The notes under the pieces: model-generated
Database searches by the model: none
What the model was told of the DNA's origin: nothing
The model's input: only the letters and a program-made list of their open reading frames with translations
NCBI RefSeq assembly: GCF_036669915.1
Contig: NC_089319.1
Coordinates: 3,205,082-3,269,081 of the forward strand
DNA length: 64,000 nt
Origin: Pocillopora verrucosa
Lineage: Eukaryota > Cnidaria > Anthozoa > Scleractinia > Pocilloporidae
Direction of reading: 5' to 3'
Program-made: the position numbers and the translations under genes
Shown: positions 1 through 64,000 of the stretch, in pieces
How the letters are laid out: each line of letters starts with the position of its first letter
How positions within the stretch are numbered: the stretch's first letter is position 1

Positions 1-3000
1 TGTGATCAGACTCGTTGTCGCTGCCTAACTCGTACCCATTCTCCTTCTGAGCAAGTTTGAGAGACAGACTGTTGGCCATCTCCCTCTGAAGTCTCATTCG
101 TTCTATTTGGAGTTCTTCTAACTGCACCCTGTACTCATCGCACTTATTTTCCAAGGAGTCCACGGTTTGCACAAGCGTTTGGTAGCGTTTTCTCATAACC
201 GCAGTCTCACTTTGTAATTCCTTGTTAGTATTCTGTAGTTCCAAAGCAGTGGATTCCATTTGTTCACAAGCCTTCACTTGACCATCATGCAATTCCCGCA
301 GTGTTTCCAGTTGTTTGGAAAGAAACTGAAGATTTCAAAACAGTTACATATATTATGAGCGCGCATTGATTATTATAAGAAAATATTAATTACCACTTTT
401 AACCATTTACACAAATTAAGTAATTGTAGAAAAATCTGTCTTCTCCCCTAAGTAGCGTATACATACGGGATAGTCTTTAGAGTGTCACGCAACGCTTGGG
501 GGAAGGGGGGTGACTTCCCTAGGGGAGGTACGGGACAGAGTCGCTAAGTCGCCTGCACTTGCTCTAGCTTCCCTAGTATGAAGCGCCAACCAAGAGTACT
601 AATATTCCGCTTAGGTGTACTTCAAACGGGGTGAGTTGAAGTTACAAGTTCGCAATCGTTTATTCGACCAGGCATGTTTGATTCAGAGTTGACGTGCACG
701 GTGGGGTGAGGGGGAGTGACCCATTTCCTCTCCTCTCCTTACTTTTGACCGTCGCTCCCCCGCTTAGCATAGATTTCTTTCCTTTCCAGTCTTACGTGGA
801 GGTAAAAATCAAAATGGCCTTTAATTTTTTTCGGAAATTTTATCAACTTAATTCAAAGGTTCGAGCGAATAAATCCGTTCGAATTTTGGGTGGCTAAACT
901 GTCTTTCTCTAGTCAGTTACTTCTTTTCTTTTCTCTCTCTGCTTCCCTCCTCTTAGATTAGACACGCGTTCAATCTATGCGATTACTGTATATTGAGCCA
1001 GTAAGAATATAATCTGAGAGATAGAAGAACGTGATCAAGAATGAAAAACAAGCAAATTTCATCGCTAAAAGCATATGGAATATTTCAGTTTCTTTACCTC
1101 ATTTTTAATGGACTGCTCCTCGAGATAGTGATGTGACGACTTCAACATTACTTCCAGTTCTTTATTTCGTTCCAGAAGATTTTTGCCGATCTCAGCCGCC
1201 AGCTCGAGATCTATAATATGGCCAGGATAAAAAAATAAAACGTTTCTTCAGTGATATTGGTTGCAATGTAGGGCACAAAGATAGCTTCATTTTGTCACGC
1301 TTGAGCAACGATTACAAGATGAACGATTACTTAGCGCGCATTAGTTCTGAAGAAGTCAGTAATCGTGAAGATCAATGATAAATCATAAAACAGTAAATCT
1401 AAATCTCATTTTGCAGTTTTACGAATGACATTTCAACAGTAATAAACTCCGTTCCTGTTTTCTTTGATCAATAACAAGAGAGATTAACTTTTTCTTAAAG
1501 CGGGAGAGGCCAGCATCAACTACGATTTTCACAACACTTCCATAAGTCTACCATTACTTTTTGTAGGTCGAAACTAGAGTTGGATAGGAAGCGAAAGGAA
1601 TCGGAAGGCGACTTAACCAGGCGATAACGAACAAATTAAGTAGGATTTTTCTGTTAAAGTGCTAAAAGCTGGAAATAGAGCAGATATTGATGTTGCTCTG
1701 AGCTATACAACTGAACATTCATAGCGCTCCAAGCACAAAAAGGGGTTTACACAACCAAAGCTTCCAACCTACCCGCTTTATGCCATCTATTATCACACAA
1801 AGGGTAAGATTCACAAAACACCGATGGATGTTCAGATTCCATGACAAAAGATGCTTTCACAATTAACTTGTTACCAAGACTAAAAGTTCATGCAACTTAG
1901 TTTGAGCATTAGCGTTGTTTGACCAATGAGATTTCACTTCTGGTAAATAACTGAATAATGGCAGAGAAAGTTTGTTTGCTGAATGAATGTAATATTGAAA
2001 CAAGTCTTTCGACCTAATCAGTGATAAACTCTTTGTGAGTGATAAAATTTCCCGTGATTTTTTGGCGGATCAATATGGAATCTCTAACAATTCGCCAAAA
2101 TCGCAGTTTTTAACACCGTTTTGCGAAACAAAAACTTATGTGATTAAAAGTAATCTTATATGTAGCTAATTCACAAAATGTTGCTGTTCATGTTATTGTT
2201 TTTCCTTTCCTTTCCTTTGGTGAAACAAGTTTTTAATGTGTGTCGCCTACGTTCGTATTTATCACTATTGCCTTGGTATCGCTTTCCAACTTTCCCCACA
2301 AAGCGGAAGTGACGCAATTTTCTTGCGCAGCGGAAGCGAAATGTTTGGGTGTTGCTGAAAAAGTCTACAAGTTTGCCTAATAACCCGCGGAAAATAAATT
2401 AACTGACCCACCGGCAAAGATAATCTGTTTTCTTAGAAACATTCTCGACGGCATAACAGTTTTATCCGATGACGATGTTGATTTAAATATAAATCACCAA
2501 ATCCTTGAGTCGCTTTTACATGATATGGTGACAATAAAATTATATTCGAACTTTGTGTTGAAATATTCTTAAATAAAAGACATGATTGACTGACTACCCT
2601 CATTCAAGATCGCCTTGAAAATGCATAGAAACACAGAAATCAAACTAAAAATGTCTTGAATTTGTATGAATCTCGAATCAAATTTCACACAGAATCAGAC
2701 AAAAACCTTTTGATCAATCAACTTGTTCAATACACTCGCGATCGCATTTTAATAGTGGAATGTCTGTACTCAAAAAATTCGACAGGATACATGCTACTTT
2801 TTTTTTTTCGTTAGGGTCACTTGCAATTATTCTTGAGGTAGTGAAAGGAAACATTTTTCACGGCAGAATGCACTAAACGGCGAGAAAGACACAGCGATAC
2901 TAAGGACATAATCTCACTCACCAGTACAGCAATGTGATCCGCGATCTTTCTGCTCCATACTATCGCTGATGTATTCCAAATTATAAAGCGACGAATTCAC

Positions 3001-3006
3001 CTCCAT
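1..3006 (-). CDS. CDR2: CDR2/CDR2L-like coiled-coil protein, 5' part (3 exons; gene continues off the left edge)
   Basis: Exons read on the minus strand are 2922-3006, 1098-1210 and 1-325 (cut by the window edge). ATG at 3006 is the first Met after an in-frame stop; phases 85/113/325 join in frame with canonical donors and acceptors. Exon 2 encodes LELAAEIGKNLLERNKELE, close to the CDR2 signature DLQLAAELGKTLLDRN. Exon 3 is a long heptad-repeat coiled coil (SKQLETLRELHDGQVKACEQ, then LQNTNKELQSE and VDSLENKCDEYRVQLEEL) that aligns along its length with the human CDR2 coiled coil. CDR2 proteins are cytoplasmic coiled-coil proteins, known as onconeural antigens and reported to bind Myc. BICD-family-like adaptors share the LAAELGxxLLERN motif and are the main alternative, but exon 3 fits CDR2 better. 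The N-terminus is shorter than in vertebrates and starts MEVNSSLYNLEYI. Confidence 0.8.
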
Positions 3007-3656
3007 GGACGCGATTCCAAATATTGTCTAAAAATTTGCCATATCGGTTTCTCGCCCAAATAATATCGCAATCCCGCCCGAAAAATCGCGCTTCTCGTCG
3101 GCGAAAGAAACCCAAACCAGAACAGATTGCCGTGAATGTAAATATCAACCACTCATGCGAACGAGGCCGGCTGTGCCACGTAAGGTCTAGTGTCGTCATT
3201 TGCATATCACAGACGCTGACCTGCGAGAAACATATCATCATACACCGCGATTGGGAGGCATCGCTCATTCAAACAGCCAATCAAATGCAGCGAATAGGGA
3301 ACAAACTGACATGTTTTGACCTTTTCCAAGAGGCAGATGTGTATGTCACATCTTCCGATATCTTCAGGATTATACATTTTTAAAAACAATGTTTGCTTGA
3401 TAAAATATGCATATAACCCGCTGATTTACTTACAATTTAGTTATACGGTAACCGCGGTCAATTTTTTTTTTCTGACATGGATCGCTGAAGGTTGATTTTT
3501 ACCACAGCAGGTGACTTTTGTATAGGGAAAGAAATTTCAAATTCATATTTCATGTACCGGCAAAGATTGAGAGGAAAAAAAACATGGTGGGGGGGGAATT
3601 GTTGGGCATAAAGGTTCGGCAAAGCTTCCCGTGTCGAAAATGATTCGAAAATATGG

Positions 3657-3690
3657 TGTAGGGTGGGGGGAGGGGTCGGGAGGCTGAGGA
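3657..3690 (+). other. G-rich tract, possible G-quadruplex
   Basis: Several runs of three or more G occur within about 35 bases (GGG, GGGGGG, GGGG, GGG), about 0.65 kb upstream of the CDR2-like start on the other strand. The pattern fits a G-quadruplex; no functional claim is made. Confidence 0.35.
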
Positions 3691-3978
3691 TGCGAATATC
3701 AGACCTGTACCTGAGGCACTACTTCAGTTAGCACAGACGGGTCCGTGGGTCAAAGCCGCGTAGGTTTAGAGGGGAAGAGGGGATTGGGGAATAGTCAATA
3801 TAATATTAGTCAAAGGAAAACGAAGAACAATGGATCATAGTATAAGGATCGAGGAATGTGGAGTTGAAAATAAAGAGGCAGGAAGACCAAAGGAACGGAC
3901 GAAGGGGAACGGGGAATGACGCAAACTGCTGAAGCCAAATAAGGGAGTGTCTCGTCCCTATCCAGAAATGATGGCAAG

Positions 3979-4000
3979 CAGGAGCCCATTTGGGCTCCTG
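3979..4000. repeat. Perfect 10-bp hairpin, copy 1 of a shared palindrome
   Basis: Stem CAGGAGCCCA, a 2-nt loop (TT) and stem TGGGCTCCTG. The same half-sites recur at 6243-6265, so this is a shared element rather than a chance palindrome. Confidence 0.6.
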
Positions 4001-4138
4001 TGGCCAGCGAAAATCTGTATTTATGTGACTTTGCACTTCTTTCGTATTAGCCACGGTGGCCCCTCAGTCAGATGATAATTAAAATGTCAACGAAGTCAGT
4101 AAGCTTTGCTGTCTTGACTGGCTGGTGTCTTCGCTTTC

Positions 4139-4190
4139 GTTTTTTTTTTTTTGTTTTTTTTTTTTTTGTTTTTTTGTTTTTTCTTTCTTT
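4139..4190. repeat. Poly-T tract with interspersed G
   Basis: Long T runs broken by single Gs; simple low-complexity sequence. It accounts for an apparent Lys-rich reading frame on the minus strand. Confidence 0.8.
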
Positions 4191-6242
4191 TTGCCAATTT
4201 TGTGTTCAATGTTCGAGAAAATAAAACAAAACTCGGTCCTAGTCTTCTTTTGTCGGATACTCTGGAACAATGACCAAATACTGGTTATGTAATACTCAAA
4301 CAACTTGCGCTACGCATTGCATACGTCATTTGTCAAATTCTGAGACTTAACTTCCGTTTACTTAAACAGCCACACAGTACCATTGACGAGTTTCCTGACT
4401 GATCTCAGAATCGCCGGAAATGATTGATTTCGTACGAACGTAAACTGTCCATTGTATGCAACGCTTTCTATTCCATTTTCATTACTAGTGTATGTTTTGT
4501 ATGCAGTATTCTTTTGTAAAAAAAATTCAAATCTAAAGGGTAGCTTAGCAGAACTCAATAAATGATGAAGCTTTTATGACATTTCGCTATTCTAATTGGC
4601 TGTTGAAACTTTCGAAGTGAGATTAAAATTTGCCTTTTTTTGGTGTCCACCATCTGCTTTGAGATTTTCCTCTTTTGAAAGATTTAATTGCAAATCGAAG
4701 CTGACAAATTTTTAAGTTTAAATGGAAAGTTAGCTTGAATTTCTTGACTAGGAGATTCCTCGATAAACACAACTCAAATAATCGATTTCAGGAGAGTTCA
4801 TTTCCTCAGGATGCATAATCGAAGGTAAATTAAAATATACGAATTAAAATGACATAATGTTATAATTTAAAAGTCGTATCGTGCAAGGAGAAATATACTT
4901 TTTAAAAGCCGCTAATTTCAGTTATGTCAAAGTGAAATTATTAATACTTTTATATCTGTGCTTAGACGATTTTGTCACAAATTTATCCCTCGCATTTAAG
5001 ATTGAGGTAAGCGTCACGTGTAGTCAGTTTCGAATTAATCTTTTGCCTGTCAAAATGGAAATGGTTAGAATTGAAGATACAGTGTATAATTTACCAATGG
5101 TAAGTTTCTTTAACTAGATGTACGTGCAAGTATGAAATCCGTGTGTGATTCAGAAAAAAACCATGGTAGGTAAAGCCGTAAGATCACATTTGAGCTGAAA
5201 GACTTTTAAAAAGCGCAAGCGAAAGGACCGGTTTTTTTCTCCATGCAAAAGAAAATGTTTTGGATCAGCGGTGAGCGCGTCATTTTTTTTTTTCGCGTGG
5301 TACGTAGGTAAGTCTAGCAAAAGCTGGTTGAATTTGTCGAATGTATCTTCATATGTAAATTATCAGCGTGTGGGGCTTGCTCGGTGAAAATAAAGGTCAT
5401 AACAAAAAAAGGGGGAGCTTTAATTAAACGATGGCATATCAAAAATTTGAAATCTTTCAAGACTGAGAAAAGGTGACTGGTGCAACCACACCGAATTCAC
5501 GAATGATTTTGTTCTTGGCCCAATTTCCGCTGGGTTTTTTGAGTCTAACTCGCCAAAATGGTCAGAAAGTGTAAATTGGTGATTTTTCTAAGCGGTTTAG
5601 TTTATTTCAGTTTCATGCCTCACAAAACAACTTAGAGTTTATGTGTAATAATATTTCCCCAAAATTCTAACTTTCGTTTGAAATTTTCCTTGTCAAAGAA
5701 GTAACATTGCCAATAACACCTGCTGAGGTTAACTAATGGTCAGGTTTATTGTGATACAAATTAATTTTCACTCTTTTGGCTGAAAGCAGGATGAGTGAAA
5801 GGCCATACGAAAAAAAAAAGATTCTACATTCATCATTTTTCCAAATCATTCATCCATACTACTATTTACTCCATCAAATGTTTTCTGTTTGTGTTAGCTA
5901 ACGAGCTTATCACGGTATCGTTTAATGAGAGAGCAAATATGTACACAGAATTTGGCTTTCTCCATTTTCTGTGACTTTCTAAACCGCATGAGTCATGAAA
6001 ATCGATCTGTTGGTGATGGTAGTATTAGGGATGTGCTAGCTGTGAAAAGTTATCATTTCGCATCTCACACTCTAGTCAATTAGTAATTTTTTTCCAAAAC
6101 CGCAAATTAGTCAACACTTTGAATGTGAACTTAAACTAACCTCAGGTTAGGCGAAGATTTTTTTCACTATGTAATCACGTTTTTTTACAAATTGGAATGT
6201 CTTTTTATTCTGTTTCTACCGATGAGTTAGGTTAAATAGCGC

Positions 6243-6265
6243 CAGGAGCCCATTACGGGCTCCTG
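6243..6265. repeat. 9-bp hairpin, copy 2 of a shared palindrome
   Basis: CAGGAGCCC and GGGCTCCTG separated by ATTAC. It shares CAGGAGCCCATT and GGGCTCCTG with the hairpin at 3979-4000, 2.2 kb away. AGCGCC occurs on both sides of the stem. Confidence 0.6.
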
Positions 6266-9200
6266 ATAGCGCCTGGATCATTTATATCTTCAGCATTAAT
6301 CCAAATTTTTTCGAATTGATTATAAGGGTCCTAAAAATAGCGTGTGAAATTGTCAATCGTTATAAATATGTATATAAACCCGTTTTCAAAAGCATTGTAA
6401 TTTGAAAATATCTTTTAAATATACATATCTTTTCTTTTCTTGTCACTTTTGGATGGAAAAAGAAAAGGTGTATATATTTCATATATATTTTGAAATTGCA
6501 ACGTATTTGAAAAAGGCTATATATGTATACATGTAAATTACATCTTTTTTTTTTATCTGAAGAATACAGTAGACAAAATATTTTTCAATCATCCAGAACA
6601 GTTGCAATTTCTACCTCTAAATCCAAATCGTGACTGCGCAAAATTTAATGACGCTTTCGATGTGGTCACGTTTCGGGGAACAAATTTACAAACATATTGC
6701 ACAACAAATTTTCATTAGTCAGCGTTTGATAGACGATGATAACGTCTTTTCCCTAGTTTTCGACATTCTCCTCGCAAACAACCACTTTAGTGAATGACAG
6801 GCTAGGAGGAATTAATCAGCAGATGGCAAATTTCTTTTCCAAGAAAGAAAGAAAGCCGTAATATATTGGATGTTTCTTCAAGCTCGTCTCTTCCATCAAA
6901 TTCGAATTTACTCATTAATGCTAGTCTTTTGCAATCGGAGAGAGAAATTAATCATGGGCAAGGGAACAAATGTCACATTTGCGACGTGTACTGGTGATAT
7001 TGTGATAATATGCGCGTTTTTTTGGTGGTTACTTCATATCTGTAATTCGTACTGACACATATGGGAAAATAAGTAAAAAATTTTATCTCTTATCACTTCT
7101 AAGAACTTTTTGATTGGTGAAAAATCAAAAGGAGCCTCATAGCTAATACCTTCCTTAAAAAAATATTTGCTCTTCCTTCAATAAACAATTTCGCAGTTTT
7201 ATAAAATCTAGAGCGTCAAAGTAAAAAAAAAAACCATCGATGATTCTAATATTAAACAAAATTTACTCCCAGGACGAAAAGCAGACGACACCAGCCCAAT
7301 AAACCGCCATATTTGACAGTTCTCATAAGCTTGGCTGAATGAAAAATAAACATTCACTACAAAATTTATTGCCATCTCAGCTCTGTCAGTCAAAACATTA
7401 ATCATACCAGGGAAGGTGAAATCAAATCGCAAGGGTATTATCATTTCTAAGGGGTTCTGTACTCCAAAAGGATAAGATTTGAAGAACAACGCTCGGAAAC
7501 GCATTCCAAAATACTTTGGAAAAGTCATGTAAGTTTGTTTAAAATCTACCATAAAAGTCTTCCTCTAATGTGTTAATAGGAAATATTTTTTGATGTTGTG
7601 TGTTAAATGATGGATATGCAATCGTACTGGTGTGTCCAACTAACACGGGCGGTGTCGAAAAAAAAACATGTAAGTGATTCTTTAGTTTCTAATTCATCGG
7701 AATGATGCAGTCATTTTCAAGGCTAAACGGCAAATCGGCCGAAAAAAAATTACGATGATTTTTGAGCCAACATTAGGATGTATATAAGCTGTCGTTAGCG
7801 AGAGTGCGAATTTCATTGCGGTATTAGCTTTGTTATAGCAAATTACCCAAATTAAAAGTTGTCATTTCCTCCACTTTGGTTTTCTAGATACTGAATATCT
7901 GCAATTTTCTTTCTCGGTGATTTCGATCATCAGTTCGTATCATATAATTTTGCTTTAATTTTTCAAAGGAAGCGACAAGGTTCTGACGATTTTCCGTGGA
8001 AAAAATAATTTCACCTTTGTACTGAAACTAGTCATGCGTTACAATCGGTTTTCATCAGAAGACCATTTCATTGACCTAAAAAATTAATTAAATAAGAGAG
8101 AAATTTTGATTTAAATTTAACTGAGGCAAGTAACCTCAGATGTACCTAAAATATTCCTGACTGCATTAATAAAACGGGGTTTAAGTCACATAAAAATCTT
8201 TAAGTGGTAAACTCTATTTAAAATATTGCAATTAGACATCCTCAACTTTTATTCAACGCGGTATGATTTTCCACTTTTCACATTTAAACAGTAAATCAAG
8301 TCTTTTGTATCCTAATGTCAACCCAGAAAAGGTAGTTATTATTGAAGATGTTTTGAAAAAGACAAGATGAAAAAAACTTGTTTGTTTTGTTTTGTTTGTT
8401 TGTTTTTTTGCATTCAAATAAAAAATCAGACAGTAAAGTAGATCTTCCCCTTGAGGTTCTAAAACCCAATTTTCTCATAATGAGGTACTGATATAAGATC
8501 CATGGAAAGAATTTAAAAAAACATTTACTGGCCATTAATCCGATAAAACTACTGATATGTAGATGCTGGCAGGTAATTAGCACAAAATTCGATAGTATTG
8601 TTGTTCAAAAACCGCTTTTACGAAACTAAGGCCAAAAGATCCTAAAATCTCAAAAGAAAGCTCAAGAAATGGCGCGACTATTCCCATCAACGGGTAGAAA
8701 TTTTAATCTCAGATTAGCCTGTGCATAATTCATATTGGAAAAATAACACGAAAGTCCGGCAATTTCGTAGGCAGGGGATGTACGTTTACCTCAACATCAG
8801 CAAATGATATTTGTATGTCAAGATTTTTCTCGTTTGCGGGGCTGACTATGAAACAGAACACTGTAAGTATTTGATAAGTTGTAAATTAATAATCTGTTCT
8901 GAATCGATAGCTAAAGGCCCTTTCTACTTCGTTAGAACTTTAGTTTCTTCCATTCCTCATATTGTAAGCTTTCATTGATCGGAACATTTTACAATGTTTT
9001 ACAAAGGAGTTTATCTCCCCTGTGTTTTCGCACTTGCCGAATTAGAGAAAATTACAGAGAACACAAGAATTGGGAAGCCCAATTCTGATATTCCCATCCA
9101 GTTTTTGCCCACGAAAAGTCACAGAGTTTGATTAAGCTTTAACTTCCGTTTCTTCGGGGCGCACCATTCGGCGATATTTTCCACACCCGTCCTCAGGGAA

Positions 9201-12200
9201 TCTTTTTAAAGAAACTTCAGTGTTTTTACCATAGATCATTGATCATATATTGCTTTTCTATTAAGATGCTTCTTTAAGATCTTACGAGCATTTTTCTCCT
9301 AAACTTTTCTTTTTTTTTTTTCTTTCATTTTGTTTTGGGGGGCCAGAGCTGGGAGGCCCCATTCAGTGACATGTGGGATTCCTTGGTTCTTTGTCTCGGA
9401 CATACGCATGCGTTCAGATGACTAGGAATTCCTTTTATTTTCCATTCAAAGTTTTAGCTCTTTACATTTTGTTGTTGTTTATTTTGCTCAGTTTGTTTCT
9501 TTTTTTCGTGCGAAGAAAGAAAGACAAGAAGGGACACAGAAAGGGTAGGAAATGATTCTTATGCACCTTGAAATATTTTATCAAATTTGGCTGTCACAGT
9601 CATAAACTCAGGTTTTAAATAAAAAAAAGATGTATATAAATGCAACAGAAAGTAACTTTCTCTTCCTAAATAATTATGAAGGTATCATCAAATGAAATTC
9701 ACAGCTAGTCTAAAGCCATGCATAATTTTTGACCTTATAGCTGCAAATGCTTTTGATCAGGAACACTATATATGCCAAAGCCAGGCCTTAAGAACCGGTG
9801 GTCCATTCGCTAAGAAATAATGTCTTACAGACACCATAAAGTAATTACAAAAAGTCAAATACCGGTATTTCAGTTTGATTTTCCTGATTCGTGGCCTAGA
9901 AGAAGATGGCTGAGCTGAATTTGCGGTTGTCCCATATGTGGCTAATCTGTCGAAAAACTAAGTCTTCAAAATCTGGATCGCACAATGTGATAAAATTCAA
10001 AAGAGTTCCTAGAAATTAAGACATCTGTTCAGCTTCATACATGTCTTTTAAAATGAGAAAGCTCCATTTTCCTTTTTGAAGTGCCGTCTACAAGAGTTTG
10101 CGATTGATAACGATAGTTAAGATTTATCTATATTGATCTGTCAGACACCAAAGATTATTTATCAGAGGGTTTTTGCACGCAATGAAATATGTTTCGGGAC
10201 GTTTACGAAGGAGGAAAATCTGGATTTACACAGGCAAAGCAAACGGAAGCAGGGAGTAAGACAAAATGTCAATTTTATCAGCAATAGGTAAATGAAATAG
10301 GCATATTTACCGACAAATACTCCAGTTCGTGTCGTATAATTACATCATATATTTGACCTTAACAGAAACAGACGAAATGATTGTCAAATATAAAAGCAAA
10401 AAGCGCTCTGTACGTGGAGCTGAAAAGTTCAATTCTAACGCAAAACGGAAGCTTGTGACAAAAAGGCTCGGATTGAACTGTTCTCTGTAAAAGGTGAGGT
10501 GCTTAGCTCTAAGTAGAATTTCAAACTTTGCGAAAAGTCTCTGTGAACATTTGCATAGAAGTGTTTCAAGATTTCGCCATTGTTTCAGTTTAGCGATTTT
10601 AAAAATTGACTGCGTATAATTCTGGTTAAAGACAAAGATCCCGAAAACCGCAAACCAAAAGCTTTCTAAGTAATACGTCCTAGCGAAAAAAGGTTCTTCT
10701 GTAAAATATGTAGAGCTAACAGATCTCCCGTTGATAAAATATCTTATCAATTATACAATTTAGAACATTACTAGCGGCCTCATTAAAATAAGTTTGACGC
10801 TGATAAGCAAGTGTTTGGATACTGAAAAATTCTATAGCGTCATTTAATGAATAAACAAAGTAATTCCTGGTAGCAACACTAAAGAGCTTTAGCCTTTCTT
10901 TGTGGTGTTCATAAAATATCTATGTTATGTAGATTTTGGTGTTATTTAGATTACGCCAGTCTCATTTGTAATTAACACCATCGTGAAATTGAAAAGGAAA
11001 ATGCGTTTCCTTCACATGTAGTTGAACGAGACACTTGGCAAAAATCCTACTCGGAAAGTGTAACAATGAAAAGATCGGATTGTGTTGGGAAGAAGGCCAA
11101 CCCTTGCACAATTTCAAACGTGTTTTCAGACTTTTGGTAAACACGCTAAATTGTATATAAATCATTTTCAATGACTGATAATAATTCTACCAACAAAAAA
11201 GGAAAGGAAGAGAAACTTTTACAGGAAAACTGCTGCGGCGGAAAACGTTCAAAAACTTGAGGTAGGGTGGCGTTTTAAATGATGAAATGTCGTCGCGGTA
11301 GATGCCTTCAAAAATCATGTCACGAGAATAGTCGCATTTTTCTTTTTTTTGCTGTTGTTTTAATAACAAATCCAAAACGTCCATGATGACGATTTTAAGT
11401 TCCTCAAACAAAGGCTCAAATGAGTAGTTTGACACGGCGATTTCTGACTAATGAAAATTACGAAATATTGTCAATGCAACTCGGAAAAGTGTTCGGGGAT
11501 CATGGAAATTTCTCGATAAAATTTGCTGATTATTTAAATCAGGCTTTATTATTTTTCCCTCAGGCTAAATAGTCAAATGGCAAAAAATCTTTCATATCAT
11601 CAAGGAAAATAAGATTTTTTAATGTAAAAATTAAATGATAAAATATTTCTGAGTTTCAGTCAAGTGCACAAGGTTGTGAAGTTTATTCGCTGTGGTTTCC
11701 AGCTTGAGCCGGGCACAAAATACCAAAGACCTTTTAAAGTATCATAAAATTTTTGCAATTTTTAGAAACGCGACTCGGTGACTCAATTAATTTGTCAGTG
11801 TTTTGCTACAATAATTAAGTCATACAACGACAAAATGCAAATTTTTAGAGTAATTTGCAGTCATAGATTACAAACCACGTCAAATTGTATCACGAAACAC
11901 CAATTCGTATCAGATATCTACGAGCATTTCCAGTTTTAATCATCTCCAAAACAACAGTTTTAAATGATTTTCCTAATTCATTGATGGTGTATCTGTGCCG
12001 ATCTGTTAAGTAATGAATAATTTTTTTTATTGGAGAAACGTTTAACATGACGTGTTACACCGAAAACTTGCTTGACCAATTATTTACTGTAAATTCTTTC
12101 AATTTGTCCGTTTTACTGGATTAAGCGGGGCCAGAAATTATCTTCTAAAACTTTCAACTTCGTAGCGAGCCAAGATTTTCCTCTTAATTGAGTCATAACA

Positions 12201-15200
12201 TGCCATGAATCGGCTAAGTGAGACTTGGTCACAAGGCCTAGAAGCATTTTTCAAATGTGCTCTCCATCCCATCGACTGTACATTCTTTTTTCGAAAAAAT
12301 AACAGTGGTGCGGTTAATTGCAAATCATATCCTCTTGTGTTTACCTAAGTCGCAGTGTAAGTTTGTGTCAAAATCCCTCACAAAACAACGTGTTTAACGC
12401 TCTCAGGGAGATTTGGTTGTTCGTTTAAAACCTGCGTCGTAAGACTGAGGAAGTTATACATAGGCACCGTTGAGTTAACTATGGGAGGTCAATATTACGA
12501 GATTACCATCACAACGATAAGACTTGTTCAAATCAAAGAACACTGACACCCGTTGTAAGCGGAGACTATTGCCGGCTCCCGATTGCATGTAAGTTCGTGT
12601 ACTTTAGCAGCAGACCGTCGGGAAACCTAGAAAAGTCATTGTTGGTTTTACAAACAGGTGTGTCCCATGACAACGCTGTGCCATTTGAAAGTTAAATAAA
12701 CGGAGTAATTAAATTTTTGTGGCATCCCTGTGTCTTCGTTGCCAAACTGGCGAACGAATACATGTGAAGGGACGATAGGCGTTATACGCAGTCTTGTTAC
12801 CTAAACCTGGCTTTACTCTGAACTCTGAATACATAGATAGCATCCCTCGAGCACTGTAAGAGGGACTGTTATCACCAACAAAAAAAAAGCATGATCCTAT
12901 TGCATCACTGTGGTGCTAATTTCCTCTCGTCAATCGCATCGTTGACCTTCTTTTCATTTTTAAAGTAAACTCAAATATATTAATATGATGGATGGGACAA
13001 ATCGTATTTGTTTAAATACACCCATAATGGAATTTTTTAATAAACTTGGAATATCCCTTTACAACAAACTATTCTGTCTGGTGTTGATGGTATTTGATCG
13101 GCCGTTTGCAAAGATAACAACTCAACTTGAGTTTTTGTTTGGTGGTTTCACGGATGAAATGTTTCTCTATCCCTGCTATTTTTTAAGTTGTTAAAGTCAT
13201 TTCTTTTCCAGGAAGTATTTCTCCCCTGAAATTATTGTCGTCTTTGCCTCAATAAACAACAACTTAGCCCAGATGGTTGCAAAAAGGTTTCGTGCCTTCT
13301 ACCCCACTGACAAATGTCTGTTTGGCTAATGGACTTACAAGTCATGTGAACTGCAGTTTCCGTTCGTGTTGATTGATGTATAAAATACCATCAAGGCTGA
13401 TATAATTTGATCTGAGAGTTACCTTTTCAATTGGGTGATAAATTCAAGGACTATTCAAGAGTCTTATCTACTTGGAATTAAGTCGGAACTCGTGCTTCAC
13501 TTAACAGTAAAGTCCGTTTACTAACCGTTTGGACATTTGAATTGTATTGTTTGAGGACGGTTACGATTTGGATTAATCGTACAAGATTACCAAGCGAGGT
13601 AGGGCTCCTAGAGAGCTGTGTTTTGATGTCTCGTTACTTTTTATTTCCAGGCAATTATCAAATGCAACAATCGGAATAGATTAAACGCAGATCATTATTA
13701 ACAGGTTGTTTCGGAAAATTTTCACGGTCATGTATGCAAACATGAATAGATTTAGTTTGGAAATGTGGGAGATCTGGACCTCATATTTGTTGATTTCATC
13801 TTTTTAACCTGGATTTAACCCAGGAAAAAGGTATTCTGAGACTCTTAGAATAAAACGTGTGTTCGCTGTGGTCAACTCATACTTAATCGACCGTGCCGTA
13901 AGAAAATTAGGTCTTATTGCTTCTCTCAGACGGTGGTAAGCAGTTGCTGCACCTCATATAGAATCTCAGTTATTTAAAAACACTCCTTGATTGCCACAAC
14001 GATTGATGTAGTCCTTAACCTCGATACATGCTTCCTGAATGAACTGAAAACCAATTCATAAAAGCAGTAAAAACAGATTTATTTATTTATTATCTGGAAA
14101 TCAGTGAATTTTGCCTCTCTGCTCACGCAGTCCACTACGTAAGCTGTCTCATCCAGGTTCTCACTGGCAAAACATTTACATGATCGACTGTAACGAAATA
14201 TTTATCAGAACTGGCCCAATGATTGTTATTTGCACAAATGGACTTTGAAACCCTAGGCGCAATGGTCTGTTGTCGAATTTTATCTTGTGACAATGAGTTA
14301 AACATGTTCCAATGCTTTATAACAGGAACGTTACTACAGGAACACTTCGTGCGATTTGCGCGGCTATTTTCGACTGAAATGCAGCCGTTGTCATCGACTT
14401 TCGGTTCCTTCTCACCTCTGTCTAAATATCAGCACTAATCCTTCGTTATTTGCTCATTTGTTAGAACTCATAATTACTATTACATAAAAATTTTCCTTGT
14501 AAGGATTTGGGCAGAAGGGTAGCGATACAAATGTTTAAAACGCTAGAGTCTCTTAAAATGTTCATAATCTCAAGTTACTGTTGAATGAAGCTATCGCTAT
14601 CTCGGAGACTCCATCTTCTGCCAAGGCGTTGACAACTTACGAATGAAATTCACTGAGCTAGAGCGCGATTTTTTACATGGGGAGAAACCACCAAATTCAA
14701 AATGTGTACAACCTCAGCTTGTTTTTTAACTTTTATAGAAGGTTTGAGGTTTGACATGAAGTTATAATTATCTTATTCTGATCTATTCTAACAACATACG
14801 CTGAAAGAAGTCAACTGAATAGTTGTCTTTCAATGTTGTTGGCGGCTTTTAAAAGCTTTGTTCATAATATTGAAGTTAGAATTTCAACCAGGGTTTTTTC
14901 ATTTCCATAGAGCAGATTGCTTTGTATCAAATTAAATTTTTTCTATTTTTATCTTTTATTTCATTGATATCTTTCCAAATATTACTCCTCAATCGTTGCA
15001 ATTGCAGTTTGCTCTTTAATTTCTAAATATTTTGAAGCGCCGTTTTTTCCAAAAGTTACTAATTAAGTTGTTTTATCATTTTGTGTCTGATTGCAGATTT
15101 TTGGATCCAAAAGTTTCTTCCGCCGAACTTAAGTGCTATCTAGAACCACTTGGTTGAAAATAATTGACATATTTATCTGTAGTTGTCTCTTTTTTCCAGA

Positions 15201-15272
15201 CTGAAGTGAGCAAGTACTTGTTTGTTGGCCTCCAGTAAACATTTCACATTTCGACAATTTGTTCTTGTAAGG

Positions 15273-16364
15273 ATGATTTATCCTGGTAACTCCAGCTACC
15301 CTAACGCAAGTCAATCGGTCGGCCCGCGTCCTGAACTGGAACCAAGATACGCCGTGACTCTTCGCCTTACCTTAAGTGCTATCATCTGCTCGATTGGAGT
15401 TGTGGGTAATATTTTGGTTGTCATCATCACAGGAGCAAACCACGGTGGTAAAACCGCTGTACACAAGTACATCCTCAACTTGGCTATCGCAGATATCAGT
15501 GTACTGGCAATTTGTTATCCGCTTACTCTTGTGAAAGCCGCGGATCCTGAAAACTGGCCGCTCGGAAGGTTTGTATGCAAGTTTGTGTACCCGTTTACGG
15601 ATATCTTCTACAGTGCTTCCATTGGCTCCATCGTTGCCATAGCAATGGACCGCCACACAGCAATCGTTCGTGGAATGACAGCGTACAGGTCGAGGACGAT
15701 TGCTAAATGGGTGATCCTGGCGATTTGGATTGCAAGCTTCATGAGTTCCGTGTTTCCAGTTTACTTGGTGATGGAATACATAGAGAACAATGGTACAGTT
15801 GACTGTACTCCAAAGTGGCCAAGTCACACCACTTTTGCCGCTTACGTGTTTTCTTTAACGATTTTTTGGTACGTTATACCGCTGTTCTTGATTCTCTGGG
15901 CATACCGGCAGATCGCGTGCAAAATTCGCGACAGCAAAATACTCCACCAAAAAATGCACAATATGGTTGGCTCTTACAAGAGAGAAAGGAAGAAGAAATT
16001 CGAAACTGCAAACACCAAAGCTCTTAAAATCCTCGTGCCGGTGGTGATTGTCTTTGCTATAACTATGTTTCCCTTTCATCTTTTTCAAGTTGTCAGAGTT
16101 TTCGTTGACGTGGGTCACATGAAATACATTTGGGTCGTGTACAACATATTTATTACTCTGATGCTGACAAACAGTGCTGCAAATCCGATTATTTACTCCC
16201 TTGTGAGCGAGGAGTTTCGGCAACAGTTCAAAAACATTTTGAACTTTAAATGTCAGCGTCTATGCCTCGAGCCGAGGAAAAAACATGATGCATCTATCAC
16301 ATATCGATATTCTCTTTCAGTAACTGCGCCTCCACCAAATCCTGACCGAGAGACAGATGTGTGA
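15273..16364 (+). CDS. Rhodopsin-family (class A) GPCR, neuropeptide-receptor-like, intronless
   Basis: A single exon encodes 363 aa. The frame is open further upstream, but the first ATG is at 15273; a good acceptor (TTTTTTCCAG) near 15190-15200 suggests a spliced 5' UTR. Seven hydrophobic segments are visible. Class A landmarks are GN in TM1 (N46), LNLAIAD in TM2 (D74), W95 in loop 1, C102 at the start of TM3 pairing with Cys in loop 2 (VDCTP), DRH (126-128) in place of DRY, and NPIIY in TM7 followed by an amphipathic helix 8 with Cys residues. NSS (N6) and NAS (N11) are N-terminal glycosylation sites. In TM6 the usual CWxP toggle reads TMFP, so the Trp is absent. Loop-1 Trp and overall layout resemble galanin/allatostatin/somatostatin-type peptide receptors; the ligand cannot be assigned. 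Confidence 0.92.
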   Translation: MIYPGNSSYPNASQSVGPRPELEPRYAVTLRLTLSAIICSIGVVGNILVVIITGANHGGKTAVHKYILNLAIADISVLAICYPLTLVKAADPENWPLGRFVCKFVYPFTDIFYSASIGSIVAIAMDRHTAIVRGMTAYRSRTIAKWVILAIWIASFMSSVFPVYLVMEYIENNGTVDCTPKWPSHTTFAAYVFSLTIFWYVIPLFLILWAYRQIACKIRDSKILHQKMHNMVGSYKRERKKKFETANTKALKILVPVVIVFAITMFPFHLFQVVRVFVDVGHMKYIWVVYNIFITLMLTNSAANPIIYSLVSEEFRQQFKNILNFKCQRLCLEPRKKHDASITYRYSLSVTAPPPNPDRETDV

Positions 16365-16451
16365 AATGGAGAGTCTTGAAGCTAAACTCAAATGAACTTA
16401 TCAGCCAATGAAATCTCAGAGTGAAAACATTAACGAAAAAATGATAATGAT

Positions 16452-16457
16452 AATAAA
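16452..16457 (+). terminator. Candidate polyadenylation signal of the GPCR gene
   Basis: AATAAA lies 88 nt after the GPCR stop codon on the same strand, at a plausible distance for a short 3' UTR. Confidence 0.45.
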
Positions 16458-16681
16458 ACGGATAAGGCCATATCAGGAATGAGGCGCTATAAAAAGAACT
16501 GGTAATTTGGGAGAGAGTTTGAAAATACTACTTATCAAACGAGCGCTTGCTTCTCATGAGCATTCAGTTGTATTGTATAGGCATGCACAGTGTGCTAAGG
16601 GGACAGGACAAGAGTGACTAAAGCTTCCATCCCCAACCTTGAACCCTAGGAGGGATTCACGCGTAAGTTCTTCTGATCATA

Positions 16682-16956
16682 GAGCAGTTTTCAATGAGTA
16701 TCGAAATACCAAATAATAATGACTACCAATAAGAGAAACGGTTAACATCCTCATTTTTCAATGAGAATTTGAGGTAAAAAAACAAGCAACCTGCCTGAAG
16801 GGCGGGAAAACACGACAGACCAAGTTGGGATTTGTTTTAGTTTTACATTTGATTGGATGGGTGGGTGGTGAGAGTTTTCTTGACCAATCACAGAGCGAGA
16901 TAAAACAAATCCAAAGTAATCCAGGATCACTTTTAAGACTAAATTGAAAACTGCTC
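16682..16956. mobile_element. MITE with perfect 14-bp terminal inverted repeats (GAGCAGTTTTCAAT family), copy 1
   Basis: Begins GAGCAGTTTTCAAT and ends ATTGAAAACTGCTC. It is 275 bp long and has no coding capacity. The interior contains GACCAATCACAGAGCGAGAT, which recurs in related copies near 34150, 45250 and 46670. No clear target-site duplication was seen, so the superfamily is unassigned. It lies between the convergent GPCR and STUB1 genes. Confidence 0.8.
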
Positions 16957-17190
16957 TTGTATTAAAAAAAGTTTGACAAGAATGAACAAGCTTTTAAGCT
17001 ATGGGGCGTTATCTTGATAAAACAACAAGTTCTCTGAACTAATTTGTAAGGAAACGTATAGCAGTTTGAGTGAGAGTTAAGATCAAATGTAAGGAGTACA
17101 GCGCAACCATACTTAAAACCAGAATTAATTAAAACTATCAGAATCATTTCCAGATTTCCTTGGAGCGAATTGGAGAGAAAGTAACCTTTC

Positions 17191-17212
17191 GGGGGAGGGA
17201 GGGGGGGGGGGG
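17191..17212 (+). other. Poly-G tract
   Basis: GGGGGAGGGAGGGGGGGGGG followed by GG. This is an isolated homopurine tract between two convergent genes and a possible quadruplex or assembly-error hotspot. Confidence 0.6.
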
Positions 17213-17924
17213 CATGGGAGAGAGAACAAAGTAACGGCGTCGAAAGTCTCTTCATAACACGCTTTCCCAGACCTGTTTGTAAGCTTGTGTGTGGTGTGTT
17301 TTATGATCAAAAAGAAATCTTTACAATCAGAGAAACATATGGTTGCATTTTTTCCCAAATGGTTTGATATGAATCAGTATATGCTACAAAAACGATTACT
17401 AAATCGAAGTAAGACAATTTTGTACTAAACACAGGATCGTGCACATCAGGTAAAATGTAAATTCCTTATCAGTAACCCTTCATACTGTGCTATGTTCAAG
17501 CGCTTTCACCTTTCTTTTTGTTTGGTCTTTGAGAAGAACAATCCTTAAATAAACTATATAAAAACTCAAATAGGAGTTAAAAACTTAGAGGAGCTGGGAA
17601 CCAAAAGGAATAAATTCAGTGTACAAACTCAGTCTCAAACCTTCCCGCAGGCGGAGAACGCACGTCCTGCAGCGCATATCTAAGAGGGCTTTCTGGAAGG
17701 CTAATGAAATAAAAGAGTATGAACAAAACTGACAAAGCTTCGCCTGATTTATTCATTCTATGATAAAAGGAAAAAGTTACAAAGGCAACTAATGACTTTA
17801 TAAATAGTACTAAGATTTACTATAAGCGCCCTCCTCAGCTTTTGCCGCTAAACGCATTTATTATCAAAATAACTGTACGTTGAAGATATTTCTTGATTAT
17901 TTACATTGATCAATGAATTCTGCA

Positions 17925-20900
17925 TTAGAATTCTTCCACTACCCATTCGTTTTCTGTGATAAACGCATCTATGACCTCTTTCATAACGAGGTTTGGAGTC
18001 AATTGTTCTTGTTTCAAATCCGTTCTTGTCACGGGATCAAAATGGCCAACACGCTAAGAAAGAAAAAAAGGAAAAATGACCACAAATATACATCTGAACT
18101 GAAGATGATAACAATGCACGCAGGTGAACACTGACGCGCACTAATTCTTATGAAAAAAATGACTATATTCGAAGTCGAAACCCCAGTCTCGATTTTCCCA
18201 AATCTTCGTTGGAGAGCTCGTTAAATCTTTCGATATACGTGTCCAATCAAATAATAGCACCAGCACCTAGAGTTCCCCGAAATTCTCACGCCAGAAGAAT
18301 ATGTCACGTTTCTTGAAAATATCGAGATAAACCCCGCTGGATAAAGAAGTTCCGGAATACCAGGAATAACTTCACAATAATTTCATGTCACCGCGTTTTT
18401 TTCGCAGATTGACTAACACAATTTAAAAAGGAAATGATAACCAAGCAAACCTGTTTTTTTTTTTCTAAAGAGAAGTTTAGACTGACATACCTGCAAATGT
18501 TCTTCAATGTGTTTACGATCATATCTACGAGAGTTAAAAGTTTCCAACATTGTCCAAAAGTAATTAGCTGGCATCTGGGCGCAGCAGAGAAACGCCATGT
18601 TACAGCTTGCATAAGGATGTGCTACTGGACTGGGTGCGGTTTATAGCCTTCCCTTCATCACACTCTCTCTCCTCCCTCACACTCTCTCTCTCTCTCTCTC
18701 TGCTAGGAATCTTAATCTGCTCTAAGAAGTAATTTTTTTCGCTACATATTAATTCAGAGATAAATCATAAGGTTTCTGGAATATACTTTATCCAAGTCTC
18801 CATGATAAACTGGGTTCTAATCTTAAATGTTACGCCAAAACTTCAAAGGTAACAAGGGCAGGGTTTTCACCTTGCACAGAAGCAAAACCTTCACATCTGA
18901 ATTTCAGTCAAAGTCTTCCCAGAAGGTTTTCACTGGAAACAATTCCAGTGATTTTTCCAATTGGCAAATTAATTAATTATATAAAAAAGATACGTGATTC
19001 CACTTGGTGTAATGACTGGATCCTTCATGAGTTCAAAACTAATTTGTCCACACAAGAAGTCTGGCACCTCTCTTTTCTGTAAGAAACCAGGAAGAACATT
19101 TCAGAGCAAGAAGTTGGGTTTCTGGCTTTCAAAGAACAAATTAAAGTGACAGTAAACAGGCAACAGAGCATAAAACCAATAAAACACAATCATTGTTTAA
19201 CCTCAGAAAACTGTATTTGAACAAGTCATGGCAAATCTTGATTTACTGTCTCTCAACTCACAATTCAAATTCTGATAACTGTAATAACCATATCCTCACA
19301 AGAACTTAAACTGCCCATCCTCTAAGAGCCTAACCTGATTTTGTAGCAAGAAGTGACCGAGAGAATTGCTAGTCTCCCTAGGTGGGATGCTAGTCCATCA
19401 CAAGGTTACCCTTCCACTCCCTCCCCTCCCCTAAAAAAAATGTGTAAGGCTTTAATGACAGCACCCTAGCACCCATTTATGGTTGGAGAGAGGCATTGCA
19501 AGAGCAAGGTGTCCCACCCAAGAACACATCAAAATGACCAGATCTGGTCTTGAACTTAGACCTGTTAATTCACTGATATGAAGCACTGATTTTATTATAA
19601 AAATATAACTGTTTCATCAAGCTTTACTGGTACAGTAAGTGAATAGGATGTTAAACTTTACATTCTGATACCTGCACCGACTACCTCCAATGGGAAAATC
19701 TAAGACTTTAAACTTCATCCTCACCATTGGAGTTATAATTACTACCAGTGACTCACACTGTTTCTTAAGATAGACATAATACATTCAGCAAACTGAGGTA
19801 AGAAGATGAGCTCTCACCTTTCGTCTGACATCAACTTCTTTAAAAAGGCTATTTACTTCTGATAGTCTTTTATCCTGGAAAAAAGATGCAACAACAATTA
19901 AGCAACAACCTACTGACTTTGGGGTGTATTGATGAAAAGGTGAGCATGTTGCATTTGTCAATGCAAGAAAAAAAAAACAAACTTTACTCACACATTCCAA
20001 TTCAATTTTATCAAGTTCTTCTTTATCAGGATCTTTTCCTGCAGCTTTAATTTGTCTGAAAAAGGTTAATTGATAATGTTAACCCTTTAACTCTCAGCAG
20101 TGATCAATATGCAACTTCTCCCAATAATATCTATACATTATCCAGCACACAGGTAATGAGAATACTCAGACTTATCAGGTAGAAGTTGTCATCTTGATCT
20201 AACACCTAATTCTTGTAACTAATATACAAGGAAATGTGTAGCAGCTAGAGAGGAGAATTAACAATCAGATCTTGGGAGTTAAAGGGTTAAACCCTTAATA
20301 TCCTAACATAATTCTATATACTGTTTTCCATACATTTCTTAAGGAGCAGACAAAGAGAATTGTTGAACAATCAAGAGCTTCTTTAGTTGGTGATCATTTC
20401 CTTTATTCTCATGACCTTACTGTGTGATTCAGGGCTGATATTGTAAGGAGAAATTAGATGCTGGTCACTCTTAGTGGTCAAAAAGTTACCCACTGGCAGC
20501 TCAAAAGCTGATACAGGTGACTGACAAAGTTAAAAGGGTAATGTCAGAGTCAACAAAAAAAAGTTTACCTCTTCTTATCATCAAGGATTAGATTATTCAA
20601 ATATGACTGCAGCTCTATTTCCTGGCTAATTCGTCTTTCTTCTGCAACACTAAATCTCTGGAATAACAATATTGAAAATGAGACAAAATTAGATCTGACA
20701 ACTAGCACACTTAAATTGTGTTGTTCTTGGTGGAAGTAACCAGAGGTTCAAGTACATCTAACAATGCCTAATGTCTTGTCATCTGTCATCAGTCACTCAT
20801 TTTGATTTTTTCCAAATTTTCTTTCAAGCCAAAAGTTTATATTTTCCATTTACATACAGGTAGCTTACATTATCAGATAATCATTTCATACGCAATGAGT

Positions 20901-22784
20901 GTAGCTAATTCTTCATACCTTCTTTTTAGCCAGACGGACTGTACTTGCTATATCATCTCCAAAGTTAAGTTTCTGTTCTTTAGCTAAATCATAGGCTGGT
21001 TACAGAAAAAACAATGATAGTGAACACCTTTTTGCTTGAGAGAACTTCATAGTTGATTTATATCTACCCTGTACAATAGTTAGGCTCACTGACATTAAAT
21101 GGACATACAGAAAGTCCCTAAGGACTAAAGGAGCTGTTCTATGATTGGAGCAGAGATTGGGGCTTTCATGGCACCCTAAAAAGGCAACTAATGCAGAGTG
21201 TTAAAGTCTGTTTCTCATTTACAACCAGATTGCTATCTGCAGGTGATCATAGCAGAGGGGAACCCACATAATATTTCCATGCTACTGTTAGCTGTAAATT
21301 TTAAAGTGAATGAAAGGGATTTACCACAAGCTTTGAAGTTCTTACCGTATTCCAAATTACACTCTATGCCAAGTTTGAATGTCTAACAGCCCAATTGAAA
21401 AAACTCAAAATCAAAATTTAACCCTTCACACCCTTACATCAACATGCAAGTTCTCAATACTGTTCTCTACACATTTCATATGGTCCTTACAAGGAAAATG
21501 TGTCTAAAAATCAAGGGCTTCTTGAATTTGTGATCATTTCCTTTATTCTCATCAAAACAATGTTTGATTCAGGGGTGATACTATGGGAAGAAATTAGATG
21601 CTTATCATTCTTTAAGGGTTAAGATAATCCTTTTTTTCCACCTCTTTTTAAACTTGCAAGTGCTTCATCATAATTCTCCTGTTCAAGGAGTGCCTGCCCA
21701 AGGAAGAAATGTGCCTTGACCAGGTTCACATCAAGTTCTATGGCACGACGACAGTCACTTATGACCTGAGACCACTTCTTAAGTTTGAGATGACACAAAG
21801 CCCGATTTGTGAAGTATGTTGGAACTGTTGGATTCTTGATCTAAAATAGAGAAATTGAAATAATGGTGAATTTGTGGAAATTTCCTGATGGAGCTAATAG
21901 ATCAAGAAGAAAAAGAAGTATTCAAAAATTTCATTAAAAAAAAGAATTACTGTTTAATCACATATTTGGACATTTACTGTATTCATCGAAGAAAAATGAA
22001 ACAATGATTAAGTCTTATTTCATAATGTAGAGAGTTTATCGGCTTCTGATTTAAGAAAACTATTTTTCAACTGTGTAATGTATCTGAAAATGAAACTGAT
22101 TACATTTCTGCGTAAAATATTGTGCCCTAGTTTTTAGATGAGTGACTCAGTCTTAAACAAACCTTTTCAGAACTTTTCTATCAGAAGGCACACCACATGA
22201 ACAAGTGTTACATTTGAAAAGCTTTTAGCAGGGGAACGGAAAGCCACAACGTATCGTACACACCGAAATTTTGGGAGGTTACAGAAAATTAAATTATATT
22301 TTCTTCAGATTTAAAAAATCCTCGCATCGTCCTAATCCTTAACTCTCCAAAATCAGAAAATAACAGACAAATTAACTATGCTATTATGTCAATGGCGAAA
22401 AAAAAAATCCGCAAATGAAAATCACTAGTTTTTTTTCTTTTTTTCCAGGTATCAAACTCGAGCTTTCCATGGGCACGATCCAGTTCAAAATTATAAAATT
22501 CGTGTGATCATGAAACTGGCAAGTAAAAGCGAGACAACTGATTTTATAAACTGCCATCACTATTCTCCGGATGGCCAACGCCAACTTTCAAATGTAATAG
22601 ATAAATCTAAGTCAAAACTTCGAGGAAAACAAACCACAAATTCTTAGATGTAAGGCGATTTAACTGAATGTGAATGAACGTGATTTCAACCTACAATAGC
22701 CTTTGTGTAACATTGCGCTGCATCATCGTAATGCCTGCCGCTAAAAAGACGATTTCCCTGTTCTTTGAGGTCTATGGCCGTCAT
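17925..22784 (-). CDS. STUB1: STUB1/CHIP: TPR co-chaperone and U-box E3 ubiquitin ligase (9 exons, complete)
   Basis: Exons on the minus strand: 22695-22784, 21642-21840, 20919-20995, 20569-20657, 19992-20055, 19818-19874, 18994-19076, 18491-18524, 17925-18053. They total 822 nt (273 aa), in frame throughout. CHIP binds the C-terminal EEVD of Hsp70/Hsp90 through TPRs and ubiquitinates clients in the cytosol. The N-terminus [19 protein letters not shown] places K7 at the position of the human chaperone-clamp Lys30. The TPR continues with [21 protein letters not shown] helical linker follows ([13 protein letters not shown]). The U-box (about 197-273) has [34 protein letters not shown] and GHFDPVT, ending WVVEEF. 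It lacks the roughly 23-residue Gly-rich leader of human CHIP. It is divergent from MMD; its introns hold three MITEs. Confidence 0.96.
18682..18701. repeat. (CT)n microsatellite
   Basis: About ten CT units in the STUB1 intron between the U-box exons, preceded by imperfect CT-rich sequence from 18661. Confidence 0.85.
19370..19570. repeat. Dispersed repeat in a STUB1 intron
   Basis: Contains GGGATGCTAGTCCATCACAA, GTTACCC, CACCCATTTATGGTTGGAGA, AGGCATTGCAAGAGCAAGGT and GTCTTGAACTTAGACC. From memory, this ordered set of phrases occurs in interspersed repeats of many invertebrate genomes. The class is not determined, and only one copy is visible here. Confidence 0.45.
20079..20290. mobile_element. 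TTAA-flanked MITE (piggyBac-like), subfamily A
   Basis: TTAA followed by CCCTTTAACTC at the left, and GGGAGTTAAAGGG followed by TTAA at the right. About 204 bp lie between the TTAA sites, with no ORF. TTAA target duplication with CCC-starting inverted ends is the hallmark of piggyBac elements; a non-autonomous derivative is inferred. It sits in an intron of STUB1. Confidence 0.75.
20287..20495. mobile_element. Degenerate TTAA-type MITE abutting the previous copy, subfamily B
   Basis: Starts at the same TTAA that ends the preceding element. Shares GTGATCATTTCCTTTATTCTCAT-type interior (written in part: TTTCCTTTATTCTCAT) and TGTAAGGAGAAATTAGATGC with the copy at 21418. The right end is eroded (AAAAGTTACCC). 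Confidence 0.6.
21418..21622. mobile_element. TTAA-flanked MITE, subfamily B
   Basis: TTAA+CCCTT on the left and AAGGG+TTAA on the right. The interior shares GATCATTTCCTTTATTCTCA and GAAATTAGATGCT with 20287-20495 and, in reverse, with 33119 and 38793. It lies in the STUB1 intron after the TPR exon. Confidence 0.7.
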
Positions 22785-23312
22785 TCCAATACACCTCTTG
22801 CGTCTATAACATCTCTTGTGATTAATATTTGTGTTAAAATTTTTAAAACAAACCAACCAAACTTAGTCCTGGCACTTCGGCTGTTGTGATGTATCGCGCG
22901 ACCGCAAAGGAGGCTTAGGGTGTTTTTTTACTAGGGTAGGGATGGAAATTTTTGTCGCGATAGTGCCGGGTGAATGAATGACTCGGTCGTTATCTAACTA
23001 AACAGATGACATTGTCGATCACATTCGAGCCTTGTGTCGCTATTGTTCCTGCTCTGTAAGAAATCTTTGGACCTTTGAAATCTTAAGAAAATTTCTTGCC
23101 AATGCAAAATATTTTTAAAGAAATTATGCCCGGATGCGACGCACATATATAGCGGTGAAATTATGAGTGTGGAATGACTCTTAAAGGCTCTATTCCGGCA
23201 CACACGTTTCCAACTGAACAGCAAAGTTGAAGTCTTTTTCAATCAGGTTTTACGATCGACAGTTGCACTTGGACGGAATATTTCTTCTGTTTAAAGACAG
23301 TTGATTTGAAAC
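22785..23312. promoter_or_regulatory. Shared divergent promoter region of STUB1 and MMD
   Basis: Only 528 bp separate the start codons of two genes pointing away from each other. The interval therefore contains both 5' UTRs and both transcription starts. The 22890-22960 part is locally GC-richer and contains CGCG and CGACC. No TATA box could be assigned. A bidirectional promoter is inferred from geometry. Confidence 0.55.
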
Positions 23313-26300
23313 ATGGGTTGCTTTAGCTGTTCAAGGTAAGATGATTTTAATAATTAACTTTATGGGCTTTACATATCCGCATAGTTCATACTAGCATATT
23401 CTAAAGATTTCCTTTTAAAAAAAGGTTTTCTTCCGTCAGTAAGTAATCACGGTAAGCCCATTATTTGTGTATGAAGAAACAATTTATCTTAATTTTGAAT
23501 TGCCTTTTTAGGAAATAATACTGTACTTGATCAACATTGCTGGAAACATTTCTGGCCTCATCAGTCAAGTTAAAACTCATGAGTCAGTTTTCTATTTAGC
23601 CAAGGTCAGATGGGGAGGGGAGATTAGCAGGGCGCTCAGAAACCCTTTTGGAAAACAAGGAATCTCTGTTTTGATCTAATTTTGAAATGACAGAGCATCA
23701 TCGACCTTTTATTTCTAAGGGCATATCATCCATCTCATATACCATATACCAAGCATGCTGTGAAGACAGATAGACGTGAATAATGAGCCTGATCAATAGC
23801 CTGACCTAAGAGATGAGTCGGCTTCTCATGTCACTCTCAAAAATCCCTTACAGCAGGCTTAAAACTTGAACAAGGGTGCAAAATAATATCATGCAAAAAT
23901 AAAGTTTTGTCATGTTGGTGGAGGAGGAGGGATGCCCTTGCTAGTTGCTGGGAAATGGGGTCAGGGTCATCCTTACTCAGTTCAAATTCAAAATATAACT
24001 GACTTAACCCTTTGACTTCCAAAGTTTAAGTATTCCCATGACCTATTTGCTGGATAATGTATGGATATTATAGGAAGAAATTACATGCTAATAACTTCTG
24101 GGAGTTAAGGGGTGAATGGTATATTACCCAGTATTGGCAGTCTTCAGTAAAAAATGCTTATAGAGGAGAAAATAAAATCTACATTGTAGACAGCACTTCA
24201 TGGAAATTTATATAACAATATGTTTAAATCTTGTTCCTCAGACTTATGAATCCACCTGCTGGTAAAAATGAGGCATATAAACCCACTGTGATTGAACAAA
24301 CAGCAAATATCATTACCCATGGAGTAAGCACTAAATAAATTAAATATTCCCTTTTGAGTAGTAGTTTACAACATGTTGGAACAGGAAATTTTTAGCCTTT
24401 CTGTTTTTTGTTTCAGCTGTTTGTAATGCCAGCTGTTTATGCAGCATTGCGTCTTCACCAAAATTCTAGACTGCTATCAGCAAGCCATCGTTTTATTGCT
24501 GAAGTGTATGGAACTGCTTTTATCCTTGTCTTCTTGATATCAACTCTATTTCATGTTGTCAGCCTGTCTGGAAAGGCCAGGTAAGATGAGTTACCTACAT
24601 CATGTAACAATATAACATAAATTGGACACAAAATGATTTATGAAAATCGATCTTGACTGTACATTTGGCAGATCAACCTTTTCATTTTAACCATAGGTTC
24701 ACAAAGAAATAGTAGAGAAAAATCATTCAGTTCTCTTCCATTTAAATGTGATAATTTTCTTTATGCATGCCATACAGTTACAAAAAAATTAACCATCAAA
24801 TTTGTAATTCTCTTTACTGTTAACCATACAATTTTTATAATGTTAGTTCAGAGAATTTAATATTGGATCAACCAATTATCCCCAAATTGATATTTTTCTT
24901 TATTCTCATTACTTATATATCTGATTGATATTTTATTGATATTGTAAGGAGAAATTCTGTCTTGGTCACTCGTGGAAGTTAAAGGGTTAAAGCATAAGCC
25001 TAATCAGTTTTAGTTCAAATCACTCATATATTCTCTTCCTGATCATAAATCTCTTCTGATCATAAAGATAACAAAAATTTGTAAACATACTTTCAATCAA
25101 AGGTACCGGTGTCCATGAAAAAAAAGGCTGTAAGTGTCTTTTGATGGACAACTAGATTTACCTCTCAAATTTTCTTGTATGCCCTTGTAAAACAGAGGGA
25201 GAAGTTAATGTCTCATCAAATGTCTCTCAGGACATTATTTATTTACTCCATCAATTATTGGTAAATATTGATATTGTAATATAATCATACAATTCACATA
25301 ATACAATAATCTTTTTCTTTTTCAGCTCCTTGAGATTCTTTCTGCATTTGAGTGATCGTGGCATTATTTATTTCTTCATTGCAGCTTCATACATGCCATG
25401 GTGAGTGGATAACAATTTTGTTTGCCTGGAGAAAATCTCAATACTCATTTTCATCAAATCTTACTACACCAATACACCTTTAAATTTTTTCTTGTGTATG
25501 ATTAAAAAAAAACTTCCCTAACCACCCATTGGGAGGCACTGAAATTTTTAAGGGAGGTGGGTTTCAATAATTTATTTTGTGGAAGGAAATAAGGATTTAT
25601 TCTCAAGGGTGGAGAGAGGGTTTACCAAAACTCCTCTTTTATGATTTGCACAGATCTTTTTAGGGACAACATTTATGTTCCAAGGGTGGGCATGGGCCAT
25701 TGGGAGGCACTGAAATTTTTAAGGGAGGTGGGTTTCAATAATTTATTTTGTGGAAGGAAATAAGGATTTATTCTCAAGGGTGGAGAGAGGGTTTACCAAA
25801 ACTCCTCTTTTATGATTTGCACAGATCTTTTTAGGGACAACATTTATGTTCCAAGGGTGGGCTTGGGGTGAAAGGGAATCATAAAGATGATTCTACCCCA
25901 TATAAATGAGTAACTTCTGTTTTGTTTTCCAGGCTAGTGTTAAAAGATGTTGGCCAGTATGGAGATCTAATATCCTGGCTTTTATGGTGTCTTGCTGCGA
26001 CTGGCACTGTTTATACTTACATGTTCCATGAAAGGTAACTGTCCGATCTCAGTGATAAACTTGGCTCAACTGCTATCAATATTTTCTGTGTTTTCTGAAT
26101 TTGTAATTTATTTTGAAATGATTTAAAGGAAGGAAGCTCTTTGCACTCTGTTTGAAAAGTTTCTGCAATATTGCACTGGCTGTTGTAATCAGTTCATGAG
26201 CTCTTTTTGTTTTTAATGTATAGTTATTTTTTTCTGTTTTTTGTTTGATTTTGTTTGATTTTGTTTGATTTTGTTTTGCTTTTAGATATAAAACAGTAGA

Positions 26301-27364
26301 AACTGTTCTGTATCTGATCGTTGGAATATGTCCATCTCTTCCCCTAGCTTTTGCCTCAGTAAGTATATTCGTTTCTTTTGAGCCATCCCTTTCCAGCTCT
26401 AATCTCTCATCAGGATGCAGATTTGTGCTTTCTGTTAGTGTGTCTTAAACTACCGACCTACGCTTAGCGACCCAAAATTTTCTTAACGTCTCGTTCTTGC
26501 GAATTTCCCCAACTCACTAGCGGTCAATCTATGTTGGTGACGTAATCGAAATTTGATGAGTATAGCTAATTGTTGAGGAAGTAGGAAACACAATATTTGC
26601 GCGCGTTTGAATATATTTGTCATTTTTTCCTTCTCGATCATGCCCACTAGTCATAGAGATGGCCGTATAGATGATAACTCCATTCGCTAGGACACGCGTG
26701 TAAATGCTGGTAGAATCCCTCTGCCTGCCTCATTTAGCCAATCGCAATGTCGCCACAGTTTTTCTCGCGCTTTTGATTTAAGCTTGTTGTGCACAGAGGA
26801 ATTTCAAACCAACTGATTATAGTAATCCGAAATTGCATTCAACTGGTTTACCATACCTCACTCTTTGATTGGTCTAGTACATTTGTGCCATCCCGTCAGC
26901 CAATTGTTGCAAAAATAAAACCTACTGCGACTTAGTCACGTGCGAATTTCCGCGCTTAAGGCCCTCAGCAGGCATTTTATCTGGGCTCACATCGGCTCTT
27001 CCTGCATGCTATTTGCGTTTTATGTCATGTTTGGTCGTTATGATTATCCTGGTTTTAACACGCTCAATCAAAAGTGCTCCAGCCACTGTTATTAATTTGG
27101 TTCGGAATTGTGAAATTCCATCTGAGACTGCTCTTTGTATGTAGGCCTTTTTTTCGAATAACTGTTTTTCCCTTTACACAGACGGACTCCGCTGGTCTAG
27201 CCGAGGTAGCACTGGGAGGAGCCTTTTACGTCAGTGGCGTAGTGTTTTTTAAATGTGATGGACGAATACCCTTTGCGCATGCTATCTGGCATTGTTTCTG
27301 TGCCACAGGAGCATGGTGTCATTTTTATGCTGTCTACACGCATCTATACTTGGAAAAACACTAG
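23313..27364 (+). CDS. MMD: MMD / PAQR10-11 family seven-pass membrane protein (7 exons, complete)
   Basis: Exons 23313-23335, 24242-24323, 24417-24580, 25326-25400, 25933-26034, 26286-26358, 27182-27364: 702 nt, 233 aa, all junctions GT-AG and in phase. The protein follows vertebrate MMD along its length: NEAYKPTVIEQTANIITHG, then STLFHVV, LSDRGIIYFFIAASYMPW, YTYMFHERYK, GGAFYVSGVVFFKCDGRIPF and AHAIWH. The PAQR metal-site residues are present: S77/H81 at the end of TM2, D99 in TM3 and H206/H210 in TM7. Vertebrate MMD/MMD2 are Golgi/ER proteins that modulate Ras signalling in macrophages; which compartment applies here is unknown. The N-terminus MGCFSCS has a Gly2 with neighbouring cysteines, which vertebrate MMD lacks. 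A 171-bp tandem duplication lies in intron 4. Confidence 0.95.
24004..24117. mobile_element. Short, decayed TTAA-type MITE
   Basis: TTAACCCTTTGACTTCC at the left and GGGAGTTAAGGGGTGAA at the right, with GAAGAAATTACATGCTAATA inside. About 114 bp, an internally deleted relative of the family at 20079 and 49780. Confidence 0.55.
24789..24990. mobile_element. TTAA-flanked MITE, subfamily A
   Basis: Ends GTTAAAGGG+TTAA. The interior, including GTTAGTTCAGAGAATTTAAT and CAACCAATTATCCCCAAATT, matches the reverse complement of the copy at 49780-49990 almost continuously. It lies in MMD intron 3. Confidence 0.75.
25526..25867. repeat. 171-bp tandem duplication in an MMD intron
   Basis: Two near-identical units start at 25526 and 25697, each running from CCATTGGGAGGCACTGAAAT to CCAAGGGTGGGC. 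They differ only near the junction. The very high identity implies a recent duplication or an assembly artefact. Confidence 0.9.
26241..26277. repeat. 10-bp minisatellite (TTGTTTGATT)n
   Basis: Three exact copies of TTGTTTGATT plus a partial fourth, immediately upstream of the MMD exon 6 acceptor. The tract may double as its pyrimidine-rich region. Confidence 0.9.
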
Positions 27365-30001
27365 TTACGAATTTGCGATCGTAGATCGATTATACGTCGG
27401 GCATAATCGTGCAACCTGGTCTCCAGTGTTCTCGGATGTTATTGATACTGGATGAGGTGTGATTGCATATTGAACTGTAAGCGGGTTGTGGACAGAATAT
27501 TTTGGAAATAGTAGTATTTCGCAATTTTGAGTGAGGTGTGGAGGAAAAGAAAGGAAACTCTATGTACAGTGAAGCGTAAATTTTACTTAGTGTGTAGCAG
27601 TTTAATCATATTTATTGAATTCTATACATTGTACTGTGTAGTTCTCGTAAAACACCGACAAAGTTGTCTTGCTATTTAGGGCTCAGAAAATAAGCTGAGT
27701 TCCAAATGGTCATTGTACGGTTTTTATTTACACTTAAGAAAAACGTTATGGAACTACGACCTAAGATTACGTTATACAGATTCGGAAACTATTGAAATAA
27801 AATACAACAGAGTCACAGAAAAGCAGTGGCGAGACTATGAAGTAAAACAGGAAAAACCAAAACAAAACTGCCTAAAAAAATTAAAAAAAAAACAACAAAC
27901 GTGTACGACATATAATACAGTAAGAATTGAAAAAAGAAAATGAAAACTAATAAAAGCGAAGAAAGTCGGATTATCCTATTCAATATACGTGCCCCCTTTT
28001 TTTTTAATTTGAAAAATTGAGGGGGCAGAACCTGCAATTAGTTTTTTATTCAATTCCTATTTATTCCCGCCGGTGTATTCACGCCTCGAAATCCTTGAAA
28101 TAAGAATTGTTTAAGATCCTTGGGTCAAGTAGGAAAACCAATATTTTAACCGTAACTCTTGCTGATTAGCATCATATTCTCTTTAGCCAACGTTAGGTCA
28201 CTGATTTTACTTGAAATTTTAATCAAGTGTAAAATAGTTATGATGTGTAACGCACACTCGCATTAGTCGATAGGTGTGTACAGATAAGAGCATGGAAGCA
28301 TGGTGGTGCCGTTTCAGTTTTCCGCATATTTTTAAAGAAATCTTTCATTAAAACATCAGAGGCCCATTAACGTGTCAACATAGCCTCGGGGGGTTTGAAG
28401 GATTCCAGAAAGTTATGCAGACCCAAAACGGCGCAATCAAAGTTCTAACCGTCTTTAATTCTCCCAATCCTTTTCAGGCTAAGCGATGAAAACGCGCAAG
28501 AGCTCTTTTAGTATAGCTACTGTCTAAATTTCATGAGAAATTAATTCTTTCCAGGTTATGTATGATAGCATGGCATACCATGTTGAATTTAAATACTGCC
28601 CCGAGCAGAATTTATTTGACTCCAATTGTCTTACCGCAAAGAGGGTTAATTTGAATTGAAGATGTCCAAAACTGAAGAAAGCAGAAATAAAACAATGAAA
28701 ATTAGCGGGTATATATTTGTTTGTAAATTTATGTATTTTATAAACCAGTTAGAGTGCCAAGCAACCTTCTGTGTATGAAGTACATGTTGATAAATTACTC
28801 TTCCTGAATCCACTGTTTCATTATGTTTTCACGTGTGTATGGACTGTCAACAAATTGGGTCACGGTTAGTAAATCGTGTCAACCGTTATTCAACATTTCA
28901 TTAAAATGCAGCCACAAGCAGGGTTTGTATGCGTCCTGGAGAGTCCTGGAATTTTATTTTAACATTTTCCAGGACTGGAAAGACCTGGAATAAGACTGTA
29001 GGTCCTGGAAAGTCCTGGAAATCTGCTGAACGGGAATCCGATGAATTGTACGAGCGAGCTTAAAAAAAAGTGTGATGGCACGGGCGGGTCACACGCCTCT
29101 CGCCACGAATACGCCACCACCCACGTGGGCCAAAAAATTAACTCTTTTCCCGCGTGCTATTAAGCTACCAACTGTCTAGACAGTAGCGCAGATATTTTAC
29201 TCGACGCACACGCCCTCAGCGTTGCAGGACCCGCGTTTCTCCGCTTGGCGAGAATATTTGAGACGGGTCGGGGAGGGGTTTGCAGCAGGTTTTGGGCTAG
29301 TATAGTAAGAGAGTTGAAAGACTGTGCTCAGTGCATTTTGCACGTGGAACTGGCTACTATATTACTGAAAATCAGTGACATCCTACATGGAATAAAGCTT
29401 TCCACTCCGAATTCTCAAATAAAACGTAACAGATAGTTTTTGAAATAAATTCTGTTCCTGTCAAAGTGTCTATGGTAGGAAATGGTAACTTTTTTCTCAA
29501 ACTGACAGGGGAGAAACACAATTACATTCCACTTTCTCACAAGAATATTACAGACATTTCAGAGACCTTTTTTCTCATATATATAGTGCTGCCGCGAATT
29601 TTTATTGTTGTTTAAATGTACATCGAAAGATTTATCTAACATGAAACGTCGTTTCTTGTTATCTTCTATCGAAATTGAAGGGGACTTAGCAACTGGGGAG
29701 TTCTTTGAGATGTGAATGAGACTTGCAATGCATTTTTAGCGGGGTAGGGTGAGGTTGTTTTTGTCCCGTCCTGCGCATGCCCAGTTGGCAGTGTAAAAGG
29801 ATCAAACCCGGGGCGTCGTTTGAGGAGGTATAATAATTTCAGAAACTCTCTCCGAATCCTCACAAAGAGCTTTTAGTTGGACTTTTACGACCTTGCTTTC
29901 TTTTCGCCATTTAATCTGTGGAAGTAGGTAGTCAGAAAAAGGCGAGGACGTCTGATTTCGATCAAGAATGAAACAGAAATAGCAGCGATCTACGATCTGC
30001 T
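27365..30001. other. Spacer between MMD and MPRIP-like genes, including MMD 3' UTR
   Basis: AATAAA at 27796-27801 is a plausible MMD polyadenylation signal, 432 nt after the stop. The rest has no supported gene. It contains a TCCTGGA-rich repeat near 28930. The last few hundred bases are probably promoter and 5' UTR of the next gene. Confidence 0.5.
28925..29030. repeat. TCCTGGAAAGTCCTGG-rich dispersed repeat
   Basis: The phrase TCCTGGA recurs several times (GTCCTGGAGAGTCCTGGAAT, CCAGGACTGGAAAGACCTGG, GTCCTGGAAAGTCCTGGAAA). This gives internal direct and inverted similarity over about 100 bp. It is repetitive, but the class is unknown. Confidence 0.55.
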
Positions 30002-33000
30002 ATGGCTGATCGTGCTTGCAGGAACTTTCAGCCAAATGTCTTCAACAAAAGCAAGTGTCAAAATTGTTTCAAGCTACTGGAAGCACACAGCTCCTCAATT
30101 TCCGGCCAAGATCCCTCCTTTTCAAGTGCAACGAGGAGAAATTCAACTCAAAAGGTAGCAATGTGTGATTGTTTGACTCCGTTCGGATAGCAACCGTCTA
30201 TTGCCTATGTTATGGTGCTTTCTTGAGGGTTCTGTTTTAACTTGCGCTGGCAAAGATTTCCTTGTTCAGTCGCAGTTCACGATTTTAACCACGAATCTTC
30301 TTTAAATTGATTTTAGGTTTATCCAAGGATCAGAACTGTAGTAAAATCTGGCGTTCTCTGTATAACAACCCATGAATCCCTCGAGAAGGGAAGAGTTATT
30401 CCTTCGGTAAGTTGCAATATCCTTTGCTCCGTTTGTGAATTTTTTGCTAGTTATTTTCTTCAAGGTAGGCTACCCTATTTTGAATGGCTTATTTTATCGT
30501 TTTGTCTTATTTTCAGCGATGGAATAAGCGCTGGTTTGTTCTTAATTCCACGGGGACACTCGACTTTTTTTACTACGATGAACAGAAGGTAGGAAATTTA
30601 ATTTTCACATAGCTGAAATTAACATGGTATTTGTCTAATGTTAACTATACCAACTAATATATTTAACTCGAGAGAAATCGAGCACATTCCTCGTCAATAC
30701 AGCTATTTTGCGCTTATTGTCTACATCTCAGTCCCTTTATAACGACGAAAGAACAACGATAGATTGTTTTCGAACATTGCGGGAATAATTTTGCGAAGGT
30801 CTTTGTTTGTATCACCTATTGAAATTAACAGCGAAAAATATTTTGTTTATAAATTGTTTCCCACATGCAAATTGAATCCGATGGATCGATATATGTCCAT
30901 CGCTTAACGTAAATATTTGCCGGCCGTAAAGTATTTTGACACATTAACCTTTAATATTATAATGAAGATGTTTTCCGATGTATCAGTAATCTTTTGAAGG
31001 ATGAATCTGTAGTGAGGCGATCACGTTTGAATAATCACATCTTTACTGATAATCCTGGAAGCTGAAGTATGTCAGATTCTTCTCAGTTTTCAAACTTTGT
31101 AATGGGAGAAGCACTTTATAAACATCCCACAAAGCCTTTTAAGTCCTTTTCGCTGTGAGCGGTGTTGATTTACCCCAAGCTAAACATAATTTCGGTATGC
31201 TCCCTTTCGAGGTATCTTGTTAATCTAATTGTTCCATTTGCCCTCTGGGGAGAGAATATCTTTAGTAATATTGCATTGTTTACCTTTTTTTTTAAGACTA
31301 TGTAAGCGTTTTTGTTGGGTCTGCTCTGAAGAAATAATCACTCAACCGGTTCTGGGCCTAATTTTTTTTTTTCGATATTGTTATAAATAATCCATGTCAG
31401 TGATGTTAACCTTGAGAGATACAATTCCCTGTGATCTTATGTCTTGTTGTTACATTGCATATATTGTGTAATTTGAGCACTCATTTATTTGATCATAACA
31501 TAGGCAATATTTTACGGTGGAAACTCGAGGCGTAGAAGGAATTTACATTTTTTATCTCTTGTTAGTATGAATCAAATGTCACATTGGCATTTTTCACACT
31601 CTCTTATGCCTTGTAATATCACCAGTGCATTCTTTCTTGTGGGCAAATTCTACCTCCCAGAGTGGAAACTGGGATTTTTTTATTTGTGCCTTTTGACACC
31701 CAATTGCATGTGGATAACAGCACATCTTCCTTTAGCACCTTAAATTTCAGACTGTATAAAGTTTTAAAAATAAAGACATTTTGATTTTTTTTGAGATTTG
31801 TGTGGTTTTGTACCAACAATGTAGAGATTAGTTTGACAATTTATTTTTAAATTTACTCAAGTAAATGATTTAAATTTGTATTTGTATTATCATCATGATA
31901 CTCTAACATAACTAAGGGCAGGCAAGTGTTTTTTTTCATTTTTAATTCCAAACATTTTTTGATGAGATTCATGAAATATTGAAAGTGTGTGGTCAACTAT
32001 TTACTCATGAATATCTATAGCAGCTGATGATTGCAAAAATTTAATCCTTGTAAGCTCAATTAAATTGTTTTGCCTATATGTGTTATGACAAGTACTGCTC
32101 ACATATCTCAGATTTGTGTTTAATGCTCTTAAATTGCTTGAATTGTGCTCAGTCTTGGCGGACAAGTTAAATATGTGAAAATGGATGAATAAATGCCCTT
32201 TAACTTGGAATAATGCTGAGGCAACTAAGAGTGTACAGTATTGGTTGCATTTAATCACTCTGGTCTGGCCTTACACATTTATACCATACTCATTTCTGTT
32301 TTCTGTTCATGTTAACTTTGCATAAATGTTTTCAAGTTAAAACTGTGCTACTGCTAAAAACTTTGGGATCAAATTATTATTTTTTTTGTATATAAAACTT
32401 GTACCCTTGCTTATAAGCAAATGCTCTACTATTAAAGCAATATATTTTTTCATGATTTGGAAAAAGTTAAATGGGCAGGTCCCCTTTTTCCAGCATTGGC
32501 ATCTTCACTCACATAGTGAATAACACAAATGTTAATCAGAGGATTTACTGTAACATTAATTTTGCAGAAATCTGCACAGTTGGCACATATATCCAGATGT
32601 ATTCAGAGTTATTTGATGTACATTTTTTATCATCTTTTTTTTAAAAGGGCTGCTCAACAGAAAGACTTGATGGAAACATTAATCTGGACTTCTGCAGCGG
32701 AATGTTTATTGGTGAAGCAGATACTGGAGAGCCTTTTTCAATTGGATTGAAGCTGGGAAAGTCCACCTATTATCTGAAGGCAGAAAATCGATTGGAATTA
32801 GACAACTGGTCGCGAGTACTCAAACCTTTTGTCCAGGCATCTCAGGCATTTATTCCACGAAGAAGCTCAAGTAGTAGTTCTGCAGAGTCAGATGTGTTTG
32901 CGCATAGTGAGTCAAATCATTCAGTGCAAGTTAAAAAATTTTGCTATACTCATATTTTTGTCAAAAGTTTAGAAGTTAGGATTATCTCAATTTTTTTTTT

Positions 33001-36000
33001 CAGGGGAGGGGACCCTTACTTTGTGACTGTCATAGCACATCTCTCCACTATGACAAACCATCCCATTAGAGAATCCTGTCTGATGATTTTTTTTTCAGTT
33101 GTAAAATAAGAACATCAATTAACCCTTTAAACCCAGAGAGTGATTAGCATCTAATTTCTCCCTACAAGATCACCCATGAATCATATATTAAGGTCATGAG
33201 AAAAAAGGAATTGGTCACTAGGGAAGGAACCTTTTGATTGGCAAACAAATTCTCCTGGTCAGCAGCTTAGGAAATGTATAAAAAACTGTGTGGAGAATAT
33301 GCATACTGATGTTAGGGTGTAAAGGGTTAAAAGCTTTGGCTTTGGCCAGTTATTGCTCCCTGTTTTCAAGCATGTGACACTCTTGTTTGTATTTACATTG
33401 ATATAATATCTTGACCATTTTGAATTGTTTTTGAGTTATGGGTATTTGGAGAAACCTTGCTATCAGTGCATGTAATTACTGTTATCTGATCTGCTGAAGT
33501 AAACAAGCATTTTGATTGGTTGTTACTTATGATTAAATGGAGGACAGACACATAGATAATCTCACCATTAGCAACATTTTGCTTTTTTTTATTTTAAATA
33601 AATAGATGTCATGTTGCCGTGCAACTGTTCAGTAGTAGATTACAGTAGTTGTCAAAATGTGTGAAGACCATCGGTGACATGTTCTGCTTCGCCTCTGGCA
33701 CCACATTTATGTTCTTACCACATTTCGAATGAACGCATAGAAGTTCTTTGTTGTTGATTGAAAGTCTTCTACTATCCTAATTTGACAGGTACATCAACAA
33801 GCCTTGGACGCGCTCCAAGCTTTGGTAAATCCTCAGTGTCCAGAGTGAGCACAACTCCTCTTAGTACAAAAAGCACCACGGGCAATGAAGAACAGCAAAC
33901 ATCGGTGGGTGAAGTCTTGTTGTGTCAGTGCTTTAATCAGTGATCACTTTGGTTGACTTAGAGAGCAGTTTTCAATTTACTGTCGAGTACTTAAACTCCA
34001 AAACAAAAGGAATCACAACGGCTAATCATTACAAAGGTTAACATCATTGTGAGCCAATGAGCACTCAATGTAAAAAATAGACAAACCATGAAAAAGGCAG
34101 GAAAATGCAGGTGACTAAGTCATGCTTGTTTTTTGTTTTGGGAGTTTTGTAGACCAATCACTGACCGAACAAATGCCAAACCAAACCATCTCAGATTACT
34201 TTCGATACTTAACTGCAAATTGCTTTAACAAACAAGAGAAATTATGGCAACCAAATGTACAATGAAATTCACCAATTTGACAACCTGTGATGGCTGGCTG
34301 TGTAACAAGCGGAAAGGGTTGGATTTCTGAGTGTTTTATGTCTAAGTTAAAGTGAGATAAACTGTTACATGAAGTAGCATGTGAAATTGTACAAATTTGT
34401 TTTTCATGGACAACTAATGGAGTGCATTAATACCTCAGCGTAATAGAAATATTCCTTTTCACTTAATCGACATGGAACTAAAATAGTGTGCTTATCAGAT
34501 AACCTAACAGACTTGTAGGAAATTAAACCCATGGGTCTGTTTTTATTTTTTTTGGTGAGAAGTAAACTTTTGAAAAATCTCTCAGATTTCTTCTGCTATC
34601 GAACAAATCCGTTCTGTTTTTTTGGTTAATTTTTTTCTCTATTCAGTTGCAGCTAGAGAAACTTAAAGACGAAAACAAACGCCTGAGGGAACAAAGCGTG
34701 TTATCCGTTAGGCAGAAGGATTCGACACATATTTTAGAGTTGGAACTTAAAACAAAAGTGAGCAGAATTAAAGAGTTAGAGAAGGAGCTCTCACAGTGCC
34801 GAGACTATCAGAAGGCACTGCTATTTCAGGAGAAAGAACTGCTTGAGGCCAGAACTAAAATGAACGATTTGAAACAACAAATGGAAGAGAAAGAGAAACT
34901 TCTTCAGCAGCACAAAGGCAAGCTGTCGATTCATGCTAAGGAACTCGCCGAGGCCAAAGCCGACTTGCAGGAAGCCAATAGTATTATTGGCATTCACAGG
35001 GCGAATATTGAATCGCTGAAAAATGAACTTACTTCTGTGAAAAATATCACAGGAAGTGGGAAGGAAAAACTGATTGTAACTGGCGAAGAACCCGAGAGTG
35101 ATCAAGTGTTTAGTTTGAAAACAGAGGCCAGTGGGAACGAAGGCAAGGATCTAGAATCTAAACTTTCAGCTCTTATGCAGAAACTAAAGCAAAACGAACG
35201 CGAGTTATTAGTGAAGACTAGAGAACTCGAGAAAGCGAACGAAAGTCGGTCGAAAGTGGCAAAGTACACTCGGTCTTTGTTGCAGGAATTGGAGTCGAAA
35301 CTGAGTAACAATGAGAGGAAGCTTTCAGAGACCGAAAATCAACTTGTAAACAAAAACGTAGAACTCGAATATGAAAAGGAAAGACGGCTTAAAGTTGAGG
35401 AAGAGAACAACAGATTGTTTTCAGAGCTTGAGTTGTTATCTGATGAAAGGAAAAAGGATGGGCTTTCGAAGGAAGTCGTCGAACTTTTAAAGAGAGCAAA
35501 AGAACGAGTCGCATCTGAAAATATTGTGCCAGTTAGAGAAATGTCTGTGGAAACTGGGCTAACGTCAGTCATTCCGAAAACTAAAGATGACAAGAAAAGA
35601 ACTAGTAATGGTGTCTCATACGTCGAGGAAATTGATAAATTAAAATCAGTTCTTGCTTCAGCGGAGAGTTCTTCGGATCAGAGTGATAGCGAGACGAGCT
35701 TTAGGTCGGCTAAGAAAGAAACTGATCGTCTTAAGGATCGTTTGAAAGTGCAACAAAGAGATTATGAAAGTTTACGAATCGAGAGTAGCAAAATTAAGGA
35801 AGATTTGAAAAAGCGGGACACTGAACTGGATTCCTTGCGCAAGGAGCTGAGAAAGTTGGAGGATAGAAATGCAGATGTAGTTGAGAAAAACAGAGAATTA
35901 GAAGAAAGGCTTCAAACTGTGGAAAGCGAACTTACAGAAAGTATGGAAAGGGAGATATTCCTTCAAACTGAGAATGAAACCGATGAAGGTGAAAGATGGG

Positions 36001-39000
36001 ATGTGAAAGAACGTATTGTGGGTTTGGAGGAGGAGGTGTCAATTTACAAAGACAAAATTGATGAACTGGAAACAAAATTAGTTGAGAAGGATTCCAAAAA
36101 TGTAAACGTAGAGAAGGATAGAAATCGTGTGCACGAATTAGAGCGTCTTTTGAAAATTAAAGAGGATGAACTGAAAGAAATAGAGAGGCGTAATTCTCGA
36201 AGAGAACGAGAGTTTAAGAAAGAGGAGGAAACAAAACGAGATGAAATGGAGATTGAATTAAGCCGAGAAAAGCTCCGACTTCAAGAACTTGAAGAGCAGT
36301 TCGGTCAGGTCCAAAACGCTTTGGATTCTGAACGAAATAAGTCGAAGGTAAAGGAAAATGAACTTGAAGAACTCAAGAAGACAACCAGTCTCATGGTGTA
36401 CAGAGAGGACGCAGAAAGACATATAGATGAGCTCGAATCGGAGTTGAAAGAAAAAGAAGATAAACTCTCTGAAAGAGAGTCTTCTCTGTCCATTGCTAGC
36501 GAGAGAATCGCCGAATGCGAAGAAAAATTGAGGAATTATGAATTAAAGGCTAAAGAGTTTGTGTCAAAGAATTCGGCTGATCTGGAAAAGAAAATTCGAG
36601 AACTACAAGAGGAACTGGAAGACAGCAGGGAAAGGTTGGCCGCAGCCGAAGAAAAACTGGAGGATTTCGAAGTGGAAGAAAAACTTCTCGCTGCTGAGCT
36701 TCACAAAAGTGAAAGGGAAGACAATGATAAGGTTGACGAGGTGAGGAAGAAGTTGACGGAGGCAGAGGAGAAAATTAAGAAGTACGAAGACTTTGCCAAG
36801 GACAAAAATTCTAAACTTATAGCGAGCGAGGAGAAGGTCATCGAACTTGCTGAAGAATTAGCGAGAAGGCTCGCCGTGGAACAAGAAACGGCTGAGTGGA
36901 TTGAAGGTGTTGAAAATAATCTTACTCAAAGAGAGAAAGAGCTTAATGTCACGCGAGAAAGTTTGGTAAATAAGGCCAAGGATTTAGACAAGGAAAAATA
37001 CAGCATTTTAGACGTTATGGAACTGTCTATGAGGTACATTAAAGAGTTAGAGCTGGCTGTAGGTGAGGAGAGAGAGAATGCCAAAGAACTCGAGCGACAA
37101 CTGGATGATGAAAGGGCACGTGTAACTCAAATGGTTCAAGAGATGAAGAGCGTCGAAAGTGAAGGAAATAAAAACCAAGACGCTCTGAATGACAACGCAA
37201 GCGTGGAAGAAAGGTTATCTTCTTGCGAGATAAGACGAGAACTAGAATCCACTCGAGTGAAGCAACTCCAGACAGAACTTGAAGACTCCAAGAGGAAATT
37301 CGCCGAAGAGCTGAGTTCGGAAAGGGACTCGCACGTAAATGAGATGAGGAAGTTAAATGAGGAGGCTTTGCAAGTCTCCGGAGCCGCTAATTCAGAAGCC
37401 GATGAGTTGAAATTGCGGCTGACTTCCCGTGTGATAACTCTACAGTCCGACATCAGCGAACTGAAGGCTGCGCATCATCAGGAGTTGGAAAAACTACGGG
37501 CTCAACACAAGAAGGAATTAGAGAACGCCAGACGGGAAGCCATCTTGGAGACCAGTGCTAGAGAAGTGATACGAGAAACTGATGAGGACATGGCGGCCAG
37601 AGTTAAGGAGGTGGAAGACGAGATGAAAGAAATGACCGAAAGGTAGAAACATTTTTAGTAGTTGTGTTTGTTTTGTTGAGAATACAAGGTCATTGTACGC
37701 TTTAGTGTCACTTGTTTTCACGTGTAGTGATAGTAATTGATTTTCTAGATATGAAAGTCAAATGGAGACACTTAAGAAGAGCCATTCTCGAGAGATGGAC
37801 AAGCTTAAGCGGAGCAGCGGAGATGGTGTGGATGGGCTACAGACAGAAGTGGTCCAACTACAGGTTGAGATGGAGAACATGAACCAGAAATACATGGAGG
37901 AAATTGAGAATCTTAAGGTTTGTTTTCCTAGCATTTTTCCTCGGCTCCACTCCGCCACGGCCACTGCCTTCGTGGTGGAGGCTATGCCAGGGCAGACAGT
38001 GAATATGTTGGCTGACTCCTCTGAAGTTAATCTTGATATAATAGTTATGGCATAAAACTGTAGCACAACATAATAAACTCATATCGCCATGTTTACGTCA
38101 GAAAGTTGTCCCAATTTCTTGTTAGTATTTGATTTTAAGAGTTTTTTTCAGAACTCATACCTTTTTAACTCTTCACTGGTATTGTTATTTACACGATTCC
38201 TCTTCTTTTTCTTTAGGTTCAACACGGAGAAGAACTAGAACAACTCAAACGCGACATGGCTGTTGTTCTGCAGGCGTCTTTAGGAGCAGCACCTTCCTCA
38301 GCCAAAGACGACTCCAATGTCCAGCTGCTCAAGAACAGAATTAATGAACTGGAGCAACAAACAGAAGAACTCAGCCGGAAGTACAACGAAGAACTCAAAG
38401 CTGAAAGGGTAGATTATTTTGTCAATATCTTTCGGGGTAAAGTTAGCTGCTAGCTTCCTTCAATTTCCCGGCTCATTTAACCTTACATTCTTCATCTCTT
38501 CGTTTACAGGAAAAACAACAGCGAGAAATTGAGCAAACGCGTAACGACATGATGACAGTGATCCAGGCAATCAGATCGGAAAAGTACGCCGACGAAGGTA
38601 GAGCAGCTTCTCCGCGCCATCTTGAAGACCTGCCTGAAGAATTGGCCAAGATGCAGGAAGAATACGAGGAAAAGATCGCTAAACTGCAGGAAGAACATGA
38701 AGAAGCCTTGAGGGAGGCGAAAGGATCGAAGACAGTTGTTTCAATGAATTCCATGAATGGAGAACAAGAGGTAATGTGACATGACTCTTACGCTTTGACT
38801 CCTAAGAGTGACTAGCATTCAATTTCTCCTTACAATATCACTCCAGAATCACTCTTTAAGGTCACGAGAATAAAGGAATTGATCACCAACTGAAGAAGCT
38901 CTTGATTGTTAAACAAATTCTCCTTGTGAGCACCTTAGAAAATAGACGGAGAAAGTATGGAGAATATACGTACTGATGTGTGGTGTAAATGCTTAAAAGA

Positions 39001-42000
39001 GTTTAGCTTGTTTTTTTCTCCAGGCGATGTCTTTACATCGTCCTATAGAAATGTTTTGCGAATTTATGAAATTATAATTCAGGGGATCTAAGCGAGTAGT
39101 TTACCGTTTACCGCTTCACTTTTTATAGTGAACAAAGTAGGTCAGCTATCAACTCAAATTTTTCACGCGAAAAGATCGTAGTTTATTTTAATTGTTGTAC
39201 TTTGTTTGTAGAATGATTCCCAGCTTAAAAAGAAAGTCAGGCAGTTAGAGGCGGAGTTGTTGTCCTGCAAGGAGGAATTTCAGAAGCAGCTGCAACAGAA
39301 GGACACCAAACACGATGAAGAAGTGAACTTGCTGAAGGCCGACATGTTGGTAGCTCTTCAAGTGGCTCGGAGTGGTAATTTGCCCCCAGCTGGAGCTAGT
39401 CAACCAGATTCCCAGACTTCTAGCAGCACCATCACTCACGGAGGAACAAAGCTCTCCTTAGAGGTTTGGTGCACTTGTTTCGTTTTTGATTATGACCGTG
39501 TGGCATTGATTTGAGAACTTGTCGTCCGGACCATCTTTAAAGTTAAGGAAAAAAGCTGTTTGCTCAAGAGTAGAAGTTAAGGAAATTGGTCTATGGGAAT
39601 TTTCCACCGAGCAAGAACGTTTCCTCTTAAATGGGATTTAAGCTCTGTCGGCCGTTTCCGTCCTGGTGGGTCGTACTTTCGCAAAATTTGCTGCTTGTAC
39701 CCTCCTTTCTTCGATTATCTCTTCCTTCTTTTTGTTTGCATATTGCCAGCTTTCGTCCAACCATCGTTTGCCGTCCCTCTTTGTCGCATTAGAAGTCTAC
39801 TTCCCAACCGTTATTTGTTCTTGTTAAGTCACGCGTTTCCTCTCCGAAAGAGATGGATGAGACAAGGTGTGTTGCGTGACAAAAACAAATAAGGACTGCG
39901 ACGGTGACTACTGTCACACTCGTTCGAAAGTAATGAGAATTCACGAAGTCTTATTTCATAAGCATCTTTTGAGTAATTTTATCGATTTCTTAACAGGAAG
40001 CTGTCGCGAAAATCACCAGTTTGGAAAAGACAATCGAAACCACCAAGAAACAAGCTAAGAAGGAAAAATCTGATTTGGAAAAAAGCTTGAAAAAATCCGA
40101 GGCTGCCACAATGTTTGGACTGAGACGAACCGAAGAGATGAGCATAAAGATTTACCAAATGCAGAAAGAAATGGAAATTATTGACCGCAAATATCAAAAG
40201 GAGATACAAATGTATAAGGACGCGTTTGAACGAGAGAAAGAGGAGAAATGCCAGCTGGGAGACTGGGAGACACTGTCCTCCGAGAACGACAGTCTGCGAC
40301 TGGAAATCGAAGAACTTGATTTGAAAATCGAAGAAATGGAAAATACACACCAGGCCGAGATCAATATGTATAAACAAAAGCTCGGCGAGGAGGAAATGCA
40401 AAGTATCGAGAGCTTAAGATTGAAAATCAAGAGCTTAGAGGATGTTATTGAAGAACAAAAGTTAGAGCATGAGAAAGAGTTGGAAGATTTGAAACTGGAA
40501 AGAGACGCATCCGTTCAGGAATTAAAAAGACGACACGAAAAGGAACTTGAGAATGTCAAAAGTGAACAGCGAGTGGTGAACGTAGGGAGTAGCCATACGC
40601 GTGCCACTTCTTTCGATTTGCAACAAAAAGATCTAAGAATTAAAGAGTTAGAGCTCAAAGTTGAGGAGCAGGAAACTCTTCTTGAGGTGAAAAGACGAAG
40701 ACACAAAGAAGAGATAAAAAGTCTTCGTCAGAGATTGGACGACGAAATGCAAAAGCACACCGAAGATGTTCGGTCGCACCGAACCAAGGTTCGGATGCTG
40801 GAACGACGCAAATCCGAACACTCGATCTCTTTCGGGTTAGTGGACGACGATTATAAACGGATGTACGATGAACAACGTTCGGAGAATATTAAGCTTAAGT
40901 TTACTGTTGAGAAACAGAAGAAGGAGTTGGACGATATGCGCACTGCTTTGGCAGCTAAAGAAGAGAAAGCAGCAGAGGTTACAGAGAGAAGAAAAGCGTT
41001 TGGTAAGGGGATTTCTGAAATTATGAATAGTGTGACATCGTGAAATCCAATGTATTTCCCTTTTCCTAACGCAACTTCTCTTTTCAATATTTTTATAGAC
41101 TTTTGCTGGAAATAGATCACTGTCTGAATACTTTTTTAATAGATCAATTTATTTATCGCTTACGTGAGAATACTTAAAAATTTAATGACCCATGCCAGGT
41201 TTTTTTATTTGGTATCAGCGACTTTGAAACGGCTTTAATCGTAACGGGCTGTTTGACCGTAGGGTGATTCGTAGCTGTTGTTGTCCTCATCACGCCGCAC
41301 ACTCACATTTATAGAGAGCGTGTTGCCTGACGAGGCAAAACAACTGCTGATTAAGGGGACTGCAGCTTGATAGCGATCATTCTAAATTTCTTCTTACGAT
41401 GGTTAGTATTGTGCCTTTCACATTTCTCTCCTCTTGTTCGTCATTCATTGTCTCTTTGCTTGATGGTCTATATTTAGATAACCAATCTGCTAGACAAGAT
41501 TCATTAGTGAGCATGAATTTTGACCTTGTCTCTTTCAGGAGAATCACGGCGCCCTGTTTCAGATTCCTTCCCATCGGGCTTTTCGTACAGCCGGACCACT
41601 CCAGCCCAGGACTCCTCCTCCCAACCCGGCAAAGTGCCTCTGAGAAAAGTATCTTCGGATAACAAGTCAGACTCAGATCCTGTGTGGAAGAGGGCGTCTG
41701 GGGGACCACTGTCAAGACAGGCGTCCGAGGGAGGGTTAGGAAAGCATGATGTTGGCAAGGGGAAAATATTTACAAGGCAACTCTCTAAAGGGGTGAGTGA
41801 GCAAAGTCAATTACTCGTGGAATAAATTTGTAGATAGTGAATTCAAGACAGGTTGACATTTGAGTCTGCGTTGTTTAGTTGTTCTGAATACGTAAATCCG
41901 CTCATTATTGTTATAATCAAAACTTGGAAAAGTGTTAACCACGTTATTCGTCGCTTTCATTTGAGTTTCAAACATTTAAGGGGACATTTCCTTGCTCTCT

Positions 42001-42850
42001 GTTACTTGAACGACTATCTAATTCTGTTTCGTGAACGTTTACATCAAACATTTGTATCAAAGCGTACGATAATAGTTCTTACGTTCGCCGTCAACACTTT
42101 GACCGATCTGTTATCTTTGTGTTTTTCTCGTTATGACGGCTATCTTGAATCATCAAGGCACTGGAAAGTTGGGAAAAGGGAAAACTTCCACCAAGGGGGG
42201 GTGACCCTGAATCCAACAGTGCGGCTCGGTAAACGAATTCGAGCTCGTAGCGCTAATGCATTCCTCCTTATTGCAATGCAAGCTGGGTAACTGCAATCAC
42301 ACTAATGTTTTAGTCTGGTTGGGTTTATAGGTTGAAGCACCAAACATGGGCTCAGTAGCAGCTCGCGTAGCCTTGTATCAAACTGTAGGTAGGTATCAAG
42401 CTCTTTTGTTTGCGAAAGTGGAAGTGATGAGCGGATAGTGGGAGGAAAGAAAAGAGAACGTGATGAGATATTTATGAGCATTTTCCTAGTGAGATTTGAA
42501 AATAATTAAATCCGAAAGAAATCCTCTCTACTTGCGCTTTACGCCCGTTTTCTGAGTTTTCATGGGCTCGTTGTGAAGTTTTCCTTCGCTTTGTTCGAAC
42601 TGATTGATAAATATCTTAGCATTTGTGTATTTCCTTCTATGTAGATCTCCATGAAAGTGTCCTGTCCCATAGCTTTGGATCAGCAACAACAAAAAAACAA
42701 AAACAGTAGTTATTTAACATTGTACGTAGTACAGTTAACAAACCAGTAGATAATAGGAAACAGCAAAAAACCAGAATTCTTTTTCACTTTTCTTCTGTAG
42801 CTTCCAAGTTTAAAGATAAAGATGAAAAGACAGGACAAAGGAAGCCGTGA
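30002..42850 (+). CDS. MPRIP: MPRIP/Outspread-like protein: Cys motif, PH domain and giant coiled coil (14 exons, 1975 aa)
   Basis: Exons: 30002-30154, 30317-30406, 30517-30588, 32648-32906, 33789-33904, 34647-37642, 37749-37917, 38217-38408, 38510-38770, 39212-39463, 39997-41002, 41539-41792, 42331-42388, 42801-42850 (5928 nt, in frame). The N-terminal motif CRNFQPNVFNKSKCQNCFK is nearly identical to vertebrate MPRIP (p116Rip). One PH domain follows (about 58-165) with RWNKRWFVL (82-90) and the closing W159. A Ser/Thr-rich linker (to about 230) leads to about 1600 residues of near-continuous Glu/Lys-rich coiled coil, 998 of them in one 2996-bp exon. The tail is Ser-rich, with RRPVSDS and RQASEGG, possible basophilic kinase sites. 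MPRIP binds actin, RhoA and myosin phosphatase; vertebrate MPRIP has two PH domains, so the single one is TRIOBP-like. Reading through the exon 11 donor would end the protein at 41043. Confidence 0.88.
33119..33330. mobile_element. TTAA-flanked MITE, subfamily B
   Basis: TTAACCCTTTAAACCCAGAG at the left, GGGTGTAAAGGGTTAA at the right. Interior TAGCATCTAATTTCTCCCTA and AAGGTCATGAGAAAAAAGGA correspond in reverse to 20287 and 21418. It lies in an intron of the MPRIP-like gene. Confidence 0.75.
33963..34224. mobile_element. GAGCAGTTTTCAAT-family MITE, copy 2 (right end decayed)
   Basis: Starts GAGCAGTTTTCAATTTA and ends with a degraded AACTGCAAATTGCT. Shares GAGTTTTGTAGACCAATCAC and AAGGTTAACATC-like interior with the copy at 16682. 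It lies in the intron before the giant coiled-coil exon. Confidence 0.65.
38793..38997. mobile_element. Degenerate TTAA-type MITE, subfamily B
   Basis: Interior GACTAGCATTCAATTTCTCC, AAGGTCACGAGAATAAAGGA and GAAGCTCTTGATTG match the copies at 33119, 20287 and 21418. The outer TTAA and CCC ends are eroded. It lies between exons 9 and 10 of the MPRIP-like gene. Confidence 0.65.
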
Positions 42851-44146
42851 TGTAAATCAATTCTTGCTGAGGTAATTTTTTAATGAAGAAACTTCCGGCT
42901 CAGCAAGTTTCAGGGTTGGTCCATGTTTTAGTCTGTCTGTCCGTCCGTCCGTCTGTTTCACTGTCTGTCTGCCTGTCTCCCTGTCCAAGTGTCTGTCTGT
43001 TTCGGTCTCACTGTCCGTCTGTCTATTTCGCTGTCTCCTTATCTGTCTGTTTCACTGTCCATCTGCCTGTCTGTTTTACTGTCCATTTCACTGTCTGTCT
43101 GTCTGTGTCAGTCCATCTGCCTGTCCATCTGTATGTCTGTCTGTCTCTCCTTTCCGTCTGTGTGTCTGTATGTTAAACATCTAATTGACCTCTCAAGTTA
43201 GGCAGCTAACCATGATCTGCTTTTCGCAGTGATGAATTGGTTGCGATGGTTATTATTGTTTTTTTAACATTTTATAACATATTTATTAAGTGTTTCTTTT
43301 TCACCTAATTTTCAGGTCAAATCCTCGCTCTCAAGCAAAGTTCTGCTCAACTTTGGCAAATATTCCAAATTTGAAATACAATGTAATTATGTACAGGAAA
43401 AACTCTATAAATGTATGTAAAACTAAGTATTCTCGCTTAGGCGAAGAGATACTTAATATTTTGTATACGAGTTTATTGTACCGAAAGTCTGAATTTGTGA
43501 AAACAGTACAAAAGGATGTCACCAAGGAATGAGTAATTTCTGTCCACAGTTTGTCAATCGAAAGGTATTTTTGTAATGATAATATGATAGCTATTTTTAT
43601 AAGGTTCCGTATAGTGAAAAATTCATGCGGTAACCATTTCAATTTAAGTATTTCGTTTAGGCTCACTGGCGCTTGAGTTTAGTGAATAAACTTATTTACT
43701 CATATTCTGTGGTCACGAGCTCTTTGAAAAGTACTTACCTTTTGTTACTGGCGTTCAAATGGAGCGGGAGAAGTTGGCCGAAGTTTACGGATTGGTTTAA
43801 CAGTATTCAACATTTTCGTCTTTGTTATTTTATTGGCTCTCGTACGACGAGGTGTTCCTCAAATGACTGGATTAAAAATAACCGCTCGAAGCGAACACGC
43901 TACTGCTACCTGTTGCAGCGTCGCTATCGCAGAACAAATCCTACATCTAAATAATCTTAATGTTTTACTAACTCGCAAATTTTTTCAAATAAGTCCACTT
44001 GTTTCCATAAATCTTAACAGAGAGGAGCTGGAAAAAGAAAGTCGCAAAGTCTCAGAGAGAAAGTACAAACCCGTACTTTACGACCTTGATAGTATCATGT
44101 ATAACAGGTTAATGTTAAAGGTAGATCATATGCAGTTCTGTTAAAG
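42851..44146. other. Convergent spacer between MPRIP-like and LMF1 (3' UTR sequence)
   Basis: No coding sequence recognised. It holds the CTGT repeat at 42927 and an AATAAA at 43685-43690 on the plus strand, a possible distal polyadenylation signal for the MPRIP-like gene. Short open frames at 43290-43532 and 43673-44144 lack splice logic or homology that I can recognise. Confidence 0.5.
42927..43176. repeat. Imperfect (CTGT/CCGT)n microsatellite
   Basis: About 250 bp of CTGTCTGT, CCGTCCGT and related tetranucleotides in the probable 3' UTR of the MPRIP-like gene. It generates spurious Ser/Val/Cys-rich reading frames. Confidence 0.9.
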
Positions 44147-47100
44147 TCAAGTTCTTGGGGCATTGTTCGTCTTCTTTAGTTTCGGCACCCTCCACCCGTG
44201 AGATTTCAAGTAGTCCCTAACAGCTCGTGAAGTTATTTCCAGTGGTGGAAAGTATGGCCCAACTCTAGTCCGTTTCCACCAGAGTCCAGAACGTGCTTCT
44301 TTGCTCCCAATTCTTGTGAATTTATATAGGTAGCGTTCACCACGAATAACTCTAGCGAGGGAAGAAAAAACAAAAGAAAAGGAATTCAGCTTCATTTAGA
44401 CCCAAGGGTTGTACAGCCTGTGGTGGGTGACGCGCTCAGAAGGTTGGGCCATTAAGTGACAGACACGTTTTACAGTAAATCGAGTAGTCTGGGTCCAGAC
44501 TCGTCCCCAAACTCTCCCTAATTATTATTCGAAAGTAACGGAAGACAGAGCAGGTTGGTTGGGCCATAAGGCGACAGACACGTTTCAAAGTAAATCGATT
44601 AGTCTGGGTTTAGACTCGTCCCTTGTCCATCCGTAACCATTTTTCGAAAGTAACGGAAGACTGAGCAGAAATTACTTCATCGCAAAACTTGCACAGTGTG
44701 TTGTGTAGGACGCAAATAATTTAGACCTTCCCTCACGTTATGCGCATTTGTCCAATTCTTCGAAGAAGTGAGTGGGAGCGAGTCCGAACGTGAACAGTGA
44801 AGGCTCACGAATTGAACAGTCGACGAGAGGATGGGATGGGGAAAGCGACGAACGCCAATAGCTCGTTGGACCATTCTCTGCTGAACAAGTCCCACGCGTT
44901 TTCCAAATGCGCTAGTATGGGTTAGCGACAATGGTGACAATAATAGTACAACAAAACTAAACAACAAAAGAGCATCACTATGCAATACTTACAGTGGAGG
45001 TGTACCATTAGAGAATGGGTTGTGAGCTATCAATGAAGTGGCCTGTTCATCATTTACAAGAAGTTTAGCTGCCAGGTGTATCAGCCAAGGGTTGTACTGA
45101 AAGTTCTGAAAAACAGAATTAGATTTGCGTTTAGAGAAATACCATAAGCAGCCAATGAGAACCCCAAGTAAAAACAACCAAACTGCCCAAGTTTTGATTG
45201 GTTTTAGTTCTGCATCTGATTGGTTAAGGGAGTGGCGTGAATTTTCTAGACCAATCACAGGGCGAAGTAAATCTAAAACAAAAGCAAAAAAAAAAAAAAG
45301 GAAGTAAAGCCTGCACTGTAGCCAAGTGGCCCATCCAGGTGGAGCTCATTCCGGTTTTCAAGCAAGATACGCCAAGGAGTATTACTACTCCCCGCTGGAT
45401 GAGATGCTTCACTCTACCAGGTTATTCCAAGCATTTTACCAGGCTTTTCTCGCAGTTCTCTGATTCCCATTTGAAGGAAAAAAAACTGCTACCACTAAAT
45501 ATATAGCCTTGTCTTTTCCACTGTTCGGATCGTTGGCGGCGTCTTCGTATTTAGGCCTCTAACTTATATTATTTCTAGCAGGCGAGCCATTTCTAACACT
45601 AACCTGAAAAGCTGCAAACCACATGAGCCAGTCCAGTCTGTAGTGATAAGGTGAAATGAGACAAGGCCGCCTGCGGGGGTCACCTGGTTTGCATTTAAAC
45701 TGATATTCTTCCCAGATCCCGCCTTCTTCATCCGGTATTACTGTCAAATTTCTAGTACCTTGGAAGATCACTTCGGTTCTTTCTTTTGTTACACTAGGGA
45801 AAGGAAACACGATTTCATATATTACGAATCCAACACTCGCGCTGTAACCAAATTTCTAGGTTTGTGAAGAAACTAATTTGCTATTGAGTTTGTGTGTTTT
45901 GCTTCGCATACCCCTCCAGCCAATCAGATGTGAGCAAAATTCAGTTCAGTTTACAAGTCTACAAGTGAATTAACGAGAGGAAAAACCAAAGAGTGGAAAG
46001 TCGAATACAATCAGAGCCCGTGTGGATGAATCAGGGCGTTGGCAAAGCGTAGAAACAAACCTCTGTGATCCTTACACTGGACTGGTTTTGACCTTTTAAG
46101 AGCAAATTTGTTTACATTGCCGAATTGATAAAAAAGTTGGAGATTGACATAAGATACATGTCTGTAAGACAAAAATCGAGAGCTATGAAATTTGAAAGCC
46201 CGCCAGTTCTACGCTTGAGACAAAACGAATTGAATGCAGTGAACAATACCTGGCTTACAAGGTTTTGAATTTTGTGTTACTTAAAGTACCTTCCAAAGGC
46301 GCCATAAGTGTTCACAATCCTGAAAGAGTCGAACGATGTGTTCATGGCTTGTCGAGAGGACAGAAGATTCTGCACCACAGGGATACTAAGATAAGCTAAC
46401 ACGACTCCAAGCATGAGCTCAAACACACGACGAACACAAAGACCTACAAACAAAGACAAGCCGCAAAGAAACAAATAAACAAACAATTGATTCGTACCAC
46501 GTACAACAAATTTTTCACACATTTTTTCAAATGTTTGCTCTTATAGACACACTGTATATTTTGACTTTCCAACAGCAGACGAGAGAGACTGATTTGCCGA
46601 GTAAGCTTTTTAATAAATTCGATTGAGTGTCCAAAGTAATTCTGGATTGCGTCGTTTTTGCTTTATCTCGCCCTGTGATTGGTCCAGAAAACTCGCCTAA
46701 CTCTCTCAACCAATCACGGCTTGGTCGCCGACGTTTTCCCGGGCTTTAGGAAGTTTGACCGGTTTTACTTTGAGTTCTCATTGGCTGCCTATGGTATTCC
46801 TTCCTTCTGATTGGCCAATTAGACTACGTTGATTTCGTTAGCGCTCTTCAGCTACTATCTCATGTAAAATACACCGATTATTTCAAGACTGCCTTGACCT
46901 GTACATACCCCAAGTGGGTTTTGACGCAGTTGCACCAGTCTTTTGGAGATGCTGTATTCTAATCACTTCTCTCTTGGCTGATGATGAAGAGAACAAGAAA
47001 GCCAGGCTTTTGTCATCAAAGCACAGGAGACTGGGAAGAATGGTCAGCCAGTTTAGGAAACTCAGGTTGCCACTGATGATCAAAATAACCTAGCTTAACA

Positions 47101-50100
47101 GGAGTAAACAACACAACGACCTCAATGGCTGATCAAAAATTTAATTATGACCATAATGAAACTCACTAGCCTCAGCAGATCCTGTAATTTTTTGACAGCA
47201 TGGGTCCAAACTCTGATTCAGAAAACACAGCGGTATTTTTAACCCCTAAGTCTAAAGAAGCCAAAAAATACTTAACAGTATGTAAAGTTTAAATACTTCT
47301 GGTTGAGTAACAACAAATGTTTTTTTTTATGGAAGAACTGTGATTTCAGACAAGTAGAAAAAATACCAAGGGGGAGGGGAAGGGGGTCAAGGAGTCTGAA
47401 CCCCAAACCTAGATTTATCACTGAGACAATATATGTTCAAATTTTCTCTTCTTAAAATAACCAGGCTATGAAAATTAGCAGACTTATGACAGTTATGATC
47501 CTAGTGGTATCTAAGAGGATTGTCACACATGAATCTGAAGCATGGTCTAGCTTGCCAGTGAATTCCCTGAAGCTCAGAGTCAGAGTTAAAATCCTTGAGG
47601 GTAACTAAGTTTTTTTTCAGTTCCTTGCTCCTAAAATGTTTAACATCTTATGGCACAGGGGAATGAAAAGGTGACAATACAGAAAACTCACCTGAAAAAG
47701 AATTTGTAAAATGCCACACCAAATTCGAAAACTTCTTGTCAGAAAGATGAAAAATGGAACCACCAACTCAATGAAATGATTGACCAAAGTTTCACACTTG
47801 TGGAATATCTCTGGAGACTGGTGCATAAAATAACTCATAGGATTTGGCACTGGCTGAGTCTGTCAAAGATTGGAAGAATATTTTTTTTAGGATTACATCC
47901 ACTCTTCCAGTTGATGGAAGGTCATCAAAATTAATTACCTCATAGTGATAGTTCATACATGTCAGATCCCGCCAGCATTGGTCACCTCTTATCTTGATCA
48001 GTCCCTTAATGATAAAAAACATGAAATATTAGAATTAAAAATTAATATACTCCAAGGGAACCTATCATTGATCCTTCCTTTACAGGTTTGAAATCAGGTA
48101 CCTTGGGTGAGTGCTTTGGAATTTTTGCTTTGCATATATTTTCTGTTTTGTCCTGAGCACCTTGGAATTTATCTACTGTACAAATTCTTACATCTGAAGA
48201 TGTTGTTCACAACTGAAGTTCAACACTATTGCTGACAGTTTTCCTATACCTAGGGTTAGGTCAGAGCTCTGCCTATGGAAGCTTGATCAATATCATTTCT
48301 ATTTATTTAATGAAACAATACATTCTAACTAGTTTAATCAATACTTCTTGCCAAAACTTACTGCACCAATCATAATGCGAAAGATAAGCCATCTGTATCC
48401 CCACACAACCACCAGAGGTGTCGGTGTGTAACTGGGTACTTGCTGTAATTTAAACACTGGACACAAAAAGATAGCTAGGAAACCAGTCTCAAGAAGCTGT
48501 GATTCCCAACCTACAATGAAAAAGAAATCATTTTGTATTTAAAATGCAAAACCAACTATATTCTACAAAACCAGCTATGTTCTAAAAATCCACACAAAAA
48601 ATATATATTGTGATTATACTTACCAAATGAGTACCTACAACAAGAAAGTAAAAGAAAAACATTTAGATTTACAAGTGATACATGTATGAAAATCTATCAA
48701 CAATCATTTGTGTTGATTTTAAAATTAATCTTGATTGGGTATTTGTATTGCAAGGTTTGTTTACCAGGCAGTCCCATGGTAACTGATATACAAAAAAACA
48801 AATTGTGCTCACAATTATGAACTTTAATATAAGTTTTCATCTTTAATACCATCCTTACTTGCAGTCACAGGAAAATTTCATTATAATTATTCATGGCCTT
48901 GTTTAAAACACCTCAGTTAAACCCTTTGTCTTCCAATATCTAAACTGTACTTCTCCTTCTAAGCTGCTATGTATCTTCTTGTTGATCAGTCATGAGAATT
49001 TGTTGTTGTGTCATTATAAAACCCTGTAGCTAATGAGTCTGTGTTTTTCATCTCCACTCTTCAGGATACATTTGGTGATATTTGGATTTGTCTTCTAATA
49101 TTTTTAAGCATCTCATGTCTTTGACTCATTAAAAGTTGACAGGGACAAGAAATCCTATCAAACACTTACCATCTTTGCCCAATGTTGACAATAGAATGAT
49201 AGAGAACCCACAGTAAGGCCATAATAATCATGTTTGCACATCCTGATAGTAGGATGAGTCCTGAGAAGAACATCCCAGTATATGCCAAAATGTCCAAATG
49301 CTCGTCAATCTTGGTTTTGTCAGTGAAGAGTAACAAGGTTGGAACATGAAGGACTTTTGTCCACCCAGCATCATCAAAATGTTCATCAATTTTTTTCAGA
49401 TATAAGTCTGATGGAAGAAGCCCATTTTTTCCTAGCAACTGTTTGTTTTGATTCAAGGCAACTGCAAAAGCCACAACTGAAAATAAGAAGAGGAAACTGC
49501 CCATTAAAAAAATTCAGAGATCAAATTGACCAATCTCTTGAACTTGATCATCGACTTAAAGGTGTTTTGATACCACAAATGACTAGTATATTATTTTTAT
49601 AACAATTACAAAGGAATATTATTGCATGTGCTCTGTAAATTGGACACCACAGGAGAAACCCACAAGTATTTCATCATCTATAGTTTAAAAATACCAATGT
49701 ATTGGCATTCTCAGACCTACCACAATGATAGGATTTTGTTCCCATGAATGTATGCAAGGAGAAACCATAATCATGTCTTTTAACCCTTTAACTCCCATGA
49801 GTGACCAAGACAGAATTTCTCCTTACAATATCAATACAATATCAACCAGATAAGTGATGAGAATTAAGAAAAATATCAATTTGGGGATAATTGGTTGATA
49901 CAATACTAAATTCTCTGAACTAACATCAAAAGAATTGTATGGCTGACAGTAAGGAGAGTTACAAATTTGATCTGGGAGTTAAAGGGTTAACCGAGGTACT
50001 TAAACTTGGGTCATTTGATCAGACATCCGTTTTACTGATCACATCAGCTGTTTTAATGAACATGTACAAGTCTACAATTCTACAGTCCAGCACTTCACAT

Positions 50101-50487
50101 GTGGGCCTAAAACTGAACTTCTGGACCTGTTTTCGGGAATGATGACGATTAGATTTTTTCCTTTGAATTCATTCCCCGTACAACAATAAAGTATGCATAT
50201 CCCAAACTTAATCTTGGAAATACTTTCTAAAAATCAAGTTTCTTTCAGATTCTGTTAATCACATAAGTGAGTAGTTGAAACAACTTACAATAAATAAAGC
50301 TAAGTGACCTCAGAAACACGATCCTCGTCAGCCAGTAAGTTCCAGGTTCCAAATCAGTTCGCCTTGCCTCAGCTGACACTTCTTTAGAGTCCTTTTGATC
50401 GCAAGATTTTATTTTCTCAACTTTCTTCGCGCCTTTCCCTCCATTAACAGACCCTTTTCTTTGCCTCAGGCCCTCAAGTAACTCCAT
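44147..50487 (-). CDS. LMF1: LMF1: lipase maturation factor, multipass ER membrane protein (11 exons, complete)
   Basis: Exons on the minus strand: 50289-50487, 49170-49476, 48624-48634, 48362-48510, 47939-48004, 47692-47859, 46909-47089, 46290-46443, 45604-45793, 44993-45105, 44147-44351. They total 1743 nt and 580 aa (human LMF1 is 567 aa). The start is the ATG at 50487. Diagnostic stretches shared with LMF1 are TYWLTRIVFLRSLSF, LNQNKQLLGKNGLLP, WYSFGWESQLLETGFL, GLIKIRGDQCWRDLTCM, PNPMSYFMHQSP, SGNLSFLNWLTILPSL, VNTYGAFG, CKPGDPRRRPCLISPYHYRL plus DWLMWFAAF, and LIAHNPF. These fix the orthology to LMF1 rather than LMF2. LMF1 sits in the ER membrane and is needed for folding and dimerisation of lipoprotein-type lipases. 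Several hydrophobic segments are visible. Exon 3 is only 11 nt. The gene is convergent with the MPRIP-like gene; introns hold MITEs and a tandem duplication. Confidence 0.96.
44442..44668. repeat. 115-bp tandem duplication in the last LMF1 intron
   Basis: Two units begin GGTTGGGCCAT at 44442 and 44557. They share GACAGACACGTTT, AAATCGA, AGTCTGGG, CTCGTCCC and CGAAAGTAACGGAAGAC. They have diverged moderately, so the duplication is older than the one in MMD. Confidence 0.85.
45113..45290. mobile_element. Partial GACCAATCACAG-family MITE (related to 16682), plus orientation
   Basis: Shares AAGCAGCCAATGAGAACC, CTGATTGGTTAAG and TAGACCAATCACAGGGCGAA with the copy at 46600-46810 (inverted). The GACCAATCACAGRGCGA block is also in 16682. 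Terminal repeats are not recognisable. It lies in an LMF1 intron. Confidence 0.5.
46600..46810. mobile_element. Partial GACCAATCACAG-family MITE, minus orientation
   Basis: Reverse complement contains AGGCAGCCAATGAGAACT, GACCAATCACAGGGCGAGAT and AATCCAGAATTACTTTGGAC, matching copies at 45113 and 16682. It lies in an LMF1 intron. Confidence 0.55.
48624..48634 (-). other. LMF1: 11-nt microexon of LMF1
   Basis: GTACTCATTTG flanked by TTGTTGTAG (acceptor) and GTAAGTAT (donor). It joins TG of exon 2 to GT of exon 4, completing WYSFG exactly as in vertebrate LMF1. Omitting it breaks the frame and the conserved motif. Confidence 0.9.
49780..49990. mobile_element. TTAA-flanked MITE, subfamily A, best-preserved copy
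   Basis: TTAACCCTTTAACTCCCATG at the left and TGGGAGTTAAAGGGTTAA at the right give long, near-perfect inverted ends. About 200 bp lie between TTAA sites, with no coding capacity. The interior matches 24789-24990 in reverse. It lies in LMF1 intron 1. Confidence 0.82.
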
Positions 50488-51150
50488 AACAAACCACACC
50501 TCTCTAAGAACATTAAGACTAACGGACTAATTTTTCTAAAATAAGACTTTGGAACCCTCGATTTGCAGTTCATGCCGCCATCTTGGATTCACATGAACGA
50601 CAAATGGCGCGAAGCGATTGGACCGAGTCAACTTAAATAAAGCTTCAGTTGGCGGAGGAGAGCAGAGCGCGCGGGCTTTACATAGAGTTTCACTCAAGGG
50701 AAAATATTTTTAATTACTTCTTGTGTAACCTTTCTAAGAGGGAACGTAGGGAGACGCTTAAAACACGTCACGAAACGTTAAAGTAACTTTTTTGCGCAAC
50801 AACACTTGAAATTAACAATTATTCGCCGAAGGCCTATTGACCAGTAGCAAGTTGTCCTGAAATGCTCATGTTGACAAAATAACTAGTAAAGCAAACAGGA
50901 TTCTTGGTCTTGTAGAAAGGACGTGCAAGGGTATGAAGGAAGAAAATCCGGCAGGGCCGCCTCCACCTCCTTAGCTCAAGGTCTGGATCCGCTCCTGTAT
51001 AAGTCTAGACATATCTACGTACATTCAATTCTGTACTGCTTCTGATTGGTACCTCTTCATTAAAAGGGATGAACTCTACAAAAGAGTCATAGACCCCATA
51101 CAAAGGCAGACCACCCAAAAGAAAAGGGGAAAAAAAAATTTTTTTTTTCC

Positions 51151-51298
51151 TTCGAGTGAATATTGTTAAATAATCTCCGAGACGAAGCCGAGAGTATAAT
51201 GGTCCGGTGGGATGCGCACGCTTAATTGGTCATGGATTGTCATATTCAATAATCCCCGAAACTTCATCTCAGGGATTGTTCAATAACATTCACTTCGC
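51151..51298. repeat. Fold-back repeat with imperfect inverted ends
   Basis: Left end TTCGAGTGAATATTGTTAAA then TAATCTCCGAGACGAAG. The right end read in reverse gives GCGAAGTGAATGTTATTGAA then CAATCCCTGAGATGAAG. About 150 bp, non-coding; probably a MITE-type element. Confidence 0.6.
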
Positions 51299-51667
51299 CT
51301 TCGGCAGATTAAGGAAGGAGTGTCGGCAGGAGCGCTAAATTTCAAAATGGCAGCCTCGCGTTTTGCCAGTTATGTTATCGAGGAATATGCGTGACATAAG
51401 TACCCACCGCTCAAATAAGTAACCTCCAGGCCGGCCTTTTTTTGCATTTTCAGGAAACGGAGACAAGCGCAAGGCAAGCGCGAAGTGGGAGTCACACGCA
51501 ACAGTGGGAGCTGCGCTTTAACCAGCCTGTCTCTCACCATCACTCACTCACTCACTTGGTGTCCAAAATCAAAAATCGGACACTAGTGTCCAAAATCATA
51601 ACTTAGAACATAAAGGAAAATTGCAAATATCAAGCCAATCTTCACAACAAATTGTATTGCCAATTTA

Positions 51668-51895
51668 CAGGGCCGTAGCCAGACTTCAGAACAAGACAAG
51701 ACAAGTTTCGAGCGCCGAAGGCGCGAGCCGCTAGGTAGGTTTGGGGGCTGCCCCTCCAGAACATTTTGAAATCTGGAGGTTCAGAAATGCTCTTTTAAGC
51801 ATTTTCCGTGGCATTTTTCCTCAGAAAAGTCAATCTTGAGCCAAAATCAAGACGAGGCATTTGCCTCGTCTTGCCTCATGCTATCTACGGCCCTG
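51668..51895. mobile_element. Non-autonomous element with CAGGGCCGTAG inverted ends
   Basis: Starts CAGGGCCGTAG and ends CTACGGCCCTG, a perfect 11-bp inverted repeat, 228 bp long, no ORF. CAGGG ends are typical of hAT elements. I could not find a clean 8-bp target duplication, so the class is tentative. Confidence 0.65.
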
Positions 51896-53529
51896 ATTTA
51901 GTTGAATATCATAGATCAGGCGAAATGGACCGACTGAAATGAAATCGGCAAATGTCATCTGAGTTACAAAGGCACAATGTCAAGAACGTAAGTTGCAAGA
52001 AATATTTAGCAAATTTTTATACCAATATTTCCCTAGACATTACACTGCTACCAACTAGTACCGTTTAGCAGTATTATATTCACAGTTTGAGGCCAACATT
52101 GTAGTTTGCCAGACGATGATAACTCTGAATATAATTGTAAAAGAATTCATTTACGAAAAAGAGAGACTAGAGTTGAAACTCCGTAGAAAATATGTATAAA
52201 GTTGCTAAATGAACCACAACATTTTGCTAAAATAAAACTCCGAAACTTCTTAAATCTCCAAGCAAAGGGGTAACAAATTTACGCGAAAGAGAGCTCAAAA
52301 ACAACCAAAACTCCGCGCAAAATGTCCACGTCAGTTTTCCAATGTCAGGGTTAGAGTTCTTTAACGTGATTGGCTAATTTGTGAAATCACGCGCGCCGCG
52401 CGTGAATACAAAGAGAATACAAAGGGGGGAGATGAAGAAAAAAATTGTCCCTTGAAATTTGAAAACGAAAGAGATTTTCTACAATGACGCAGAGGAATCA
52501 AGAGACTTGACTTTATCGAAGTTAAGTGTGATTTTGCAACCTGGTTTGTAGTTTGTAACGCAGCAATGCATTTTTTAAAAGCCAAGTTGTTCACTTAATG
52601 AGCGTCGTTCTTAACCCAGAGATAGACATGGGCTCCAAAGATTTAAAAGAGGCTTGATTAAAATTCAGTAGATAAATGCTTAACCTCGTGTGGAAAGCAT
52701 CATGTGTGTGAAAATAGCATCCATCAAGGAAGAGAAGTGTCATTCAGCCACTTCACGCCGTGACTGGGAGGGAAACTAGTATTCCTGAGCTGTAAGTAAA
52801 CGTAATGCCTCTCTGACTTGACACATCCTTCCCTTAAACTAAAGACGTTTATTTTTTGCTTTTCTTGTGACAGTTGTCCTAAAAGTTTCCATTCGCAGTG
52901 AAGCGGGCGAGGATCCAGGCAAGGCAACACACTCATGCGGCAATGCTTACATCCTGAAAGTGAATGGAAAGGACTCTTCTCCTTATCTCAGAGGCCAGAG
53001 AAAAGTTACTGCAAGACTCGCCGTGACTGAACTGAGGTTCGTGTGAAAAAAGACAATGAATTTTTTGATGAATAGGTATGAGTTCGAGACTATAGGAGGC
53101 AACTTAATTAGTTTCGTTCATTGGCCATTCATTTAAATATTTCAGCTTCTTTCTACCATGAAGTGTGAGCGGATACCGACGAACTCTCAGCGAAACAGGA
53201 TTACACCGTGAAATGCTTGGGGATAATTGCCTTACATCAGGAAGGAGGAGCATCATGCAACGAAAACTGGGAGCCGCTCAAGCGGAGTTAGTCCCTTACA
53301 TGAAACGAAACGTCTTCATTGTTTGAGAATTTCTTCTTACAACATACTCTATGAAATTGCGAGATTCGCAAGTCGAAATTTCTCAAACAATTCATTGCTT
53401 GTGCGACGCGAAGTTCAGGGCATGGCCACGAGTTGAAATCCACTGACAACGACTGCACGCAGGCACTTCTGAGCACCTTTTTTCCGTTATCCGAGCTAGC
53501 TGGTAGGGTTGTGACGTTTTCGAGTCGCG

Positions 53530-56500
53530 TTAACCTCTCGTGATATATGTGGGGCTGTCGACATCCAGCACACTGTAAAAAGATATACTTCCTCCATCTA
53601 CCAGAGCGATTTTAAGTGGAACACGAGCGCATTCCTTTTTCATAGCGCTCATAACCGCCAGTGAAGGGGGAGGGTCACAAAACCTGAAAGTACAGAATTG
53701 ACCAGTTTCATAATAAATTACACCTTAACCGTGGCCTGACTGACTCAATTAGGAGCGGGGTGGGTTACCGTGCATGAGGTCGAGGCTTCCGACTCACAGC
53801 AGACAAACATAGCAACATTTGAAATGAATGAAAGTGATCCTCGCAGTAATGTGCACTACTTAGGCAGTACAGGCCTGAATTTTTTTCAGGCCTTATTTTC
53901 ACTACTGCCTAAGTAGTGCACATTACTGCGAGGATCACTTTCATTCATGTCTTTATCCGCAGTTCAAATATATGACTTTCATATATTCTTAACCATTTAT
54001 AGCAACATTTGACTAAATTAAATAAAGATTTTTAATCGGAGGACACCGTCAGGTAGGCACGAAGCCCCCTGTAAACGACACTTATGGTTGCGAAGGAAAA
54101 GATTGGACAAACTACATATAACAGACTCAAAAGTTCGACGTTAATTGAAGAATTCACTTCGCATCACGCTTCACAACCCCTTTTCTTCATTCCTTTTAAG
54201 AATGAGTGTGGATTTACAAGGTCGTATTCTTTAACGATTGCCCCTTCGCGAGTTGGGAAGAAACAGTTAAGATAGGGACCTGAAAGAGTTGGAAAGGAAT
54301 CCAGTATTGATCTTATTACTAGGAGAAATGACATTTTTAAGATTCATAGGAATTGTAACCTTTCCTATTAGCACTACGATATTTGCGGTTCAAACTGAAT
54401 CTGAGATTTGGAACTCTAGGAGGATAAATGAGGGCCCATTTTTAGAAACTTTTCAAAAGCTGAGCACAAGCACAAGTTACCTGCATACAGAGACACAGAA
54501 GTCTGGAGTCCCTGGATCTGATTTCTTGAAATTCAGCCCAGGCTGATAAACATCAAATGCTATTTGAAGAGATTGCTGTTTTGTGCTGTAGAGCGAATAG
54601 TAAGCAGACATTTTAAAGTCAATGACAACCCATCAGCCCATTACAGAGCAGTGGTCATAGTGATACACAAAGTGCATGTAACTAATGACAATGGTTGGGT
54701 TCATTCTACTCTTGGAATCAAGTTCACAATTAAATAACTAATTTAATAGGAACATTTTCCAAAAGACTAACATTAGTTTTCAACAAATTGTATTGCCAAT
54801 TTAGTTAGAATCATAGACTGAAGACTAACATTAGTTTCCCAAAAATGAAACCAGGCAATCCAGTAGGATTGGTAACTCTTCCCCCCCTCCCCTCCCCAAA
54901 GTATAAATCTGATCACTCCACTCCTATTTGCATAGGAAACAACATGATCAAGGACAAGTAGTCTTCTTTGAAAAATTTACAAGTGCTTATTTGAAGATTT
55001 TAGATATATGAAAATTCACATATTTGCACTGTGGTGGAAAGATGAAATTAGAAGATCCTCGCAGCTAAGAACACTACTGAAACGAGTAGTTGTAAGTAGG
55101 ACCTGAAAAAAAAAATTTCAGGCCCATACGGGATTTGAACCCATGACCTCTGTGATACCGGTGCAGCGCTCTACCAATTGAGCTAACAAGCTAACAAGTG
55201 CTTATTTATACTATATTGCATGAGAAATCATGTCGTTACTTGTTAAAAATTACTATGAAAAATGCATCACAGTCAGGCAAGATGGACGAAATTTTGGAAG
55301 TGGGTGAGCGGAATTTGAAATTTGCATTTGTGTTACAACATTGTACTTATATCACATGAAAAATGCACTCATTTTCAGCCAATCAGCCACAAGTAATTTT
55401 TCATGCATATTATTAGGTACTTTATCACTGTCACTTTTCACAGCTCTCCTGCCTTAATTTTGGCCTGTATCCTCACTGCTTGCCCATGGCCATGCAGTTG
55501 CAGACTTTCCTATGACTTGATATTATGCAATGAGGTAATGAGCCCTCTGAAGGATAGCACCCTAAAATGTTTAATACAGAGGTACCTTAAATCATTAGCT
55601 TCAGTCATCCTTTGGTTTTTGATTACTTGTAGCTTGGACAAAACTGCAGCTAAAAAGGCACCAAAGTTATTTTAGAATACAAAAGCTGAAACTCTACTAG
55701 AGTGTTAAGGGCTTGCTTCCAGTGGGACCCTGAAGTCCATCCCCAATCATCCTTGCTCATTAGGTTTTCCTCCATATTTTCTAGTCTTCTTCTCTCCAGA
55801 ATAAACAACACCCCTAATTCCAATTCCAATTCAACTTGGAAACAAAGGCCAATAGGAGCATCCCCATGCTTATCCTTATTAATCTGATTCTACTGATTTT
55901 TTTGTTAATTTAGCTCCATACAAAAAATATAGATACAAGGTATCATTTAACTTTGACACATCTCAAGATTTCAATGAGTCTACTTTGGACACTACATATA
56001 CATGCGACATACCTGTTGAGGTGGCATCCTCTGGCCTCACAAGGGGTCTGCAGCCATCTTCACTGGTCCAAAGGTGGGTAACAGGAGATGACACCAGTGG
56101 TTTGCTACCTTTACCATGAGCAGCGTCAACACTTCCTTCACTTTCAACAGATGTCACGGCTTCTTGTTGTTTTTTCTTCTCTGGGCTGACCATATCAGTC
56201 TGTGTGTCTGATCCATGTTTTTTTCTAAAAAAGAAACACATTCACAGTGAATCCAACACCATATGCAAAGTAAATTTAAATATGAGAGGCTGGTGACTTA
56301 AATTTTCATAGAGTTAGAGATATTCAAATATTCAACAATAATTATTGACACATACCTCAGGTTCTTGCTTCTGAAAAACATGTAAAGTACATGTATAAGA
56401 ATTTAACTATACCTTGATTGATGTCTTAGAACTGTGAATCCCAAGCGCAGAAAATAAGCATAAACCTGGAATAACACAACACAACACAGATTTTAAAAAA

Positions 56501-59149
56501 AAAAGAAAAATTATTAAATTGTTACAATAAATATCAAATATATGGAATACATTCTTAGTGCTGTCAATAAAAAACTCTAACACCAAATATTTCATTGGTG
56601 TGGATACTTTATTTCATAAGTTTCAAAAACCCTGAAAAACATTAAACCTTCAGCACTCATCATTAAAAGGACTCAAACATACAGAAAAACCAGAGACTAC
56701 AGTGTACAAAACTTGGTGTCCAATACAGGGAACCATTAAGACATTACTGATCATGGCACACATTTCTTCAAATAAAACAAACACAATTTCATTATAAGTA
56801 TTAAAAATCTTAATATTATATTTCCACCAACCAGATAGAAATCAGGAGAGAAACCATCAGAGAGCATAGTCATATAGGCCTACAGTGCATCAGATTAAAA
56901 ATAAAAGGAAAATAAACTTTATGTTATCAATGATAATACAACTTGGATACAGGAAAGGAAATGATCAATTAGAAACACTTTGATAGCATTTCTATATTAT
57001 AAGGTCTAAGCAGACATCATTTTCAACTTAAAGAGTTCAAGCTTTACACTTGCACATGTAGTTTACTCTGAGATATATTGAGCAATATACACACATACTA
57101 ATACATGCAAAATGTATACATATACTGTGGAGATTTGTAAATGTATTTTGTTTTGAAAGAAGGAAGGACATATCATTCTTGCTACCTGTTGAAAAGACAT
57201 TGGAAGTCCACCATAATACAGTGCCAGCGATCCCTGAAAAATTAAATTAAAGCAAGTTATCATCAGTAGGGATAATTGCAAAATTTTGCCATTCAGTTTA
57301 TTTCACTTTTGAGAATGATCTCAATTTATAGAGTGTGTTATTATAAGATAAGAGAAAGTAGACATCCTGTGTGACTGTCTGTCTCTTCTGTGAATTAGGA
57401 TATAATTAATAGGAAATTTAAATGCAACTTCTCCACTTTACCAAAATATCTCTGGTCAAAGAGAAAAAAAGAAGGTGAGTATGGGTAAGTATGGTGGGTC
57501 ACTATAGCTGGTTCTATGTGATTTTGCTTATAAAAATAAGATAGTACAAAAGAATACTCAGAAAAACAAAAATGAATTAATCAAATACCCAAATGAAATG
57601 CAATATACCTGTTCAAGAAGAAAAAGAGCTTCATGTGGTTTTAGTAACATTTTGCCATGTTTTTGATGTCCAAAGTGCTGCCAGTGAGGACCCTGCAAAA
57701 AAGGGAAGGCAACTTAACCTTGATAGCTTGTCACCTGAATCTGTTATAACAGAATTCATTTCTAATGTCAAACACCTGACAGACATATGCAAGAGACTTT
57801 GACAAGTACACAATTGGCCAAGGCCTAGATCCAGACATATGGGCTTTCATTTATCAACTTTTCTCAGAATGGTAGCCCTTCCATCACTTTCTGGTGGAAA
57901 AAAAAAAAACTTACACACTAAGCTCTGTGGAAATATGTGCTAGAGCATAAATCAGTGGGCAAACAATCAAACAAACAAAATTTTTTTTAAACATTATACA
58001 TGCATTTCTAGACAACTATTCACCTTTGTTACTGACATCTCCACAACTTTTTCACCAGGAACCCATGTGCCTACAGATAAGTTGCTCCTGTCAGAAACAT
58101 GAATCAAAATTGCAATCACTAATTGTATTAACTGATGTTTCGGAGTCTTCATGATGCTATTGTCGAGGTAAACGTTAGGATAATGAATTCTGCAAGTAAT
58201 GATAACTGCCATAATCTTACATAAAAAAGTATGCAAGATTAAATTACAGAAATACTTAAACACTGATTGAGTCAGATGGCACGTTCAGAGTTGATTTTAG
58301 TTTTCTGATGAATAACATCTCATGCATTAAGCAATCAAATTTATTTTTGCATTTCTTTAGAACCATGAAGCAGGGACCTTGCCATGTTTGTCTTGGTAGT
58401 GTTTAAACCAAACTAAAACCAACTCCGAACATGCAATTCAACTCAATCCACGTTAAAGTATCCCTGTAATTTAATCTCGCATTCTTTATCAAGTAAATTT
58501 ATTGCAGTTGTTAATACTCGCAGAATTCACTATCCTCGCATAAATTGCCTTGACAATGGCGTCATGAAGACTTCGAAACGTCGGTTCATATCGCTATTAT
58601 TTACGTGTTTATGTATAACTAAATCTTAATTGATAACTAATTGTATTGTATAAAAATTATTTCAGTAAGTGAACTTTACATTCAAGTTCTAATCTTAAAG
58701 TCATTCGCAGAAAGACATGTCTTTAAATTCCAAGTCACAATAAGTAGTTTGTTACCCGCGGTGTGGTAAGAGAGCAAAGTAAAGAACTCAATAAAATATA
58801 CTTTTTTGCAACTCTTTGTTCCTGTAGGACATCTCCATGTTCCTGAAGCAAGGACGACAAGATTTTTTCATCTGCATCTACATCCGGAGCGAATGCCTTG
58901 GGTCCTCCTTGCAGTGGTAACTGAGAAGGTTTCTTTTTGTGTGCTAGTAGATCTTCAGGGCTAAAATTTGGGCAGAGATTAAAGGTATTAAAATAAAAAG
59001 AAAGAGCCTTCTTCACTTCGCATAGCACTAATTGGTGTCTTTCTGGGCATTTAATGACCAAAGTGAGATGAGCCAAAAACTTTACCAAAAACTCGTTCTC
59101 AAATTGCAAGAGCAAGGTCTTACCAGAATAAAATATTCAGATCAGACAT
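53530..59149 (-). CDS. TSEN54: TSEN54: tRNA-splicing endonuclease subunit Sen54 (11 exons, complete)
   Basis: Exons on the minus strand: 59124-59149, 58802-58960, 58024-58087, 57609-57692, 57186-57233, 56832-56879, 56413-56465, 56013-56224, 55586-55649, 54481-54585, 53530-53683. They total 1017 nt and 338 aa, all phases consistent. TSEN54 is a structural (non-catalytic) subunit of the heterotetramer that cleaves introns from pre-tRNA in the nucleus. Matching blocks include LLQEHGDVLQEQRVAKK, GTWVPGEKVVEMSVTKGPHW, HEALFLLEQGSLALYYGGLP, VYAYFLRLGFTVLRHQSR, VLSKLQVIKN, IAFDVYQPGLNFKKSDPGTP and VPLKIALVDGGSISFYS, in the same order as human TSEN54. The protein is much shorter than the 526-aa human form because the central low-complexity insertion is largely missing. 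Two SINE-derived insertions lie in introns near the 3' end. It is divergent from TMIE. Confidence 0.93.
53823..53998. mobile_element. Palindromic (snap-back) SINE insertion with 14-bp target-site duplication
   Basis: Two perfect 46-bp arms, 53824-53869 and 53903-53948, are reverse complements. A nested 9-bp pair (AGGCCTGAA / TTCAGGCCT) surrounds a T-rich loop. The insert is bracketed by ATAGCAACATTTGA at 53809-53822 and again at 53999-54012. The arms (GATCCTCGCAG, GCACTACTTAGGCAGTA) and the tail (CAAATATATGACTTTCATAT) match the 3' part of the SINE at 54993, but the tRNA-like head is missing. It lies in the last TSEN54 intron. Confidence 0.85.
54993..55193 (-). mobile_element. tRNA-derived SINE with 14-bp target-site duplication
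   Basis: On the minus strand there is a tRNA-like head (55121-55192), a TGAAA+T-run+CAGGTCC linker, then CTTAGCTGCGAGGATCTTC and an AT-rich tail. ACAAGTGCTTATTT occurs on both sides (54979-54992 and 55194-55207), marking a target-primed insertion. It lies in a TSEN54 intron. Confidence 0.88.
55121..55192 (-). tRNA. tRNA-Thr(GGT)-like head of the SINE (pseudo-tRNA)
   Basis: 72 nt with box A-like TTAGCTCAATTGGTAGAGC and box B GGGTTCAAATCCC. The loop CCGGTAT gives anticodon GGT but has C instead of the universal T33. The acceptor stem has mismatches and wobbles. It is therefore a SINE promoter rather than a working tRNA gene. Confidence 0.6.
58480..58680. repeat. Possible retroelement remnant
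   Basis: GACAATGGCGTCATGAAGACTTCG followed by AAACGTCGG (quoted in part: ATGAAGACTTCGAAACGTCG) resembles the conserved ends of invertebrate non-LTR/Penelope-type elements. No coding sequence or target duplication seen. It lies in TSEN54 intron 2. Confidence 0.3.
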
Positions 59150-59917
59150 GACTCTTTCTTTGGAAATAGATACTACGTCCTTTCAAACAACATCCAAATA
59201 ACTAGAGACATGATCTTATTATATAAAAGAGGACAATCTCGTACACAAAACAGCCGCCATCTTGGCTTAGTATCCTCGCCAGAAGTTCCGTATATTTGCG
59301 GGTTCCCAGTCTTTACTCTATGAGTTCACATCAAGCGAGCAGGTGCGCGCATCAACCTTTATTGTAAGACTACTCCGTGAGCCAGGCAAATCCTGTATTT
59401 TCATTCGCTACTCGAGTGGGCAAGATTAGATGAACCTGTCTTACAAATGCTTGAGGCCGGTGCGCATGCTTCACAAGTTCAAGGCTTTCTAGTTTTTTCT
59501 GCTAAGAGGAAAAAGTTCTCTAAAAGTTTAAGCCAAGTTAGAGTCGTAGAATTTTTTTAAGCAATTATACCATAGAAAACCGCGAAAATTTATCTTATCT
59601 TATTCTAAAGTTCCACGTCAAAACCGCAAGGAGGCGTCCAATAAAACGGAAAGGCTATTCAATGGGTACATCTATCTCTTGTCAATCACTAACCAAACAG
59701 GCTCGCAATTAAGTGCTGCCTTTTGTAAACATTTCAGTATATGTTACAGAGTTTCTGGTTTCTCGCCAAAAAACGATGATACATTCTTTAAAATAGATTG
59801 ATCGACTTTGTCGCTGTGCGTTACAGATATTCTGTTTGGATCATAGAAGGTATTTAATTAGAAACTTCGTGGACAGGAGCCAATTCCAATGACATGGACA
59901 GTCACTAACACTGAAGC
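59150..59917. promoter_or_regulatory. Shared divergent promoter region of TSEN54 and TMIE-like genes
   Basis: 768 bp between opposed start codons. A short upstream ATG (59893) opens a 4-codon uORF (MDSH) ahead of the TMIE-like start. Both 5' UTRs must lie here. Bidirectional promoter activity is inferred only from arrangement. Confidence 0.5.
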
Positions 59918-61573
59918 ATGGTTTTAAAGTTTCTTCTCCTTTACTTGTTTCTCCTAGATTTCCAGGTAATCGAAGTTATGAATTAAGACGTTTACTAAAC
60001 CAAAAAATATCAAATTTTCGCGACAGTCTTGCGAAAAAAGGAGCTAATTGGGCGACATCAAAGTATAATTTTGTTTGATTCAAACATAATCTTTCGTCCA
60101 AAGCTATGAATGTTTTTGTTCTGTCCTTAGGTGCAATTAAGTCAGTTTTGTGCAATTTTTTTTTTATCTAAAAGAAGAAACTTGGTATGATTAGTTGAAG
60201 GTAATAGTTAAAATTTGAGCTGAAATGAATTATTAATTTGATCGGTGAAACGAAAGACGAAATCTATCTTTTGTGGTTTTTGATAATGAAGGAAGAAGCC
60301 ATTTTCTTTTTCCATCATTGCAGGAGGGTTTTTTTTACTTCTGCGTTATTAGTGTCATGAATCAAACTTTTTAATTGGGGTCACATTTACCACAAACCCT
60401 CTTTTTAGTGCTACATCTTCGTGAAAAATCTCTACAAAATCTAGGCCAACAAATTTTTACATCATTCCTTCAACAAATATGAGGTGTGTGCAAAGTATAA
60501 GCAAAGCATACATCAAGTTTGTATATCATAGCGTAATAATATAATTTACAGCGCGTAGATTCAACTAGATCACTAAACTTCGAATCCAAAGACAGAATGA
60601 GGTAGATGCGATTTGTTTCGGCAGTTGTTTTAAGTCAAGCAAAATTTCTCATTGTCTAGTTTCATTTTCCTAAGAATGTTATCGTGGCCTGTGTTGCGGC
60701 TGTTTCTGCAGGCAACCGCTACACGTCTATCGCTAGCTTTCTAACTCGCCTTTTTTTCTTTTTTTTTACCAGGATCCTGGAACGCACTAATCTATTATTT
60801 TAACACTGTATCTTGTCTTTTGTGTCACAGTAAAATATTTTATTCGTTTTCAGGCTCAATCATGCTTTGCACAAAACGACGTGTTTCTTCCATCAGCCAA
60901 GGTGAAGACGTTGGAACCCGAGATCACGACCTCGACTCCTCTGCCCGTGACCGAGAGGAACCTGTGGGGAATAAGAATGTGGCAGGTGGCGGGATTAGCC
61001 TTCCTGTCCACCGTAGTGCTTGGTGAGTGTCTACTGATAACAGCGTCATCCTAAACTGTAAAACGGCTTCTATTGGGAAGACACCGAGGCCAATTTACCT
61101 CAACAAATGAGTTCATACAACCAAATTATCCTGTAATAACCCTCACTGACGCAGCGCCAGAGTTTCGTTAGAAACCTACCCATGGGGACTGGGGATAGGG
61201 CTCGTCCTCGTCTCACTGGTTTTTAACTAAGCTTATGCGTTTGATTTTAGTCATATTTTGTTGCTGCCTCTGTGACTGTCGTATCCCTAAGACTACTTAT
61301 GACAAAGAGGAAAAGCCACAAGAAGACAGTGACTGCAGTGACATTGAACCAGCGGTTACCATCCGTCAAGCACCTGTGGTGACACAAAAGCAAGAGCCTG
61401 AAGGCGAGAAAATGCTGGTTAACGGTTCCTCTCCCCAGGAACGTCACAGGGGCTCCAGAAAACACGAGATAGGAAAAGCAAATTCTGCTTTCGAGAACGA
61501 CGGCGAAAATTCTGCTCTGTATAATGAAAACTGGATAGGAAAGCCGCGTATTTCATTCAGCCGGCAGCCCTAA
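59918..61573 (+). CDS. TMIE: TMIE homologue: small single-pass membrane protein (3 exons, complete)
   Basis: Exons 59918-59965, 60854-61022 and 61251-61573 give 540 nt and 179 aa. The first exon encodes a signal peptide (MVLKFLLLYLFLLDFQ). A short Thr/Pro-rich ectodomain follows, then the membrane segment (about 58-80). The core WGIRMWQVAG (54-63) followed by CCCLCDCRIPKT (76-87) matches vertebrate TMIE (WDMRLWHVVG ... LCCVFNCRVPRT) in order and spacing: W54, R57, W59, V61, G63, C77, C82, R83, P85 and T87 are shared. The tail is acidic and polar, without the Lys-rich run of mammalian TMIE. TMIE is an obligate partner of TMC channels in hair-cell and nematode touch mechanotransduction. The Cys-rich inner membrane edge suggests palmitoylation. 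It is divergent from TSEN54. Confidence 0.82.
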
Positions 61574-62483
61574 AACATATTACGGTGTTGATATAAACTG
61601 AGGAGTGCACAGAGCTAAAGAAAAGCACTAACGTCCCAATTAAGACAACGCATAACTTTATTTTAATGGAGATGACTTACTAATCTTACGGACAAGTTCA
61701 AGTCCGTTATACAATTACTCCCATAGCTTTCTCAAGAATAGTTTAATCACAGTATACTGCGACTAATATCAGTTGTAGAGGTAAAATTTAGGTTTCAACG
61801 ACAAATGAAGCGGAAACATACCCGCATACATTCGTCATCTCTTCCGAAGAAATCCTCGACACTTTTCTATACTAAGTGGTCCTTTATAGCAGCCATCTCT
61901 ATTCTAAAAAGTTTCTACCTTTTGCACAAATATTACAAATGTCATACTGCAGTTTGCACGCAACCTCAGGTGACGTTCCATTACCATAAAATAAAAATAT
62001 TTCCTTCCAAAAAAGTGGTACTCGATATCAAGTTATATTCTCAACATTCAATAAAAGTTTTTACTACGATCAAGAAAAACAGAATGTCACATGTATCTCT
62101 AAATACTTCATGCAATCGATCTGTCATTAAATCGTATAAAAATTATCGTACAGGTATTCACACCTGATTGTCATAAATAATTAAATAATTTAGATTAAAA
62201 AATATAGATGCTTCCGCTAACTTTCAATATAAAACAATCAAGATCTTTTTGATAAAAACGCTCTATGCGTTAGCCGATAGATCTATCTATCTACATGTTC
62301 AAAAGACTCTAAATAGCCTTAAAAAGTAGGCATAAATGATTAAGTAACCCTTTTCGGCTTTCGTATTAACAAGTTTTAAAATTTTTCGCTGCAAACGTGT
62401 ATTGCAAAAGTTTTCCCGCAAAGTGATACATCTTAAAGCTTCTCAGAAAAGTCAGGCGAAGAGGATGACGTCACTGTCTTATT
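61574..62483. other. Convergent spacer after the TMIE-like gene
   Basis: AT-rich 3' UTR-like sequence with several AATAAA variants (for example AATAAA at 62050-62055). An open frame at 61805-62167 has no recognisable similarity and looks like chance. Confidence 0.45.
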
Positions 62484-63910
62484 TCAGAACGCCATACTGT
62501 TGATCTCGCCTCGTCCTCTTATGTTTGGAAGGTCAGTGTTGGAGGATACATCTGACGATGATGGCGGAGAAGCAGCAGTTAACAACGGATTAGCTCCTAC
62601 TGAACTGAAACGCCCGGGTTTCCACGAATCCTCGAAGGAATGAAACTCCATTGAGGACCGGTGCATGGCGTTGTACTGAATGAGAGGAAAAACAAACAGA
62701 GTTCACTCTCACATAAGCAGACATACGTTGAGCTAAATTTTAAGTTGGTACCTCTCTGAATCAAGGATAATTCATCGATATTTCTCTCTGTTATGACAAT
62801 TAACTTGTGTACAAGGAAAATATAATTTTATAAATCACTTAATGTAAGTTATGAAACATTGATCGTCAGATTAGAGTTTGCAGTTCATCATAAAATTTAG
62901 ATTAAGCAGAGGATAAAACGGAGAGCCCGTGCAGCCACAAACTAAAATGACTACCATTATACCAGACTTTGTACCGCTTAGTTGTCAGCCAGTCAGAGGT
63001 CAATCATCAGTAGTTAGTCACTCAGTAAGATGCTAAGTTGCTCCGTCAATCAGTTGGTAAGTCACTCAGTGGTTCTGTCAGTCAGTCATTTGGTAAGTCA
63101 GTCGGTGGCTCTGTCAGTCAGTTGGTAAGTCAGTCAGTGGTTCAGTCAGTCAGTCAGTTGGTAAGTCAGTCAGTTGTTCTGTCAGACAGTCAGCCAGTTG
63201 GTTGGTGAGTCAGTCAGTGGCTCTGTCAGTCAGTCAGTCGTTCTGTCAGACAGTCAGTCAGTCACTCTGTCAGAGAGAGTCAGTCAGTGGTCCGTCACTT
63301 GGACGGTTAGTCAGTCAGACAACCAACCAGTCCACCATTCCCCAACTCCGTCGGTCAATTTCTCAATAAATCAATATCAGTCAGTCTACATATTCATTAC
63401 CGTTGGTGTCTGCAGATCGTTGGGAATGAGGGGTACAGACTCCGTTCTGGGATCTTCTTCCGAAATAGACTGGTAAGGAGTTCCAATAGGGGAGTCAGAG
63501 CTGAGCAAGATTAGATGAGAGGAGAAACACGACACAAGTGAGTATTCACTCAACCACCTTAAATACACCAGTTTAATTCGCAAAGGACAGAGGAATGTTT
63601 AAAACGTATTTGGGCATGGGAGATAAGACTGGAGACATGTTGTTATCGGATTGCTGTGGAAAAGAAAAAGGGGTAGGCTTCTAAAAAACCTGTGGTGCTG
63701 CGTCGGTGGGGGAGTATAACAAGATAGCTTTGTAACTGAGTCGATAATGTAAATTGTCCACCGTGAAGAGTTTTTAATCTGACGTTCCGAGCGTTGACCC
63801 TTAGTCATAGTGAAAGTATAGCAAAACAGTTGATTTAAATGAATGTTCAAGCCACTCACCCACACACGTGTAAAATGCTACGGTGCTTTCGACCCTTGGA
63901 TGACGGAGTT
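62484..63910 (-). CDS. C-terminal exons of an unrecognised gene (partial, enters from the right edge)
   Basis: Three exons on the minus strand: 63860-63910, 63401-63500 and 62484-62675 (stop TGA). All have canonical splice sites and consistent phase (51 nt = 1+48+2; 100 nt = 1+99; 192 nt). They encode about 114 residues: a basic stretch (KGRKHRSILHVCG), an acidic Ser/Pro/Thr segment (SDSPIGTPYQSISEEDPR), then MHRSSMEFHSFEDSWKPGRF and a Ser-rich end finishing GRGEINSMAF. The composition fits a disordered cytoplasmic tail, for example of a membrane protein, with possible phosphorylation sites. I do not recognise the family; the upstream exons lie outside the window. Confidence 0.65.
63000..63345. 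repeat. Imperfect (CAGT)n satellite in an intron
   Basis: Roughly 350 bp of GTCAGTCAGT with GTTGGTAAGT and GTTCTGTCAG interruptions, giving a higher-order pattern of about 24-40 bp. It lies in the intron between the last two exons of the gene at 62484. Confidence 0.88.
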
Positions 63911-64000
63911 CTGGTGAAAGAAGTAAGAGTATAGGGTTGTCATAGCAATTAATACAAATAAGGACAAATACATATACATGTACACATTGACCAGCAAAAA

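Follow-up and report, generated by a model that had tools for sequence, protein, structure and literature searches.

A probable TMIE orthologue in a coral genome, with residues matching the TMC contacts of worm TMIE

The three-exon gene at positions 59918 to 61573 of the window, by which we mean the whole 64,000-nucleotide stretch of coral DNA analyzed here, is with high probability a cnidarian (anthozoan) orthologue of TMIE, a single-pass protein that most likely acts as a peripheral TMC subunit and couples membrane tension to the channel pore. TMIE is a small membrane protein employed by channels for touch and sound in worms and vertebrates. It has been placed in TMC complexes of the worm (PMC9605866, PMC10895266) and in vertebrate hair cells (PMC10973136, PMC8256367), and the coral gene would add to this established family a member from a lineage that branched early among animals. 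An orthologue in an anthozoan, with contact residues and an intron position both retained, would trace the pairing of TMC and TMIE back to the cnidarian-bilaterian ancestor or earlier.

The exons lie on the forward strand and join in frame to encode 179 amino acids. Exon 1 (59918 to 59965) supplies the ATG and, in 16 codons that lead in frame to a GT donor, most of a signal-peptide-like stretch. Intron 1 (59966 to 60853) is in phase 0, with gt and ag at its ends, and is followed by exon 2 (60854 to 61022), which encodes a short ectodomain, the motif W54-x2-R57-x-W59 and the outer half of the membrane helix. Intron 2 (61023 to 61250) is a phase 1, GT-AG intron that interrupts the helix at codon 73, and exon 3 (61251 to 61573) encodes the inner half of the helix, the cysteines C76, C77, C78, C80 and C82, an elbow with the sequence R83-I-P-K86-T and a cytoplasmic tail that ends at a TAA stop codon. 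Positions -3 and +4 relative to the start codon are A and G, and the codon is preceded, two codons upstream, by an in-frame TGA; candidate poly(A) signals, AATAAA motifs recognized from the sequence alone, begin at 61990 and 62050 (61990 to 62055). These features are consistent with an ordinary gene. Hydrophobic windows of 19 residues exceed 1.3 only in residues 1-21 and 55-88, corresponding to a predicted signal-like start and to one hydrophobic helix at approximately residues 60-80. The gene structure proposed in the initial annotation, three exons encoding a single-pass protein with a signal-like start, therefore holds as a model with in-frame exons and GT-AG introns, in which splicing and signal cleavage are predicted.

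The same annotation pointed to a TMIE core with matching spacing and to five cysteines within residues 76-82, and both are present: the core reads W54-x2-R57-x-W59 followed by C77-C78-x4-R83-I-P-K-T, and the cysteine cluster is as described. When the window was read in all six frames, the inner motif C..CR[IV]P[RK]T occurred in this gene only. The description of the tail as acidic and free of poly-lysine was accurate in part. The longest run of lysines is a single residue, and residues 88-106 are strongly acidic (8 acidic, 2 basic); overall, however, residues 83-179 contain 17 acidic and 15 basic residues, so that the tail as a whole is only weakly acidic and close to neutral.

Assignment to the TMIE family rests in the first place on the Pfam profile PF16038, which matches residues 52-91 of the coral protein with 36.8 bits (E = 3.4e-9) against a gathering cut-off of 27 bits. 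Worm TMIE, as present in solved TMC complexes (7usw_D), is the top sequence match in the PDB at E = 0.083, a value that is not significant alone; the other nine PDB matches listed are flavivirus envelope proteins aligned to the tail (E between 0.2 and 1.5), which we take as chance. Coral and worm TMIE can be aligned without gaps over 35 residues, of which 10 are identical, for a BLOSUM62 score of 65. When the alignment was shuffled 100,000 times, with shuffling confined within the outer, membrane and inner blocks so that the composition of each was preserved, the mean score was -11 (standard deviation 14) and no shuffle reached 65.

These results bear on the possibility that the gene belongs to some other single-pass family with a cysteine-rich inner boundary, such as FAM163, and resembles TMIE in composition only. 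FAM163 (PF15069) is the sole other Pfam family among the matches listed for the protein, with a weak similarity over residues 66-143 (E = 0.068), but its 14 bits fall far under the family cut-off of 28.3. Composition, moreover, is what the block shuffles hold constant, and it leaves unexplained both the presence of W-R-W and RIPKT at TMIE spacing and an intron position shared with human TMIE (see below). We consider this explanation highly improbable and retain the assignment to TMIE.

The intron evidence comes from splice mutations in human TMIE. Two of these, c.211+3 and c.212-2, affect intron 2 (PMC8256367, Table 1), and their names place that intron after the first base of codon 71, in phase 1. 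Human, worm and coral TMIE share one spacing of the equated residues, which makes coral codon 73 the counterpart of human codon 71, and it is after the first base of codon 73 that coral intron 2 is found, in the same codon and the same phase. Coincidence by chance at one given intron position among the 105 in the aligned block is expected at a rate of about 1/100. Human intron 1 appears to be in phase 0 after c.93, a less secure reading that derives from a mutation name (PMC8256367), and coral intron 1 is in phase 0 as well. As judged from the genomic sequence, the shared position of intron 2 is an independent sign of orthology, and it also supports the exon joins on which the predicted protein depends. 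With the Pfam match, worm TMIE at the head of the PDB matches, the conserved contact residues discussed below and an intron in common with human TMIE, the original proposal of a TMIE homologue is upheld.

Structural work on the worm complexes gives specific meaning to the residues that are conserved. In worm TMIE, R23 and W25 form outer contacts with TMC, C43 and C44 are palmitoylated and reach TM6 and TM8 of TMC, and R49 and R52 in the elbow form hydrogen bonds to TM6 and TM8 (PMC9605866, PMC10895266). In the gap-free alignment these six residues correspond to R57, W59, C77, C78, R83 and K86 of the coral protein, so that five of the six are identical and the sixth, R52, is replaced conservatively by lysine. 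Human R81 and R84 are the counterparts of worm R49 and R52 and are deafness sites (PMC9605866, PMC10895266), and human W57 has been equated with worm W25 together with this pair (PMC9605866); in the product of the human deafness gene (DFNB6), W57, R81 and R84 thus line up with coral W59, R83 and K86. The coral protein shares with worm TMIE a single helix, outer R and W contacts, two cysteines that are palmitoylated in the worm and a RIP[RK]T elbow. It differs from worm TMIE in having five cysteines at the inner boundary, compared with two in the aligned worm stretch, in carrying K86 in place of R52, and in its length (179 versus 117 residues). Human TMIE has been drawn with two membrane segments (PMC8256367), where the worm structures show just one helix, and it has four exons, whereas the coral model has three coding exons and lacks a counterpart of the human fourth exon.

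By analogy with the worm complex, we propose that coral TMIE occupies the periphery of a TMC dimer. Following removal of the signal peptide, the N-terminus would lie outside the cell, and R57 and W59 would be positioned at the outer membrane face, where they could contact TMC. At the inner face, C77 and C78, which lie within the five-cysteine cluster, are probably palmitoylated, and their palmitates might reach the pore helices. The R83-I-P-K86-T elbow would form bonds with TM6 and TM8 in a TMC1/2/3-type channel, as in the worm structures, and membrane tension could then be passed to the TMC pore through both protein contacts and lipids.

The changed tail and the lysine at the R52 position raise the possibility that this is a TMIE homologue in which the function as a TMC accessory has been lost or changed, for example a trafficking or lipid-binding protein that works with other channels. 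The worm tail is positively charged (PMC9605866) and human TMIE has lysine clusters at residues 123-131 and 150-154 (PMC8256367), whereas the coral tail has neither of these clusters and no lysine runs; in addition, the position at which the coral protein has lysine for worm R52 is a deafness site, R84, in human. Set against these differences are the other five named contact or palmitoylation positions, all of which are kept, and the presence in the same genome of a gene close to worm TMC-2. On balance we regard a lost or altered accessory function as unlikely, and a TMC subunit remains the reading we favor.

The basic tail of vertebrate TMIE binds lipids. We regard a positively charged tail as common in the family but not as defining it, because the Pfam match sits in the helix-elbow core. 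The missing lysine-rich tail suggests that a basic tail was either not ancestral or has been lost in the coral, and the altered tail is a natural experiment for asking which part of TMIE gating depends on.

For the TMC channel itself, profile searches of the genome (353 Mb in 52 contigs) identified ten exon matches, each of which exceeded the cut-off; they represent at least six TMC genes. One of these, at 21.906-21.912 Mb on contig C4, is 48.6% identical to worm TMC-2 (68/140) over the one segment that was shared; the other five are 24-31% identical over the same segment, which is incomplete in the genes designated C8a and C2. A TMC1/2/3 clade that predates Eumetazoa has been derived (PMC7003098), and by its sequence the C4 gene would fit within that clade. 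Three TMC-family genes lie on the contig that carries TMIE (C8), one at C8:3444614-3445651, 178 kb from TMIE, and two as a tandem pair at 4989-5020 kb; the gene close to worm TMC-2 is not among them. The 178 kb linkage looked suggestive, but we do not rely on it, since that TMC is 31% identical to worm TMC-2 over an incomplete segment, compared with 48.6% for the gene on C4. Another TMC gene, at C1:7426390-7426713 on the reverse strand, is carried by a single open frame (764 codons), in contrast to its many-exon TMC relatives.

Other candidate partners were sought in the same genome. The LHFPL family gave eight matches in four loci. A search with an approximate CIB2 query returned 13 matches. 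Ten of them are at 27-38% identity, a level expected of EF-hand proteins, and the remaining three are short and 45-54% identical; CIB-like genes are likely to be present. For the membrane-adjacent domain of PCDH15, the one genome match reached 20.4 bits against a cut-off of 27, in a type of search that is weak for intron-split genes and that, at the same loose threshold, also produced a match in a control archaeon.

The initial annotation made its evolutionary argument conditional on a cnidarian host, and the genome itself speaks to this point. GFP-family profiles gave 74 exon matches on contig C1, in two dense clusters at 0.67-0.88 Mb and 28.36-28.79 Mb. One translated exon is nearest to amFP486 among PDB sequences, and the best 60 of its 309 PDB matches are GFP-like fluorescent proteins, fusions or engineered forms. 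These fluorescent proteins are anthozoan in origin, which makes an anthozoan host very probable.

Coral TMIE is a candidate mechanotransduction subunit for cnidocytes and for anthozoan hair-bundle cells, in either of which it may act as a partner of TMC. A broader scenario, which we advance tentatively and hold to be possible rather than probable, is that a TMC1/2/3-type pore and a lipid-anchored TMIE handle were assembled before the cnidarian-bilaterian split and still serve as the coral mechanotransducer in cnidocytes or hair-bundle cells, with the five inner-leaflet cysteines as the main anchor and without a lysine-rich tail. In the literature on TMIE outside Bilateria that we surveyed, which included few subscription papers and, for the articles cited here, excerpts of the text, we found no published description of a cnidarian TMIE; within those excerpts, TMIE is mentioned in the reference list of PMC7003098, and in PMC10973136 with regard to vertebrates or in references. 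An earlier entry for the coral gene in a sequence database is quite possible.

Searching the whole genome at the protein level placed TMIE at two sites only. A segment of approximately 30 kb that includes the TMIE gene, and of which the window holds positions 41787 to 64000 (forward strand), is found again at a distance of 1.05 Mb on this contig, at C8:4294737-4324512, with about 97% identity (96-98%). The TMIE gene in this second copy is intact: exon 2 is the same in both, and of five codon differences two are silent and three alter amino acids of the tail. A 100-N scaffold gap immediately precedes the second copy. This points to an unmerged haplotype more than to a true paralogue; at the right end of the copy, no gap was present within the stretch examined (to 4330000). 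We consider that the second copy may be an unmerged haplotype or, alternatively, the product of a recent segmental duplication. Divergence between the copies is in the direction expected under purifying selection, 0.93% at coding sites (5/540) versus 1.94% at non-coding sites (41/2108), and the difference is not significant (Fisher p = 0.14).

Scanning the whole genome with PF16038 gave no match at the TMIE gene itself and none over the cut-off, presumably since the domain is interrupted by intron 2. Below the cut-off, one TMIE-like place at C4:2227073 (20.9 bits) was rejected for its lack of both the W-R-W core and RIPKT, and the profile also scored 15.3 bits at C2:15312840.

Other genes can be recognized elsewhere in the window. 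A rhodopsin-family receptor is encoded on the forward strand at 15210 to 16361 in a single open frame of 384 codons (PF00001, 176.8 bits), and exons of a lipase maturation factor lie on the reverse strand at 44992 to 45855 (PF25179, 77.6 bits, with the next exon at 28.8 bits, below the cut-off). Between these, positions 34566 to 41040 contain long coiled-coil frames of 1026 and 349 codons with weak, below-cut-off Pfam matches, one of which, near the end, is to a PRKG1-interacting domain; as a guess, they possibly encode a relative of myosin-phosphatase or Rho-interacting proteins.
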